From contig NC_060106.1 of the NCBI RefSeq assembly GCF_021155765.1, positions 14,844,031-14,908,030 on the forward strand: DNA of 64,000 bases, written 5' to 3'. The position numbers and the translations under genes were made by a program. Position 1 is the first letter of the stretch. Each line of letters begins with the position of its first letter. Of the stretch, positions 1 through 64,000 are shown piece by piece. Below the pieces are notes generated by a model that was given only the letters and a program-made list of their open reading frames with translations, made no database searches and was not told the origin of the DNA. The stretch is from Diprion similis (lineage: Eukaryota; Arthropoda; Insecta; Hymenoptera; Diprionidae).

Positions 1-2228
1 CTGACGCCGCGAAACAAGTTCACGAGTCGTGACTGGCGTCCTCGGAAATATAGGTTAACTCGTAAAAAAAAAAACCGGTTTCGTATTTCTGACGAGACTT
101 TACTTTATGCTTATCAACTGCCTGTGCTCACAGCAGAGTGAAATTCTAGCGACATTTTTCTTCACTAAAATTAATCCGAATCGCTATCTTGAAATATTCA
201 CAAGCATTTATTGTTAGAGCCGATTCAAATTGTTGTGTACATAATATAAACTCGTGCTCTCAAAGCAAAACTAGGTTATCAAATGAAACAGAACGCTTCC
301 TACCTGATAATCCACACAGGAATGACAATCTGCGAACACTAACGTAAATATTACACCCGATTCAACAGGCTATAAGACTTGAAATTCAAAATAGACGCTA
401 TTACTTACTGAATCCGTCCTCGTTCCTTGTTTCTCTGCGTCTAGCCGATGCCGATGCTGTTGTCGTAATGGCGGTAATGGAGGTAATGGCGGTAATGGCC
501 GCAATCATCGGGATTCGGAAAGCCGAAGCCGAATTCTATTTGGAATTTCCCCCTCTTTCTGGCCCTCTTGTTGGCTGGTGTGCAGCTGCTGGGTCGACAC
601 CACGTAATGAAATAGAGTCAAACGGTGTTGCCGTTGCGATGTTGCCAAATGCGTTACACACAAGATGGCGCCGTAAAATAGAGGCGGATTTGAAATTCGA
701 ACGTTTGGAACGTCCACCGTTCTTCCGGCCTACGATCGTTAATGCGTGCTTTATTTCTCTGTGAATGAAGTTCGATGATATTGAGAACGAATTGATGCGT
801 AGAAATTTAATTTGCCGTCATATCTAACGTGACCAGAAGCTCAAGAGTTTTTATTTTCTTTAGGTACAAAAAATCAAATCACAGAGAATTCCGCTCGACT
901 GTTACGACTTTGTTTTCGAGAAAAAAATTCGTACGATGATCTAATGAATTTGTGGAAAAGTATCAAATTCTGGCCATTTATTTCATAGGCTCTTGGATAT
1001 GCGCGTCTAAAACTATCCGATGTAAAAGAACACTGTCAAGCTTGGCTAGGCTTGATATAATTTTGTTTTTAGACTAGTTGCGAAATATTCTTCTAATCGG
1101 ATTCATTTTTAATGATGCTTATTACGATGGTAGTCTATTAAAAATGTTAGTGTTGCGAATTTCTTAGTTTACAGTAATGTGGTATATAATTCGTGATACG
1201 ATTTACAAAAGGTCATCGGACAGGTCATCGGACACATGCTGACTGCATGAAGTTTGCGGTGTACACAGATATAGTTAAGCTTTGTAAACGTTGGTGATAT
1301 TTTACCAGCATGGTAAAATAGGTTTTCTAGGAATTCGACTACCTCGACTTTACTTTGCATCGCATAAAAAAAAAACAGAGACTAAGACTTTCGTCAAAAC
1401 AAGTTCTAGCGTTTCCCGCGTCGCGAGCTAATAAAATGTTCATATTTGAAATGAAATATAGCATACTGGAAGCTTTGTGCGTGTTTATAACGATATCGCG
1501 AACAGTATAGAGTAAAAATTAAGGTGAAGTTTCGGTTGAATGTTAGAACTGTCGATATACCCAAAGCTTCTGAATCGTTTGTATAATTTATGATTATTAC
1601 TTTGCATAATTAAACCATTCAGTTGCTGTTTGCTATAGTCAGATTATACTTCGAACTAGTCGATATAATCATCCATAGGACGCTGGACATGGATTAGGGT
1701 TATCGCAATCAACGAGCGATTATTTATGAACACATAGATAAGTAGAGAATGAAAAAATATGAAAACAATATAAGAATTCTAAGTATTAAAGTGTCAGAGA
1801 CGATACTTGAAATGAAAAAGGAATTCTTGTATAAAACATAAGCTTGTACCATTTATGTTATATCAACCGTATATCTACATATAATTTATTTTATTTTATA
1901 TTATATAACGTATGACAAAAATTTTGTGCCACAACTTATACTGACAATACTGTAATATGTAATTAAAAAATGATGCAAGATAAGTATTGAAAATTGTAAT
2001 GATTCTGGTATTTATCATTAAACAGTATTATACCTGTACTTGAACTTGTAAAAACTTATAGTAAATAAAAATCGGTATTCAATGTCTTTTCACATTGACA
2101 CAGAAAGAGTCAAATTTTTTTGCCGACATTAATTCTGTTTCGCTAAACGGTATCAGCATGTTTGTAGAGATATGTAGTGCAAAAAACGTTAATTTAATTC
2201 ATCAACGGATGCTTATCCTCATTATAAA
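1..2228. other. non-coding stretch before the beta-galactosidase 3' end
   Basis: I see no convincing gene here. Positions 465-500 carry an imperfect trinucleotide-rich tract with four TAATGG motifs, and short open frames run through it on both strands without recognisable protein features. A 12-bp direct duplication (GGTCATCGGACA) lies near 1211-1234. The stretch 1740-2090 is very AT-rich. Confidence 0.5.
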
Positions 2229-5200
2229 TCATTTTGGGACAGCCTGGAGCTGGACCGTCAGCGTCTTAGAAACATACTCAAATTCTAATAGATCCACTCT
2301 ATTTTCTCCAGTTACTAAAGTCAACGCAGGAACGTATAAAGTCATCTGCGGGCCTGCTGCAGGCCAGTATCTGCCGATGTTATAGCTGTTTATAAAAGCA
2401 AAGCCTTTTCCCCATCCTGTAGTATCTATAAAAGTATCCAGCGGTGTGCCCACAACGGTAAATAGCCCATAAAAAAACTGCGGAAGCCTGTTCAGATTTT
2501 CACCCGTACTATTTGCTCTGAAAATATTGTCATATTTCATTTCCGGAAGCCGGAAGCCTGTTGCGTTCCAATTAGTCAGGGGTTGACCATTCAACGTAAC
2601 ACCGCCCACGCCCTACGTGAAAATCATTCAAAATTGAATCAATAATTGTGTGATGACTCAGCTAATCTTAGAGTTATAAGCCATACCTTAAAATCGTGAA
2701 TCTCACTTCCAAAATTGACGTGGCCTTGATTTTCCACGAATATCCCCAAACGTCGAGTATACGGTTGAGTCAACGAGACAGTCTTGAGTCCTTGAGCTCG
2801 ACTCAGAGTTCCGACGAATACATTATCTTCGTAAACCAGCGCCCTGTCGTGTATAAAACTAACACGTAGAACCCCAGGGTCAGTGCGATTTTTAGGCAGA
2901 TATGTTTCGTAAAGAACCAAGGCAAGCCGTTCATCGAATGATTCAAAGGTCGGCGGTGCGGTTCGATTCGCTTTTAAAAATCCGAGGACGGCTCGCGCAT
3001 AAGGATCAAACAGTGGCAGCCCTTGTTCCAATACAACAGGACCGTAATATCCTTTTGACGACTGGAGAGGTAACGTTATGTTCGGGATCGGCAGATACTA
3101 AGGATCATAATTTATTGTATTATTCTGTGGTGGCTGATTTTGGACTCGCAATCAGCGACATTTTCAGAGTACGGGTAAACGACGAACAGTTACCTTTTCC
3201 AAAACCTTTTTGATCCTGTAATATTTTAGCGTCAGATCACCGGCTTCGGTAATAGGTGCGTCGTAATCGTATGAAGTTATCTGAGGCTGGTATTGAGGCC
3301 CCGTGTTTGCACCTGTGCATAAAATTATTAAGGATTGGCCGCCACATTTGTGTTGATTAAGAAACCCAGGATTGGAATAAAGATTCTAGTCTTTGCACTT
3401 GTGTTTGAAATGATTAAGGATTGTACACATTCGTGTTGATTAAGAAACTCAAGATTCAAATAAAGATTTTGAACTTACCGGAAGTAAATCCGAAGTTCGT
3501 TCCACCATAGAACATATAAAGATTAACAGAAGCGCCCATGGCTAACATTTCGTCCAGTTTTTCTGCCACGAGGATGCTGTCTATCTTCGCGTAGGGTTCT
3601 CCCCAGTGTGTCAGCCATCCAGGATAAAACTCTGAATTCACCAACGGACCCTGGAAACGAAGAGTCAACTTTCATGGCAAGTCTTTCAAGTAACACAATT
3701 TTAGACAGAAGGTATTCCAAATGTCCATGAGGATGTACGTGATAAGATGCAAAAATTGATGATTAGTTCTAAATCACTTTGCTACCTTAGACCGAAACAG
3801 ACGCAGCGTCTCGAATGCTTGTGTCACATTTGCTTCAGTGCCGAAATCCACGGTCCCAAAAACTTCTGGTATCATACCACATCGAAGCATTCGATCTGTA
3901 TGACCGTCTGTGGTGTAAAGAAGAGCGTTAGTTCCTACCTGACTTTGAAACAAATCTCGCAGTTCGGTCATGTATTTTATGTCGCAGGCTTGGTAGCTTC
4001 CATATTCGTTTTCAACCTGTTACAAGTCAAGCTAGGAATTATTGGTGTACTATTTGATCATTGGTTCACATTTTTTTAACACTCAAGTGGAAGTAAATAC
4101 TTTGTGCCTTATCTAGAAACGATTAAAGATATGTTGTTCAACATCCTATAGTTCCAACATCCTTACCTGAACCATGATGACGGGACCGCCGTTTCCCCTT
4201 AAAAATGGTCTTACTCTGCTCATCACTTCGGTGATATATATTCTAACGTATCTCATGTAGCCTGTAATCAAAATAGGGATATGAATAATGTCAGACCACA
4301 ATAGGATTATGAAAATATCAGGTGGATGAGAAAAACTTACGCGTATCACTGGTTCGCAGTCGAATGTCGGGGACAAGCCCCAGCAGCCAGGTGGGGAAGC
4401 CACCCTGGAAAGAAAGGACGATTATGTCTTGGTCTGACGTTAAAGAACTTAGCAAAAAAATCTTACCAAGTCTCTTTCAGCGCAGATGTAAGGTCCAGGC
4501 CGAAGTAAAACGAAAAGATCTTCTTCTTGGGCGAGAGTTAAAAAGTACTCCAGATCACCTTCATCGTACCATTTCCATACGTCTAGTTTTGGCTGATGTA
4601 GGCTCCATTCGACGTATCTGAGTACATTAATTAAGATCAATTTTTGGATACTGGAGCATGTAAGCGATAGCTTATCGAGTTGACAATGTAGTCAAATAAA
4701 TTGTCAATTGTTCAGTGGCTTTTCCCGAATCCTTTTTCTGAGAACTCTGGAAATGAAAATAGTCAAATTTGTTCTTACGTGGACACTGCGTTCAAGCCAG
4801 CTGCCCTCATCTTCCTCAGCCTGTCCCTCCAGTAGATTTTCGGGGCCCGGAAGTAATGAAAACTTCCAGATACATATCGGAACGGCTTTCCATCGAGAAG
4901 GAATTGATTGCCCTCATAGTCAATTGCGAAACTAGGTTTCGTCACGTTACTCTACAATGTGAAGTCATAATTTGAATCGAATATTACGATATTAATTTTC
5001 TGACGTGTAGTAGTTAGACTTTGTGGTTCTAAATCAGAGACACATTAGCTAAAAGAGTTTGTTATCTACGACCGCCATTGTAGCATTAAAAAAAAATTTA
5101 AAGGGGAATTCCAAATTGTTGTCGCCAAATGTGCGCAACTACTTCAAATCTAGGGGTTATCGAAAGGCCATGCGATTCAATCTTTGATGAGGCAAAGAGA

Positions 5201-6076
5201 AGTTTCGTAGATACCATGTGAATGTCCTAGCGATCTTTTCCGCACAATAATAATTTACAAAAAAATGTTAGATTAAAAAGCATGAATCTAAGACTTAATC
5301 AGAGCTAATTTATTAGTTTAAAAATACTTCGTGCTTTTAAGACAGAATTTTCAACCGAACTTTTCGTAATTCAATACAGTATATATAGATAAAAATAAGT
5401 TTGTACATACATACTTTTAATTTATGTGTACTCTACAGTTGGTTAATAATAAGTGATTTACAAAATGATAAAAATTATGCGTGTTCAGAGTAATAAATAT
5501 CATTTACAATGAAATATGGTATAAGTTTTTTTCAGTGAATTTTCTGGAGGTTTCAAGATGTATCGTTTCGATTGATGATGAAAACTGGTTACTTAGCAGT
5601 GTTTTTAAATTTCGAATTCTGAAGCGTGATTTCTAACTTCTACGTCTGTACCGCGGCTCTTTCGTGCTTTATTTCATATCTCATATTACGTGCTGTGTGT
5701 GTTGATAACAGATAATATAACGCAACGTGATAGCCCCCCATACACTGAAGTTTAAAATAGACCCACACGATGCTGTGGTTCTATCTCAAATACGGGAACG
5801 GCGTTTTGATTAATTGAGTAGCAACTACAGCACATAATACAGTTCATTCTTGCTAATAATAACAACATATCCTGGACCATCGCAGCCAGTACAAAAGTTT
5901 ATTCAACCAATCACACTTCATCACATTCATATCCACATGTTAGAATCTATTAATTATCAGAGGCAAAGATTGCATAGAGAAATAATTTCTAGTCAACTCA
6001 CCGAGTTTATTGTAGTTAAGCCTTCGACTGTGGCGGTTAAGGCCAAGGCTATGAGTGTCCAAGTGGCCAAGTCCAT
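2229..6076 (-). CDS. beta-galactosidase, glycoside hydrolase family 35 (10 exons)
   Basis: This gene encodes a secreted or lysosomal beta-galactosidase that removes terminal beta-linked galactose. Coding exons in gene order are 6076-6002, 4951-4779, 4617-4467, 4404-4341, 4261-4167, 4016-3786, 3650-3479, 3312-3194, 3097-2687 and 2612-2229. All introns are GT-AG, phases agree, and the total is 1875 nt (624 residues), normal for animal GH35. Residues 1-19 form a signal peptide ([19 protein letters not shown]). The TIM-barrel start reads [14 protein letters not shown] and later [12 protein letters not shown]. The predicted acid/base is Glu190 in ENEYGS and the nucleophile is Glu270 in NSEFYPGW, matching the family spacing. 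The galactose-binding-like C-terminal domains lie in the last two exons and end with a TGA at 2231-2229. Exon 9 stays open about 16 codons past its donor, so unspliced transcripts would give a truncated form. In an insect a digestive role is likely but inferred. Confidence 0.95.
3327..3474. repeat. two-copy tandem duplication inside an intron of the beta-galactosidase gene
   Basis: The intron between exons 7 and 8 consists almost entirely of two diverged copies of one unit. The copies start at 3327 and 3413 (offset 86 bp). Each begins ATTAAGGATTG and shares GTGTTGATTAAGAAAC and AATAAAGATT blocks. The second copy abuts the donor of exon 7. Confidence 0.75.
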
Positions 6077-7049
6077 TTTCTCACTGCCGGAGCTGGTTAA
6101 AGGCGTCAGGTTGCCTTTCGGCTCACAGCAACTGGCTGGCCATTTACAAGCGGTTGGAATTCGGTTTGAATAATGGACGAATCAGGGACTAAAGTTTGTT
6201 GCCAAGTAGCGGTGTGTCCTGTCAATCACCACAAGTCGACTGGCCGAAGCAAGCAGCACCTAGCGACATGCACAGTATAACCGCAAACTCATATAGTGAG
6301 TTTGGTTTTGTTCGTAGCCCGTTATATCTTCTAATTCTATTAATATACTTGTGGTCCAGGGTATGCGGTTGGACTGAATGAACATGAGTCCATGCTCGAG
6401 TGTGAAACAATAAGGATGAGAGAGAGGAATACGTTGCTATTCAACGCGAACCAGATATTGTCTAGAATTCTTGTTTATCGAATATCGATAAGAGCTCACT
6501 CTTGTTCAGTCTTGTTTCATCAAAAAACTACGTGTTTTTGTGAGCAAGTATTCCGTCTTTGAATAAGGATTATTTTGTTATTGTCCGTTAAACATTGTAT
6601 ACCGTGAAGAGCGAAATGTTGGGACATGTTTATTACTTGGATAAATTGTTTACACAGGTGCTTGGGCATTCGCCATTATGGATGTAAGGTTATTGATCTT
6701 TAAAACAAAATATCCACGACGTGAGTTCAGTGCGACTGTAATTTTTTTTATTTCACAGTATTTGTGAGATACATTTCTTGATAAATTTGATTCTGCATAA
6801 ATTAATAAACGTGATACTCATTATTTAAATTTTACATTAAATGCCAATTATGCACACATGAGTTTAGAATTAAACTCATGCTAGTCAACAAACTTACGTC
6901 CACTACTTAATCAATAATTTATCATACCGACAAGTTAATTTAAAGAGTGCGAATGTCGAAGATCAATGTTCCACGAGATAAGAAATTTCACTTAAAACAA
7001 AACCAGAAGCCTAACGAAGAGAATTCTTGTCCTTCCAATCAATGAATGA
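6077..7049. other. intergenic region upstream of the beta-galactosidase gene
   Basis: This stretch holds the presumed promoter and 5' leader of the beta-galactosidase gene and the 3' flank of the acidic protein gene. I see no clear TATA box for the former. A TTTATT (AATAAA on the minus strand) near 6748 is a possible polyadenylation signal for the latter. Confidence 0.4.
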
Positions 7050-7979
7050 TCAAATCCAGGAGAACATTCTTTGCCACCAGCTCTTTGTCCCATTCACAGC
7101 GGTTGTTTCGACTGACTCTGAGTCTGTGCTTAGAATGGTCGTAGCAACTTCCGTTGTCTCAGATTCTGTAGTAGAAACTACTGAATCTTTACCAGCTTCA
7201 GATTCACTCTCTAATTCTGTCTTTACAGTTGTAGTCACATTTGCCTCTGTAGATCCTCCTTCTGCTTCTTCTTTTTCTTCTTCTTCAGGATCAGGTGTGG
7301 TCGTAGATTCTGAGTCTCCACTAGCTTCAGTTGCATTATCTGAATTTGGTTCGAAGGTAGAAGCTGCACTTGACTCTGTAGATCCATCATCTTCAGATTC
7401 TGTGGTAGATTCTGTTTCCGTGCTGGTTACAATTTCATTGTCTGATTCGGTTTCCACGGTAATGGAAGCTGGAGTTGTGCTGTTTGTAGAAGTACCTTCA
7501 GGTACAGATTCCGTTGTTGTAACTAACGCGTCTTCGTTCTCCGGGTGCTTCGGTGGTTTCTGATGCGGTGCAGGTCTTCTGTGTTCCTTCAGTTCCTTGG
7601 GATGATGCTTCGGTGGATGTCCGACTCCAAGGAGCGGGTCTCTTTCTTCGTGAGGTGGGATCTCGGGTAAGGGGCCCTTTACTTTGTGAGATTGGATCTT
7701 GCGAAGCAGATCTTCTCCGTCGTGAGGTAGCTTATGCAGGATTGAACTGAGCACGTCGTCTGGTTTATCGCGAATTTCATCTTCCTGTTTTATATGTATC
7801 CTGCCAGCTGAGGTAACGGCAGCGAACAGGATTGTGAATACCAGAGTGCAAATAACTGGGAAAGAGAATAAAAATCTTATTTTTTTTTACATTTATTGAA
7901 ATGGTAGTCGAGTTACATAACTTTGACGAAAGAAGGTTTGAAGGAAGTCCTGTAATAATTTTAGCAACTTACCCTTCAT
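7050..7979 (-). CDS. secreted acidic Ser/Thr/Glu-rich protein with 7-nt first coding exon
   Basis: I do not recognise a known family. Coding exons are 7979-7973 (ATGAAGG) and 7855-7050, joined by a 117-bp phase-1 intron with GTAAGT donor and CCCAG acceptor, giving 270 residues. The second exon completes codon 3 and yields a signal peptide (MKVICTLVFTILFAAVTSA), likely cut after residue 19. Next comes a charged region, then a His/Pro/Lys-rich stretch around residues 85-120 (HPPKHHPKELKEH). A long low-complexity segment rich in Thr, Ser, Glu and Asp follows, dense in potential O-glycosylation sites, with N-glycosylation sequons such as NST and NVT. The protein ends in an aromatic tail (SWWQRMFSWI). 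It resembles mucin-like or glue/silk accessory proteins in composition only. Its exon layout is shared with the repeat protein at 9752-12165. Confidence 0.82.
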
Positions 7980-8056
7980 TTCGATGGAGAATTTAATTGA
8001 TGCTACGTTGTACTGACTTTTCGATCGAATGCTTTCATATTGCAAGAATCCGGACG

Positions 8057-8063
8057 TTTTATA
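8057..8063 (-). promoter_or_regulatory. TATA box of the acidic secreted protein gene
   Basis: TATAAAA on the minus strand lies about 78 bp upstream of the start codon at 7979. A TCAGTAC initiator-like motif sits at 8011-8017, somewhat farther downstream than usual, so the exact start site is uncertain. Confidence 0.5.
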
Positions 8064-9751
8064 GTATCACCGCTTTTCCCTAATCTGATAGCATTGGTGA
8101 TATCGATTACAATAATGGCGTATGATTCAGGCTGTTTACTTCCTGATCGGAAGATGTGATAATTAATTTCTTGTATATTAATCAAGTGTCGGCTTGTGGA
8201 CAATTGAAAATCATGTCTTATCTTGTTGTATCAAAAGAATCTAGTCTGTCGAATTGCTTGATTCATCAGTCACATTTTCAGCAGGTCATATTTTTATTCT
8301 GTTATTTTTTTTTAACAACTTTACACAGACTATCGGTATCACGCAGATACATTATCTCCGCTTTTCGTTGTCATACTTATCGCAAGCGTAAATTTCCGAC
8401 AGTTTCAATGAAATTTTTTCCGGATTCCCGAAAGAATATACGAATATAACAAGTAACGCAGCGTTGAAGCTGACGGTGTTTTTTTTTTAACCAACCAAGC
8501 ATCACAACTTTGAGTGTTATCAACGAACCAACGTGAAGGCGACTTTAAACTTAACTTTGATATATTCCATCATTCTGCACAACGCAATCCATAGCCAAGA
8601 TGTCGATACAGGGCTATTACTGCAAAAGTCTTGACGATCCGATGATTCACACACCGAATCGGCAGATTAAGTTATTTTCAAAACGTACAAGGTACTATGG
8701 TGGATTTATTTTATCAATTATTTATCTCCACGTGATTTATGTTTCATGTGAAATTCACAGTCGTCATCGATAATGACTCACTCGATGAATATTGACACTC
8801 AATGCACGAATGCATAACCTGTTATTGAATGAATATGAAGACAACGAGTGCACTTGGTCATCAAAGACATACATTTGTCATCATCGTGATTACAAGTGAT
8901 AACATCGGAGGTAAACGGAAGTTACCAGAATCTACTGACGATTAAAGTGGTTAGTGTTGCACACTTTATGGTGCATAGAGTTCTTATTATGTACAAGAAT
9001 TCGTGGATCATATCAAGTATTCAACGTAGGATACTTTGTCGATGTCTTGTTTGACTAGGATTAACTGTTTATTGTATACACGGCTTTCGAATATAGTAAA
9101 TCCGTGCAGAAATGATGGATAAACATTAATCAAATTACGTGGATCATTTCATATTACACATGCTTTATTTCTGTACTCGTTAAAGTATTGTTGCTACTAC
9201 AGATCGTAGATAAGTTAGATAATAGTATGGATGAGCTTAAGGTACCGTTAAGCTGAATCGAGAACCGTATTATACCTATAATGTACTAGTGGTAAGAAAA
9301 TGAACCAGAGAATATAATTTACGAATAAGTTGAAACACACATATTATCGAGTAAATTAATAAGGTTGCACTGAAATTAAGGGATTTCTAATCAACAATTC
9401 AGATAATTATACAATTCTTAAATTGTTCAATGCATTTCAATCGCTCTAATATACGCATTTCCACACTCTGAATGATTTTACCATGATTTGACATCACTTC
9501 TGTTCTATCATTCAATTCAAATACATCTTCTTATCAATGCAGTAAAGTTGTGTTCCTGGGAATGATTACAGGTACCTAAAAAAATGGTTGTGGAATTGCG
9601 CATTGAATATACTATCGGCAGGGCCAGGTAAAGTTAATGTCAGTTAGATGAGTCGGGTAACAATTTAGTTAGAACCAGTTGCTGGTGCAATCTATGATGA
9701 TCACTTTGTGGCAAGTAAACTGGTATCAGTAACTGATTCCAGGACTATCCA
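8064..9751. other. AT-rich intergenic region
   Basis: I see nothing gene-like. It separates the two acidic secreted protein genes and would contain the 3' untranslated region of the repeat protein, whose stop is at 9754-9752. Short open frames here have no recognisable features. Confidence 0.5.
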
Positions 9752-12165
9752 TTACGGAGAAATAGCAGGATCGGCATTAGCTACAGAGTCGGGAGCTTCC
9801 GATGTTGTCAGAACAACAGCGCTAACGCCAGCATCAGAACTAGCATCGGCGACTGGTTCAGCAACTGGTGATGATTGAGCTGTATCGGCGCTTTCTCCAA
9901 CAACCAATTCAGAATCTGCCGATGGTACAGAGGGTTCAGAATTGATTTCGGCGATTGGTTCAGCAGCTGGTGATGGTTCAGCTGTGTCAGGACTTTCTTT
10001 AGGAACCGGTTCAGCAGCCACCGACGATGCAGAGGGTTCAGAATTGATTTCGACGACTGGTTCAGCAGCTGGTGATGGTTCAGCTGCATCAGGACTTTCT
10101 TCAACAACCGATTCAGAAACTACCGATGTTGCAGAGGGTTCAGAACTGATTTCGACGACTGGTTCAGCAGCTGGTGATGGTTCAGCTGCATCAGGACTTT
10201 CTTCAACAACCGATTCAGAAACTACCGATGTTGCAGAGGGTTCAGAACTGATTTCGACGACTGGTTCAGCAGCTGGTGATGGTTCAGCTGCATCAGGACT
10301 TTCTTCAACAACCGATTCAGAAACTACCGATGTTGCAGAGGGTTCAGAACTGATTTCGACGACTGGTTCAGCAGCTGGTGATGGTTCAGCTGCATCAGGA
10401 CTTTCTTCAACAACCGATTCAGAAACTACCGATGTTGCAGAGGGTTCAGAACTGATTTCGACGACTGGTTCAGCAGCTGGTGATGGTTCAGCTGCATCAG
10501 GACTTTCTTCAACAACCGATTCAGAAACTACCGATGTTGCAGAGGGTTCAGAACTGATTTCGACGACTGGTTCAGCAGCTGGTGATGGTTCAGCTGCATC
10601 AGGACTTTCTTCAACAACCGATTCAGAAACTACCGATGTTGCAGAGGGTTCAGAACTGATTTCGACGACTGGTTCAGCAGCTGGTGATGGTTCAGCTGCA
10701 TCAGGACTTTCTTCAACAACCGATTCAGAAACTACCGATGTTGCAGAGGGTTCAGAACTGATTTCGACGACTGGTTCAGCAGCTGGTGATGGTTCAGCTG
10801 CATCAGGACTTTCTTCAACAACCGATTCAGAAACTACCGATGATGCAGAGGGTTCAGAAGTGATTTCGACGACTGGTTCAGCAGCTGGTGATAGTTCAGC
10901 TGCATCAAGACTTTCTTCAACAACCGGTTCAGAAGCTGCCGATGGTGCAGAGGGTTCAGAACCGATTTCGACGACTGGTTCAGCAGCTGGTGGTGATTGA
11001 GCCGTATCAAGACTTTCTTGAACAACCGGTTCAGAAGCTGCTGATGGTGCAGAGGGTTCAGAACTGACTTCGACGACTGGTTCAGCAGCTGGTGATGATT
11101 GAGCTGTGTCAGGATTTCCTTCAACAACCGGTGCTGCAGTATTATCAGAACTGCCATCAACTGTTGGTTTAGAACCTACTGAGGATGTCGAAACAACAGG
11201 ACTGGCATTAGCTGATGGTCCAGCGCTTGCGGATGATGGGCTGCCTTCTCCCGCTGAAGATGCCGAAGAGGATGTTGAGGGAGCAGAACTACTTTCACCA
11301 ATTTGTCCAGACGCTACCGATGATGGAGCAGTAGAACTGCTTGATCCGGTAGCAGGTGCAGTTGCTGAATTCGATTGTGAGCTACCAGATACAATTGCAG
11401 GTGCAGAAACAGGCGATGATCCTGGGGCAGAGACACCTGATTCACTGGCAGGTCCTACCAATGAACTGGATTGCGAGCTTGCCGGTATTGTTCCAGTAGT
11501 AGATGCAGAGCCAGCATTTGGTGGTGAAGCAAAAGCATTCGCCGCATTATTAGTTGCGTGTGAGCCACCGAATTGCGGGAAAGTATTTTCAATCCTTCGA
11601 CGTTGTGATGCGATAATTTTGTGAAGCAGCGGAACTGCGGGGCCATTCTTAATCACCGGGAAATTTCTCCACAATCCTTCAAAATTTGATCCTTTCCTAG
11701 ATTTGTCTTCTACACTATCATCTTCTTCGGATTGTGAATTCGACTTATCGACTGACTTCAGTTTTTCTACTGATTCGACAGAATCTGAGTTTTTATTGGA
11801 CTCATTAGATTCCAGTGAAGATTTGTCTTTCACGTCTTCCTGCGATTCATCCGAATCATTACTCTCGGTCGATTTTCCATTAACTTTTACGAGTCCAGCG
11901 TACTTATTCCTATAAAATTCCTTGAGGTCTTCTCGGTATTGGCGCCATCGTTGAACGTTATCGGCATGACTGAAGGCAGCTAATTGTGGATGGCTTGGTT
12001 CTTCCCAACGAGGTGCTGCATAAGCGGCGCCAATTAGCACCGCCAATAAAAGAAGGGTGCATGGCACTAGAAAAAACAACGAATAGTTGAAATAATGAAA
12101 CAATGTAATCAGCAAATGTTCATGGTGATCAAGTAACTTGATTACTATAAAAATATACCTTTCAT
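9752..12165 (-). CDS. secreted Ser/Ala/Pro/Glu-rich repeat protein with twelve 34-residue repeats
   Basis: No known family is recognised. Coding exons are 12165-12159 (ATGAAAG) and 12066-9752, giving 773 residues. The start is chosen because the 7-nt exon followed by a GT...TTCTAG intron creates a clean signal peptide (MKVPCTLLLLAVLIGAAYA, cleavage before APRW). Reading straight through the intron would instead need a longer, implausible N-terminus. Residues about 20-70 form a possibly folded basic/aromatic head (QRWRQYREDLKEFYRNKYAG). An acidic Ser/Asp/Lys tract and a short basic module (LLHKIIASQRRR) follow. Then come about 150 residues of Ser/Ala/Pro/Gly mucin-like sequence, and finally the array at residues 335-742 (core SEPSATSVVSESVVEESPD). 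The low-complexity, acidic, secreted design suggests a silk, glue, cuticle or peritrophic component, but that is inference. Open antisense frames here are by-products of the repeat. Confidence 0.85.
9848..11071 (-). repeat. 12-unit, 102-bp tandem repeat array within the secreted repeat protein
   Basis: The array is exactly 12 x 102 bp, each unit coding 34 residues. Units at 10052-10765 (seven copies) encode identical peptides and look identical in DNA, including synonymous positions. The two units at the 3' end of the gene and the three at the 5' end have diverged, a pattern expected from unequal crossing-over in the centre of an array. Confidence 0.95.
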
Positions 12166-12259
12166 ATTGGTTTCTACTTAGTTCATCCACTGCGCAAGTT
12201 CAACTGTGTTACTCACACTAAATATTCAAATTACACTGCGCCAAAATTGCTTCTGGTAC

Positions 12260-12267
12260 TTTATATA
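12260..12267 (-). promoter_or_regulatory. TATA box of the repeat protein gene
   Basis: TATATAAA on the minus strand lies about 100 bp upstream of the start codon at 12165. It fits a highly expressed secreted-protein promoter with a leader of roughly 65-70 nt. No experimental start site can be read from the sequence. Confidence 0.6.
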
Positions 12268-15200
12268 CCATTTTCGACGAGATAATATCTCATATCGCAC
12301 CGGCGACATTTTGTATGTTTAATAAATTTATACCTATTTTAGTTATGAGTCAGGTGAGTGTGATTCGGTAATCCTTTACTGACATCCGTCTTCTGCAGAG
12401 TAAACATGCACATACGTCAGGACCTATATTACCCTAGCATCTCAAGTTATCTTTATGTTCAGTCTTTCTTTACATTATTTGAGAAAAGTTTCTGTCACCG
12501 TGCTATCGTATTTCTTAAGCAATGCGTCATCAGAGTCATCACACATAATACTACTTTTCATATCAAGAACTGTTGTGATATCAATAAGTCCACTGTAATA
12601 TGTGTAAATGAAAATTAGACATAGTGCTCGCAGTTATGACAATGAACGCACGCATCAAAATAAGAAATATTTCCTTAATTCACGCCATAAAACCCTATTT
12701 CCAAAGTCACATAGAAATAGGGTAAACTAAGAAGTAGCCGATAGCAATGCGATCCGTAGGATACTAAATTTTTCCTCATTGTCCTTGACATTACCGTTGC
12801 GAACAATGGTATGATACCAAATATTTTGTCAACGTTCAATTACGCACAACACTCTTATCGTTACCGTCTTAAAGGTTGATATACAATCACTACCTGTCAC
12901 AATGTTTGAAGAGTTTCTTTTCGCGGTAAAAATACTTCATGGGGTTCATTCGGTGACGCAAAGTGCTCCGATTTAAGGGTTTAAAATGATTATGCAAACT
13001 TTCTTATCTTTAAAAAGAGAAAAAAATAATAATAATGGTACTGCATCAGGGTTTGATTTAATATTGAAAACTTTTTGTTTATTTGGAGAAATCGAAGAAA
13101 GGTTAAATATATAGGTGAACCTGGACTTTGAGTGCGGCTTTGCTATCCGCAGAGCTAAGTAAGTAAGTAGAAATCGTTTGTAAGTGAAATCGAAAGTGAT
13201 TTTAGCACACAGGTGAACCAAGTGAGAGCGAAAGTGAGCGTGATCCTGACCTAAGCATCGAGGACATGCTCGGTCTCGAAGGAGAGATCTCCAAGGGAAA
13301 TACGGCCAGGAGGAGAGGTCGGTAGAAATCGTCTTTGGGTCAGGTCAGTTCTACGAGAGAGAAAGTGAAATCGGGCCGAGGAACGAATAAGGCCCAGAAA
13401 TTGAGGGCGGTAAAGTGGGAAACTGGGACTTGGGCCCGTTTAGTTTCACTTTCGATTTCTATCGCGTACTGTGACCGCTCCAGTGTCCCTGTGCCCCAGT
13501 TTGAATTGGGCCCAGCATATTTGCGCGCGAGATTTAATTTATCATCGATATAGTTTCATCAATCCCTTTGATATCAGCTTAGACGACAAGTCCACTAGAA
13601 ATTGCAAAGTTTATCAAATGGTCTCGAATTGCATATTACCACGAGCTGATATGAGTGGTCGGTTAATGGTAAGAAGTATTTTCAGTCGGTTACTTATTTT
13701 GTTAGTTAATACATTGCGACTGTTGGTTACTGCGAGTTTCAGCAGCGACTGATACAGGAACTGTTTTACCAGGCCTGGGAGACGTTGTCTCGACAGATAA
13801 GGAAGCAATTTGAGTGCTTAAAGTGATGCGTGAAGAGAACACATTGAAGAGTCACTTATATGATATACTCGGAAACTTGTTTTAATTTCATTCTGTGAAT
13901 GGGTTATATATATTGGATTTATGTTGCTGCCATTAATTATGGAATCTGGTTTCCACTTAACATTAATTTAATTCTCCTGCACGGTTTTATTTAACAACTG
14001 GGTCATTTTTTGTAATATTGTTGGGATTACTTTTAAACGGTTTAATCACCTTTCACTAAGGTAAGTCTCCCAGTTATTGACCTTGTCTCTGATATTGACC
14101 TTTTTTGGTTGTATTTGTTGATCCTTATGAAAAAATATAGAAAAAATTGTAGCGTCTAACTCTCTAGTCAATTTTGAGCCAATAATTGGGTCAGAACGTG
14201 TCAACAAGTGGTACACTTGCCTTATTGCAGCTCTTTTGTTTACTGTATCGATTTCGCAAAATTGCGTTTTATCTTTCTCGACCTAATTCGGACCGCAAGA
14301 CACTGACACATTCAGATTAAAATCTGGAACTCTCGTAATTGGTTGTAATTACCGAAATAACTCTGTTCCACTAGAATACATGATACGGCTATAGATGCTT
14401 AATCATGGCGTTATCGAAGATGACTTTAAATTTTGTCGTGAGTTTCTCCGGAAAAACGGTTTTACCACGCAAAAGATGCACTTGCTGTCAATGTAGTATT
14501 ATGAAATGACTTATGGCATACAATTCATGACAATAACGTGGATCTTATTTCAGCATATCTGCAACTTGATTTCCATTTCGATACAATTACTACTAAAATT
14601 TCCTCCCCAGTGAATTTCCAAGATTCATGATTGGCCATCTATGGGCAAGAATAAATTTTTCCGTAAGAGTTACTCGTTGCTATCTACCACTCGCGAAGCT
14701 ACGTCTTTAATTTTACGACTTTCCTATTCGGGTGACTGAATCTCATTATCATTCGTAATTACTATATTTCTCCTTAAGTTCATTCATGTGTTCAATAGTT
14801 CACACGCTAGTTATAATATTCTCAGTCTTCTGCTATCGCAAGTCATCAAAGTTTTATTTACCTAGTTTTTTTTTCTACAGGGAAATTATCTGTGAACACG
14901 AGTCACAGTTATACGAGGGCTACAAATATTCCATCGCCTTGTCGCGATAAGAATGTAATCAACGTTGGAAACACATAAAACTCATATAACAGTTTCTATT
15001 TGAAAAATAAATGATTGGTGAACTGGTTACGACAGATCGCTATGAGGGCAGTCAACTTTCTCAGAAGTTAACGATTCTACCAACCTTTCGAAGCCCTTTT
15101 ATCTCAAGTATAACGAGTCCGATTGGACCTGGTGTATATCTTTGAGAAGCTATGTATTTCCGATATCGAAGATCAGAAGTTTTATGCCACGGTTCGACCG

Positions 15201-18200
15201 CTTCAATGTGCGTTGTCGACAATATATAATGGGATTTAAAATTTTCCGCCTGCGTGCGAATTCCATTGTGAAGAGACTAATTCTTCCTAAATGGTTTAAG
15301 TTTAACAGAGGTTAACGCGCCACTTGTCGTTCAATCTAGAAATTATACCCTTAATCCGTATCCTCCTTAAGAATGTAGGATTCTCAGGCATTCAGTGCGA
15401 TTCATCGTTTGAGCTATGAATCAACTTCTCTCTTAAGTTTCAGCCAGAACGCCTTAACACCTAATCCATTCTAAAACGCCACTCGGAAGCGATCATACTC
15501 CATGTTTTAATGACCACTGCCCATAAAGTTATGGTCCATTGCGATTTTCTTGTTTTACAATCATGATTCAAGCCAAGTCAGAATCGTTTCAACCCTTTCT
15601 TCACCGCGGTTATGTTATTCGATCTCCTCAATTTCTGTTTGGGCATATCAATCTTCGTTGACTTAGCGGGTGTGCACCGCTTGTCCTAAATGATGTTTAC
15701 TAAGTTCGTTATATTCGACTTCATCAAGACAAGCGATATTTAAGTGGCTAAATTGACACAAACTTGATGCGCGAAGTATGCGATGCAGCGGTGAATACGC
15801 AAATTGCTCATCTGCTGCGTAGACGTTGCGCTAATGCTGATGGGCTGATTGCCACGCGAAACACTTGGCAACTTGAGACTCTGGTATTAAGCAGGAAGAC
15901 TATACCTATATGCATTCTTCTCTAGGAAGAGTGAAACCCGAGGTTTTCATTAATTTTAATTTTTCCGAGCTACAATTTGCCACGCATTGCAATGACATCA
16001 GTCTGCAATTGTTTAAACTCAATGTTTGGTTTTTAGAAATTTGAGTACAATGGATTTTTGAGTCAAATAGAATTTTGAATTCAATTTAGAAGATTCTTAC
16101 GAACGACACGCAAATTTCGTTCGCATCTAAACGTTCGAGAAAAATAGCAAATTCTTCTTAGCTTCTTAACTATGAATCTTAGCTAATTGAACTCGTGTTT
16201 TGAACTGGTACCTTGAAAAATGATTTAATTTTATTACATCCGCCTCGGTCTAATTTTGATCATTTACTACGTCTTCGCAGACTTACTTTTATGTACCGAG
16301 GTAACGTATTTTATGCTCTTATCAACGACTGCCGTTGTTCCTAACTGCGATTAGTGCCAGTCGTTAGCACGCGTAACTAGAGGCAGACGTAGCGAATAAT
16401 TGAATAATCGAGCACACATCGTAAACGACGTATAGAGTTAATTATCGCACGTGTATAGTTTTCGCAAAGTGCATTAGGAAGCCTCGAATCAGATCAAAGG
16501 GTTGCGCAACATGAACGCGAACACGTCAAACATCCACCAACCCCGCACATGAGTGCAAAACTAATCAAAGAGCAATAACTAATCAATTACACCAATCTTG
16601 TAAACTTGTTGACTACTTTCTTATTTCAATCATGCGTTAATAATTATTCGCATTGAGCAGTTACTGTTATTCATGTTACAAGGTTTACTTCTTCAGCTTA
16701 CGCAAAAACGTGTTTAATAATGATATTTTCAGTAGTATTAATTTCCTCAATCAACAACTGCGCGTGTTTCCCACGAGAATGGAAATGACATGATGACCTC
16801 CACCGTGGGTTTTTAACCATCGTCATAAGACAAACGTTGTTTCAAGGGTTTCCGGTTACTGGTAACCGGATTTCTACGATAAGGCCACCCCTGCTAGCTG
16901 ATATACTACAGTTAAAGTTCCCAGAATACCAGAGTGCAGTTAGGATAAAAAGATGTTTTAAACCCTCCAATGCGCCAGAGAGATAAAGCAGCTGCGGCCT
17001 GATAGTTCAGAGGTTCGAAACTATACGGCAACGACGAACTGCTGGCGTCTGTTATCGTACAGCTTCCGGACAAATCGTATAATGAGATTCTATTCTAAGA
17101 TGAATTGAATTACTTATTTTACAGCTTTTGTTGGAATATTATGCGAAATGGATTGATTGATTGACAATCCGGGATAAAAATTTTTCGAGGTCAGCATTAT
17201 TTTTCGCATATCTTTCGGCACACGCGCGAGATTCGAGAATCTCCTTGGTCGAAGGTTAAGCGAGATGATCAACCCAAATGTAAAATGTATATTGTTTATC
17301 GGTTTTTTATTCGGTTTAATACGTCGGCCAGTATGTATGCAATGCGATGAAAAAAGAAAACAATTTTTTGTCTCAATCTCATATGGAAAAGCCTGGTATT
17401 TGTGTTCAGCTGCGTATATGAAGATACTGTTGTTATCAACTGAAGTCATTTCATCTTCTCGCTGCGGTTCAGAGTTGAGAATTAAGTCCATTAGTCAACC
17501 TGTCAAAAATATTACACAAGTCGTCATCGGTGTGGTTAATAAGATTCATTCGCTCCTTATTACAACTGTATGCATATGAGTCCATAAATTTTTCCGACTA
17601 TAAAAACTGCTCGCGGTTTGTAGATTCTTGGCGTTATCGAGAAACGAATAATTCAAGGCGTCGAACTCAAGTCCGGCGAAGAAAGCTTTGACACGAATCG
17701 AATCCATTCGACGCACTGTTTGGTAACCTTTGTGCAAGTCATTGCGTTTCAAGTGTACTTTGGAATCTCTCGTACGAATGCGCGTTACTTAAGAGTCATG
17801 ACTTTGGACCACTGAAGAATCAGAGATAATTTCAGGGCCACAAAAATAAACCCCGGAAGAATTAACATTACTTGTTGTTGTATTTGCACAAAAGCATACA
17901 GCGCTGCACCTCTCCTTTGCCCAGACGATTACATAACGAGAGATATTTTTTTTCTGCGTTTCCGAACACGAAGAAACTCTGTGCTAGACTTCTTTTATCA
18001 TAAAATTATATGATGCGCTCAGGAGATGTTGTTCATTCGGGAGCACAAGGGCAGCCGCAAGTTCAACGGTCATCGAAAATCCAGAATAGGATAAAGCTGA
18101 CGACTCGGAGCCACCGATAGACCGCGTGTTTTGTATGTCACGCCATTTCTAGAACGCCATGTGTTTGAAATAAACAAGAAATTGTTTCTGATAATTCTGA

Positions 18201-21174
18201 ACTGGTTGTTGGTCATCGACCAATTAACGCGGTGACTCCACGATCCTCAAAAGTTCAGAAGTCCACTGAAATATGATACCACAACGATGAACCATTTCTG
18301 GTTTATCAGGATTGATCATCAGCACTAGGAAAACACGCGTCAATTCACATGATGATGATTTTTAAAAGGAGTTTGTCTCTCAGGTTACGTTCAGTAAAAA
18401 AACAGCGATGTGACCAAAGGTTGAAAAGTGTTCATATATCAATCCTCATGAACGGGTTAAATCCAGTTGCATTGCGGAAAGCCATAAATTGCAGTCGTTC
18501 TCTAGTGTCATTCGAATCTCCGCACCTTCTTCCGAAGCAAACGAAACACGATTATATAAATTTTGAAACAGAACGCTTACGTTTTACATCAATTTTCTGA
18601 TCCAAATCGCCACTAAGTGATTTCATTGGTCGAATCTAACTAAATATAATCAAAAAAAAAAAAATCACTTAGTGCGTTGTTTTGCCAGAAAATAAACGTA
18701 AAAGAAAAACCCTTCTTAACATAATATTATTAAACAAAACATCTTGGCCGAAAATTTTCCTGGACAAAAACAAAATGTCTATCACAAAAATCAATACTCT
18801 TGAAAGACAAATGATTTTTGGGACGCAGGAAACCAAGGTTGTCATGGAGAACGTGGTTCGGCTACCAATTCGAAACGCTTAAGCTTATGTCACGGGGTAA
18901 AGCGGCGAATCGGTTAATCGAAAGCGAGAGCTTGCGATGCGTTGTTAATCGTACGCGTAACGTAACGGTGGCGCCGTTTTTCAGTTCACAATGCGTGGCG
19001 ACGCCGAACACTTTCGTGTGACCGGTATAACGTCGAGGCGTCTGTTCGCCACGCGCCGCCAGTTTCGAATCAGACGTCGGTGGCGACAAGCGCGAGCAAG
19101 CAAGCAGCGCATGCTTAACCGTAACGTCAAGCCACAAAACTGGCATCTGAAACCTTCGAATTTGCAACAATCGATCAATAATAGAGCCGAGAACATAGCC
19201 TCGAGCGCTCGTCGATACACTGCGTCAATTGCAACCCTCAATTGGTTTGCGCCCGGCAAATGATCCTGGCAGTGTGCCTTCGAGATTGGCTGCTACAACC
19301 CTCCGAGTGATTTCGGAATTCAAACGATTTCTGCGATCGAGACGTAAAGTCGTAAAGGGATTTTAGTAGAACTTGTTTAGTGCAAGGAGCTGCGAAGGCT
19401 TTTGAACAATCAATCACAAGTGCATCTCGAAACAGAATTTCTCCTTGCGTTTTTGTCCGAAGATCTTCTGCCCTGAACTTGACTACTGGACTTAAGGACG
19501 ATTCGACGACGGCGTTCAAGGCGAACTGAAAACTATTTACGTCCACGCTTTGAACTACCAACAGACGGGGCAGTTGTTGATTCGAATATCCGAAGGCGCT
19601 AAAGCGCCAAGGAACAACGAGCAACAGGTGAGAATGCATTTTTCTGGAACTAACTGTTTGACGTAATACTCTGCATATTTGAACTTGCCTTGTGTGGGAT
19701 AAACTGTAATAAGGACGGTGGGAAAACGCGATGAAAGAACCATTGTCTACCGGCTGAACATTTGTTTGTGGAATTCCAACAGCTCTCGGTTTGTTTAATC
19801 ATAGCGCAAACTGTTTTCTTTGAGCTCTGAATTCTGATGCACCAAGAATTTTACTCTGTACAAGCAGTAATTGTGTAAGATTGATCATTTAAGGTATAAA
19901 AATGCAGGTTGGTTTTACAGCCTGTAATTAAGAGGCAATAAAATTTTAGTGCAGCACCGCTGAGCACCATTCATTAATCCTTTTCTGGTAATTTCAAGTA
20001 TTAGTAGGTATAAAAGTTCTCTTCGTTATCGAGTATAAGTTTCTTAGCTTATTTAGGATTCCACCGCGGGAAATTTATTCTTTCGGTATTCGTAGAAGTG
20101 ATGACTTTTCTTGCTTCGACTGTAGAAAATTATTATAACTACAACACAACTGACGTCACCATGATAATCACTTTGTTTATAATGTTACCGCAATATAAAT
20201 ATTATTGAACACTTCACGCTAATCGTACTTAGAAATACTTATCAACAAACTGCAGTTTTATGGAATAAAATAATTTTTCCATCATTCGTGCATCGGTGTT
20301 TATAACAATCTTGAATAAACTAGATTTTTTACATTGCTTATCATTAAGCTTCCGGCTTAGCCTCGCAAAAATTTTCAGGGCCATTCCGAAGCGGGTTTGT
20401 TCGTGATTTGAATTTGACAATCTACTCGACGAAATCTGCGGTATCATTCATCGAGTTATCTGTACTACGTATTAATTAAGCGCACAATGATCAATCGCGA
20501 ATTCCTTACCAGCCTATGACAGACGTTGCAAAATCACGCGAAGTTCCTTTACTCTAACGCTCACACGTCTAACATCCGCCTGTACAAGTATTCAGACAAA
20601 ACGAATTTCGCTAAAAAGCTTTCAGCGCAGAGTGAAACTCACACGTGAATTTTTCGCGACGATCACGTGTGCCGTGAGAAGGCGACTGATGTTTTTGGCG
20701 CCACGCACGTGTGCTGACGAACTGCAGGCCTTCAAGGCAACTTGATTGCAGGGGTACATATATAACATCGTCGTTTATTTTGCTTTTGAATGTCATCCCT
20801 GAAACGCTTCCGAATCAAGAAACGAGTATAACGTGAAAAAGAAATTTTACAATAATTTTTTGGAGCAGGATATTTTTTCGATTATGTTTAATTGCAAATG
20901 AAGATCGAGACTGAGAAAACATCACTCACATGTTATATTTTGAATGGAAAAATTAATTGTTTAACTGATTTTCGTGAAAATTTAAATTGAATTCTACTTC
21001 GCTTACAATTAGTCTAACAAGAACTTTAAAGCGGTTGAATTAATGCTCGCGTTAAAGTATCTCCAGGTTCATTTGCAATTATAGACGAACAATGGTCGGC
21101 ACGTGAATTGCGATTGGACACCTGCGGTGAATGTAATTAATCGATATATGGCGAAGTGTAGAAGTCGTGCGTAA
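12268..21174. other. about 9 kb without a recognisable gene
   Basis: No spliced gene with known motifs is visible. Notable contents are a GC-rich block at 13200-13530, an inverted-repeat element at 14059-14222, a near-perfect palindrome at 16851-16870, a CpG-rich patch around 18860-19260 with short open frames on both strands, and three CACGTG motifs at 20642-20711. The rest is ordinary AT-rich sequence. Confidence 0.5.
14059..14222. mobile_element. MITE-like element, copy 1 (TA-flanked, terminal inverted repeats)
   Basis: The 164-bp element starts AGGTAAGTCTCCCAGTTATT and ends in the near reverse complement (TGGTACACTTGCCT), about 18 of 23 positions pairing. TA dinucleotides flank both ends (14057-14058 and 14223-14224). 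A second copy with the same ends and shared internal blocks lies at 37631-37847. No coding capacity is present, so it would depend on a transposase elsewhere. The TA flank suggests the Tc1/mariner group. Confidence 0.75.
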
Positions 21175-21366
21175 CTATCCAGACATACGTCCGTCGCCGA
21201 ATCCGCGCAAGCCGATATTTAGCGAAGCTTCGTCAATTAAAGGAGTCGAACTTGGGCTGATCGACTCCGTCGCAGTGCTCGTAACACAGTTTGCGAATTT
21301 TTCAATTTGTGGTATCGCAAGGATCGTTAGGATGCATGCCAGATAGGAAATGCATTGCAAATTCAT
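21175..21366 (-). CDS. putative first exon of a small secreted peptide or neuropeptide-like precursor
   Basis: Starting at the ATG at 21366 this reads MNLQCISYLACILTILAIPQ, a good signal peptide, then a Ser/Thr-rich stretch and the end ASLNIGLRGFGDGRMSG before a TAG at 21177-21175 (63 residues). A perfect splice donor (GTATGT) starts at 21188, so the exon more likely ends at 21189 and continues in an exon I could not identify. A TATA box lies 142 bp upstream. The segment LRGFG resembles the amidated ends of some insect peptides, but no dibasic cleavage site follows, so I assign no family. It could also be a 63-residue secreted protein as it stands. Confidence 0.45.
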   Translation of the reverse strand: MNLQCISYLACILTILAIPQIEKFANCVTSTATESISPSSTPLIDEASLNIGLRGFGDGRMSG

Positions 21367-21443
21367 GGTTTGCAGCGGTTATAGTTTAAACAAGTGCGCA
21401 GTTGAGTTGGTTGCTTTTTGCTCGGCCAAAAAGCTGCTGGCAT
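21363..21443 (-). other. upstream reading frame overlapping the peptide precursor start (ATGA)
   Basis: A 26-codon frame begins at an ATG in good context (ACCATGC) at 21443. It ends in a TGA that overlaps the next start codon as ATGA at 21366-21363. This layout can couple or restrain translation of the downstream frame. It matters only if the downstream exon is real. Confidence 0.4.
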
Positions 21444-21507
21444 GGTTAGCCAGCGATTAAACAGTTGTCGGAGGCAAGCTTAGCGAACATTAGAGCTTGC
21501 GGTCAGC

Positions 21508-21514
21508 ATTTATA
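21508..21514 (-). promoter_or_regulatory. TATA box of the putative peptide precursor gene
   Basis: CTATAAATGC on the minus strand is placed so that transcription would start near 21480, giving a leader of about 115 nt that includes the upstream reading frame. No other gene is nearby to claim it. Confidence 0.45.
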
Positions 21515-23712
21515 GTCGAATCCCACGCATGTGGCAATGGTTCAGCCACAATTCAACCCTGAACTTCGCGTGGGCGTCGATATTCATTTTGAAACGACGA
21601 GCTTTAGTTTCAGATACGATTTCAAGTGATGTTTTAGTTCTGATAATTATATAATACTAGTGAAAAAATCAAAGTGACGGAATTAAGGGCTTGGGACTTT
21701 CGGTCTTGCCCTTGAATGATTAAGGAGATATTTTGTTATCACGCTGATTAAATTTAGGAACACTTCACCGTGGGAACAAACCATCAAGGAAGTTCAACTG
21801 TTTCAAATTAACCTAACGTGTTTCAACAAACTCAAGGTGAAACGCATCTAAGATAACAAATTTTAACTCACGATTCAAGGAACTTAAGACTTCGCTGTAA
21901 ATGAATTTGGAATTATCTACGAGGGCAGCGTTACACGATTTTTGGTTGATACGGTACTGGGTTCATGGCTTTGAATTAGTATTTATGAGTTTGAGCCTTG
22001 GAGAATCTATGGTTTCATAAAACCAGAGATAAGACCTAAGCATGCAGGAAATTTTATATAGAATATAAAACGACTTTTTCTATTATAAAGCATCGTATTG
22101 ACTGTTAAAAAACTAACGTTAAACATAGTTTTTCGACATAACGGAAGACGGAAGCGTCCGTGTAATCAACACCTTGTCGTGGAACTGTCGGCAAATTTGA
22201 AACGCAACGTAGTCAGGTTTGTAATTTGACAGCTATTACCTCGCTTGTAAAAGTGTCAACTACAGTAATTGTTCCGTCATCATACGCCACGCGCTGGTTT
22301 AGAATTACGACACGGTGCATTATTATATTATACACTTTATACCGCGGAGTTGGATCATCATTTTTTTCTCTTTCCATTCCACGTGTAGCTTGATTCAAAT
22401 CGTTTAAGTAGGTAGCTAGAATTGTTATTAGTTTTAGGATATCAACTCGTTTTTTTATTTGTTTCCCTCAAAAATTCTCCTATTGAAATATCTGATACTG
22501 CGGCTGTTTGACTCAAGTATTGACAAACACCTGCTAGAATAAAAACGCATTTCTTTTTCTATCTCGCTTCGTTCTGTTCTGTCTACACGATATTTATAGA
22601 CACAGGGTCCGGCAGGTCAGGGGAATAAATGTGTACAAAATCCTCGCCCATTGATCAGCTCCGTTGACAAAATCGAAGACTGTACTTCCACGAGCACGTG
22701 GTTATCGCCAGTTCGTAGTAGATGCTTATCTAACCGATAATATCGCATTGACACTCTGGATTACGCGAGGGAGTCTCGATTTCGACTCGTAACTATTCGG
22801 AGCCTAAGTACTACGCTTACAAAAGTATTAATCCGTTATGTAAAAAAAGTTGGAGGCTGTTCAACACGCGTCTAATACTTCACGAATATACCTAGAGAAA
22901 TGTACGTATAAATCGTAATCCTCCAGTTTGCGAAGTGGATTTAGCGAGCGATTGCAAGGGTCCGATTAGAAGCATTCGACACGTGCTCTCTTGGGATTAC
23001 CGAGGAATTACTATTATCTATTAGACGCATTATAGTCACGAGAAGCCAGATATTCATGTCTCTGATAATGGGGAAAACAGTGACTGCGAATACAAGGTAT
23101 AACGTAACGTACAACACGATAGCGAAAGCTTCAACAATATTATCGATATCCATTCAATCCATTGACTAAATTGGATTTAAGTGCGTGTCAAATTTTGATT
23201 ATTAAGACAGAGTAAATACATACTTCCCGTACAATCATCCTCTGTTTTGTTGGTTAACCCAATTTGTTGACGAATTAGGTTAAAAATATCCCGTGAAAGT
23301 TTCTAATCAAACATAAACTAAGAAGACTGATTACATCGTCGTGTTCCATATCAAAAGTAATTACAAAAACAGTCTACTTGAAGCTAAATATTTCGCAGAC
23401 AAGGGGCCAAAGGTTGTCCAAAACAAATGCTGGACTATGAACTTTTTGGCATAAATATTCTAGCTAGAGTTAAACAAGGTGCGAATCGGTGCCAGTGCCC
23501 TTCCGGTCAGTTAAAGTATAAGTGGTCTATTCCAGGTTATTATTAGCCCCGTTATCTTCAGATACAGGGTATCGCATGACACCTCGGCCATCTTAAAATT
23601 AACTCGCAGTTTGATCGATAGCGATAGCAAATCCATTAGGTTCAAGATCAATGCTATCACACGGCTCGATGATTTGAGCAGATTTCTACTGCTCGTCACG
23701 TGTCGATTTTAC

Positions 23713-24057
23713 CTGCAGAAATTGTTCTTTCACCGATTGTGAGGTTTGCGCTTGGATGGATTTGAAAAGGGGTGGAATTATGCACCTGTCATAGAAATAT
23801 ACGATGAAATAACGTAGAATTGCTTTGTTGAGAACCGTCAATTCGAGAGGCATTTCTCCCTGTCGATACAGCATGTCGACGGTTATTAATTTTATATATA
23901 TTTCTTTGTGTGAATCTTCACGACCTTCTGTAACCAAGCCGTGTACATTGTTTGTTTCAGACTTCATCTCGGCGTGACGCATTCGCGGACCAGACTGTCG
24001 ACTGAGGGATTTGCCGTCCGAAGCGTTGATATGAAGGATCCGACGACGAACGGACAT
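23713..24057 (-). CDS. possible isolated coding exon, unknown protein
   Basis: A 115-codon frame begins at an ATG in strong context (CCACCATGTCC). It runs in phase to a splice donor (CAG|GTAAAA) at 23713/23712. The peptide is mixed and not low-complexity, with a hydrophobic-aromatic stretch (RYFIVYFYDRCIIPPLF). I recognise no family, and the downstream exons needed to confirm it are not evident. A separate hydrophobic frame on the same strand (22941-23153, TLYLVFAVTVFPII) might belong to it. A chance frame remains likely. Confidence 0.25.
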
Positions 24058-27000
24058 GGTGGGTTATTACCCTGAATAATGATGTTATTACCCGCTGCAC
24101 CTCGGTGCAACATGACGGCAAGTCATTAAGCTCAGCGTTTTCCATCCATCGAGTGCTTTGTGCCGGTCTCTTTGATTATTCCGTTTCTATAATCGATCAA
24201 TTGACCCTCGATCCAGGCGCTAACGCATTTACGCAGTAGAATTGATCGCAGAAGTGGGGGGTTGCGATTTGGCTTAAGTGCGTTGGACTCGTTTACTCGA
24301 TACTTCGAAATTGAGGTTCGTCGTCAGTTCCGTTTCCTAACTTTTCTGATATCCGAGCATACCTATAAGTATAATACGGGTATCTTTTTCGCGACTTTGG
24401 ACCTTCGTTTGAGACGAACCGGGATGAACTCTCGCGCACTGTATCTCCGCGAATCTGTAAATCAGTGTTTTTTTCTCTCCTTTTATTGACATGGATTCTT
24501 ACCACAGCTCAGACGAGGTCAGTCCGCACGAGCAGACGACGGTCTTAAAAAACGAATACCAGTTCGGGTCAAATTCCACTTTTGCAATTTTGCGCGACTA
24601 ATTGTACGCAGGGTTTCAGTATCCAGTATCTTTCATTTTACTGATGCAACATCACGTTGTGATATCACATTCCACGAATCAAGGCGATAAACGTGGAATA
24701 TCTTTAATACTCAACCGCGGAATCTATACTCCTCTGCGAACCAGGGGATGAGAGGCGAGTCCTTGACTCCCAATTTCCCAGAGAATAATCAAAGTTGTTT
24801 TTTGCATCGATTATGAAACACTGTCAATATCAGTAATCGTGGAAAAGTCACAACTTCCTCAAATGAGTCGACGCGGTTTTCTGCTGTTGAAGTATCCGAT
24901 TATATTCGGTAAAAACGTTGTCTAGAAAAGTTTTATTGCCGTTTGTTTTGACGATCAGAGAAATCAGAGCGTTTTGCATTAACGAGATTTTTTCCTAATT
25001 ACCGATGAAACAATTATCATACCTGCAACCGACGAGAAAATTACTAATTTGATGTAGGCTCGTCCTGCAGCAAATTATACGAGTCAAAGATCAAGGTTTC
25101 GTCTTTTTTTTTTCTTCATTAGTTGATGTAGAAAATCCCCCGCAAATCACAGTGAATGCCATACACAGAAAATTTCAATTATATCAACATCGTCTGAGTA
25201 ATGAGATTTCACAATAAAAAAAGTGACAGGAGTTTCCATCCATGAAATGAAACTGAGAGCTTTACTTTGACCTGAACCGCGATTTATTGACACGACCTTT
25301 TCCATTTCCCTTTATGACAGCCTTTGTTTAACGAGTCTACAAGTTATCATCAAACAAGAATGACTCACTCCGTTCCACGTGTTCTGCACAATTGGTCACC
25401 GTACTTTGAACCCCCTAAACGGCGGATATTGTTTCTCATTGAAACTCCCACGCGGTTCATCTCACTTCCTCCATTTCCGTGGCACGTGGACCAAACTCTG
25501 AACCGTAGGCGAGATCCCACGAGATAGATCCGAGGCGTTAATTAGCACTTGCATCTCAAAACGCGAGATGAATCACGAACCACTCCTGCCGACCTATGTC
25601 GAGAGTCAGATTCAAGCTGAACTGCCAGATTCGCGGTGGCGGAATGGTGGGCGGTTATTTCGTTCCCAGCTGCGGCCAGTCTGAGGGTTGAGAGACACGA
25701 AGGGCTGTAATTTTATTCGGCGAATTTGAGACACTTGAGCGCCATTAACGATAGACAGAAAGTAAGCGTATGTAAGTCTCGGTTTAACGGATGAAACTGA
25801 ATTAAGCCAATTACGAATTACAGTATATTCCGCTCGGTGAGCGACCCTCCGCGTGCATTGCGTGACGGTAATCGACGTCGTCGTTGTCGTTTTGGAGGGA
25901 CGCGATGAGTCGTTTGCATTTATAGGTACTCGAGACGCAAGTGCGTCGACTTATCAGACGTCCGAACTGCCCGGTGCAGGAATTTATCAATTTAAATGAT
26001 AATCACCGGCGCAAGTGCAGCCTCTATTCTCAATCTCAAAATCAAATGACTGGCTGCGAAAGCTCGATTTGACATCCGGTTCGCATCAATTATCCTTGGA
26101 TCTTTGCGGACTGAAACGATTCTACGAATTCGAGGTTCCAAGGATCCCGGACTGAAAAGAGACGAGGAAAGTAGAATAGATCGTTTCGACTAATTTATTG
26201 TCCGAAATTTTTATTGGTTAACGCGATAATTGCAGAGGCTGAAATTGTATAAAGAAGAATTATTCAAATTCTCGTAACACGCGACTCGGCCGTGGCCCTG
26301 ACGCTCGTTTCAGAGATTACTTATTAATCGATCCCGTCACGATGACCGTGAAAGATCTATTGCCGCAGTTCACAGCCAGTTCAATGCTGCAGGTTCAAGT
26401 TTAGGCGCCCCGGCAATTGAACAAAAAAGTCCGAACGAAGACGAAAACAACATTTTATGACGTTTCGGCGTAAAATACGACGAAAAAAAAAAAGAAAAAA
26501 AAAAACGAAAAGAGTATACCGCCTTGAAATGTTATCTCACTCTGCGCGGATCAAATTTCAAAAAGTACCGAGTCACGCTAATTCAGGCCGTCAATAATCC
26601 TATTCAGGTAAATTCTTTTACACATTTGAACTGTTTAAAATGGGCATTTTTAAACACTCGATCAAGAAGAACAATAATTTTCTCGTTTTCCAGTCTCGTT
26701 TCTTACTTACATTTTGACTTTTTAATTACGTAACAGGTTCTTCTGGTCTCTCACACCGAGTACGCCACATTGTTGTGACACAAAGAAGAGGGGAAAAGAG
26801 AGCGTTGCAAATAGTGAAAAAAAAAGACCAATTGCACAGTGTGACCCAGATGTTGTTAAGCTCGCGAGGCTCGAGTCGTGTCTCAGTCTCCACGAATCAG
26901 AGTATTTCTCGGCCTACACACCCACTTGTTGCGTACAACACTCGAGGCAACCGAAGGCTTTGACGTCATAGACACTCCTCCAGGCTTGAATAATGCGCAT

Positions 27001-28294
27001 GGTAATTTAGCGAACTAAGCGAACAGCGTGACCCCGTGGCCGTTCAGTTTCGCATTTGCGATAATCGGTGCGCGGGTGACGACAGCACATTCATTGTTTT
27101 TCTACTCGTTCGTAAACCATCTTGTTGTTATAATCTTCTCAATTCACTGGGAAGCTTTTCGAACTTTTGTTCTCTAAATTTAGAATGTTCCTGGTGGTTA
27201 TTTACGCTGAAATTTTTAACCATCATCGAGCTTTTTTCGCTTTTGAGCGATTTGTGCAAAAAAGCCTTGAGGACTTCAACTTTGAAAGCTCTTGAAGTTT
27301 TGAGACAAAAACATGATTGTTCCTTGATTTGTGTCAGTCACCTTGTATATTCTGTTTAATTTACATTATTCCATAACGGACGATTGAGTCGCTCTAAGCA
27401 CTCGCTATCTAAGCTTAAATTCCTGCATGATCCCGTTATCTGGAGCAGTATTTTACCAACCATCTTATGTAACGTAAAATGGGCAAATTTTCGTGTGCAG
27501 ATGATGTAAGAACGAACTTACAAGTTGAATACGGAGCGGAATATTTCACGTCTCATTAAAGTTATGTCCACTTTGCTATACGCGATTTGAATATGTGACC
27601 GCGTACACAACGAATAGATAGATTTATCTGGAAATATACGGTTTGCATGGATGTAATGCGGTAATGCTTCTGTGTACTAATGTTAGCAACAAGGAAGGCG
27701 GTAAATCTGATGACTCAGACCTCGCGCAAGCTCAACTTCGTCGGTTAAATTCCATTCCGCTTGGAAATCCTTGGCGGAAGAATTTGCCTATTCACCACCC
27801 ACAAACGCCCACTCAAATGGCGGTGGAACACATGTGCCGTTTGTAAAAGTTTTATCAGCACAAGTTTTCCTCCCGCGGATAAATCAATCTCGAACAATCA
27901 TATCCAGCGGAAGGCTGTCAGTCGACTGGCAATAAATTATTGTTTAGATAAAAATCCACAACTGAGACTATGATCGCCTTGCTCGTATCAACCGGAGGAA
28001 ACCATACATCGTTCTAAGTGCATCGGGCATCTGTTCAGGGGTTAAGAGGCTCCGGGGAGAAATTAATCTCCATTCAATCACACTCAGCGACTGTATACGT
28101 GTATATGTGTTATGGGTTTATTTTTACGCAGCTTGATCATTGAACAGCGGAAAATCCTTCTAAATTACTGCAAGCTCATTTGCAACAGACAAACAGCTCT
28201 ATTAAATGCGTTACATAATAAATGGGCTTACTCTTTTAATACGACTACCACGTCTTTGATTGGAAGATTAAATTTCACATCATAGAGTAATAGA

Positions 28295-28315
28295 ATATAT
28301 ATATATATATATATA
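28295..28315. repeat. (AT)n microsatellite
   Basis: An uninterrupted run of about ten AT units lies in non-coding sequence. Confidence 0.95.
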
Positions 28316-31000
28316 CGTAGAGTAAACATCATCTTATTTTCTTCACGTCACGTCGCGAATTGCGCAGGAGTTGTAATCAACCGACAAAAATATTGCTTGA
28401 GGAATTATCGCAAAGTTTTATTCAACGTTTCGTCGTGTTCGTAACGCTTGCGTTCATCAATGGAGAATCGACGTGTCTTCACAAAAGACGAGCGAATAAA
28501 ATACGTGATTTGGAAACACAGCGCAGCAAATGCACCTAGTCAATCGATCTAAAGTGATCGTTTGTGCACTTGGCACGTCCCTGAAGGAATCAAGTTTCTA
28601 CTAACCTTGTCCACCTCGCTAAGAAGGGCGACATTGAAATGCATCGACTAATACTATTGCCTATCACACATCGAGCAGTGCGTACGATAAATATGCTTTT
28701 ATCAATCCAACGCCTATAATCCGCATGAGAATTATATCTTGGCGCCGATAAATGTCGCACGAGAATAAGTTTTTGTTATTAAATTATACATGTTCGTAAG
28801 AACTTATCTCACATCATAAGACTTTTTAAAAATAATCCAGTCGTATATCGGTACGTTAGACTTATCGGTGGATTGGATTTGACTTCTTAATTAGGTAGGA
28901 ATTTATTATTCGATCTGTTTTGCGTTTTCACCGTTTTTTGCTAATATGATCGCGGTACGTTTTTGATGTATAAATAACTGTAAATTTATGACCTTACATA
29001 ACTCGAGTATGAAAAATATATGCACAGCTTTGTAGCATGAGTAGTTGTTCGAATTTTTGTTTAACACATGTGTCAATATGTCAATGAAGTTTTGATGCCT
29101 CACTTTCATGCAGTGGTTTATATTATGACAGTGCATAATTGTTGTAAATTTGTGAAGTTGGAAAAAGATTGTTTAGTATAAATCAAGCGGTTTTGTGGTC
29201 TATTTAACCAAAAAAAGCCTGAATTCCCAATCAAGCGTCAAAATTAAAGCCAAGAGAGGTTGCTAAATCCATGACACGTAAATGAAACAGGTACTACATC
29301 AGAGATAATTTTACTCGAAGGAGCTCAACGGTGACAGAGAAGAAAGACTTATCATTTATACGTTATAAGCGCTGTTTCGCCCAAGGAATGACTTTACGAT
29401 ATGTTAAGATTGCTCCAATTATCATATAGCTGTGCACTGAATTGACTTAACTTATGCTAATCATAGTTCCAGTCGTCTCGCAGCGATCCTAACAAACTAT
29501 ACGTGAACTATGCGTATGCGTGATTGATGAAGGTAGAAAATGAGCGCCAAGGTGGTCCTGGAAATGTGATCAAACCTTATTCACGCGCTCATCGGTTTGA
29601 GCCACTTTTTCGTTAGCTCTAGGCAAGCCAGTCGAACTGCCACTTTAACTACACGTTGAGTAAGTAATTCACCGAATTGTTACCGCGATAAGTGAATCGG
29701 TAGTTAATGGTACCCGAGGATACCGGTCATTGGTCCCAAGTGTTGGTTCAGACACGTGAGTTTGGAATGCCGCAAGATACTCTGCGCCTTGACTTAATCA
29801 CAGACCACGTCGATACGTGTAAGAAATAGCAAGTGTATACCCGAGGCAGCCGTCTTGTAAGGGCACCCTTAATCCCTCCGTGCAGCAGAGCCGAGTGTTT
29901 TCTACTGCTAGGGCATTATGTTTGTTAGTTGTAAAACACGCTGGACCAGTTGAGCTCTGGATGCTGCGGACGGTAGGATTCTCAAGGACTGATCTTGGGA
30001 TTGCCAGTTGGGGGTCTTTGGAATGCAAAAAGAAAGTGAGCGATGGCAGTGGCGCCAAGATATGCGGAGCATTTTTAGTCGGCGGAAACCCGCGACGGTA
30101 AATTTTGATTAGATACTTTGCGCGATGAGCTGGTAATAATCGATGTACCAACAATCGACTGGCGGAAAATATCGATCAGGGTGGATTTATCACCAATGCA
30201 TCAGGATCGGAATCGCGATTCTAACGATCTCGACAAGCGAAATTATGATCTATGGGTTCAGTCTGAAGTTGGATAAAGATCGCGCAACGATTGGCAACGT
30301 TATTTGATGAAATATGTCATTGCGAGACACTTCCAATAGTTGAAGCATATATGGTGTGGTAAAAGTATGGGTACAAGAATTTCATCCAGTCCTAGATGGA
30401 GGCCAGAAATATCTTAAATAGTATTACGACTTGCAGCTTCAGAAGCGGCGCGTAAGCGAAATACATTGCACAGTCATAATTTACGAATATCATTCAGAGC
30501 AGTGGAGCATTGTCAAATAAACTCATGTATTTCATGAGACGTAATCATGATGTTAAAATTCATTTTGCTCCGAGCGACTATTTGAGAGTGCGATATGAAG
30601 TTTTCTGCTTCATCATTCTGGAATGGATTGATTAAAGGGATACATTGGACCTTGGCACGATGTGTTTTGTACTGTATAAGAACTGCTTTTACTTTGACGA
30701 TATTTACTAGCTAGAATTGATAAATCATAGATCTTAGTAAAGACTAATGGTAAACTTAGGGTGAATGGCTTATCTGTAAAATTAGAGTCAAACAGTTCCT
30801 GGAATCAAATTGAGAATATCTAAAAGACATCTCGTGTTTCCTTTCTTCCTGATATTTGAAACCCATGATCACTGGTCAAAAATGTTATTTGATTTATCAA
30901 TTAGAAAAATTTAGGCGACTTGTTATTGGTCGTGGGGTGGAGGAGGGGGAGGGGGACTGCACGCAAGGTTCGTGACTTGAGTAATACGAAAGACTCCATC

Positions 31001-31037
31001 TATAAAAGCGGAGTCTCGTGTGGCAGAGCTGTCAGTC
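31001..31037 (+). promoter_or_regulatory. TATA box and initiator of the SLC22-like gene
   Basis: TATAAAAG at 31001-31008 is followed 31 bp later by an arthropod-type initiator (GTCAGTCGG, around 31031-31039). From there to 31269 no ATG occurs, so the first AUG of the predicted transcript is the chosen start. A G-rich tract lies at 30934-30955 just upstream. Confidence 0.75.
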
Positions 31038-31268
31038 GGTAGTTGTTCTTGAAATTAAAAGAATCGAGCGTTCCTTCATTCGTTTCGCATTTACATTTAG
31101 TCTTCAGTCGCTCGGCTTCTGCAACTAGCCCTGCACAACAGCAGAAGTCCCACGAAGAGTAATTGTTAATTCTTATCACATTTTAAAATCCTCCGGCGTA
31201 AATCAATCGCCAAGTACGGACCTTGAAGCTGGTTATAATCAGTCCAACCATCAGCGACTTTCGATAAT

Positions 31269-34200
31269 ATGTTTCTAATAAAGATTTTTGACCCCTTATC
31301 GGTTTCAGTGGAGGTCAATGGCAAGGAGCTGAACGGCAAGCATTTACTCTCAAGCGAGAAGGACGCCGAGGTTGCCAAGGACGCCAACCATGGGGAAGAA
31401 ATTGACGCGGTCCAGAGCGCCATGGGCAGCTTTGGAAGGTGGCAGCTTCTCGTGTGCCTCGCAATTTCACTCGTCAAATTTCCGGTCGCCTGGCATCAGT
31501 TGGGCATCGTTTTTATGGCACCCCAACCAAAATTCGAATGCATTGCTCCGAACGGTACAGTCCATAAAGACAACTGCTACGTCAACGTTTCCGGCATCCA
31601 GGAACCTTGCACTCAATGGGATTATGACAAAAGCGTTTTCCCGGAGACTATAATAACGCAGGTATTTACGAAAAAAAGCAATAAACAAACATCGTAATAA
31701 TTTACGTGTGAAAAGACCTTTCACCGTTGGAAAATCGTTTGATACTGTTTCAGCCATCTGTTAGGTTATATATTATTAGTGTGAAAAAAGGTTTCCACTA
31801 TTCTCCCGATGAATATTCACATTTTTTAATACTAAATGCATTGTTTGCGTATCCCAGAATCAATAATTCAGTATACCGGTCGACTCGACGATCATGAATA
31901 ACTCTATTTACGCTCGAAATGCAAATCGAATGAAAGGAATAGTATGATGGGTGGGGTGTGTTCGCTCATTGACTGCAGCTCGACTACTTCCGGAAATTAA
32001 TTTACTTCACCTTCTTCCGTTTCTTAGTGGGATTTGGTCTGCGGTCAATCGTTTTACGCAGACACTTTGCAGTCTCTTCTCATGTTCGGCGTTCTTCTGG
32101 GTAACATCGTCTTCGGTAGCTTGGCAGACAGGTATATTAAACTTCTCACCATACCACATCCCCGACTTCGCGATTCGCCCGACATTTCATTCATCCGAAG
32201 AGAGTGATTCATGGTCAAATCCTCCTCGCAGGTATGGCCGGAAAAAACCTCTGGTCGGTTCCGTGGTGCTTCAGCTGGCTGCTGGAATCGGATGTGCAGT
32301 GGTTCCCTGGTTTCCTGCTCTCCTCTTTCTGAAGCCGCTCAGCGCTTTTGCTACCGGAGGAACAATGGTCACCAGCTACGTAATTTGTGAGTAATTTTCT
32401 CGTCCATTTTTTTTTTTTTTTTTTTGCTAACTATAAGTTGACGATTGTCAGTAGCGAGTGAAACGCAATTTCAGATTTCATTTAGTTCTTTTTTCACCTG
32501 CATCTGCAACTTCTCTTTTTGTTCTTAGGTATGGAGATCGTAGGCACAAAATGGCGGTCCCCCATTACGGTTCTCTATCAAATCCCTTACAGTTTGGGCC
32601 ACATGACGTTGGCGGGTCTTGCCTACGGGTTCCGACACTGGGAACACCTTCAAATAGCCATGACCGCACCGTCGATAATTCTCTTAGGCTATTGGTGGGT
32701 TGTGCCTGAATCACCCAGGTGGCTTCTTGCCATGGGAAGGCAGAAGGAAGCGTGTACGATCCTAAAAAAAGCTGCCAAACTCAACAAAGTCAAGGACAGT
32801 GACATCCCAGATATGGTCAGAAGACACTGCCTTCATCAGGTAATATAAATTCAAGATTTACAGATATAAAACATCTTTCGTAATTTGATCCTAATTCCTG
32901 ATTACAGATTTTTCAGTCAGTAACTAGCAAAGTTTATTCGGAGATTGAAAATATTTAATGCTAGGTTTTTGTCATCAGAACTCGAAAAATACAGCACCCA
33001 ACTACAAACCATCCTTCCTGGACCTCTTCAGGACACCTAACATGAGGAAGAAATCAATCGCGATATTCTTCAACTGGATGATCTGTGGAATGGGACTCTT
33101 TGGGATATCTCAATACCTGGGGCAGGTTGGCGGAGACATATTCGTGAACTTTGCTGTGTCTGGTGCCACGCAGATACCAGGAAACATCGTATCCTTGTGG
33201 GCGATGAGCGCCCTGGGCCGAAAGACGACCCTCATTTCCAGCAATACAATGACCGGAATCGCTAGTCTGATGCTCATAGCCGTACCTAAAGGTGAGAAAA
33301 GGCTGCATTCTTTTTACTCAATAACGTAATTATGATTAATAAATGTATTTGTCTGACTGCACTGCAGAGACATTTATCAGATGGGTTACGTAAGACTCTT
33401 ATTTCTGAATAAGTTTAAGCAATTAAAACCAGTACTAATTGCCCAAGAGAAATTAGATTATCGTCATTATTAAATTGCTCTAATAAACTACTCCTCTAGT
33501 TGATAACAATTACAAACAATTAGGGTACGTTGCAATTGATGTTACGATTATCATGTGTACTCACGTCAGCTGTGCAGGACTATGAAAGCTGATTAATGTA
33601 TTCGTCTTCTTTTCAGAGATCACTTGGCTCAGGCTAGTCTTAGCCTGTTTCGGTATCGTTGGGATGTCAGTTTCATTCACGACTGTTTACCTATTTTCCG
33701 GCGAGCTTTTCCCTACGGTCGTTAGGAACATCGGTGTGGGAACGAGCAGCATGTGCGCGAGAATAGGATCGATGGTTGCTCCCTTCGTCGTCTCTCTGGT
33801 GAGAAATAGAAGATTGAAAAAAAAATTGCAATTTCAGAAAACACTAGAATATCAATTCACACACGTTTCTGCGACCCGACACAATATGACGCCACTCGCT
33901 GTTTTTCTTAGTTATTGACATTTATTGTACTGCAAGTGGGACGGGGTCAGATGCGGACTTTATTCTAAGTGTACTATACAGATATTTTTATGAGTGACGA
34001 AATCTATTATGTACGTCAGACCAATGCCGTGGTTTATCTCATGTCAGGGTACTTTTAAAAACTCACTACTGAGTAGCTGTTCAGCTTGTATTTGAAAGTA
34101 CCTGTTTGGCGAAGACAGTGTTTCTTATGTTGAAAAGTAAAAATTGATTTTTAGGGTCTGAAAGAGAGCAGAGCATGGATGCCTCCGAGCGTTTTTGGAA

Positions 34201-34447
34201 TACTTCCACTTCTCGGTGCATTGTTCTGCTATTACTTGCCCGAAACTGCTGGGTGTACTTTGCCTGAAACCCTCGAGGATGGCGAGAACTTTGGAAAGTA
34301 AGTGGCGATGATTTGAAAAAAGATGTTTCTATAGAATGTAGTTCTGTAATCGGAAGTTTTTACAACTTAAACTGTAACTCTTTATTTTTCAGAAAAATTG
34401 AAGCTCCAGAAAGGCGAAAGGAGGCGGAAGCCGAAGCTGCTTTATGA
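31269..34447 (+). CDS. SLC22/organic cation transporter-like membrane protein (8 exons)
   Basis: This is a predicted plasma-membrane MFS transporter for organic ions such as cations, carnitine or other small solutes; the substrate cannot be told from sequence. Exons are 31269-31661, 32028-32131, 32232-32386, 32529-32839, 32979-33291, 33617-33798, 34155-34297 and 34393-34447. All are GT-AG, phases agree, and the total is 551 residues, the usual length. Family marks in order are FGRWQLLVCLAISLVKFP (first membrane segment), a large extracellular loop with cysteines and NGT/NVS sequons ending CTQWDYDKSVF, then WDLVC, the MFS signature GSLADRYGRKKPL, GTKWRSP, PESPRWLLAMGRQKEA, GRKTTL, and GELFPTVVRNIGVGTSS. 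The start is the first AUG. A possible acceptor (TTTCAG) at 31306-31311 leaves room for a different first exon. The tail is charged (RRKEAEAEAAL), and AATAAA follows near 34480. Confidence 0.93.
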
Positions 34448-37400
34448 TGGAAGACTGTTAATTAATGATTAATGATAAATGAATAAACAATTTTAGGACG
34501 AAAAAGAAGAAAAGAAGAAAAGGAATGAATGAAGAATCAAAAAAAAATACGTCTAAGAAAGTATAACGAGACCGATTCATAATTAGATTTAAAATAAGTA
34601 AACCAAAATAGCGTTGTTATAGGTATAGAATATAAGGATCATTCCACCTCACTATTTATTAAAACCACATGCCTCAGACGATATTGAACAATTTCATCAC
34701 TGTCTTAATCTGTGTATCGTCTGGCATGGGGTCAGATCTTAGTTGCTAAAATTGACGTATATTCAAGAAAGCTGCATAATCAGTGTATCTTTCTCCGCTA
34801 AGTTCGAGGAATTATGCAATTCTCTCAAAAATTTCCGGTGTAGCACAAGTGTGTGTTTTCTCAGAATATTTTTTTACCTGTAAGCTTATTCCGCCAGACG
34901 CTGCTAACCATGGTCGTTTATCTAGGTCTACAAATGTACGAATTTTTTAGCGAAATGTTTTCCGTTCATTCGTTATCGTCATATCAATCAATTCACAACC
35001 TTCGTATAACGTGTAATATGACATGAACTATAAATTAGTTTAAACGTATATGCACGAATGTAAAATAAAACATATATTTTTAATATTTCAATGTATAGTC
35101 ATCATGATGAATATATATGATTGCTATTTTCCTACTTATATACATGTAATGTTAATGTTTGTGTAAATACATATGTCGTTTTACAGTATGATTGATTTCT
35201 CTTCGAAATGTGACAATTTTTTTATGTCTCAGTCACATTCTAAAGGATTTCGTTAATGAACTTTGTGATTCGGGTTGTCGCCTGTGAACAATCAATTCAT
35301 TCGAACTATGTGATCACGTATTTATATACACGTTCGAAAAAGAAAAATCTCAAGTTCAAATTTGATTGCAAATGCGTGATTATTAGGAATCTCTGCATTA
35401 TCCAACGATCTATATTTTTTCCACAACCTTATCTCACATTTTAGCGCACAATTATAGTGAGAACTCGGTGCAAATAAAAAATTTATGTCTACCGCAGTTA
35501 TTGACTTTACCTTAATTTCTATACAAATGTATAATATGCAATACTTGACCACGTTTACACAGTTAGGCAAATGAAATGAAAAAAATAAAAGTTGGCATAT
35601 GATCTGCAAATCGAAGAAATAAAATTAAAGTAATTATGTTCTAGATCCGGTATCTGCAGATACGGTTATTGCAAAATATTTTGGGAATCCCTAAATCATC
35701 GTAAGTTTTCATGACGCAGTTTCTCGCGTGCTAATCGTTTAAAACTTCATCGCAGAGATAATTCATATTAACGCAAAGTCGGTTACGGAGAATTTGCGCA
35801 ACCAAGTGATTATGTGCATCCAACAAGTAATAATGGCAAAAACGAAACTGTACTTCCCGTGATTAATGCGAGGTATTGCATAATTCTGATAACCATCATT
35901 ATGATTTATTGTTGTTATTTGATTGTTGAGAAGAACGGAAACTGATCAGCACAATAACGGGCCTGATTTCACCATGGGCAATAATACGTACAAGTTTTCC
36001 CAAATGAAGCGTATCGCAGAGAGCATTAGATCCGACTTTCCGGTCTTGGCGAGGTCGTGCACTCACCAAGGACAAATCAGAAGAAAAATTTTTACGGATA
36101 GTGCATTTCAGGCCAAGCGCTTACACGCTTGCATACTTTCAAAGCCTGGATTGAAAATTGGCTCAATAAAGAGAGTAAAGTAAATGTTTTTCTCACAGCG
36201 TTGTTTGGACGAAAATATGAAATCCAAAATTTTGAACTTGGTAAAAATATTTAAATTTTTTACATACCGCCAATAATTTCTAAAATAATTTTTAAAATAT
36301 TACAAATGTACCTAAATTCTGTTCCGCGACGATTATCAGATCATTGCTGAAAAATGGTACCATTCTATATGAAAATATAAAATAGCACAGTGGATAATAA
36401 GAAGTGTCGATAGGTTTAACTGAATGTTTACATAAAAACAAAAATAAAAAATAATCTAACCGATATAGGTGTTTCAGGGATAGAGAAGGTTCGTCGCTAC
36501 ACCATCGGCCCGTTAAGAACATAAATCTGCGATGGAAACTTCCTGAATTAACGGTATCCTGAATAAAGTAGAGGATACTTGAAACATGTTTAACCTTATT
36601 CAGGACGACATCTTTGCAAGTATGCGTGACGAAAGTTTTTAACAAGTATAATTATGGGTGAATTTGGATTGACGATATCGGTTGTATGTCAAACAAAATC
36701 CCACCGATCATTTTTTTTTTTTCATGAAATGTTGTCAACATATTACCACAAATTCGAAATTAATAAAAAAAAACAGTTTCGCCAAAGCAGAATACTGCAT
36801 TTAGATTTTTGCAGTGTCCCAAGTTCTTCAAAATGTATACGCGACAGAAGTATGCATTTATATTTGCATCGAAATGCTGGGCAGTGTTTTCCGGTGCGAC
36901 TACGATGGTGTGCCGGGAGTTGCTTTGTGGCAACGGTATATTTAAGAGTGGTTCCAGCGCACCAGCAACTCATTCCACATCGTACCGTTCACCAGAAAGC
37001 TGTTTTCAACGACTCGATCAGTGAGTACTACAATACCATTACATACTTGTGTAACGATCATGTGGGTTTGTGTTTTTATTTTGGTGTAAAAAACGCTCCA
37101 GTTCGAGAGACAGCTCGGTGTGTAGCTGTTGAAAAAACCTTAGATTCTTATACCAGAGCAATAAATGTCAGGAATAGGCTTAGAGTATATTGTTCTAATC
37201 ATTTTAAATGGGAAAAATTGCAGAGAATTTATCGATGACCTTTGGATGAAAATTATCGTGACTGTTAATTCTATAGATATTTATCTCAAAATGCAAATTA
37301 GAAAGTTCAAATACCAAACGTACTCATACGTGGAAGCATACACAATGGACGATGCGTGGTCTGTTCATTATAATTCTAAAACTGAACCTTGTGGTTTTGC

Positions 37401-39835
37401 CTTTACAGGTTCATCGATTACCGCATAGTAATATGCGGGTTGAAACGGTTTGTTAATATAGCTGACACTTCTACTATTCGAGTTGATTATAGTTATGATT
37501 TGGTATAAAACAATTATTGATTCATTCATCGAAAATTGAGCAATAACGTTGAATGTTTTTTCATTAAGTTGTACGCATTTTGAACCCTCGGCATGAATCT
37601 AATAATGCCGAAACGGGTAACTAAGGACTAAGATAAGTGTACCAGTTATCGACCCTGTCCAAATTATTGACCTTTTTTGATTGTATCTGTTTAATCAATA
37701 ATTCTAAAATGACCAAAAAATAAATTTGTAGCGTTTAACCCTCGAGCAATTGGTTTTAGCCATGGAGAAATTCATAATTTGTGCTGTTAATTTATTATTT
37801 TGGAAAATAAAAGGTTCTAAACTTGTCAATACTTGGTACACTTGCCTTATATCAAAACATATTTCCGTTGAACGTAACACCAACCTTGAAAGGAGACGTC
37901 ATGTACATACATTCACTGCATATATTTGAGATACATATTTTCATTATCTTTTTCTCATTGTTTTGCTTTCAAACTAGTGGTAAGTTATGCATTCGTTCAA
38001 AGAGCTAAGGTAATGGCCTGTCCACATATCGAAGTCCACGTATCTCAAATGCGAAAAAGGGTTTAATAGCTTCATTCTGTACACAATTCTGAACAAAAAA
38101 ACCTCCAAGACGTTTTCATTTGGCGCAAAAATAGCGAAATGGCATGGAATCTAAAAAATCGCAGTCGTAAGTTTTGCCCCTGAAAGAGATTTCACCAAAT
38201 TTTAGCATCTTGTATATTGTTCAAATGTGGTATAAATATCCAGGAACCTGTTTCACCGAATAACCACTTTAGAAGTACGCGCAAAATTACGAAAAGGTGC
38301 GATGATCTTCTGCTTCAGAACGTCAGTGAAACTTGTCTTTAGGTGTATGTTTGAAAGTCGTTAGCCTGACCCGCCGGCTCGGGCTGATGTTGTGGTTGGA
38401 ATTTATTAGTCGAGACTAGCTGAGTTCATTCGATGAAAGATAACTGTGAACGGGACTGCTATTGATTTAGGCCAGACCTTAGGTCCCGTCACTAATTCAT
38501 TATTTTTCACGGCGTGAATGTTGCTATGGGGATATCGTGCATGAAGCAGAGAATTGTGCGTAGTGAAGTGGTTCTTCAAGATATTGAATATTTTTCGCTA
38601 AACATTGGAAACCGATTATCTCATGACTATATGATCCGGTTTCCATACTCCTTGACATTCATATTTACCTTGATGTTGCAGAATGAATAAAGTTCATTCA
38701 AGTCAAATAAAAATCAGTTTAGTTACAAATGACACATCGTGAAGCGATAATTTCAATATTTGATTAAAATTGTTGTTGGATTAACGTGTCACGCAATCAT
38801 ATATTGCGTTCCAGACAGATCATCGCACATATCACGCTCTCGGTTTGCAATGTTTATCCTGATAAAAAGAAATTTTCCTATACAGCTCAGATCATGATTG
38901 TACTGTCGTTTTTCTTTGATCAACGCGATTAAAGTTATGATTGGATCTTGAAGTTGCGCTGTTCAATTATTAACGTTTATTGCTTATCGAATAATTACGC
39001 AATCCATTTGCTACGGGTTGTTTTGTTCTTCTTGCAATGGTAATTTGGCGAAGTTAGTTTTAATGCTTATAATACACACTATCTATGCTGCGCGTGTTTT
39101 GCAACGTATGCCAATTTATTATCATCAGTTCTTCCCAAGGTCGTGATTTATGAGAAAGTCTCGAGGAATAACAAATTTGGGAATTTCCGAGTACTTTGCG
39201 AATCACGTGAGTTGTTAAGATGCTATTACAGAGCTGGTTTTTATTTTTGGAACGAACTGTGATACCCACGATTTTCCTGGTAGTGTATTGTCCTTGAAAA
39301 TGACATGATTTCTTCTCACGTAATCGCACAATTTCGCAATCACAGCACTGCCGCGGAAATAAAAATTAAGCTGAATTAATTGATCATGGCCATATCGTTA
39401 AAATCATTAGGCAGACCAATTATTAATTCTGATTATTAGTTCGATACTAACAATGATATATTTCTCGTGCCACTACGCTTGATATTTCTGTAAGCGACAG
39501 TGTTGCCAGTGGTAAAGTCGAACCTTGCTTTCCTTTCCATCAACCATGACTCAATTCCGGGCATTTGGATTCGCTCGGTAATTATGCACGCTGAAAATAA
39601 CTGTGCACAGAATGACATACAAACACGTATGACTGGCATAATTAATTTTCAGCCCGTCAATTGTCAGTGAAATAATAAACTTTCAACGCATCTTCACGCC
39701 CGATGGTTTCCCCTGAAACCCCATTATTACCACGATGACCTACATTTACTAATAGAGCAAGGAATATCCACGGTCGGGTAGTTGTTCGGAAATGTGGACA
39801 TTTTTTCAAGCAACATTTTTACTGTTATATTACAG
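34448..39835. other. about 5.4 kb non-coding, with the second MITE copy
   Basis: The SLC22-like 3' end and probably the first exon and promoter of the yellow/MRJP gene fall here, but I could not locate that exon. A 194-codon open frame at 36654-37238 and overlapping frames show no domain or compositional signal, and I do not call a gene. The region is AT-rich throughout. Confidence 0.5.
37631..37847. mobile_element. MITE-like element, copy 2 (TA-flanked, terminal inverted repeats)
   Basis: The 217-bp element starts AGATAAGTGTACCAGTTATC and ends TGGTACACTTGCCT, with TA on both sides (37629-37630 and 37848-37849). It shares TATTGACCTTTTTT, TTGTATCTGTT-like and GTAGCGTYTAAC blocks with the copy at 14059-14222 and is longer by an internal insertion of about 50 bp. 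It encodes no protein. Confidence 0.78.
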
Positions 39836-41418
39836 TGCGCAGCACATCTTTAAAGTACTTGACACTCCTGCTGGGGGTGGCAACTGCGTCTCTCGGCCCT
39901 TTCCAAGAACTCTACACTTGGAAGCAGCTCGACTTTGAATTCCCAACATCAAATGCTCGCGAGGCGGCGATCGCCTCTGGTGACTTTGTTCAGATCAACA
40001 ATCTTCCCGTAGGCATTGAAATCTGGAAGGACAAGTTATTCGTCACGGTACCAAGATGGAAGAAGGGGGTTCCCTCGAATTTGAATTACATCTCACTGTC
40101 GAACACAACCGGTAAGAAGATCGCAAGTTTATTCAGTCATCATCTGTTGGTAACATCGCAACTTTGTCCTTCACATTTCAACCTGTGTTTTAATTTATTG
40201 GAAATTCATGTTCCAGATAACAAATCACCGGCCTTAATTCCGTACCCGGATTGGGAAACGAACGACATCCACCAGACCGGAAAAGAGTCCATAGTCAACA
40301 TCTTCCGGCTGGCGGTCGATGCTTGCGATCGATTGTGGGGTATCGACGCAGGTTCCGACGACATTCTGGGCGAAGGTGCCTTGGTTGCTCCGGTTCAGCT
40401 GATCATCATCGATCTGAAGACTGACCAAGTTCGTAGATTTCTCTAATTTTTTCCGTAGAACAATCAATTCTTGGTCTGCATCCATTGGGCTCGTCGTTAA
40501 ACGCGAATTTGTTATTCATCAGGTAATTCGGCGTTACCGTCTCACTGAGGGCGACCAGAGGTTTGAGTCCTTCTTCGCGAACCTGGTGGTCGACGTAGAG
40601 GCTGATGCCTGCGATCAAGCCTTCGCTTACGTTTCTGACCTCGGTGCCAACGGCCTGGTTGTCTACAGCTGGGAACAGAACAAGTCGTGGAGAGTCGACC
40701 ACAACTTTTTCGCCTTTGACCCTCTGCACGGTGATTTGCAAATTTTTCGAGAGAGTGCCAGAGTTGATTGACCAGACCTTGACTAGTTCCGCTGCTATAA
40801 TTTCACTGTTTACAGGTGACTTCAACGTCAGTGGAATCAACTTCCAATGGACCGATGGAATCTTCGGCATGGCTCTGAGCCCGTTGCGGAGTGACGGATC
40901 GAAACACTTGTATTTCCACGCTTTGGCCTCAATCACTGAGTTCGAGGTGTCAACGACTGTTCTGAAAGACGAAGTACTGGCAACGTCGAACGGGAATTAT
41001 TACCACTTCAAGAGACTCGGTTACAAGGGTGAGCTCAGTCAGTGTACGGCATCTGTGATGGATTGGAAGACCGGAGTGGCTTTCTTCGCAGCTGTGAATA
41101 GGAACGCGATCGCGTGTTGGAACACTAAGAAATCGCTGGATCAGTCCAGCTTCCGTAAGTGAAAATCCCCTATTTTCGTAGTTCGAAAAATGCGATGCAT
41201 GGTTTAAGCATGGGCTTTTTTTATTCATAGGTCTTGTTGCCGAAGACAAGGACGCTTTGTTGTTCCCGAACGATGTCAAGATCTCCCGAGATACCAGAGA
41301 GCTCTACGTTATCTCCGATAAATTGCCACTGTTTCAATATGCTAACATAGATCCTCAGCAGGTTAATTATCGTATTCTTAAAACCTCCGTCGATGAAGCA
41401 GCGAAGACTTGTCTGTGA
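39836..41418 (+). CDS. yellow / major royal jelly protein family member (5' exon not located)
   Basis: This is a secreted protein of the yellow/MRJP family, whose members have roles in cuticle melanisation, behaviour or, in bees, larval food. Which member this is cannot be decided here. Exons are 39836-40111, 40217-40428, 40523-40730, 40816-41154 and 41231-41418 (TGA at 41416-41418), about 407 residues plus exon 1. Phases agree throughout; the donor after 40428 (GTTCGT) is weak. The first exon shown encodes a hydrophobic leader (SLKYLTLLLGVATASLG). Family blocks are YTWKQLDFEF, PVGIEIWKDKLFVTVPRWK, GVPSNLNYI, LIPYPDW, LWGIDAG, FAYVSDLGANGLVVY, FQWTDGIFGMALSP, FPNDVKISRD and LYVISDKLP. The exon begins with TG after an acceptor, so the start codon lies in an upstream exon ending in phase 1. 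No in-frame ATG precedes the leader in this exon. Confidence 0.92.
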
Positions 41419-42731
41419 GGGGTTGAAATTCATCCAATTACTGATTGATGTGTGTAATAGTAATATGAAAAGTTTACAATTGAAAAAGTGCTTTGAAATC
41501 GAAAAAATATCTGATTGTAAGGCAAGTTGAGGTGACGACGTATTCCAAAGGATACAAAAAATAAGCATCGTTCCTGAATAATAAGTATAATAATAAAATC
41601 ACGTGATTGACAAAATCTTAAAAATTATTTCCTGCGATAAAGTGATATTCGATTCCAGAGGCTAATTTTCTGGAATTTTATTAGCAAAAAATCTCGTAAA
41701 TCCTCATGCATTTTCGTATAAGCCGTATCAACGTAGTATAGAACACAGTATCAAAACAGAAGATGAAGAATGAGGGTAAGAATAAGTGTCATGAAAAGTA
41801 CTGTTCATTAACCAGTGAACAGCACCTAAAAAAACGTAACTTCTGCAGGAACTAATTTCTCAAATTATTCCTATTTCACCGATGTTTGTGAATACATTCT
41901 GTGAAGTCCACATCATTCCACAAAGTCTTGGAAGATGCTGTTCTAGATCTGTTCCAATTTTTTATAATAAGAAACTACGTATCAGTCAACCACCCACTTC
42001 TGAGATGTGGTTGGCTGTTGCTTAAGCGCGAATTTTATGAACTCTGAACAAATTTAGAAAAATCTAAGACAATACAAGAATTTTTATGGTGTATCATCAG
42101 TTGTTTTCACAATCTTTCTTGCTTAAAACATATTATCGTACCGTTACGTCTGAAAAATCATTACTTCCACGTCTATTCAACTTTTATATCATAACTCTTT
42201 TTGCCTGAGCACAGTGATGATCATGCCAATGGTTCTTGAACGAATCGTTATATTTTTTCGACCACACCTAACTTTGTTGCAATTGCATCAATTGTTGAAT
42301 TCGAATTAGCATCTACTTCGAATAATTATATTTATCATTTTTTCTCTATCGATGTTGATCGTTTCGGGAGAGACGTCTAGCTTTTGCCAATGAAGAAATG
42401 TGATCAACCATATTAGGAGTGTCAATGAACCCTCCTTTACCATGAAAGGATCGCTACAAGGGAATGTAAGAGTAAATCTTATCGTATTATATATATCGTG
42501 TAGATGTTTATTGAGAACTGTACAACTGTTTGGATATCGAAGCTTGAGTAGGTACTGTACTTGACGTTGATGTCGTTGTCGAGTTCTCAGTACGAAGTTG
42601 TCAGGATCTGCTGTAGATCATTATCATTTGTCCGATCTGTTAGATTTCTGTTGATCGAATTCTAGAGAACCAAACGTTTGCAATGCCAGTTTTACCAATT
42701 CCGAAAATCACGTTTTCCAAAGGCGTCAAGA
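41419..42731. other. intergenic region between yellow-family and trypsin genes
   Basis: The two genes converge here. TTTATT at about 42507 is a plausible polyadenylation signal for the first trypsin gene on the minus strand. I see nothing else. Confidence 0.5.
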
Positions 42732-43780
42732 TTAGACACCGGTGTTGGTTCTGATCCAGTCGCGGTAGATGGCAGTGCGAGCATAGACTCCAGGGTTGTT
42801 GGCACGAGCGCAACCACTGCCCCAAGATACGACACCAATGAGGGAACCACCGCTGACAAGAGGGCCTCCGGAATCTCCTTGGCAGGCATCACGGCCTCCG
42901 GCAAGGTAGCCGGCGCAGAGCATGTTGCTTGTGATGCCACCCCAGTAGAGAAGGTTGCAGGTGGTCTGGGCAACAACCGGAACCGAAACCTGCTGCAGAA
43001 CAGTTGGCAAGCTACTGGCACCCTCAGTCATGGTGCCCCATCCGGAAACCACGGCGTAGACACCGCTGGAAACAGCTTGTCCTTGGGATGGAAGAGCTAC
43101 AGCACGGACGGTGCTGCTCAGGGTGAAAGCAGCGCTCACTCTGAGAAGACTGATGTCGTTGTCAATGGTCCTCGCGTTGTAGCTGGGGTGGTTGATCACC
43201 AAGGAAACGGCGCGCACTTGTCCACCGGAAAGACGGTTTGCACTTCCAGCCTGGAGGGACATTCCTGATGCGGTACGACCGACGGTGCAGTGAGCCGCGG
43301 AGACGGCCCATGTCGAGGAGATCAGGGCAGCACCACAGAAGTGGGCGTTGTTCCATCGCAGACTCAGCTGGTACGGGAAGTCGCTGATGCTGGCGGAAGA
43401 TCCGCCAACGATGCGACCGAACTCATCGAACTGAGCATGTTCTAAAAATCCATGAGTTATGATCAGAACTTGAAATCTTTATCCTTTTCGTGGAAAAGAT
43501 TAATTTTATACCTTATCATGTGATGAGCATGTTAATATGTTACACTCTGATTCTAAGCTACGTGTGTTGCAGTCGAAATTGAATTTTTTTTCATCGCTTT
43601 TGAAAGAAATTTGAATTACGATTTGACTAAAGTATTGCAAAGTATTAGCGGTCTACGAAAAGCTGGTATTTGAATTCTATTTAACAGCAAAGTTCTTGAT
43701 TGAAATTTTTGCAACTGTTGTAACTTACCGCCGTAGGCGACAGCTGAGAGAGCCAGGAGAAGTGCCAAGTATCGGAACAT
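42732..43780 (-). CDS. trypsin-like serine protease precursor (tandem copy 1)
   Basis: A secreted digestive-type trypsin that cleaves after Arg or Lys. Exons are 43780-43729 and 43441-42732 with a 287-bp phase-1 intron; the product has 253 residues. The signal peptide (MFRYLALLLALSAVAYG) is followed by a ten-residue acidic propeptide cut at Arg27 before IVGG. The catalytic triad is His68 (SAAHC), Asp113 (DNDISLL) and Ser208 (GDSGGP). Asp202 in DACQGDSGG occupies the base of the S1 pocket, giving trypsin specificity. Six cysteines fit the three disulfides of invertebrate trypsins. The gene is 0.8 kb from a close paralogue in the same orientation. Midgut expression is likely by family but not shown by the sequence. 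Confidence 0.95.
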
Positions 43781-43812
43781 GCTGCTGAATATTCTTTGCC
43801 AAATCGCTCTTA

Positions 43813-43820
43813 CTTATATA
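43813..43820 (-). promoter_or_regulatory. TATA box of trypsin copy 1
   Basis: TATATAAG lies about 35 bp before the start codon at 43780. An initiator-like ATTCAGC sits just before the ATG, so the 5' leader would be only about 10 nt. The same layout occurs in the neighbouring trypsin. Confidence 0.75.
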
Positions 43821-44592
43821 CCACAAAGGGTCTTCTATTTTGGATGTTATCAAACATTGGCATAATTCTAATCGGATATGTATCAAATTAAAATTGATTG
43901 TATCGCCTGATGATAAGATTGATCATAACGAATTACCTACTCCTTTTTTATCTCTCATTCATAAGTTTTGTAAACTCGACGTCAATTATTCCACGTTTCA
44001 ATTTTTGGTGTTACAAATATAGATGTATAGTACGATTTTCTCCAGAATTTTAAGTATTTTTCTTAGGTAAGGACCTTCAGTAAGGACCTAAAAGTAACAC
44101 AATTTCAGTAAAGACCGATATCTCAAATGATTCTTATTCATGCCAGCCGAGAATTATACAACGATCAATTTTTGTTCGAAAATATTAGAGTATATATTTT
44201 TGAACTAATACTTAAAGGGCACTTAATTATCCTTTATACCTCACAATCAGTGTACTTTTTCATCATAGCTTCGCCGATATTATGCACGTCCATTGAGTCA
44301 AGTGTACTGATTAAAAATGGTAATATTTCCAAAAAATTCAGGACATTCTGAGAGATAAAAACGGTTAGAGTTCTAACAGGTCGAAATTCCATTCGAGAAT
44401 CTTACTAATGATACACTTACCCTCCCAACAAACTATCAAGATAAGGTATAACTGAATTCCAGGATAGAGGAAGTATATAATTATAAAAAAGTGAAATTTG
44501 TTTGCTAAACGTATTAACTGCATATAATTTCTACATAAAATAATCCAAACTTAACAAAGATAGAGATCGTATGTTCATACAGAATCCTTATA
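43821..44592. other. spacer between the two trypsin genes
   Basis: This AT-rich spacer of about 770 bp contains the promoter-proximal region of trypsin copy 1 and the 3' untranslated region of copy 2. No further gene is seen. Confidence 0.5.
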
Positions 44593-45686
44593 TCACATGC
44601 CCGTGTAGGTTCTGATCCAGTCTCGATAAACAGCAGTGCGAGTATAGACTCCAGGAAAATCGCGACGGGCGCAACCATTGCCCCAAGAGACGATGCCGAC
44701 GAGAATTCCATTGCTAACAAGAGGGCCTCCAGAATCTCCTTGACAGGCATCACTGCCTCCAGTGAGGTAGCCGGCGCAGAGCATGTTGCTGGTGATCTTG
44801 CCGTTGTAGAGGTTGTTGCAAGTGACCGAAGTAACAAGTGGCACCGAGACCTGTTGCAAGAATATGGGTACGTGTGTGGAGCCTTCCCTCGTGGTTCCCC
44901 ATCCTGAGACCATGGCGTTAACACCAGCAAAGACTCTCTGTCCCTGGTAGGGAAGAGGTATAACCTGCACGGTGTTGCTCAGGATGAAAGCACCTTTGGC
45001 TCTGATAAGACTGATGTCGTTGTCCATGGTCATCGCGTTGTATTTGGGGTGGTTGATCGTCAGGAAAACATCGCGGACTTGTCCACTGGACAGACGGTTT
45101 GCTGTTCCAGCAAGGAGAGACAGATCTGATGTTCTGCGATCGATGGTGCAGTGAGCTGCGGAGACGGCCCATGTCGAAGAGATCAGGGAAGCACCGCAGA
45201 AGTGTTCGTTTCTCCAACGCAAGCTTAGCTGGTATGGGAATTCCTCGATACTGGCTGCCAAACCACCGGCGACGCGACCGTCATCGTAAGCAGCAGATTC
45301 ATTTTTCTCTAAAAATATTGAATTTTTTATAGCTCTAGTTTTGGAGATCAGTTTTGTGTTTGTTAAGTTCTATGTGTATGATAATATGTTCGTGCATACG
45401 ACTATGAATTCCTTTGTGGGAATTTGAAATTTCGCTGATTAGGAACTCGAAAAGAAACTGCGAATTTTAGATCGTCGAAAGTATATGAGTTTCAGTTCAG
45501 TTGTGTTTAATTATGAATATAAAGTACTACAAGAACTTTGGGCAGGCGCATGATGTGCGATGTTTTTTGAAGATTGAGTGATACGATTGAATCCGGAAAA
45601 TTCTTACCCAAATTAGGTGCTCTTAATTACTTACCACCGTAGGCAACGGCTGAGAGTGCCAAGAGAAGTGTCAAGAATCGAAACAT
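44593..45686 (-). CDS. trypsin-like serine protease precursor (tandem copy 2)
   Basis: A paralogue of the neighbouring trypsin with the same two-exon structure: exons 45686-45635 and 45308-44593, a 326-bp phase-1 intron, 255 residues. The signal peptide MFRFLTLLLALSAVAYG is nearly identical to copy 1, while the propeptide (EKNESAAYDDGR) has diverged. Activation at Arg29 would release the less usual N-terminus VAGG instead of IVGG. His70 (SAAHC), the Asp of DNDISLI, Ser210 (GDSGGP) and the S1 Asp204 are all present, as are six cysteines, so it should be an active trypsin. Valine can replace isoleucine at the new N-terminus in active proteases. The order and orientation point to local duplication. 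Confidence 0.94.
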
Positions 45687-45718
45687 GTTACTGAATATTT
45701 TTCCTTTCAACTTTCTGT

Positions 45719-45726
45719 CTTATATA
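45719..45726 (-). promoter_or_regulatory. TATA box of trypsin copy 2
   Basis: TATATAAG about 35 bp before the start codon, with ATTCAGT as initiator immediately upstream of the ATG. It matches the arrangement of trypsin copy 1. Confidence 0.75.
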
Positions 45727-48700
45727 CCTGCGAGTGCCATCAATTTTAATTATTACTAAACACGTCATTTTAGACGAATGTGAATTCGAATGAATTTGGT
45801 TAGTCCATTTTCCTATATAAATATGATAATATCATTTCACTACGGAAAATGTCATTATATGGTAGAACAAAATCTGGGTTCCTAGTATGATAATTTTTTT
45901 CTTCGCAATTAATTAAAAAATATACTTTGTTCAGCAGTAATTGAAGGCGATTCATAGTATTCCAAGAAATCCATCATATGGGTCAAGCAACTTGTTTATC
46001 TCTCCATAAATTGTATTACGTAGTTGTTTACAAAAAGCTCCCGCTTCGTTTCCTCAGGTTTTTCCACCGGAAAGGATTATGTTATTTATTCAGATACACA
46101 AATCAATGTTAAGTTCGTTAATTACTGGAGATTATTTGACGTTACCGTATCCCCAAGTCAATCTTGTTATGAACATCCAAACGCTGCGGCGTAAGAGCTG
46201 AGGTTGACGTCTATCCTACGGCTTTACCAGTGATAAGAACTTCTCATGATCGATGCTTTGACTCAATCAATTACAAAATCTCCCGTGTCTAAATTACAAT
46301 CAAACTGATAATCAGTCGAATGATCAGCTGAGGTTCACGCAGTGTGGCAATTGTGATGCCAAGCTTCTTCGGGACACAGGGTATTACTGGAATTTTGACA
46401 TTTTTGGACATCAAGAATCAAAAACTCTCCCGTAGACTATTTTTCGGCTTACACGACTCGCGGTGCTCGCTAAAATCAAGAATAAATCCTGAATGGAATA
46501 CTTAAGTTTAGGTAGAATGACAATATTGGAATTCATGTATGGATACCTACCTATCATTGGGTGCATTGATTTTTTATGGAGATGATGATCTGGCCAGTTA
46601 TCAACGATGAGAGATTCATTCCTGTGCCAGCGGTGGAATTTTTGCGAATAAAGGTATGAAAAATTTTATTCACATCAAATATACTTCAACGACAAATTCT
46701 CAAAATCTTCATAAAAAATATTATAAAATTCTTATTCCTCAAGACAAAAAATCAAGGAGCAAAGCGTTACCGAAATTCAGTTAGGTACGAAAAAAGTATG
46801 TTTTATTTTTTTCTAAAAATTTAGTCGTGATAAACAGTCTCGTAAATTATTTTCATCGATCCAAATTTGCGTGTACCTATAATACGTTTAGGGTTTTAGC
46901 GTTAAAAAGTGTTTACACGTGTAATAATCATGCAAACAAAGTTAAGATAATATTTAAAGACGAGCAAGATAAGAAATAAATTTATCACAACTCAATCTCG
47001 GCGCGATAACTGATCATTATTCATGGAGGGTCTTTACTTTTATCCAAAATCACAGCACTCGTAAACTGATCCATTGAACTGCAAAATTTAGGCGTTCTGA
47101 AATTGTCACGTCAAAACTTGATCATTTTTCGATCTATCTTAAGAGACCACTTTATTTTCACAGATTTCGTATTTTCTTAACCTTCGACAGATAATCTGCC
47201 ACGCTGGTAACTCACTTATGGTTGGTAAGACAGAAAAGTAAAAGTCCAGCAAAGAACAGGTTATCCTGAAGGCATGGGCACCGGTTAAATGCCAGACACA
47301 AGTCGTTCCATCGTCGCAAGTGTGGCGCTAGCTTCGAATGAGAATGATATTCGAAAAGTCCATTAGTTACAGGGATTTACAAAAACCACAGGCTCATCAT
47401 TGAAAGTAATTATAATTGCCGAAATTATGGAGAACAGGTAGTTAAGCAACTATCATCGATGATTTCAAAGGTGAAAAGCCATTCCAACCACACCGTGATA
47501 AATAACAATAAAAAATTAACTGCCTTTTCTTTCTCTTCGGTTTAATTCAACCGTATGGCATTTAATGATAAGCATGAAATTTCGTTGTGCAGTTCTGAAC
47601 GTAAAATGATGGTTTACCTGGGAATGGGACAAAAACAACAGTTAAACCTGACGTCTGAAGACAGAGAAATTTCGTGGAGATTGTAAATTTCTTGACGAGC
47701 AGACAGAGGGAATGAAGCAGCGAGTTCAATCGTGTCGTAAAGTCTTCTGGCCTCACGATTCAATCAGCATCAACCCGCAGGAACACGGTCTCTATAGGCT
47801 CGTCCGACTGTCCGGAATGACAAGTTAAAAATGTGAAAAAGGTTCGAAGCGTTTCCGTTCCTCGATCAGGAATCGCCAGAGTGGTTTATTGCGATAGGAA
47901 ACAATGCTTGGAGGCGGTGGAGATGAAGAAGGATGAGGGAGCGGAGATAATCCGTTACGTCCATTACGCTCTCCCCTCACCGAGTAAAGTCTTACGGTGA
48001 TTTATTAGCCGGTCCAGATCATAGGAGGACCTTGCAAGCGCGTATGGTGATTTAACGAATGGCATTCAAGCGCTGCGCACTTGCTTTGTAGCTGCGAACG
48101 CGCTAAGACTGCTCGTTTGCACTACCACCATGACGTTGGAATCAAACATTTCAGCGAATCTTTATAAACAAGTTTCAAGAAGCTCTTTAAGAAAATCTTT
48201 TTTTCCCCATTACAAGGCAACTGCTTGTCTAAAAACGACGTACAATTCAATGGCTGTCCGGTGTTTGATGGATGTACCTTATCGCGAGAAGAAAGAGGAT
48301 TTCATGAAGTTTCAGAGATACAACAAGCCTTGGTCGACCGTGTACAGCGTTAGCTTGACAAGCGTCAAAAAAAAGAAACAAATCTGAGTGCTCGAGGTAT
48401 GAAAGTGTGTCGGAATGAGTAGAATAACCTACCCATGTAACGAGTGTACCGTGTCAAGTTTAATGCTGTCATTATTTTCGCAGGTGTAAGAGTTTCTAGC
48501 GTTCTCCAATGTTCTTCGAGATGTACATGCGACTCTGGTATGCGTTGTATTTCGGTGCTGGTAGCTGAAATCGCGCATAATTTCGAGGTCTGTGTACCTG
48601 CCCAGTCGAACGAATCCATAGAAGACGGTAACAACGATTTACTCGTGGTTACGCGTTTCTGCTTGCGGATGATTACCATCCCGGAGAGAAGCAAAAAAGA

Positions 48701-49997
48701 GGATTCTTCTACCGACGATCTTTTTGCGCCAGTCTCACTGACGAGGAATCAAGTCAAGCTGGTAACATATTCACAATCAGTCGGGAATATTTCTGCGTGA
48801 CGTTGCGTCGTCTCGTTTGCATCAAATTTCTGTCAGTCCCACGATGAATGCATAATGTATAATCACTACAATTCGCTGGACAAGGTAAATACAGAGTTGA
48901 CGCTGTCATCAACAATTCAAATTTCACGACAATTAATCCCGCAACCTATTATTGACCCAGAAATTAATTGAGATTGGCTCATCGTTGCAGGCGGAGGAAA
49001 CAAGCGGGCTGCACGTCTTCGTGACTTGGACAATGACTTCCAATGATATTATTATTCAAGTAAAGTTTCTCAATGAACTGTGCCCCACTCTATAAGGACA
49101 ATTCATCACGCCGATCGAACCAGGACGTTGCTCAAGATCTGCAACAAGTCGGAAGAGGCGTGCGCTTCAGCTGTGTCCTGTACAATCAACGATTTCTCCT
49201 TACAGGCCAAAAGCATTCGGTCACAGTTCACCGATCGAGAGATAATATCTCTCCGGTTATTTCAAGAAGACGTGGATTCAAGGTCGACTCAAGACGCGCA
49301 AGAAATCCTCATCACTTTGCCGGTGGTTAAAGTCAGTAGCTGGACAGGTGCATCTATGGTTAGTTAATGATCTTTGCGTGCTGCAAGTACCCATCTACAT
49401 TCTGCACTCTCAGCAACTTTAGCATCACTCGTATGTCTATAAATATGCGAACTCTGTAATGGCCGAAAAGATTGATGGATAAGGCCAGCCTCTGAAGAGG
49501 AGTACATGTTTAAATGACCTTGAGTATCCTTGCACTTATCCTGAATACTGACGGCAATGAAGATTCTTCAACGCAGGATATAACGTCTGTCCAAAATCCG
49601 CTACCGGCTATGTTTTTATGTTCGATTACTAGCAGCTTGTACTTTACATATCTGTCTCTGATGAGGAAAAGTCTGGCTATTTTTTCCAAGTGCTTTTTTT
49701 TACTCTCTTCTCGAGAAACACGTCTTCTTCATGGACTGTGAGTTTCTGATAGCCGCCTCACTCGACGGTCATCACGAGTCTGCGATTGTGTGCGAATATC
49801 TACTTACAAATTGCGTGGATCCATCGTTCGCGTAATGAGCGCTTTGAGGACGAGCTTAAAAGCAACAAAACCGTAATGACAGAAAATTTTATACTCGGTC
49901 ACTCGCTTCGACACACCATCACTTTTGACGACATGCTGTCACATCCTTCTCGGGTTGTCATTTCAGCCCACATCCGGTGACATCCTTTCCCTCGTGT

Positions 49998-50094
49998 CTT
50001 TAAGCCTGGTATTATCTCATTGTTAGAACGTTTGTTGCTAATTATACCAGCGGAATCGATTGGCGAAACACTGGAGGATGGAGATTTGGAAAAG
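49998..50094 (+). pseudogene. possible relic of an SLC22-type C-terminal exon
   Basis: Frame +1 here reads VFKPGIISLLERLLLII and continues PAESIGETLEDGDLEK before a TAG. This parallels the last transporter exon at 34155-34297, which has FGILPLLG, PETAG and ETLEDGENFGK in the same order and similar spacing. No other transporter exons are recognisable nearby, so this would be an isolated, decayed fragment. The match is short and could be chance. Confidence 0.25.
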
Positions 50095-51795
50095 TAGGAT
50101 AACGTGACGTGAAAGCCTTGAAAGTTTGGTGAGAAACCAGCGGTGTTCACTCCCTGTAGATGAGACATTCTGTAAGATTCGACAATTCTCAGCGTCATTT
50201 TCCACTTTGAAAATTATAACCACTTCTCTGAATTCAATCAGATTACACCCTCTCGCTTCTTATCGTGTAATAGTCACTTGCAGCTTGTGTCTCGTAACTA
50301 TACAGTAATGGTATACATATACATCGTCTAGCAATATCAAGATGGTGGCCTCCGAGGTTGGCAGAAACAATTAACTTCACACGAACTCACGGAGTTCGTG
50401 GGAAATCGTTGCATCGTTACAGTAATACGCCGGGCTTAATGCTGAAGAAATTGTAAACCATCGCAAAGAACCACATGACTATGTATAAGTGTTTTGCCGC
50501 GATGAATTTTAAATCAAGAAGAGTTTACTCGGTGGTGAAACGTATAGTGACACAATCCAAAGAGATCTTGTTCGACGTCTTCCACGTGGTCAAACTTAAA
50601 TTCCTTTTTATCACGTAGATACACTTCCAGGGTTCACGACCCGAATTATGACACGTTACGTTATAAACCAGGCGATGAAAAACTCGTCGAAATATTGCCG
50701 TGACGCGATTTCTTGCCTTCTGGCTTCAGGGGTTCCGGAACAATGCGATGTACTTGTACCACAGACTTTATTCTAGCCTTCGAACAATGTGCACCAGATC
50801 GCCCGCTTGTGATACCAACGCTGGAGAATCTAGATGCACACCGCCCCGTAGATACCAGTAAATCTCGTCCAGTATACTCTACGATCTCTGCTTTTTTAAT
50901 ACCGATCAAAAATATTACAGAACGAAGAGAGGTAGACCCTGAGGCTTCTCTCCATTCTACTTCAGAACAGCTCGGCAATAGTGATAGAATCATATAAGGT
51001 TGTGAATTTTGTTTGGAAAGTTTATTGATATTCATGACTTGTTTTATAATAATCCTGAAAAAATTTTGTCAGATTCTAAGCTTTTGTGTATATTTCGCGA
51101 ACGCATTTCCTTTGCTTGATTTTCTGCATATTCAATAAGTGTGTCCAGTCTCGGGTGATTTACGGACGTCGGTGAAATGACGAATCTGAAAAGATGTTGT
51201 TCGTATCGCATAATGAATATTTAGATACGGGAGGTGTCGCACACGTGTACCGACACCTACACCAAGCCATTCGAGCAGTTGGATAGTCGTTGTAAAATAG
51301 CTTTGCACGCGGATGCGGTGCCTGCTGCAGAGTTGGATGCTGCACGATATCGCGGCGTCAACACACCAGAGACGTCCATAAATTCGCAAAGAGTTACGAC
51401 GTATTTTCTGACCAATTTGAAGCGATAAATCTCGGCCCACCGACATCGTGGCCCATCCCCCCTTCTCCCGTAATACCAGAGTGGGCCCTAATGTTGCCTA
51501 ATTTATCTGTTCGAGCGAAGAATTCCACACCCGCAGAGCCACGCAGGATCGCGAGACGTTTTTTCGGGGCCTTCAGTCTCGCCGAGTTTCGGGACAGCTC
51601 GAAATTACTCGTTGAGAAATCTTTATACATCGTCGAGGTAGTTTTTCTTCGGATTTCCGTGGGCCGATATTAGTCGTTCTGATTTCGAAGAGGTTGGACT
51701 GACGCTGCCGACAACGAGAAGGAATTGGTCGCAGCTTCGGGAAAAATAAAAACGACTTGCATCGGGTGCTGAAAAAGGCCGTGAAAAATCGCTCG

Positions 51796-51848
51796 ATTTT
51801 AATACCGATAAATCAAAGAACCGCACTCTTGTCGATCGGTATTAAAAT
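51796..51848. repeat. perfect 14-bp inverted repeat with 25-bp spacer
   Basis: ATTTTAATACCGAT at 51796-51809 is exactly reverse-complemented at 51835-51848. No coding context surrounds it. Confidence 0.85.
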
Positions 51849-54800
51849 ACCGCTCAAGAGAAACCTGATCCTCTGGTCAAGGTTCGTCGATCCGTAAGCT
51901 TTCTGTGATTTTTCAAACCCCTTATTTTCGCGCATGGGTTTAAGCCGTGCTCGCGGGTCTTGATTCCGCAGATTCTTCGGCATCTGCGGCCCGATTTGTC
52001 CGCCGACAAAGACCCGGGTGGCCCGGGTATCGGGTTACCGGGGGAAGGAAGGATCCATGGATCCCCGAGTTCCGATCCTGTCTCCTTGAGGAATCCTTCG
52101 ACGGCATCAAACGATTCCCATCACGCATCGCGGACTTGTTCAGATTACTCTCGAGTATACTTGGAGAAAAATGCTGGGCGATTTAACTCGTCCACTGACA
52201 AAAAGGTCCCGGTGAGACCCGCTTCATCCTCCTGTGCCAGTTCGGCCAGTTGGGTAATCGCTTGTGTACCGTTAGAACCTGCGACGTCATGATCTTAAAG
52301 TCGGAATCAAGCACCGAGACCCGCGGGAATTAAAAAAAAAATATTTTTGAAACGTTGGGCAATTTCACCGAGTTTCATTGTTGGTCCTTGGTCGGATCCT
52401 CGGAAGATTGCGTGCGACTTTTTACCGCCAAGTTGGTCATCGGTTTGCATTGCATAGGACGCGTAGCTGATATCATTCTACGGTTAAAATTAATCGTCGT
52501 AGCTTTACAATTCCTACGAAAAGAAAGTCGGTCATTTATATTTGAATTCAATGCAGTTATCGGTTATACGAAAAAAACCGCATAATAAGCTACAGTTTTT
52601 TGCTGTATAGATATTAATTATCCTCTTGTAGCGGGAAGAAATATGCCGAGAAAGTGTTGTAAAAATTCAGCTTGTCAACGTAGTTATTATATCTGTATTT
52701 CTGTATTTTGGGAAATCAGAACCGGATTGACGAGTGCAGGCAATTCACTTCTGGCCTCGCGAAATAGGAATGTTTAAATATCATATCTCAAGCTGCGAGG
52801 GCATCTCGTAACGTGTGAAAAATTTCGTACCGTTATTATATCTGGCTGATTTTAATTAGTTGCAGCGGCGACGAAAGTTTTCTTAAAAAATGAAATTTAG
52901 GTACCTATCAGTGTGCGAAGAAAAATACTGTTGAATTATAAAATCTATACAAAAGTATCTGTCACATGCAAAATGACGTTTTGCGAACTCCAATTAACCA
53001 TAAAACCTTAACTTTCGTCGAAATCAGCTTACAAAATTCTGCCAGCATTCGACGGGGGGTTAATTTGTCATCAAGTGGAAGCTTCGTCCTCCCGGTAGTC
53101 GACATCCTTAATTGGGTGGAGAACATTTTTCGAAACAACGTGATTTTTTGCCGCTTATTTTTCCGTCCGGTCTACATAAATCAGACAAGGCTCTTAACCG
53201 TATGTTTTCGGTACACCCCATCAGTGGCTGTTATAGTCGAGTTGATTAAAGCAACGTTTTAGATGAAATCGGCGGGCTGGTTAGCGGAGAAATCAATTAA
53301 TACACAAGCACGCGGTGATTAATGACGGTTAGCGGTTAATCTCTGCTATTTTCCATGTGATTCATCAAAACCTTTGCGCTATCCTGTATATACGTTTGAG
53401 AAAACAGTTAGACTCTGCACAGAAACTTTCACCTCCAACACTAAGACGCGTTTGTACGAGTACGTGTAGTACCATAAGTTTAAGTCTTCCTCGTTGCAGG
53501 TTATTGTAGGTTACATGTATCACAGAGTCGCGTTATCCGTACCCAGAGAGAATTGAACGATCAGAGAGATCTGAACCGCGTTATTAATTCCGATAGAATT
53601 TCTTTCATTTTGTTTCCAGTCGAACTGATTCCAGCACTGATCGAGCATGATTGATCGATTCGTAGGTGTCTGAAAAAACCAAGTGCTTATAATAATTGAT
53701 GTAACGCCTGGAGGGTGTATGAGGGTACAATTTAATAGAACAAATTGCAGGGACTTCAGGTGGATTTATTACACCAAGTGCATTTCCTTATTAGTATTGG
53801 CGATTTAAAAGCTTATAATTAGCGGTAAAAATTATGTTCGTAACGATCTACTCTTCCGGAAGTTAAATCGCGTCGAAAATTATTTCTGTGAATTATTATA
53901 GGGGTTAAAAAACGTTTTACCGCAACTCGGAACGTACAATTTACGGATTATTTAGAAGATCTGATGCAGTTGAAAGGAAAGCGCGAGTAATTACGCGGCT
54001 CTGGGCAAAACTTCAGAATTCAACGTCGTTCGTATGGTGCACCGTGAAAGCGACACGTACAACATAATAACGAATCCGGTGTCAAGGAACCGTTTGGGCC
54101 AGTCGTACGTCTGTGAGATCATTTAGCTCCTGGCAATTTTGCCTGGAACTAAAACCTGACTCGGTGCTCTTCTAGAAAGTAAAGTTCCCATGCGAAGCAG
54201 CTGTGCCTCCACAGGATCAGATCTCCAAAATAAGAGTGGGATATAAAATAAGAGAGCAAAAAAAAAAAAGGATAAACGAGAGAACAAAATTGAGGAAGGA
54301 ATATATCTCCAATGGCCTACAGTTGTCCGAGATCGGTTCACAGAATCCACAAGCAGCCTGTCTCCGAAAGGAGAAATTTACGAAGTTATTAACTCGATTT
54401 TTTATTTTTAACCTAAGCTTTCAAAAACGAAAGTCTTCGTAGACGATTAAAACCAGTTCACGTGCAGTCTAGCTATGCTGTAATCGAGCTGCTTGATGGA
54501 TTTGCTAAACAATCGGAACAGGCAAAATGAGATCATCGAATGAAATATATTTCGAGAGTCAGAATCCTAGTAGAAATAGTCGAGAACGTCAAAAACATCG
54601 TATATTTTAGAAAATATTTGTATACAAAAATAATGTAGCACGTACATTTTCTTCATTCATAACGTAGAAAGTTTCGTTTTGAAGAGTTGGTTTTAAATTG
54701 TGGGTAACGAATGGACTAAAATATAATCATCAGTAAACCTGAATCCCGTCAGATGATCGTCATGACATTTCCATACGTATATCACAGAGTTTTAGAGACA

Positions 54801-55049
54801 TCGATTCCGACGTGTTTCAATTTTTATTTCCAATAATATTTTTCAAATATGTTTTATTTCACCTCAATTTTATCAAATTTCAGCTTTGCTTTTCTTAATT
54901 CACAAGCAAAATCTTAGCTCCTACTTATAAAAAAAAAAAAAAAGCGTGAAAAGAAATGTAAAATCTGGAAGTGGCAGGGTGCAATGACTGGGATAATTGA
55001 GCGAGTAAATAGTGGATGATGCAATGATCTATTATAATGGCGGCGCAAA

Positions 55050-55079
55050 GGCAACGGCAACGGCAACGGCAACGGCAAC
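55050..55079. repeat. (GGCAAC)5 hexanucleotide repeat
   Basis: Five perfect copies of GGCAAC lie in non-coding sequence. On the plus strand they sit inside a 69-codon frame from an ATG at 55037 and would encode alternating Arg-Gln. Confidence 0.95.
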
Positions 55080-58000
55080 AACAAAAGCGACGCCAATGTC
55101 TGGATGTGTTGGATGTAACGTGGCTTCTGCGCGTAACGGGTCTTGATGCACGCTTCGCTGCTCGCGTACCAACTCGAAACCCATCGCTTCCTGTACCTCC
55201 AGCTTTTTGCCGAAGACAAGGCCTAATTAAATACCGGGACGGGTAGGGCATAATAAGATGTACCTCCTTGTCTCCCTGCAACGCTTCTCCATCTCGGTCC
55301 TCTCTCAGTCACTAAGCTAAAAATAATCGGTAAGAATCAATCAATTAATCGATTATTCTGTATTTTATTGAAACGGTGCAATTGGAACAAAAATTTCGTT
55401 AATTTCAGTATGTAGTCTTAATAGCGGAAAAGTTTTTTGATTATTTATAGTTTTTTTGAAAATTTTGTTCAATTTAAGGTGAAAATGTTCATTCCTCTTT
55501 CACTTATTGTATCAAGTAGGTTCTTAGTAAGTAAGGCAATGATAATAATTGATACTTGAATCACGTAAATTGATATTGTCGTTGTAGGGTCCTTTATGGG
55601 AGTAAAAATGAAAAACGAATAATCGAATTTGAAAAATAATCGATTATTTCTGGACATTCTTACCTCGGAGTCTGCATCGCGAAGGTGGATGGACCCATGA
55701 TGCATCACGGTGGCCCCGCGGATTCAGAGCTGGTCATCTTTCTCCACCGAGTTGGGACGCGGAAAATAAACGAATCGCAAGGAATAAATGAATCGAGCTG
55801 GCATCGAGGTTCTGCAGTTGGGTATTGCAGTACGAAGGCTATGATTAAGCGCTCGATTTTGGCCAACCCATGACTCGAGGCAGTGTTTCACCTCTGCAGG
55901 AATGATTGCAGCTGCATTCCCGAATTTTAAGAGGAAAAAATAAGCAATAGTTACGCTTCCAGGAGGCGGCGATGCATCACTTTCAAATTGTAAATATACC
56001 AGCATACTAAGAAGAACTTCGGATCCCAAAAACCACTGCGCTTTCTATTTTTCGAGATACCGATCGACCGTGGATTTTTTTTTTAGTTATTAACCGTCTT
56101 AATCTTACACAAAAAAAGTATCAGCATTCCATTTTTTGCAGGATTTTAGAAATTTAACCTTACGAAAGATTGTATGTATGTATTACTTAATCCAAAAGCT
56201 GGGCCTATAAATTTTTTCCATTTTTCTGTTTTTCAAATATCGCAACTGGTTAGTCAGCAAGATTTTCTGCACCCAGGTTGAAAATTAATCGAGGGATGAG
56301 ACTGCGGTTAAAATTCAATCATGTATACGCGTCTTCCCCAATTCGGAGCTCATTAAGATACCAGCTGTTGACGCGCTTGTATTTTTACATAACCAGTTGT
56401 GTTTAGCTGCAAAATTAAGGATAAATCAACCGCCTTCGAATATTTAAATTAGATGTTAAACTGCGATGTTCATTTTAACGAGAGGTGGAATACGAATTAG
56501 GAGTCCGCGATTTTCTCGACCCTACAATAATAACAAACGCTTGCTGCTCACGTTTCGCACTTTACCAAACCGAGCTGAACAAAATCTTAAGACAAGTATG
56601 AATCGGCGAAAATAAACTTAGCACGTGCGATTTTTTTCACCAGACAAACAAGCATGTATAACGTAGAAAATGATAAGATAATTAATACAATCAAATTAAT
56701 CCTTGATTAACGTAAAGCATTTAAATGTCGAGAGGTGAACCAATTTCTTGACATTTTCTTCTATGCAATGATTGTTCCGTAACGATGTGATCACACCGAT
56801 GATTTATTACTCACTATAACACGTGCCTTGATATTCCATTCGCCAACCGACTTAACGGTTTTATAACGGTGTCACCGTACTCTGCAGTAAAAACTTTCTA
56901 CAATACGATGCGTCGATATACATGCGTGACATATAAGATATCGATATTCTAATCTCGATGTTCGGCAAAAAAAAAAAAAAAATAAAAATAAAAAAAACCG
57001 AAGAGCAGTTAATTCTGCACCGCAATTAAGATGCGATCGTAAAAGTTTCAAAACGTCACCGAGATAGAACTCAAACCTTGTGAACGTAGATTAGGAATGA
57101 TTTGGCGGAGTTGCGTAAGTTGACATAAAAAATTATCCACTTAATTTCGCATCCGTCTGTCGGCCTTTATGCCTCTAAAGACGTTCGCTCCTCTGGCTCA
57201 ATCAATTTACCATTTACGTGTATACCGTGATAGTAAAACTATGTTTTCACGATTCGACATGAATCGTCTAACACGCAAATCGACGAACAAACCGACGCAC
57301 TGTGTGAATACTCGAAGCTTCAAATATCCCAATTAAGGAATGATTGATGGGCAAGTGCCCCGATTTTAGCCGTGCTCGAAATAAGAAGGGTTTCGTCCAA
57401 TCGCGACGGTGAAACGTACCGACTCACTCTCGCAGGGAATGCATTTGCTGAAAACGAAAGTCGAATCAGGTGTGTAGGAGTCGATGCTCTCGAGTTACTA
57501 TAGACACAGCAGAGGACATACGCGAGTCGTTTTGCTGTTTGGATTCAAACATGTCGTAAAAACTCGTCTGCCGAAAAATAATTTAGCATTTTGTTTGAGT
57601 GTAATTTTTAATAGTAAAAATCAATTCTCATCTTATTTTTCCAATGTTTATCAAAACAATATGTGGCTAGAACCAGCGAAATAAAGGTCAGTTGCTTTTC
57701 TGGAATCTTCCGCGCTTCGATTATGCGCGTGGAATTTTTCATGATGCATGGAACGGTCAGCTGGTATCTTGTTTTTAGCGCTATGCTGTTTATTACCATT
57801 CTAATAGATTCAAATTATACTTAAACTGTTTTCGGAAATAACAAACTAGCACTTTCGACCATTTGCCTGATTTTTGTTACGATGACAAAACTGAACTTAG
57901 ATCATATCCATGCATTTGTAAAATGGATTTTGGTACGATTTCAATTACGCATTTCCGGTAACACAAAAAACAGTTTCGAATTCATCGTTTCTTTTTGTCA

Positions 58001-58241
58001 GACGTCGCGTTGACTATGGATTAGAAATTATACCTGCATTTCCGATTTTCGCTAAATTTTGACTAAATCCCGAATATTTGATAACGTGAATTCAAAAGTT
58101 CTTTGAATTTGTTGAGCAATGTTTTGCTACAAAGAAAAAATAAAAAAAGGTTATGATTTAACATCATTGAATTGCGTGGAAAAATATTCTTTCATTTTTA
58201 TTTAAACCATGAAAAAAATCAGATGTTGTCCGAAGGTCCAG

Positions 58242-58393
58242 GTAAGAATCGAAATTTTTGATCCACTATTATCTAACGAGGATCTTGAAAATTACAAATT
58301 TTCACAAAGTCTCTAAATTGTCATATATACATATATGCATTACACATAAATTATCGTTGTCAAATAATCCCACACATGCTATTCAATAATGCC
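58242..58393. repeat. diverged dispersed repeat, copy 1
   Basis: Collinear with 60049-60205 over about 150 bp. Shared blocks include AGAATCG/GGAATCG, CGA.GATCTTGAA, AAATTTTCACA.AGTCT, and TGCTATTC.ATAA near the end. No terminal inverted repeats are evident. Confidence 0.6.
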
Positions 58394-59611
58394 AAGTATT
58401 AATATAAAATTTTTTTCAATTTCTATTCAAACATAGAAAGCATCGAGTAATGTTAAAATATCCACAACACACATTGCGTTTTTGGGTTCGTGCGTGAATC
58501 AGTCAGCTTCTAAGGCGAATCTGGCTTGCAGTGCACGTGGGGATGTGGTGTGGTGTCCCATGAATGAAGTCCCCTACCACCATCGGCTTATACGCAAGAG
58601 GATCCCGTCTTTCCGCGCGGGAAACGAAAGGTGGATTTCCGTTAAAGTTCTGTAATATGCCGCCAGGTGTCGGCCTCATGGCGGCTCGTTGAAACACCTG
58701 ATGTGGCCAGTGCCGCATGGGCTTGTGCGCTAGACACTTCTTTTACACAACAGACTAGAGACACTGATCAAAACATAATATACTAATAACTGAGAAACGA
58801 CGCGAACGAGCGTCGCCGAAACTTCTCGATACCGATCAATGAACGATGAAAAGGCTCCGTTGAATAAAAGCGGTTATCTAAGCCTCGATGCTGGCTCAAA
58901 AAGCTTCGCCATTTAACACAATATTGTTCTAATACTCGAGTGAAGGCTTGACGTTGCGTTGTAGCTACGTAGTCCGACTCCCATGAGGAGTAAACACAGC
59001 ATAAATTAAATTCCAAGGTGGTTCGGAGTGAAACTGCAGTGCCTTACGATTACAATCGCCTCGTTTACTCGCGGCTGTTAAAAAACTGAGTTGATTTTTT
59101 CGCGCGCATTTCCCTGCATCTTCGTCTCTCCCACGGAGAGAAGATTAAAATTTAAAAGGACAGTGCGTGGCTCGGGTTTAAATCGCAGGCGAAGTATCGA
59201 CGCAAAGTTGCTATAATTTCAACGCGCATTTTTATATCATCGTAAAAGTGTAAAAGTGAAAACTCTGTCGGATCGTTATCCACATGGGTTTGTTTGAATC
59301 GTTTCATACAGCGTAAAAAGACGCAGCCGCAGCCGACTCGACCTCCTAGGAATGTTTAGTAGTACGTGTTGAGTATTAATTCTCGGGATATTCGTGAGGA
59401 AAATACCGAGTCGCCGAATGTACGAAACGAAAATTATAATCTAAGACGATTTTTAATCGCGCTGAGAATTAACAACAAAAATAAAAAAGAAAAAAAAAAA
59501 ACGAAGAGAAGTTAGCTCGGCTCGATAATGTAAAGCTGAACGGAGCCTTTGTCAACGATAAAATGAATAGCGTAAGTACGTGAGTGTTATCAGTGTTTAT
59601 CCTCGATCAAG

Positions 59612-59738
59612 ATGCTGGCGCTTCGATTGATCCTGATCTCCGTGACGTCTCTTCTTGTTTACGCCGAGGATTCGACCACCTCCATTCCGAACGACCTTCC
59701 GGCTCTGCTGACGGTAGCTTCGCATCGTGACGATACAG
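59612..59738 (+). CDS. putative first coding exon of a secreted or membrane protein extending beyond the window
   Basis: The ATG at 59612 opens a signal peptide (MLALRLILISVTSLLVYA), followed by a polar Ser/Thr/Asp-containing segment (EDSTTSIPNDLPALLTV). The exon ends at a GTCAGT donor after 59738 in phase 1, about 42 residues. No convincing next exon is visible to 64000, so the intron would be longer than 4 kb. The protein family cannot be named from this segment. The long gene-poor upstream region would suit a gene with complex regulation. A chance frame is possible, but the signal peptide followed directly by a donor is suggestive. Confidence 0.45.
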
Positions 59739-59898
59739 GTCAGTGTCCTATTACAACTTTACCCAGACTTGTGCGACTTGTTTTGCAGGTGGACATCGTC
59801 ATTTCGCACACTTCGTTCCGACTGACTCCCAGTCGACGACGCTCGATTCAACTAACCATAAAATTTCACAAGTTGCTTGGATTTTCTCCCATGTACAT

Positions 59899-59901
<3 letters not shown>

Positions 59902-59933
<32 letters not shown>
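59902..59933. repeat. (AT)n microsatellite
   Basis: A pure AT dinucleotide run of about 32 bp in the presumed first intron of the gene starting at 59612. Confidence 0.95.
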
Positions 59934-59939
<6 letters not shown>

Positions 59940-60048
59940 GAGGATTGTCGCCGGGATTTTATTGGCTTGTTCGCACGACGGTTATGGACAAATACATTTT
60001 CTCCGAATGTCCTCACATGCTTTCCTAACTCCTGCAGGTTACGCCGCC

Positions 60049-60205
60049 GTTAGGAATCGGAATTTCTAAGCCGCTTTTATCCAGCGACGATCTTGAATGT
60101 TAGAAATTTTCACAGAGTCTTTATATCGTCGTGTATGCATATATTTTTGTTCGCATATTACCGTGTAAGGAAGTAATCTTGCATGTGCTATTCGATAACA
60201 ATAAC
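60049..60205. repeat. diverged dispersed repeat, copy 2
   Basis: Partner of 58242-58393 in the same orientation, 1.8 kb away. It lies just 3' of the microsatellite. Confidence 0.6.
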
Positions 60206-63200
60206 AAAGAACATCAGGTTGGCGTCCTCCTCTGACATTTTTCAGACTCATGTATGTTGTGGAATTATTTGAGGAATATTAAAGAGATAAAAACGACTCC
60301 CAAAGATGGGCACTCAACGGGGTGATTTCGTGACGCGCTTCACGTCTTTGAATGAAACCACACTAAAATGTTTTTTTAACAAATAAGAAAATTTCAGCGT
60401 TAGTTTCATTTAAATCGATCAAGCGCGACAAGAAATCACCTCGTTGGGTATCCATTTTTGGGGGCCGTTTTCACCGTTCTAAACCGTTTATCCATGGATA
60501 AAAAAATGTGAGTCTCTTAGTTTTAAATTTTCTTCAACATACACGAGTCTCAACCAAATCAGAGTGGACACCAAACTGATGTTCGTTGTAAGTAATTGTC
60601 AAATGAATATTTAATTCAGTGATCAAATGCGTCACTCGAAAATAATTTCCCTGCGTCATTCCAGGGGAAATAATGAATATCAGCTTTGTTTTAATCGCTC
60701 TTCCACTCTGCCTGTCACGATAAGAAGAAGAAATAAAAATAAAAAATAGTCGATTAATTAAAATTGCCCCCGTGTGCAAATAAGTTTTGCACAGGCGACT
60801 GATGGCCGTGATTTCGCGCGACGGGCATGTGACACTAATGTAATGCTACATTCGCGGGGTTTGATGCTTAAGGACGTTGATTGTTTTGAGCTCGCCATAT
60901 AGAGAGTCGCGCGAGTAATGACGCCATTAATTGATAATTTTGTTGACACTGTGCTGGGGGTTTGGCAGCTGTTGTTGGCATGTTTTTATCTCTGTTGCAA
61001 CGCATTTTTGTGCAATTTATTCTCCCGTCTATTACATACATAAATACACACGACGAGCTTTTCTACAAATCGTAATTCAACGTAATGAGATATTAAGTCA
61101 AAGGCACAAAAATATATCGAGAAATATCTCACAATATAGACGATATGATTGCTGGTCAAAGTTTTTCTGCACGAAATGGTTGAGTCGTGTAAATTTTTGA
61201 TGAATCGAATCACGCCGCACGAAATGTAATATCCTAGTTACAGAGGCCATCTTAACAAGTATACGATAATCGTGGAAGCGGGTAGCTTTTTCGTCTAGGC
61301 GTAGGCTAGCCTGAAGATGATGAAAAGTTTTACCACGAACAGAACTCATCATCATAACTAGAGTATAATTTATGCGCAATTGCGTAGACTCGTCTTGCAG
61401 GCTCTCGACTATATAATTAACGAAGAATTCGCTCGGTGGTAGAGAATATAAATGCGGAAAAACTACGTCAGTGGTTTATAGCGTAGGTGATTTGTGGTTG
61501 AAAAATTTGAAAAAAATAACGGAAATAGGATCTAGAACTGAGCGATTATTCCGAAGTCAATAATTCATAACAACGTTCTTCGGATCGACCTCACACTGTG
61601 GCCTGTGCAGCTTTCTCTTTACACATAAAAACGACCCACACACGAGTCTCTGGCCTCACCGGGTTACCCGAGGATAATTTCCATGTTAAAACCATTGCAA
61701 CGGTACCGCGGCTCGGGTTCTGGGTGCGATTTTTGTGTTTATTTAAAGCCGCAAGTCGTAACACAAACCCAGAATCGCCAAGAGCGAGGCCGGCACTCGG
61801 TACTGCAATAAAAATAAGAAGGACACGAACAAGAGTAAAAGAGTTAAAAGGAAGGAGGCTGTCGACCGAAATCCAGAGTCGCGCCTCCCTACGGAGTGCA
61901 GAGCGTAAACTGTTAAAAAGACAAAACGTTATGCACACTTCGCGGAGAAGGGTATGTGGCCCCAATATGTAATCGGTCGTTAAATATATTCCGTATGTAT
62001 TGTCAGGTCGAAACGTTCTCTTGCATTAACGTTCGCCTCGATTCTGCACCCTTGAGTTTTACGTCGACGTTCGATCTTTCCTACTGCAATTTTTTTTTCA
62101 CCTCTGAGGGCTCCGAAATCCCGGCTTCGTCATCGTTCGCATGCCTTCAACAAGTCACAATTCTTGTCATCGTTATGTTTCATTTTTAGAATAGAAAAAT
62201 TAATTATTGCACTTGGGTATAAACGATTAGAAGCTGGGTGGTGATTTTTTTTATTCAATTTAATCAAAATTTGAAAAATATTCTAGTTACGGATATTTTT
62301 GTTCTGTGCAAATTTGTTACTGATTGGCAGATCAAACAGAAATTAACATTGAAAAGCGCCACCGGTGCAGTTGTTGATAAAAAATTATGACCAATCGATC
62401 GTTGTTCGTTTCACGTGTTGCCACGCATCGAACACCCGATTAGAAGCGAATGTGTGTCGCGAATAATGTTTAGAATACACGATGGCAATATAATCTAGTC
62501 ACGGGTGATTATTTACTGCATCCAGTGCTGTAGAAAGTTTAAAACCGAATGGCTATAGGCAGTGAGTTGGTAAATAAAATTTTTTACCAACGATCATTTA
62601 GCGTTGATGTAAGGCTGGGAGGAATAATTTGCGAGATGATGTTACAGTATTGGGGATCTAACCTTTAAAGTAAAACATGGGGTCTTTCGTGCTCACGTGA
62701 TGTCTTGTTATGAGTATATTTTGTGGACAAGAAGGCGACGGATTATTTTACAAATAAATAATTAAGTGAAAAAAAGTATTGGATCTTGAACTAGAAACCT
62801 CAAGGAACTTGACTGAATTTTTTTGGAACTTGAAATGGCCGAAATAAAGACAAGGCCCAAAGGACCCCATAAAAAGGTTTCGGTCTTTTAGGCTTCAAAT
62901 TAGAACCCATTCAGGGACTCGAATTTCCCACCATAACTGCGTGCGTCCCTTCGAAAAATCCCATATCGGTTGCACGTGATAAGATACCGAGTATTGTGAG
63001 GGAGGTTGAGACCTCGAAGAATGTGCCAAAGTAAACTTGATCGTTGTTAAGTCGCGAGGTATAAAACGATATCAGTGTTTTACCCTCCAAATAATCACCC
63101 AAGCAGGATTTGAATCGTAGCTACGTATTATCACATTTTGCACTTAACGTGTGTGCTAAAACTGCACAGATGAGTTAGCGGATAAATATTTTCGCCGAAA

Positions 63201-64000
63201 GTTTTATGATCTAGATGGCTTTACAACCGTCGTTAAAACGCTAATGGACGTGGAACTTGCAGCCTGCAGTCAACGTGAGTAATTAAGAATTTTCGGTGCC
63301 TTCAAGGTGCAAATCAGAACCCACGCGAGGGGCGTTTATTGCTCTATCAAACCACGGATGCATCGCTAATAGCGTGCCTATGCAAAAATATCATTCCAAA
63401 GGATGAAATGCGATCTTGTAAAAGGAGTTTATCAGTAGTCTTCGATAATACTACACAGCATATGACGCGAAAGCTTCAGCTGGCGAATAAAAATTCTTTA
63501 TCAACGATCAATTAGCGTTAATCTGGCTAATGACGGAAAACGCGCTGCTGGTACATTATTTTTTTGAAAAATTTACCGTGCAGGTGATTTAATAAACATT
63601 GTTAAGTCGCCAATACAGGCTTGTTTCAACATGTCGACAAGAGCTCTCGCTTTCCGATGATGCAGATAAGGAAACACATATCTGAAGACGCTGATCTCTT
63701 CGAAAAATTCATAAAATTCGGCCACTGCGGTGCCACATTTCAATGCGCAGATGCACTTAATATCCAATTCATCCATGCGAGGTGTAGAAAAGCGATAAAA
63801 TTGCGGCATGCAGTGACTTGTGGCAAAGATATTCGTAGCCACCGGCAAATCTGCGTTTTTTCTTCACACCGTCATTAGACGAACAATTATATGATTTTAT
63901 GATACCACTTTGAACGAGACAAGGTCTTGCCGAGGTACACTTAGGTGTAACGTATACACTTGGGTGAAAAAATTTTCATAACCAGAAAAACTGGCTGTAA
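60206..64000. other. right end, no confirmed gene
   Basis: Possibly part of a long first intron of the gene starting at 59612. A pair of similar segments occurs at 62565-62618 and 63478-63532, sharing ACGATCAWTTAGCGTTRAT. Two open segments on the minus strand (62911-63110 and 63577-63850) are discussed separately. Confidence 0.45.
63577..63850 (-). CDS. possible exon of an unidentified protein
   Basis: An open segment bounded by an acceptor-like ACGCAG (63852/63851) and a donor GTAAAT after 63577. It encodes about 91 residues of non-repetitive sequence with Cys and aromatic residues (MDELDIKCICALKC, EISVFRYVFPYL). A second open segment downstream on the same strand (62911-63110) includes QVYFGTFFEVSTSLTILGIL and GFFEGTHAVMVG. 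Together they could be exons of a membrane receptor or its relic, but I recognise no family and give low confidence. Confidence 0.22.

What the first reader, a model, noticed from the sequence alone, without database searches (positions are those of the whole stretch)
9848..11071. Recently homogenised 34-residue repeat array in a novel secreted protein
Seen: exactly twelve 102-bp units, the central seven identical in protein and apparently in DNA, with diverged units at both ends. The protein has a signal peptide, a basic/aromatic head and a mucin-like middle, and matches no family I know. Inference: unequal exchange or gene conversion keeps the centre uniform, so copy number probably varies between individuals. 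An acidic, Pro/Ser/Val-rich periodic protein may be a structural secretion such as silk, glue or a lining.
Basis: partly seen in the sequence, partly recalled or inferred. Interest (0 to 1): 0.72.

Follow-up and report, generated by a model that had tools for sequence, protein, structure and literature searches.

The report
Insect secreted repeat-rich protein gene
An insect gene for a predicted secreted, acidic, serine-rich protein carries a run of near-identical 34-residue repeats, in design much like known glue, mucin and silk-coat genes; the protein matches nothing in the collections searched, but its kind is familiar.

Summary
The array is real. It lies in a minus-strand gene with a predicted seven-base coding first exon (12165-12159), a 92-bp intron and one long exon (12066-9752), 773 codons: signal peptide, mixed-charge aromatic head, Ser-rich middle, twelve 102-bp units. 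Seven units are identical in DNA; exact period-102 identity covers 10045-10842. Only this copy was found in its genome, and no relative in Pfam, NCBIfam, PDB, prokaryote or viral contigs; no insect collection was held. Best reading: a bulk gland secretion (adhesive, mucin or silk coat) whose array length turns over by unequal exchange or slippage. Tissue, species and copy-number variation could not be tested. A new member of a known kind; modest interest.

The parts
12260..12267 (-). TATA-like box (TATATAAA), about 95 bp before the ATG
   Evidence: read directly; no animal promoter test was available
12159..12165 (-). predicted exon 1 coding part, ATGAAAG (codons 1-2 plus first base of codon 3)
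   Evidence: spliced model; no transcript evidence
12067..12158 (-). predicted 92-bp phase-1 intron inside the signal-peptide coding region
   Evidence: GTATATTT ... TTTTTTCTAG
9752..12066 (-). exon 2 up to and including the stop codon; with exon 1 encodes 773 aa, pI 4.05, 77 kDa
   Evidence: open frame also
9869..11092 (-). twelve 102-bp (34-residue) units U1-U12
10073..10786 (-). units U4-U10, identical in DNA
   Evidence: exact period-102 tract 10045-10842
11093..11143 (-). degenerate 17-residue half-unit before U1 (NTAAPVVEGNPDTAQSS)
   Evidence: 12.0 bits over its last 13 residues
9818..9868 (-). degenerate half-unit after U12 (PVAEPVADASSDAGVSA)
   Evidence: 4.5 bits over 13 residues, weak
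7973..7979 (-). neighbour gene g2, predicted exon 1 coding part ATGAAGG
7050..7855 (-). neighbour gene g2, exon 2 to stop; 270 aa, Glu/Thr/Ser-rich, leader MKVICTL

Best explanation
A single-copy insect gene, without known relatives, for a bulk extracellular polymer secreted from a gland as a hydrated acidic adhesive, mucin-like or silk-coat protein. Shown from sequence: a hydrophobic leader completed by a predicted tiny first exon with a phase-1 intron, one long coding exon, a mixed-charge aromatic head, a Ser-rich middle, and a C-terminal array with one basic and no aromatic residue. Inferred: the head anchors or condenses the protein, while the acidic Ser/Pro/Val/Ala array forms an extended, perhaps O-glycosylated, water- and ion-binding chain whose length and composition matter more than its exact sequence. 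A 51-bp repeat duplicated into a 102-bp dimer, which was then amplified and made uniform by unequal exchange or slippage; the unit is a multiple of three, so gaining or losing units keeps the frame.
For: Spliced model with leader MKVPCTLLLLAVLIGAAYA and a 773-aa frame. Residues 341-773: 95 D+E, 1 K+R, no W/F/Y. Seven identical units with diverged edges. Dimeric unit: 61.6% DNA identity at offset 51 against 37.7% for the next best. Units differ with pooled pN 0.139 and pS 0.092, so residue identity is not preserved, yet 1 of 26 distinct replacements brings in K/R/F/W/Y/C/M/H against 20.6% expected, p 0.02. Drosophila Sgs glue genes have the same design: several with a phase-1 intron in the signal peptide, Pro/Thr/Ser-rich repeats, predicted disorder, repeat number varying within populations (PMC6352337: abstract and passages, sections 12 and 13). 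The neighbour g2 shares leader and intron position.
Against: No expression, proteomic or tissue evidence, and no relative, so function rests on composition and architecture that many insect secretions share; a phase-1 intron after the signal peptide occurs in other secreted genes too (Nasonia nasonins, PMC2853521, passages). The composition test is marginal, small, and treats replacements as independent. Neutral-like pN and pS could also mean a nearly dispensable tail. The array lies beside the order-disorder line (H 0.485, boundary 0.491) and the Ser-rich middle falls on the ordered side of that rule. AlphaFold2 draws strands in the core units.
Confidence: 0.5

Rival explanations
1. A mucin-like lining protein of gut, duct or egg rather than an expelled glue or silk coat; it works as a hydrated polyanionic barrier.
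For: Hydrophobic leader, Ser-rich middle and acidic array; no transmembrane-like stretch after the array (read by eye in the protein).
Against: No Pfam domain at E 0.1 or better, so no chitin-binding domain. Little Thr: 3.0% against 21.3% Ser in the repeat part.
Confidence: 0.25
2. A reproductive or venom-gland secretion (egg coat, oviposition adhesive, seminal fluid protein) evolving fast.
For: Only one copy found and fast residue turnover between units, pN above pS.
Against: pN above pS rests on few, shared events: by column, 7 of 30 variable sites are third positions, p 0.33 two-sided.
Confidence: 0.15
3. A multi-copy precursor cut into many identical bioactive peptides (neuropeptide or antimicrobial precursor).
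For: Tandem identical units behind a leader.
Against: One K/R in residues 341-773 and none in U1-U10 and U12, so no dibasic cleavage sites between units; units strongly acidic.
Confidence: 0.03
4. A regular acidic beta-stacked fibre protein in which each 34-residue unit forms a layer of strands. Not exclusive of the secretion readings.
For: AlphaFold2 draws two strands in each of U3-U11; block-mean pLDDT reaches 79 within U4-U10; one strand lies in half A and the other mostly in half B.
Against: Single-sequence model, mean pLDDT 47.3 for the best of five and 32.5-41.3 for the other four; block means are 33-37 in U1, 35-42 in U2 and 37-44 in U12, as expected if exact repetition drives the prediction (a known weakness, recalled). 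The two strands are not at matching positions of the two halves. Foldseek against PDB: 38 matches at E 10 or less, 0 at 0.001 or less, best 0.96.
Confidence: 0.1
5. Assembly error: a collapsed or inflated array. Not exclusive of the others.
For: Identical units are where such errors arise; no reads were available.
Against: Contig of 22.8 Mb, contig C1 begins in telomeric repeat, frame intact through all units, array about 1.3 kb, shorter than ordinary long reads (recalled; the sequencing method is unknown).
Confidence: 0.05

Closest known systems
Drosophila salivary glue genes (Sgs1, Sgs3, Sgs4, Sgs5, Eig71Ee)
   Same: Signal peptide split by a phase-1 intron in Sgs1, 3, 7, 8 and Eig71Ee; internal repeats rich in Pro, Thr and Ser, predicted disordered; repeat number varies between strains; Glu-Pro repeats in Sgs5 of two species (PMC6352337, passages and sections 12, 13).
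   Different: Sgs3 and Sgs4 repeats are short and Thr- or Cys-bearing (29 residues for Sgs1 in D. suzukii); here 34-residue Ser/Glu/Val/Pro/Ala units near the C-terminus, no Cys in the mature protein, intron after the first base of codon 3. No sequence comparison with Sgs was run.
Bombyx mori sericin 1 (silk coat)
   Same: Secreted Ser-rich protein built mainly of one repeat of similar length, 38 residues, 31% Ser (PMC9745057 passage).
   Different: Here Ser is 22.1% of the mature protein with high Ala, Glu, Val and Pro; no sequence comparison with sericin was run.
Lepidopteran silk mucins
   Same: Serine-rich repeats that include Pro in a secreted protein (PMC9745057 passage).
   Different: Low Thr here, 3.6% overall; no sequence comparison was run.
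Neighbour gene g2 (window 7979-7050)
   Same: Adjacent, same strand, predicted seven-base first exon, intron after first base of codon 3, leader MKVxCTL, acidic.
   Different: No 34-residue repeats (unit profile -2.0 bits); mature parts give only short weak matches, E 10 or worse; ends in a Trp-rich tail.

Membership tests
Drosophila-type salivary glue (Sgs) genes | Signal peptide interrupted by a phase-1 intron | tested here: met
   predicted gene model: intron after first base of codon 3; not specific to glue genes
Drosophila-type salivary glue (Sgs) genes | Conserved C-terminal region after the repeats | tested here: inconclusive
   38 residues follow U12, without Cys; no relatives to judge conservation, and no Sgs C-terminus was aligned
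Drosophila-type salivary glue (Sgs) genes | Late-larval salivary gland expression | not testable with these tools
   no expression data held
Sericin-like silk-coat proteins | Serine-rich, repetitive, hydrophilic, secreted | tested here: met
   22.1% Ser, GRAVY -0.38 for the mature protein, 12 repeats, leader by eye
Sericin-like silk-coat proteins | Silk gland expression and presence in silk | not testable with these tools
   no expression or proteome data held
Sericin-like silk-coat proteins | Sequence or gene-cluster homology to a known sericin | not tested
   no sericin sequence fetched; no insect protein collection held
Peritrophin / chitin-binding mucins | Chitin-binding domains | tested here: not met
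   0 Pfam families at E 0.1 or better
Multi-peptide precursors | Dibasic cleavage sites between units | tested here: not met
   1 K+R in residues 341-773; it lies in U11

The most novel reading that the evidence does not exclude
Genes g1 and g2 are the founding pair of an unrecognised, lineage-specific family of insect extracellular polymers that share only a leader module (seven-base first exon, phase-1 intron, MKVxCTL signal) while the bulk coding exon is re-invented freely; in g1 the bulk is an acidic Val-bearing hierarchical repeat (17 to 34 residues) that may stack as beta layers.
Probability: 0.15. Interest if true: 0.5.

Novelty: new member of a known kind. Interest (0 to 1): 0.3.

Why it matters
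If it is a gland polymer, it is one more case of an insect building a bulk secretion from a short repeat that multiplies inside one exon, with the step from 17 to 34 residues still readable in the DNA. The uniform core and diverged edges make it a handy marker for measuring unit turnover between individuals and sister species. A leader shared with an otherwise different neighbour would let a 'same leader, new bulk' route to new secretions be tested. It is not a new kind of system.

Tried and rejected
Antisense reading: the plus strand is open for 373 codons at 9879-11000, but my scan for spliced leader exons returned nothing on that strand, and in each of the five other frames at least one of the six distinct units holds a stop. 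Taken as a by-product of a 102-bp unit.

Positive selection: against the core, 41 codon differences are nonsynonymous and 4 synonymous, and 7 of 49 base differences are at third positions; but many are shared between units, and by column 7 of 30 is not significant.

Motifs: six patterns in four stretches were compared with shuffles. S-x-E, a phosphoserine-type motif, is depleted in residues 341-773 (7, shuffles 16.9) and mildly enriched in residues 20-340 (10 against 5.3, p 0.02); Pro next to Ser/Thr is mildly enriched in the array (p 0.02-0.03). None survives a correction for that many tests, except closely spaced Ser/Thr in g2 (0 of 2000 shuffles).

Shared promoter motifs of g1 and g2: the one exact 11-mer lies at the ATG of g1 and 63 bases before that of g2; nothing convincing.

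Beta-solenoid: drawn by AlphaFold2 in U3-U11 with confidence only in the near-identical units; Foldseek gave nothing.

Species: a pine sawfly (Neodiprion) was a guess from genome size; a primer-paper search and a genome-note search on total length did not help. TTAGG telomere repeats, a COI in invertebrate mitochondrial code and a yellow/MRJP gene say insect; the order is not proven. The co-receptor fragment search hit, but does not separate orders.

Literature: keyword searches on silk, sawfly and hymenopteran secretions were seen as listings only; nothing listed looked like this protein. Six peptide strings from g1 and g2 occur in 0 papers.

Prokaryote and viral contigs: 79 and 10 pattern matches, none a relative by tblastn at E 1e-3; that tool reaches close relatives only.

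A profile search was lost and failed on options; it ran. One COI translation was on the wrong strand and was redone.

Full report
Setting. The window is part of contig C2 (22.8 Mb) of a 269-Mb genome in 60 contigs. A TTAGG 25-mer matches from base 5 of contig C1, with 10300 forward and 6745 reverse matches in the genome, and a COI frame reads in invertebrate mitochondrial code. Neighbouring genes include a beta-galactosidase, a yellow/MRJP gene and a trypsin. So it is an insect; order and species were not established.

Gene. The array lies in the C-terminal part of a minus-strand gene (g1). The unspliced 815-codon frame runs through what I take to be an intron. The spliced model has a seven-base coding first exon ATGAAAG (12165-12159), a 92-bp intron and exon 2 to a TAA at 9754-9752: 773 aa, pI 4.05, 77 kDa. 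A TATATAAA box lies about 95 bp before the ATG (read). The leader reads MKVPCTLLLLAVLIGAAYA, a signal peptide by eye; no prediction program or transcript was available. Residues 20-170 hold 27 acidic and 24 basic residues and 12 of the 13 aromatic residues (W/F/Y) counted after residue 19; residues 171-340 hold 10 acidic and 1 basic and are Ser/Ala/Pro-rich by eye; residues 341-773 hold 95 acidic and 1 basic. These cuts are rough: U1 starts at residue 328.

Array. There are twelve units of 102 bp. U4-U10 are identical; U1, U2, U3, U11 and U12 differ from them by 13, 7, 2, 12 and 15 bases. Exact period-102 identity covers 10045-10842, 798 bp. Tandem Repeats Finder agrees. The unit is a dimer: at offset 51 the array DNA is 61.6% identical to itself, the next best of offsets 3-99 being 37.7%. 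Codon-shuffle tests of half A against half B gave DNA p values of 0.0004 or less in five of the six distinct units and 0.0076 in U12. At protein level the p values were 0.023 (U1), 0.004 (U2), 0.13 (U3), 0.047 (core), 0.025 (U11) and 0.54 (U12), and a maximum-over-offsets test on the core unit gave 0.06; the case for the dimer therefore rests on the DNA. A half-unit profile also finds a degenerate half before U1 (12.0 bits) and a weak one after U12 (4.5 bits). So the history reads 51 bp, then 102 bp, then amplification of the dimer.

How recent. With no difference in 7 x 102 bp and an assumed rate of 3.5e-9 per site per generation (recalled, not measured), the 95% upper bound for a star-like amplification is about 1.2 million generations, or 4.5 million if only synonymous sites count. 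One recent expansion and ongoing homogenisation fit equally.

Constraint. Over the 15 pairs of six distinct units pooled pN is 0.139 and pS 0.092. By column, 7 of 30 variable sites are third positions, p 0.33 two-sided. Of 26 distinct replacements against the core, 1 introduces K/R/F/W/Y/C/M/H where 20.6% is expected from single-base changes, p 0.02. This suggests selection on composition rather than on sequence; it is a small sample with a marginal p value.

Relatives. Genome searches with a shortened copy of the protein and with the head alone, both at E up to 10, found only this gene; the tool scores only its best candidates. Pfam, NCBIfam and PDB gave no relative of g1, nor did prokaryote and viral contigs. 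No insect collection is held, so absence from other insects is untested. Six peptide strings from g1 and g2 occur in none of the papers searched.

Neighbour. About 1.8 kb downstream on the same strand lies g2 (7979-7050, 270 aa), also with a predicted seven-base first exon, an intron after the first base of codon 3, and the leader MKVICTL. A scan for leader exons of up to 13 bases with introns of 50-199 bases, over the window plus 10 kb to its left, returned these two and no other. The leaders align better than any of 3000 codon shuffles at protein level, and with p 0.001 at DNA level; such shuffles do not keep the order of regions that signal peptides share, so this overstates the case. The mature parts give only short weak matches and g2 has no units; in the genome g2 has one other match, at E 6. 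A shared origin of the leader is likely but not proven.

Structure. The charge-hydropathy rule puts head and array on the disordered side, the array only just, and the middle on the ordered side. AlphaFold2 on exon 2 alone gave mean pLDDT 47.3 (other models 32.5-41.3), helices at 27-61 and 144-162 of the model besides the leader, and two strands in each of U3-U11. Confidence falls to 33-44 in U1, U2 and U12, so I treat the strands as a probable effect of exact repetition. Foldseek found 38 matches at E 10 or less and 0 at 0.001 or less.

Mechanism. Shown: acidic composition, repeat hierarchy, recent amplification; predicted: secretion. Inferred: abundant gland secretion, extended hydrated chain, possible O-glycosylation, array length as the adjustable property. 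Drosophila glue genes are the closest described parallel in design (PMC6352337: abstract, passages and sections 12 and 13); their repeat number differs between strains, for Sgs3 from 22 to 31 (section 13). Bombyx sericin 1, with its 38-residue repeat, is another (PMC9745057, passages). PMC10835880 was seen as abstract and outline. These are analogies; no sequence kinship was shown or tested.

Verdict. This is a new member of a familiar kind: fast-turning, repeat-built insect secretions.

Noticed in passing
window 7979-7050 (-): Second predicted secreted gene with the same tiny first exon and MKVxCTL leader; Glu/Thr/Ser-rich, four N-glycosylation sequons, tail SWWQRMFSWI.
   Followed up: partly
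window 39739-41162 (+): Exons matching the Major royal jelly protein / yellow family (PF03022); for the second exon the best solved relative is a dopachrome conversion enzyme.
   Followed up: no
window 42732-43478 and 44593-45369 (-): Two trypsin-like serine protease frames side by side (first one PF00089; the second by eye).
   Followed up: no
window 2229 to about 6100 (-): Multi-exon beta-galactosidase gene (PF21467 and PF21317 in two exons; extent by eye).
   Followed up: no
window 9879-11000 (+): Antisense frame of 373 codons open across most of the array; judged a by-product of the repeat.
   Followed up: partly
L017 (G000 contig C7:8182164-8182700): COI-like stretch with five TGA on a second contig: perhaps a nuclear copy of mitochondrial DNA.
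   Followed up: no
window 31239-33918 (+): Several frames that by eye look like an organic cation transporter; Pfam gave no match for the one frame tested.
   Followed up: no
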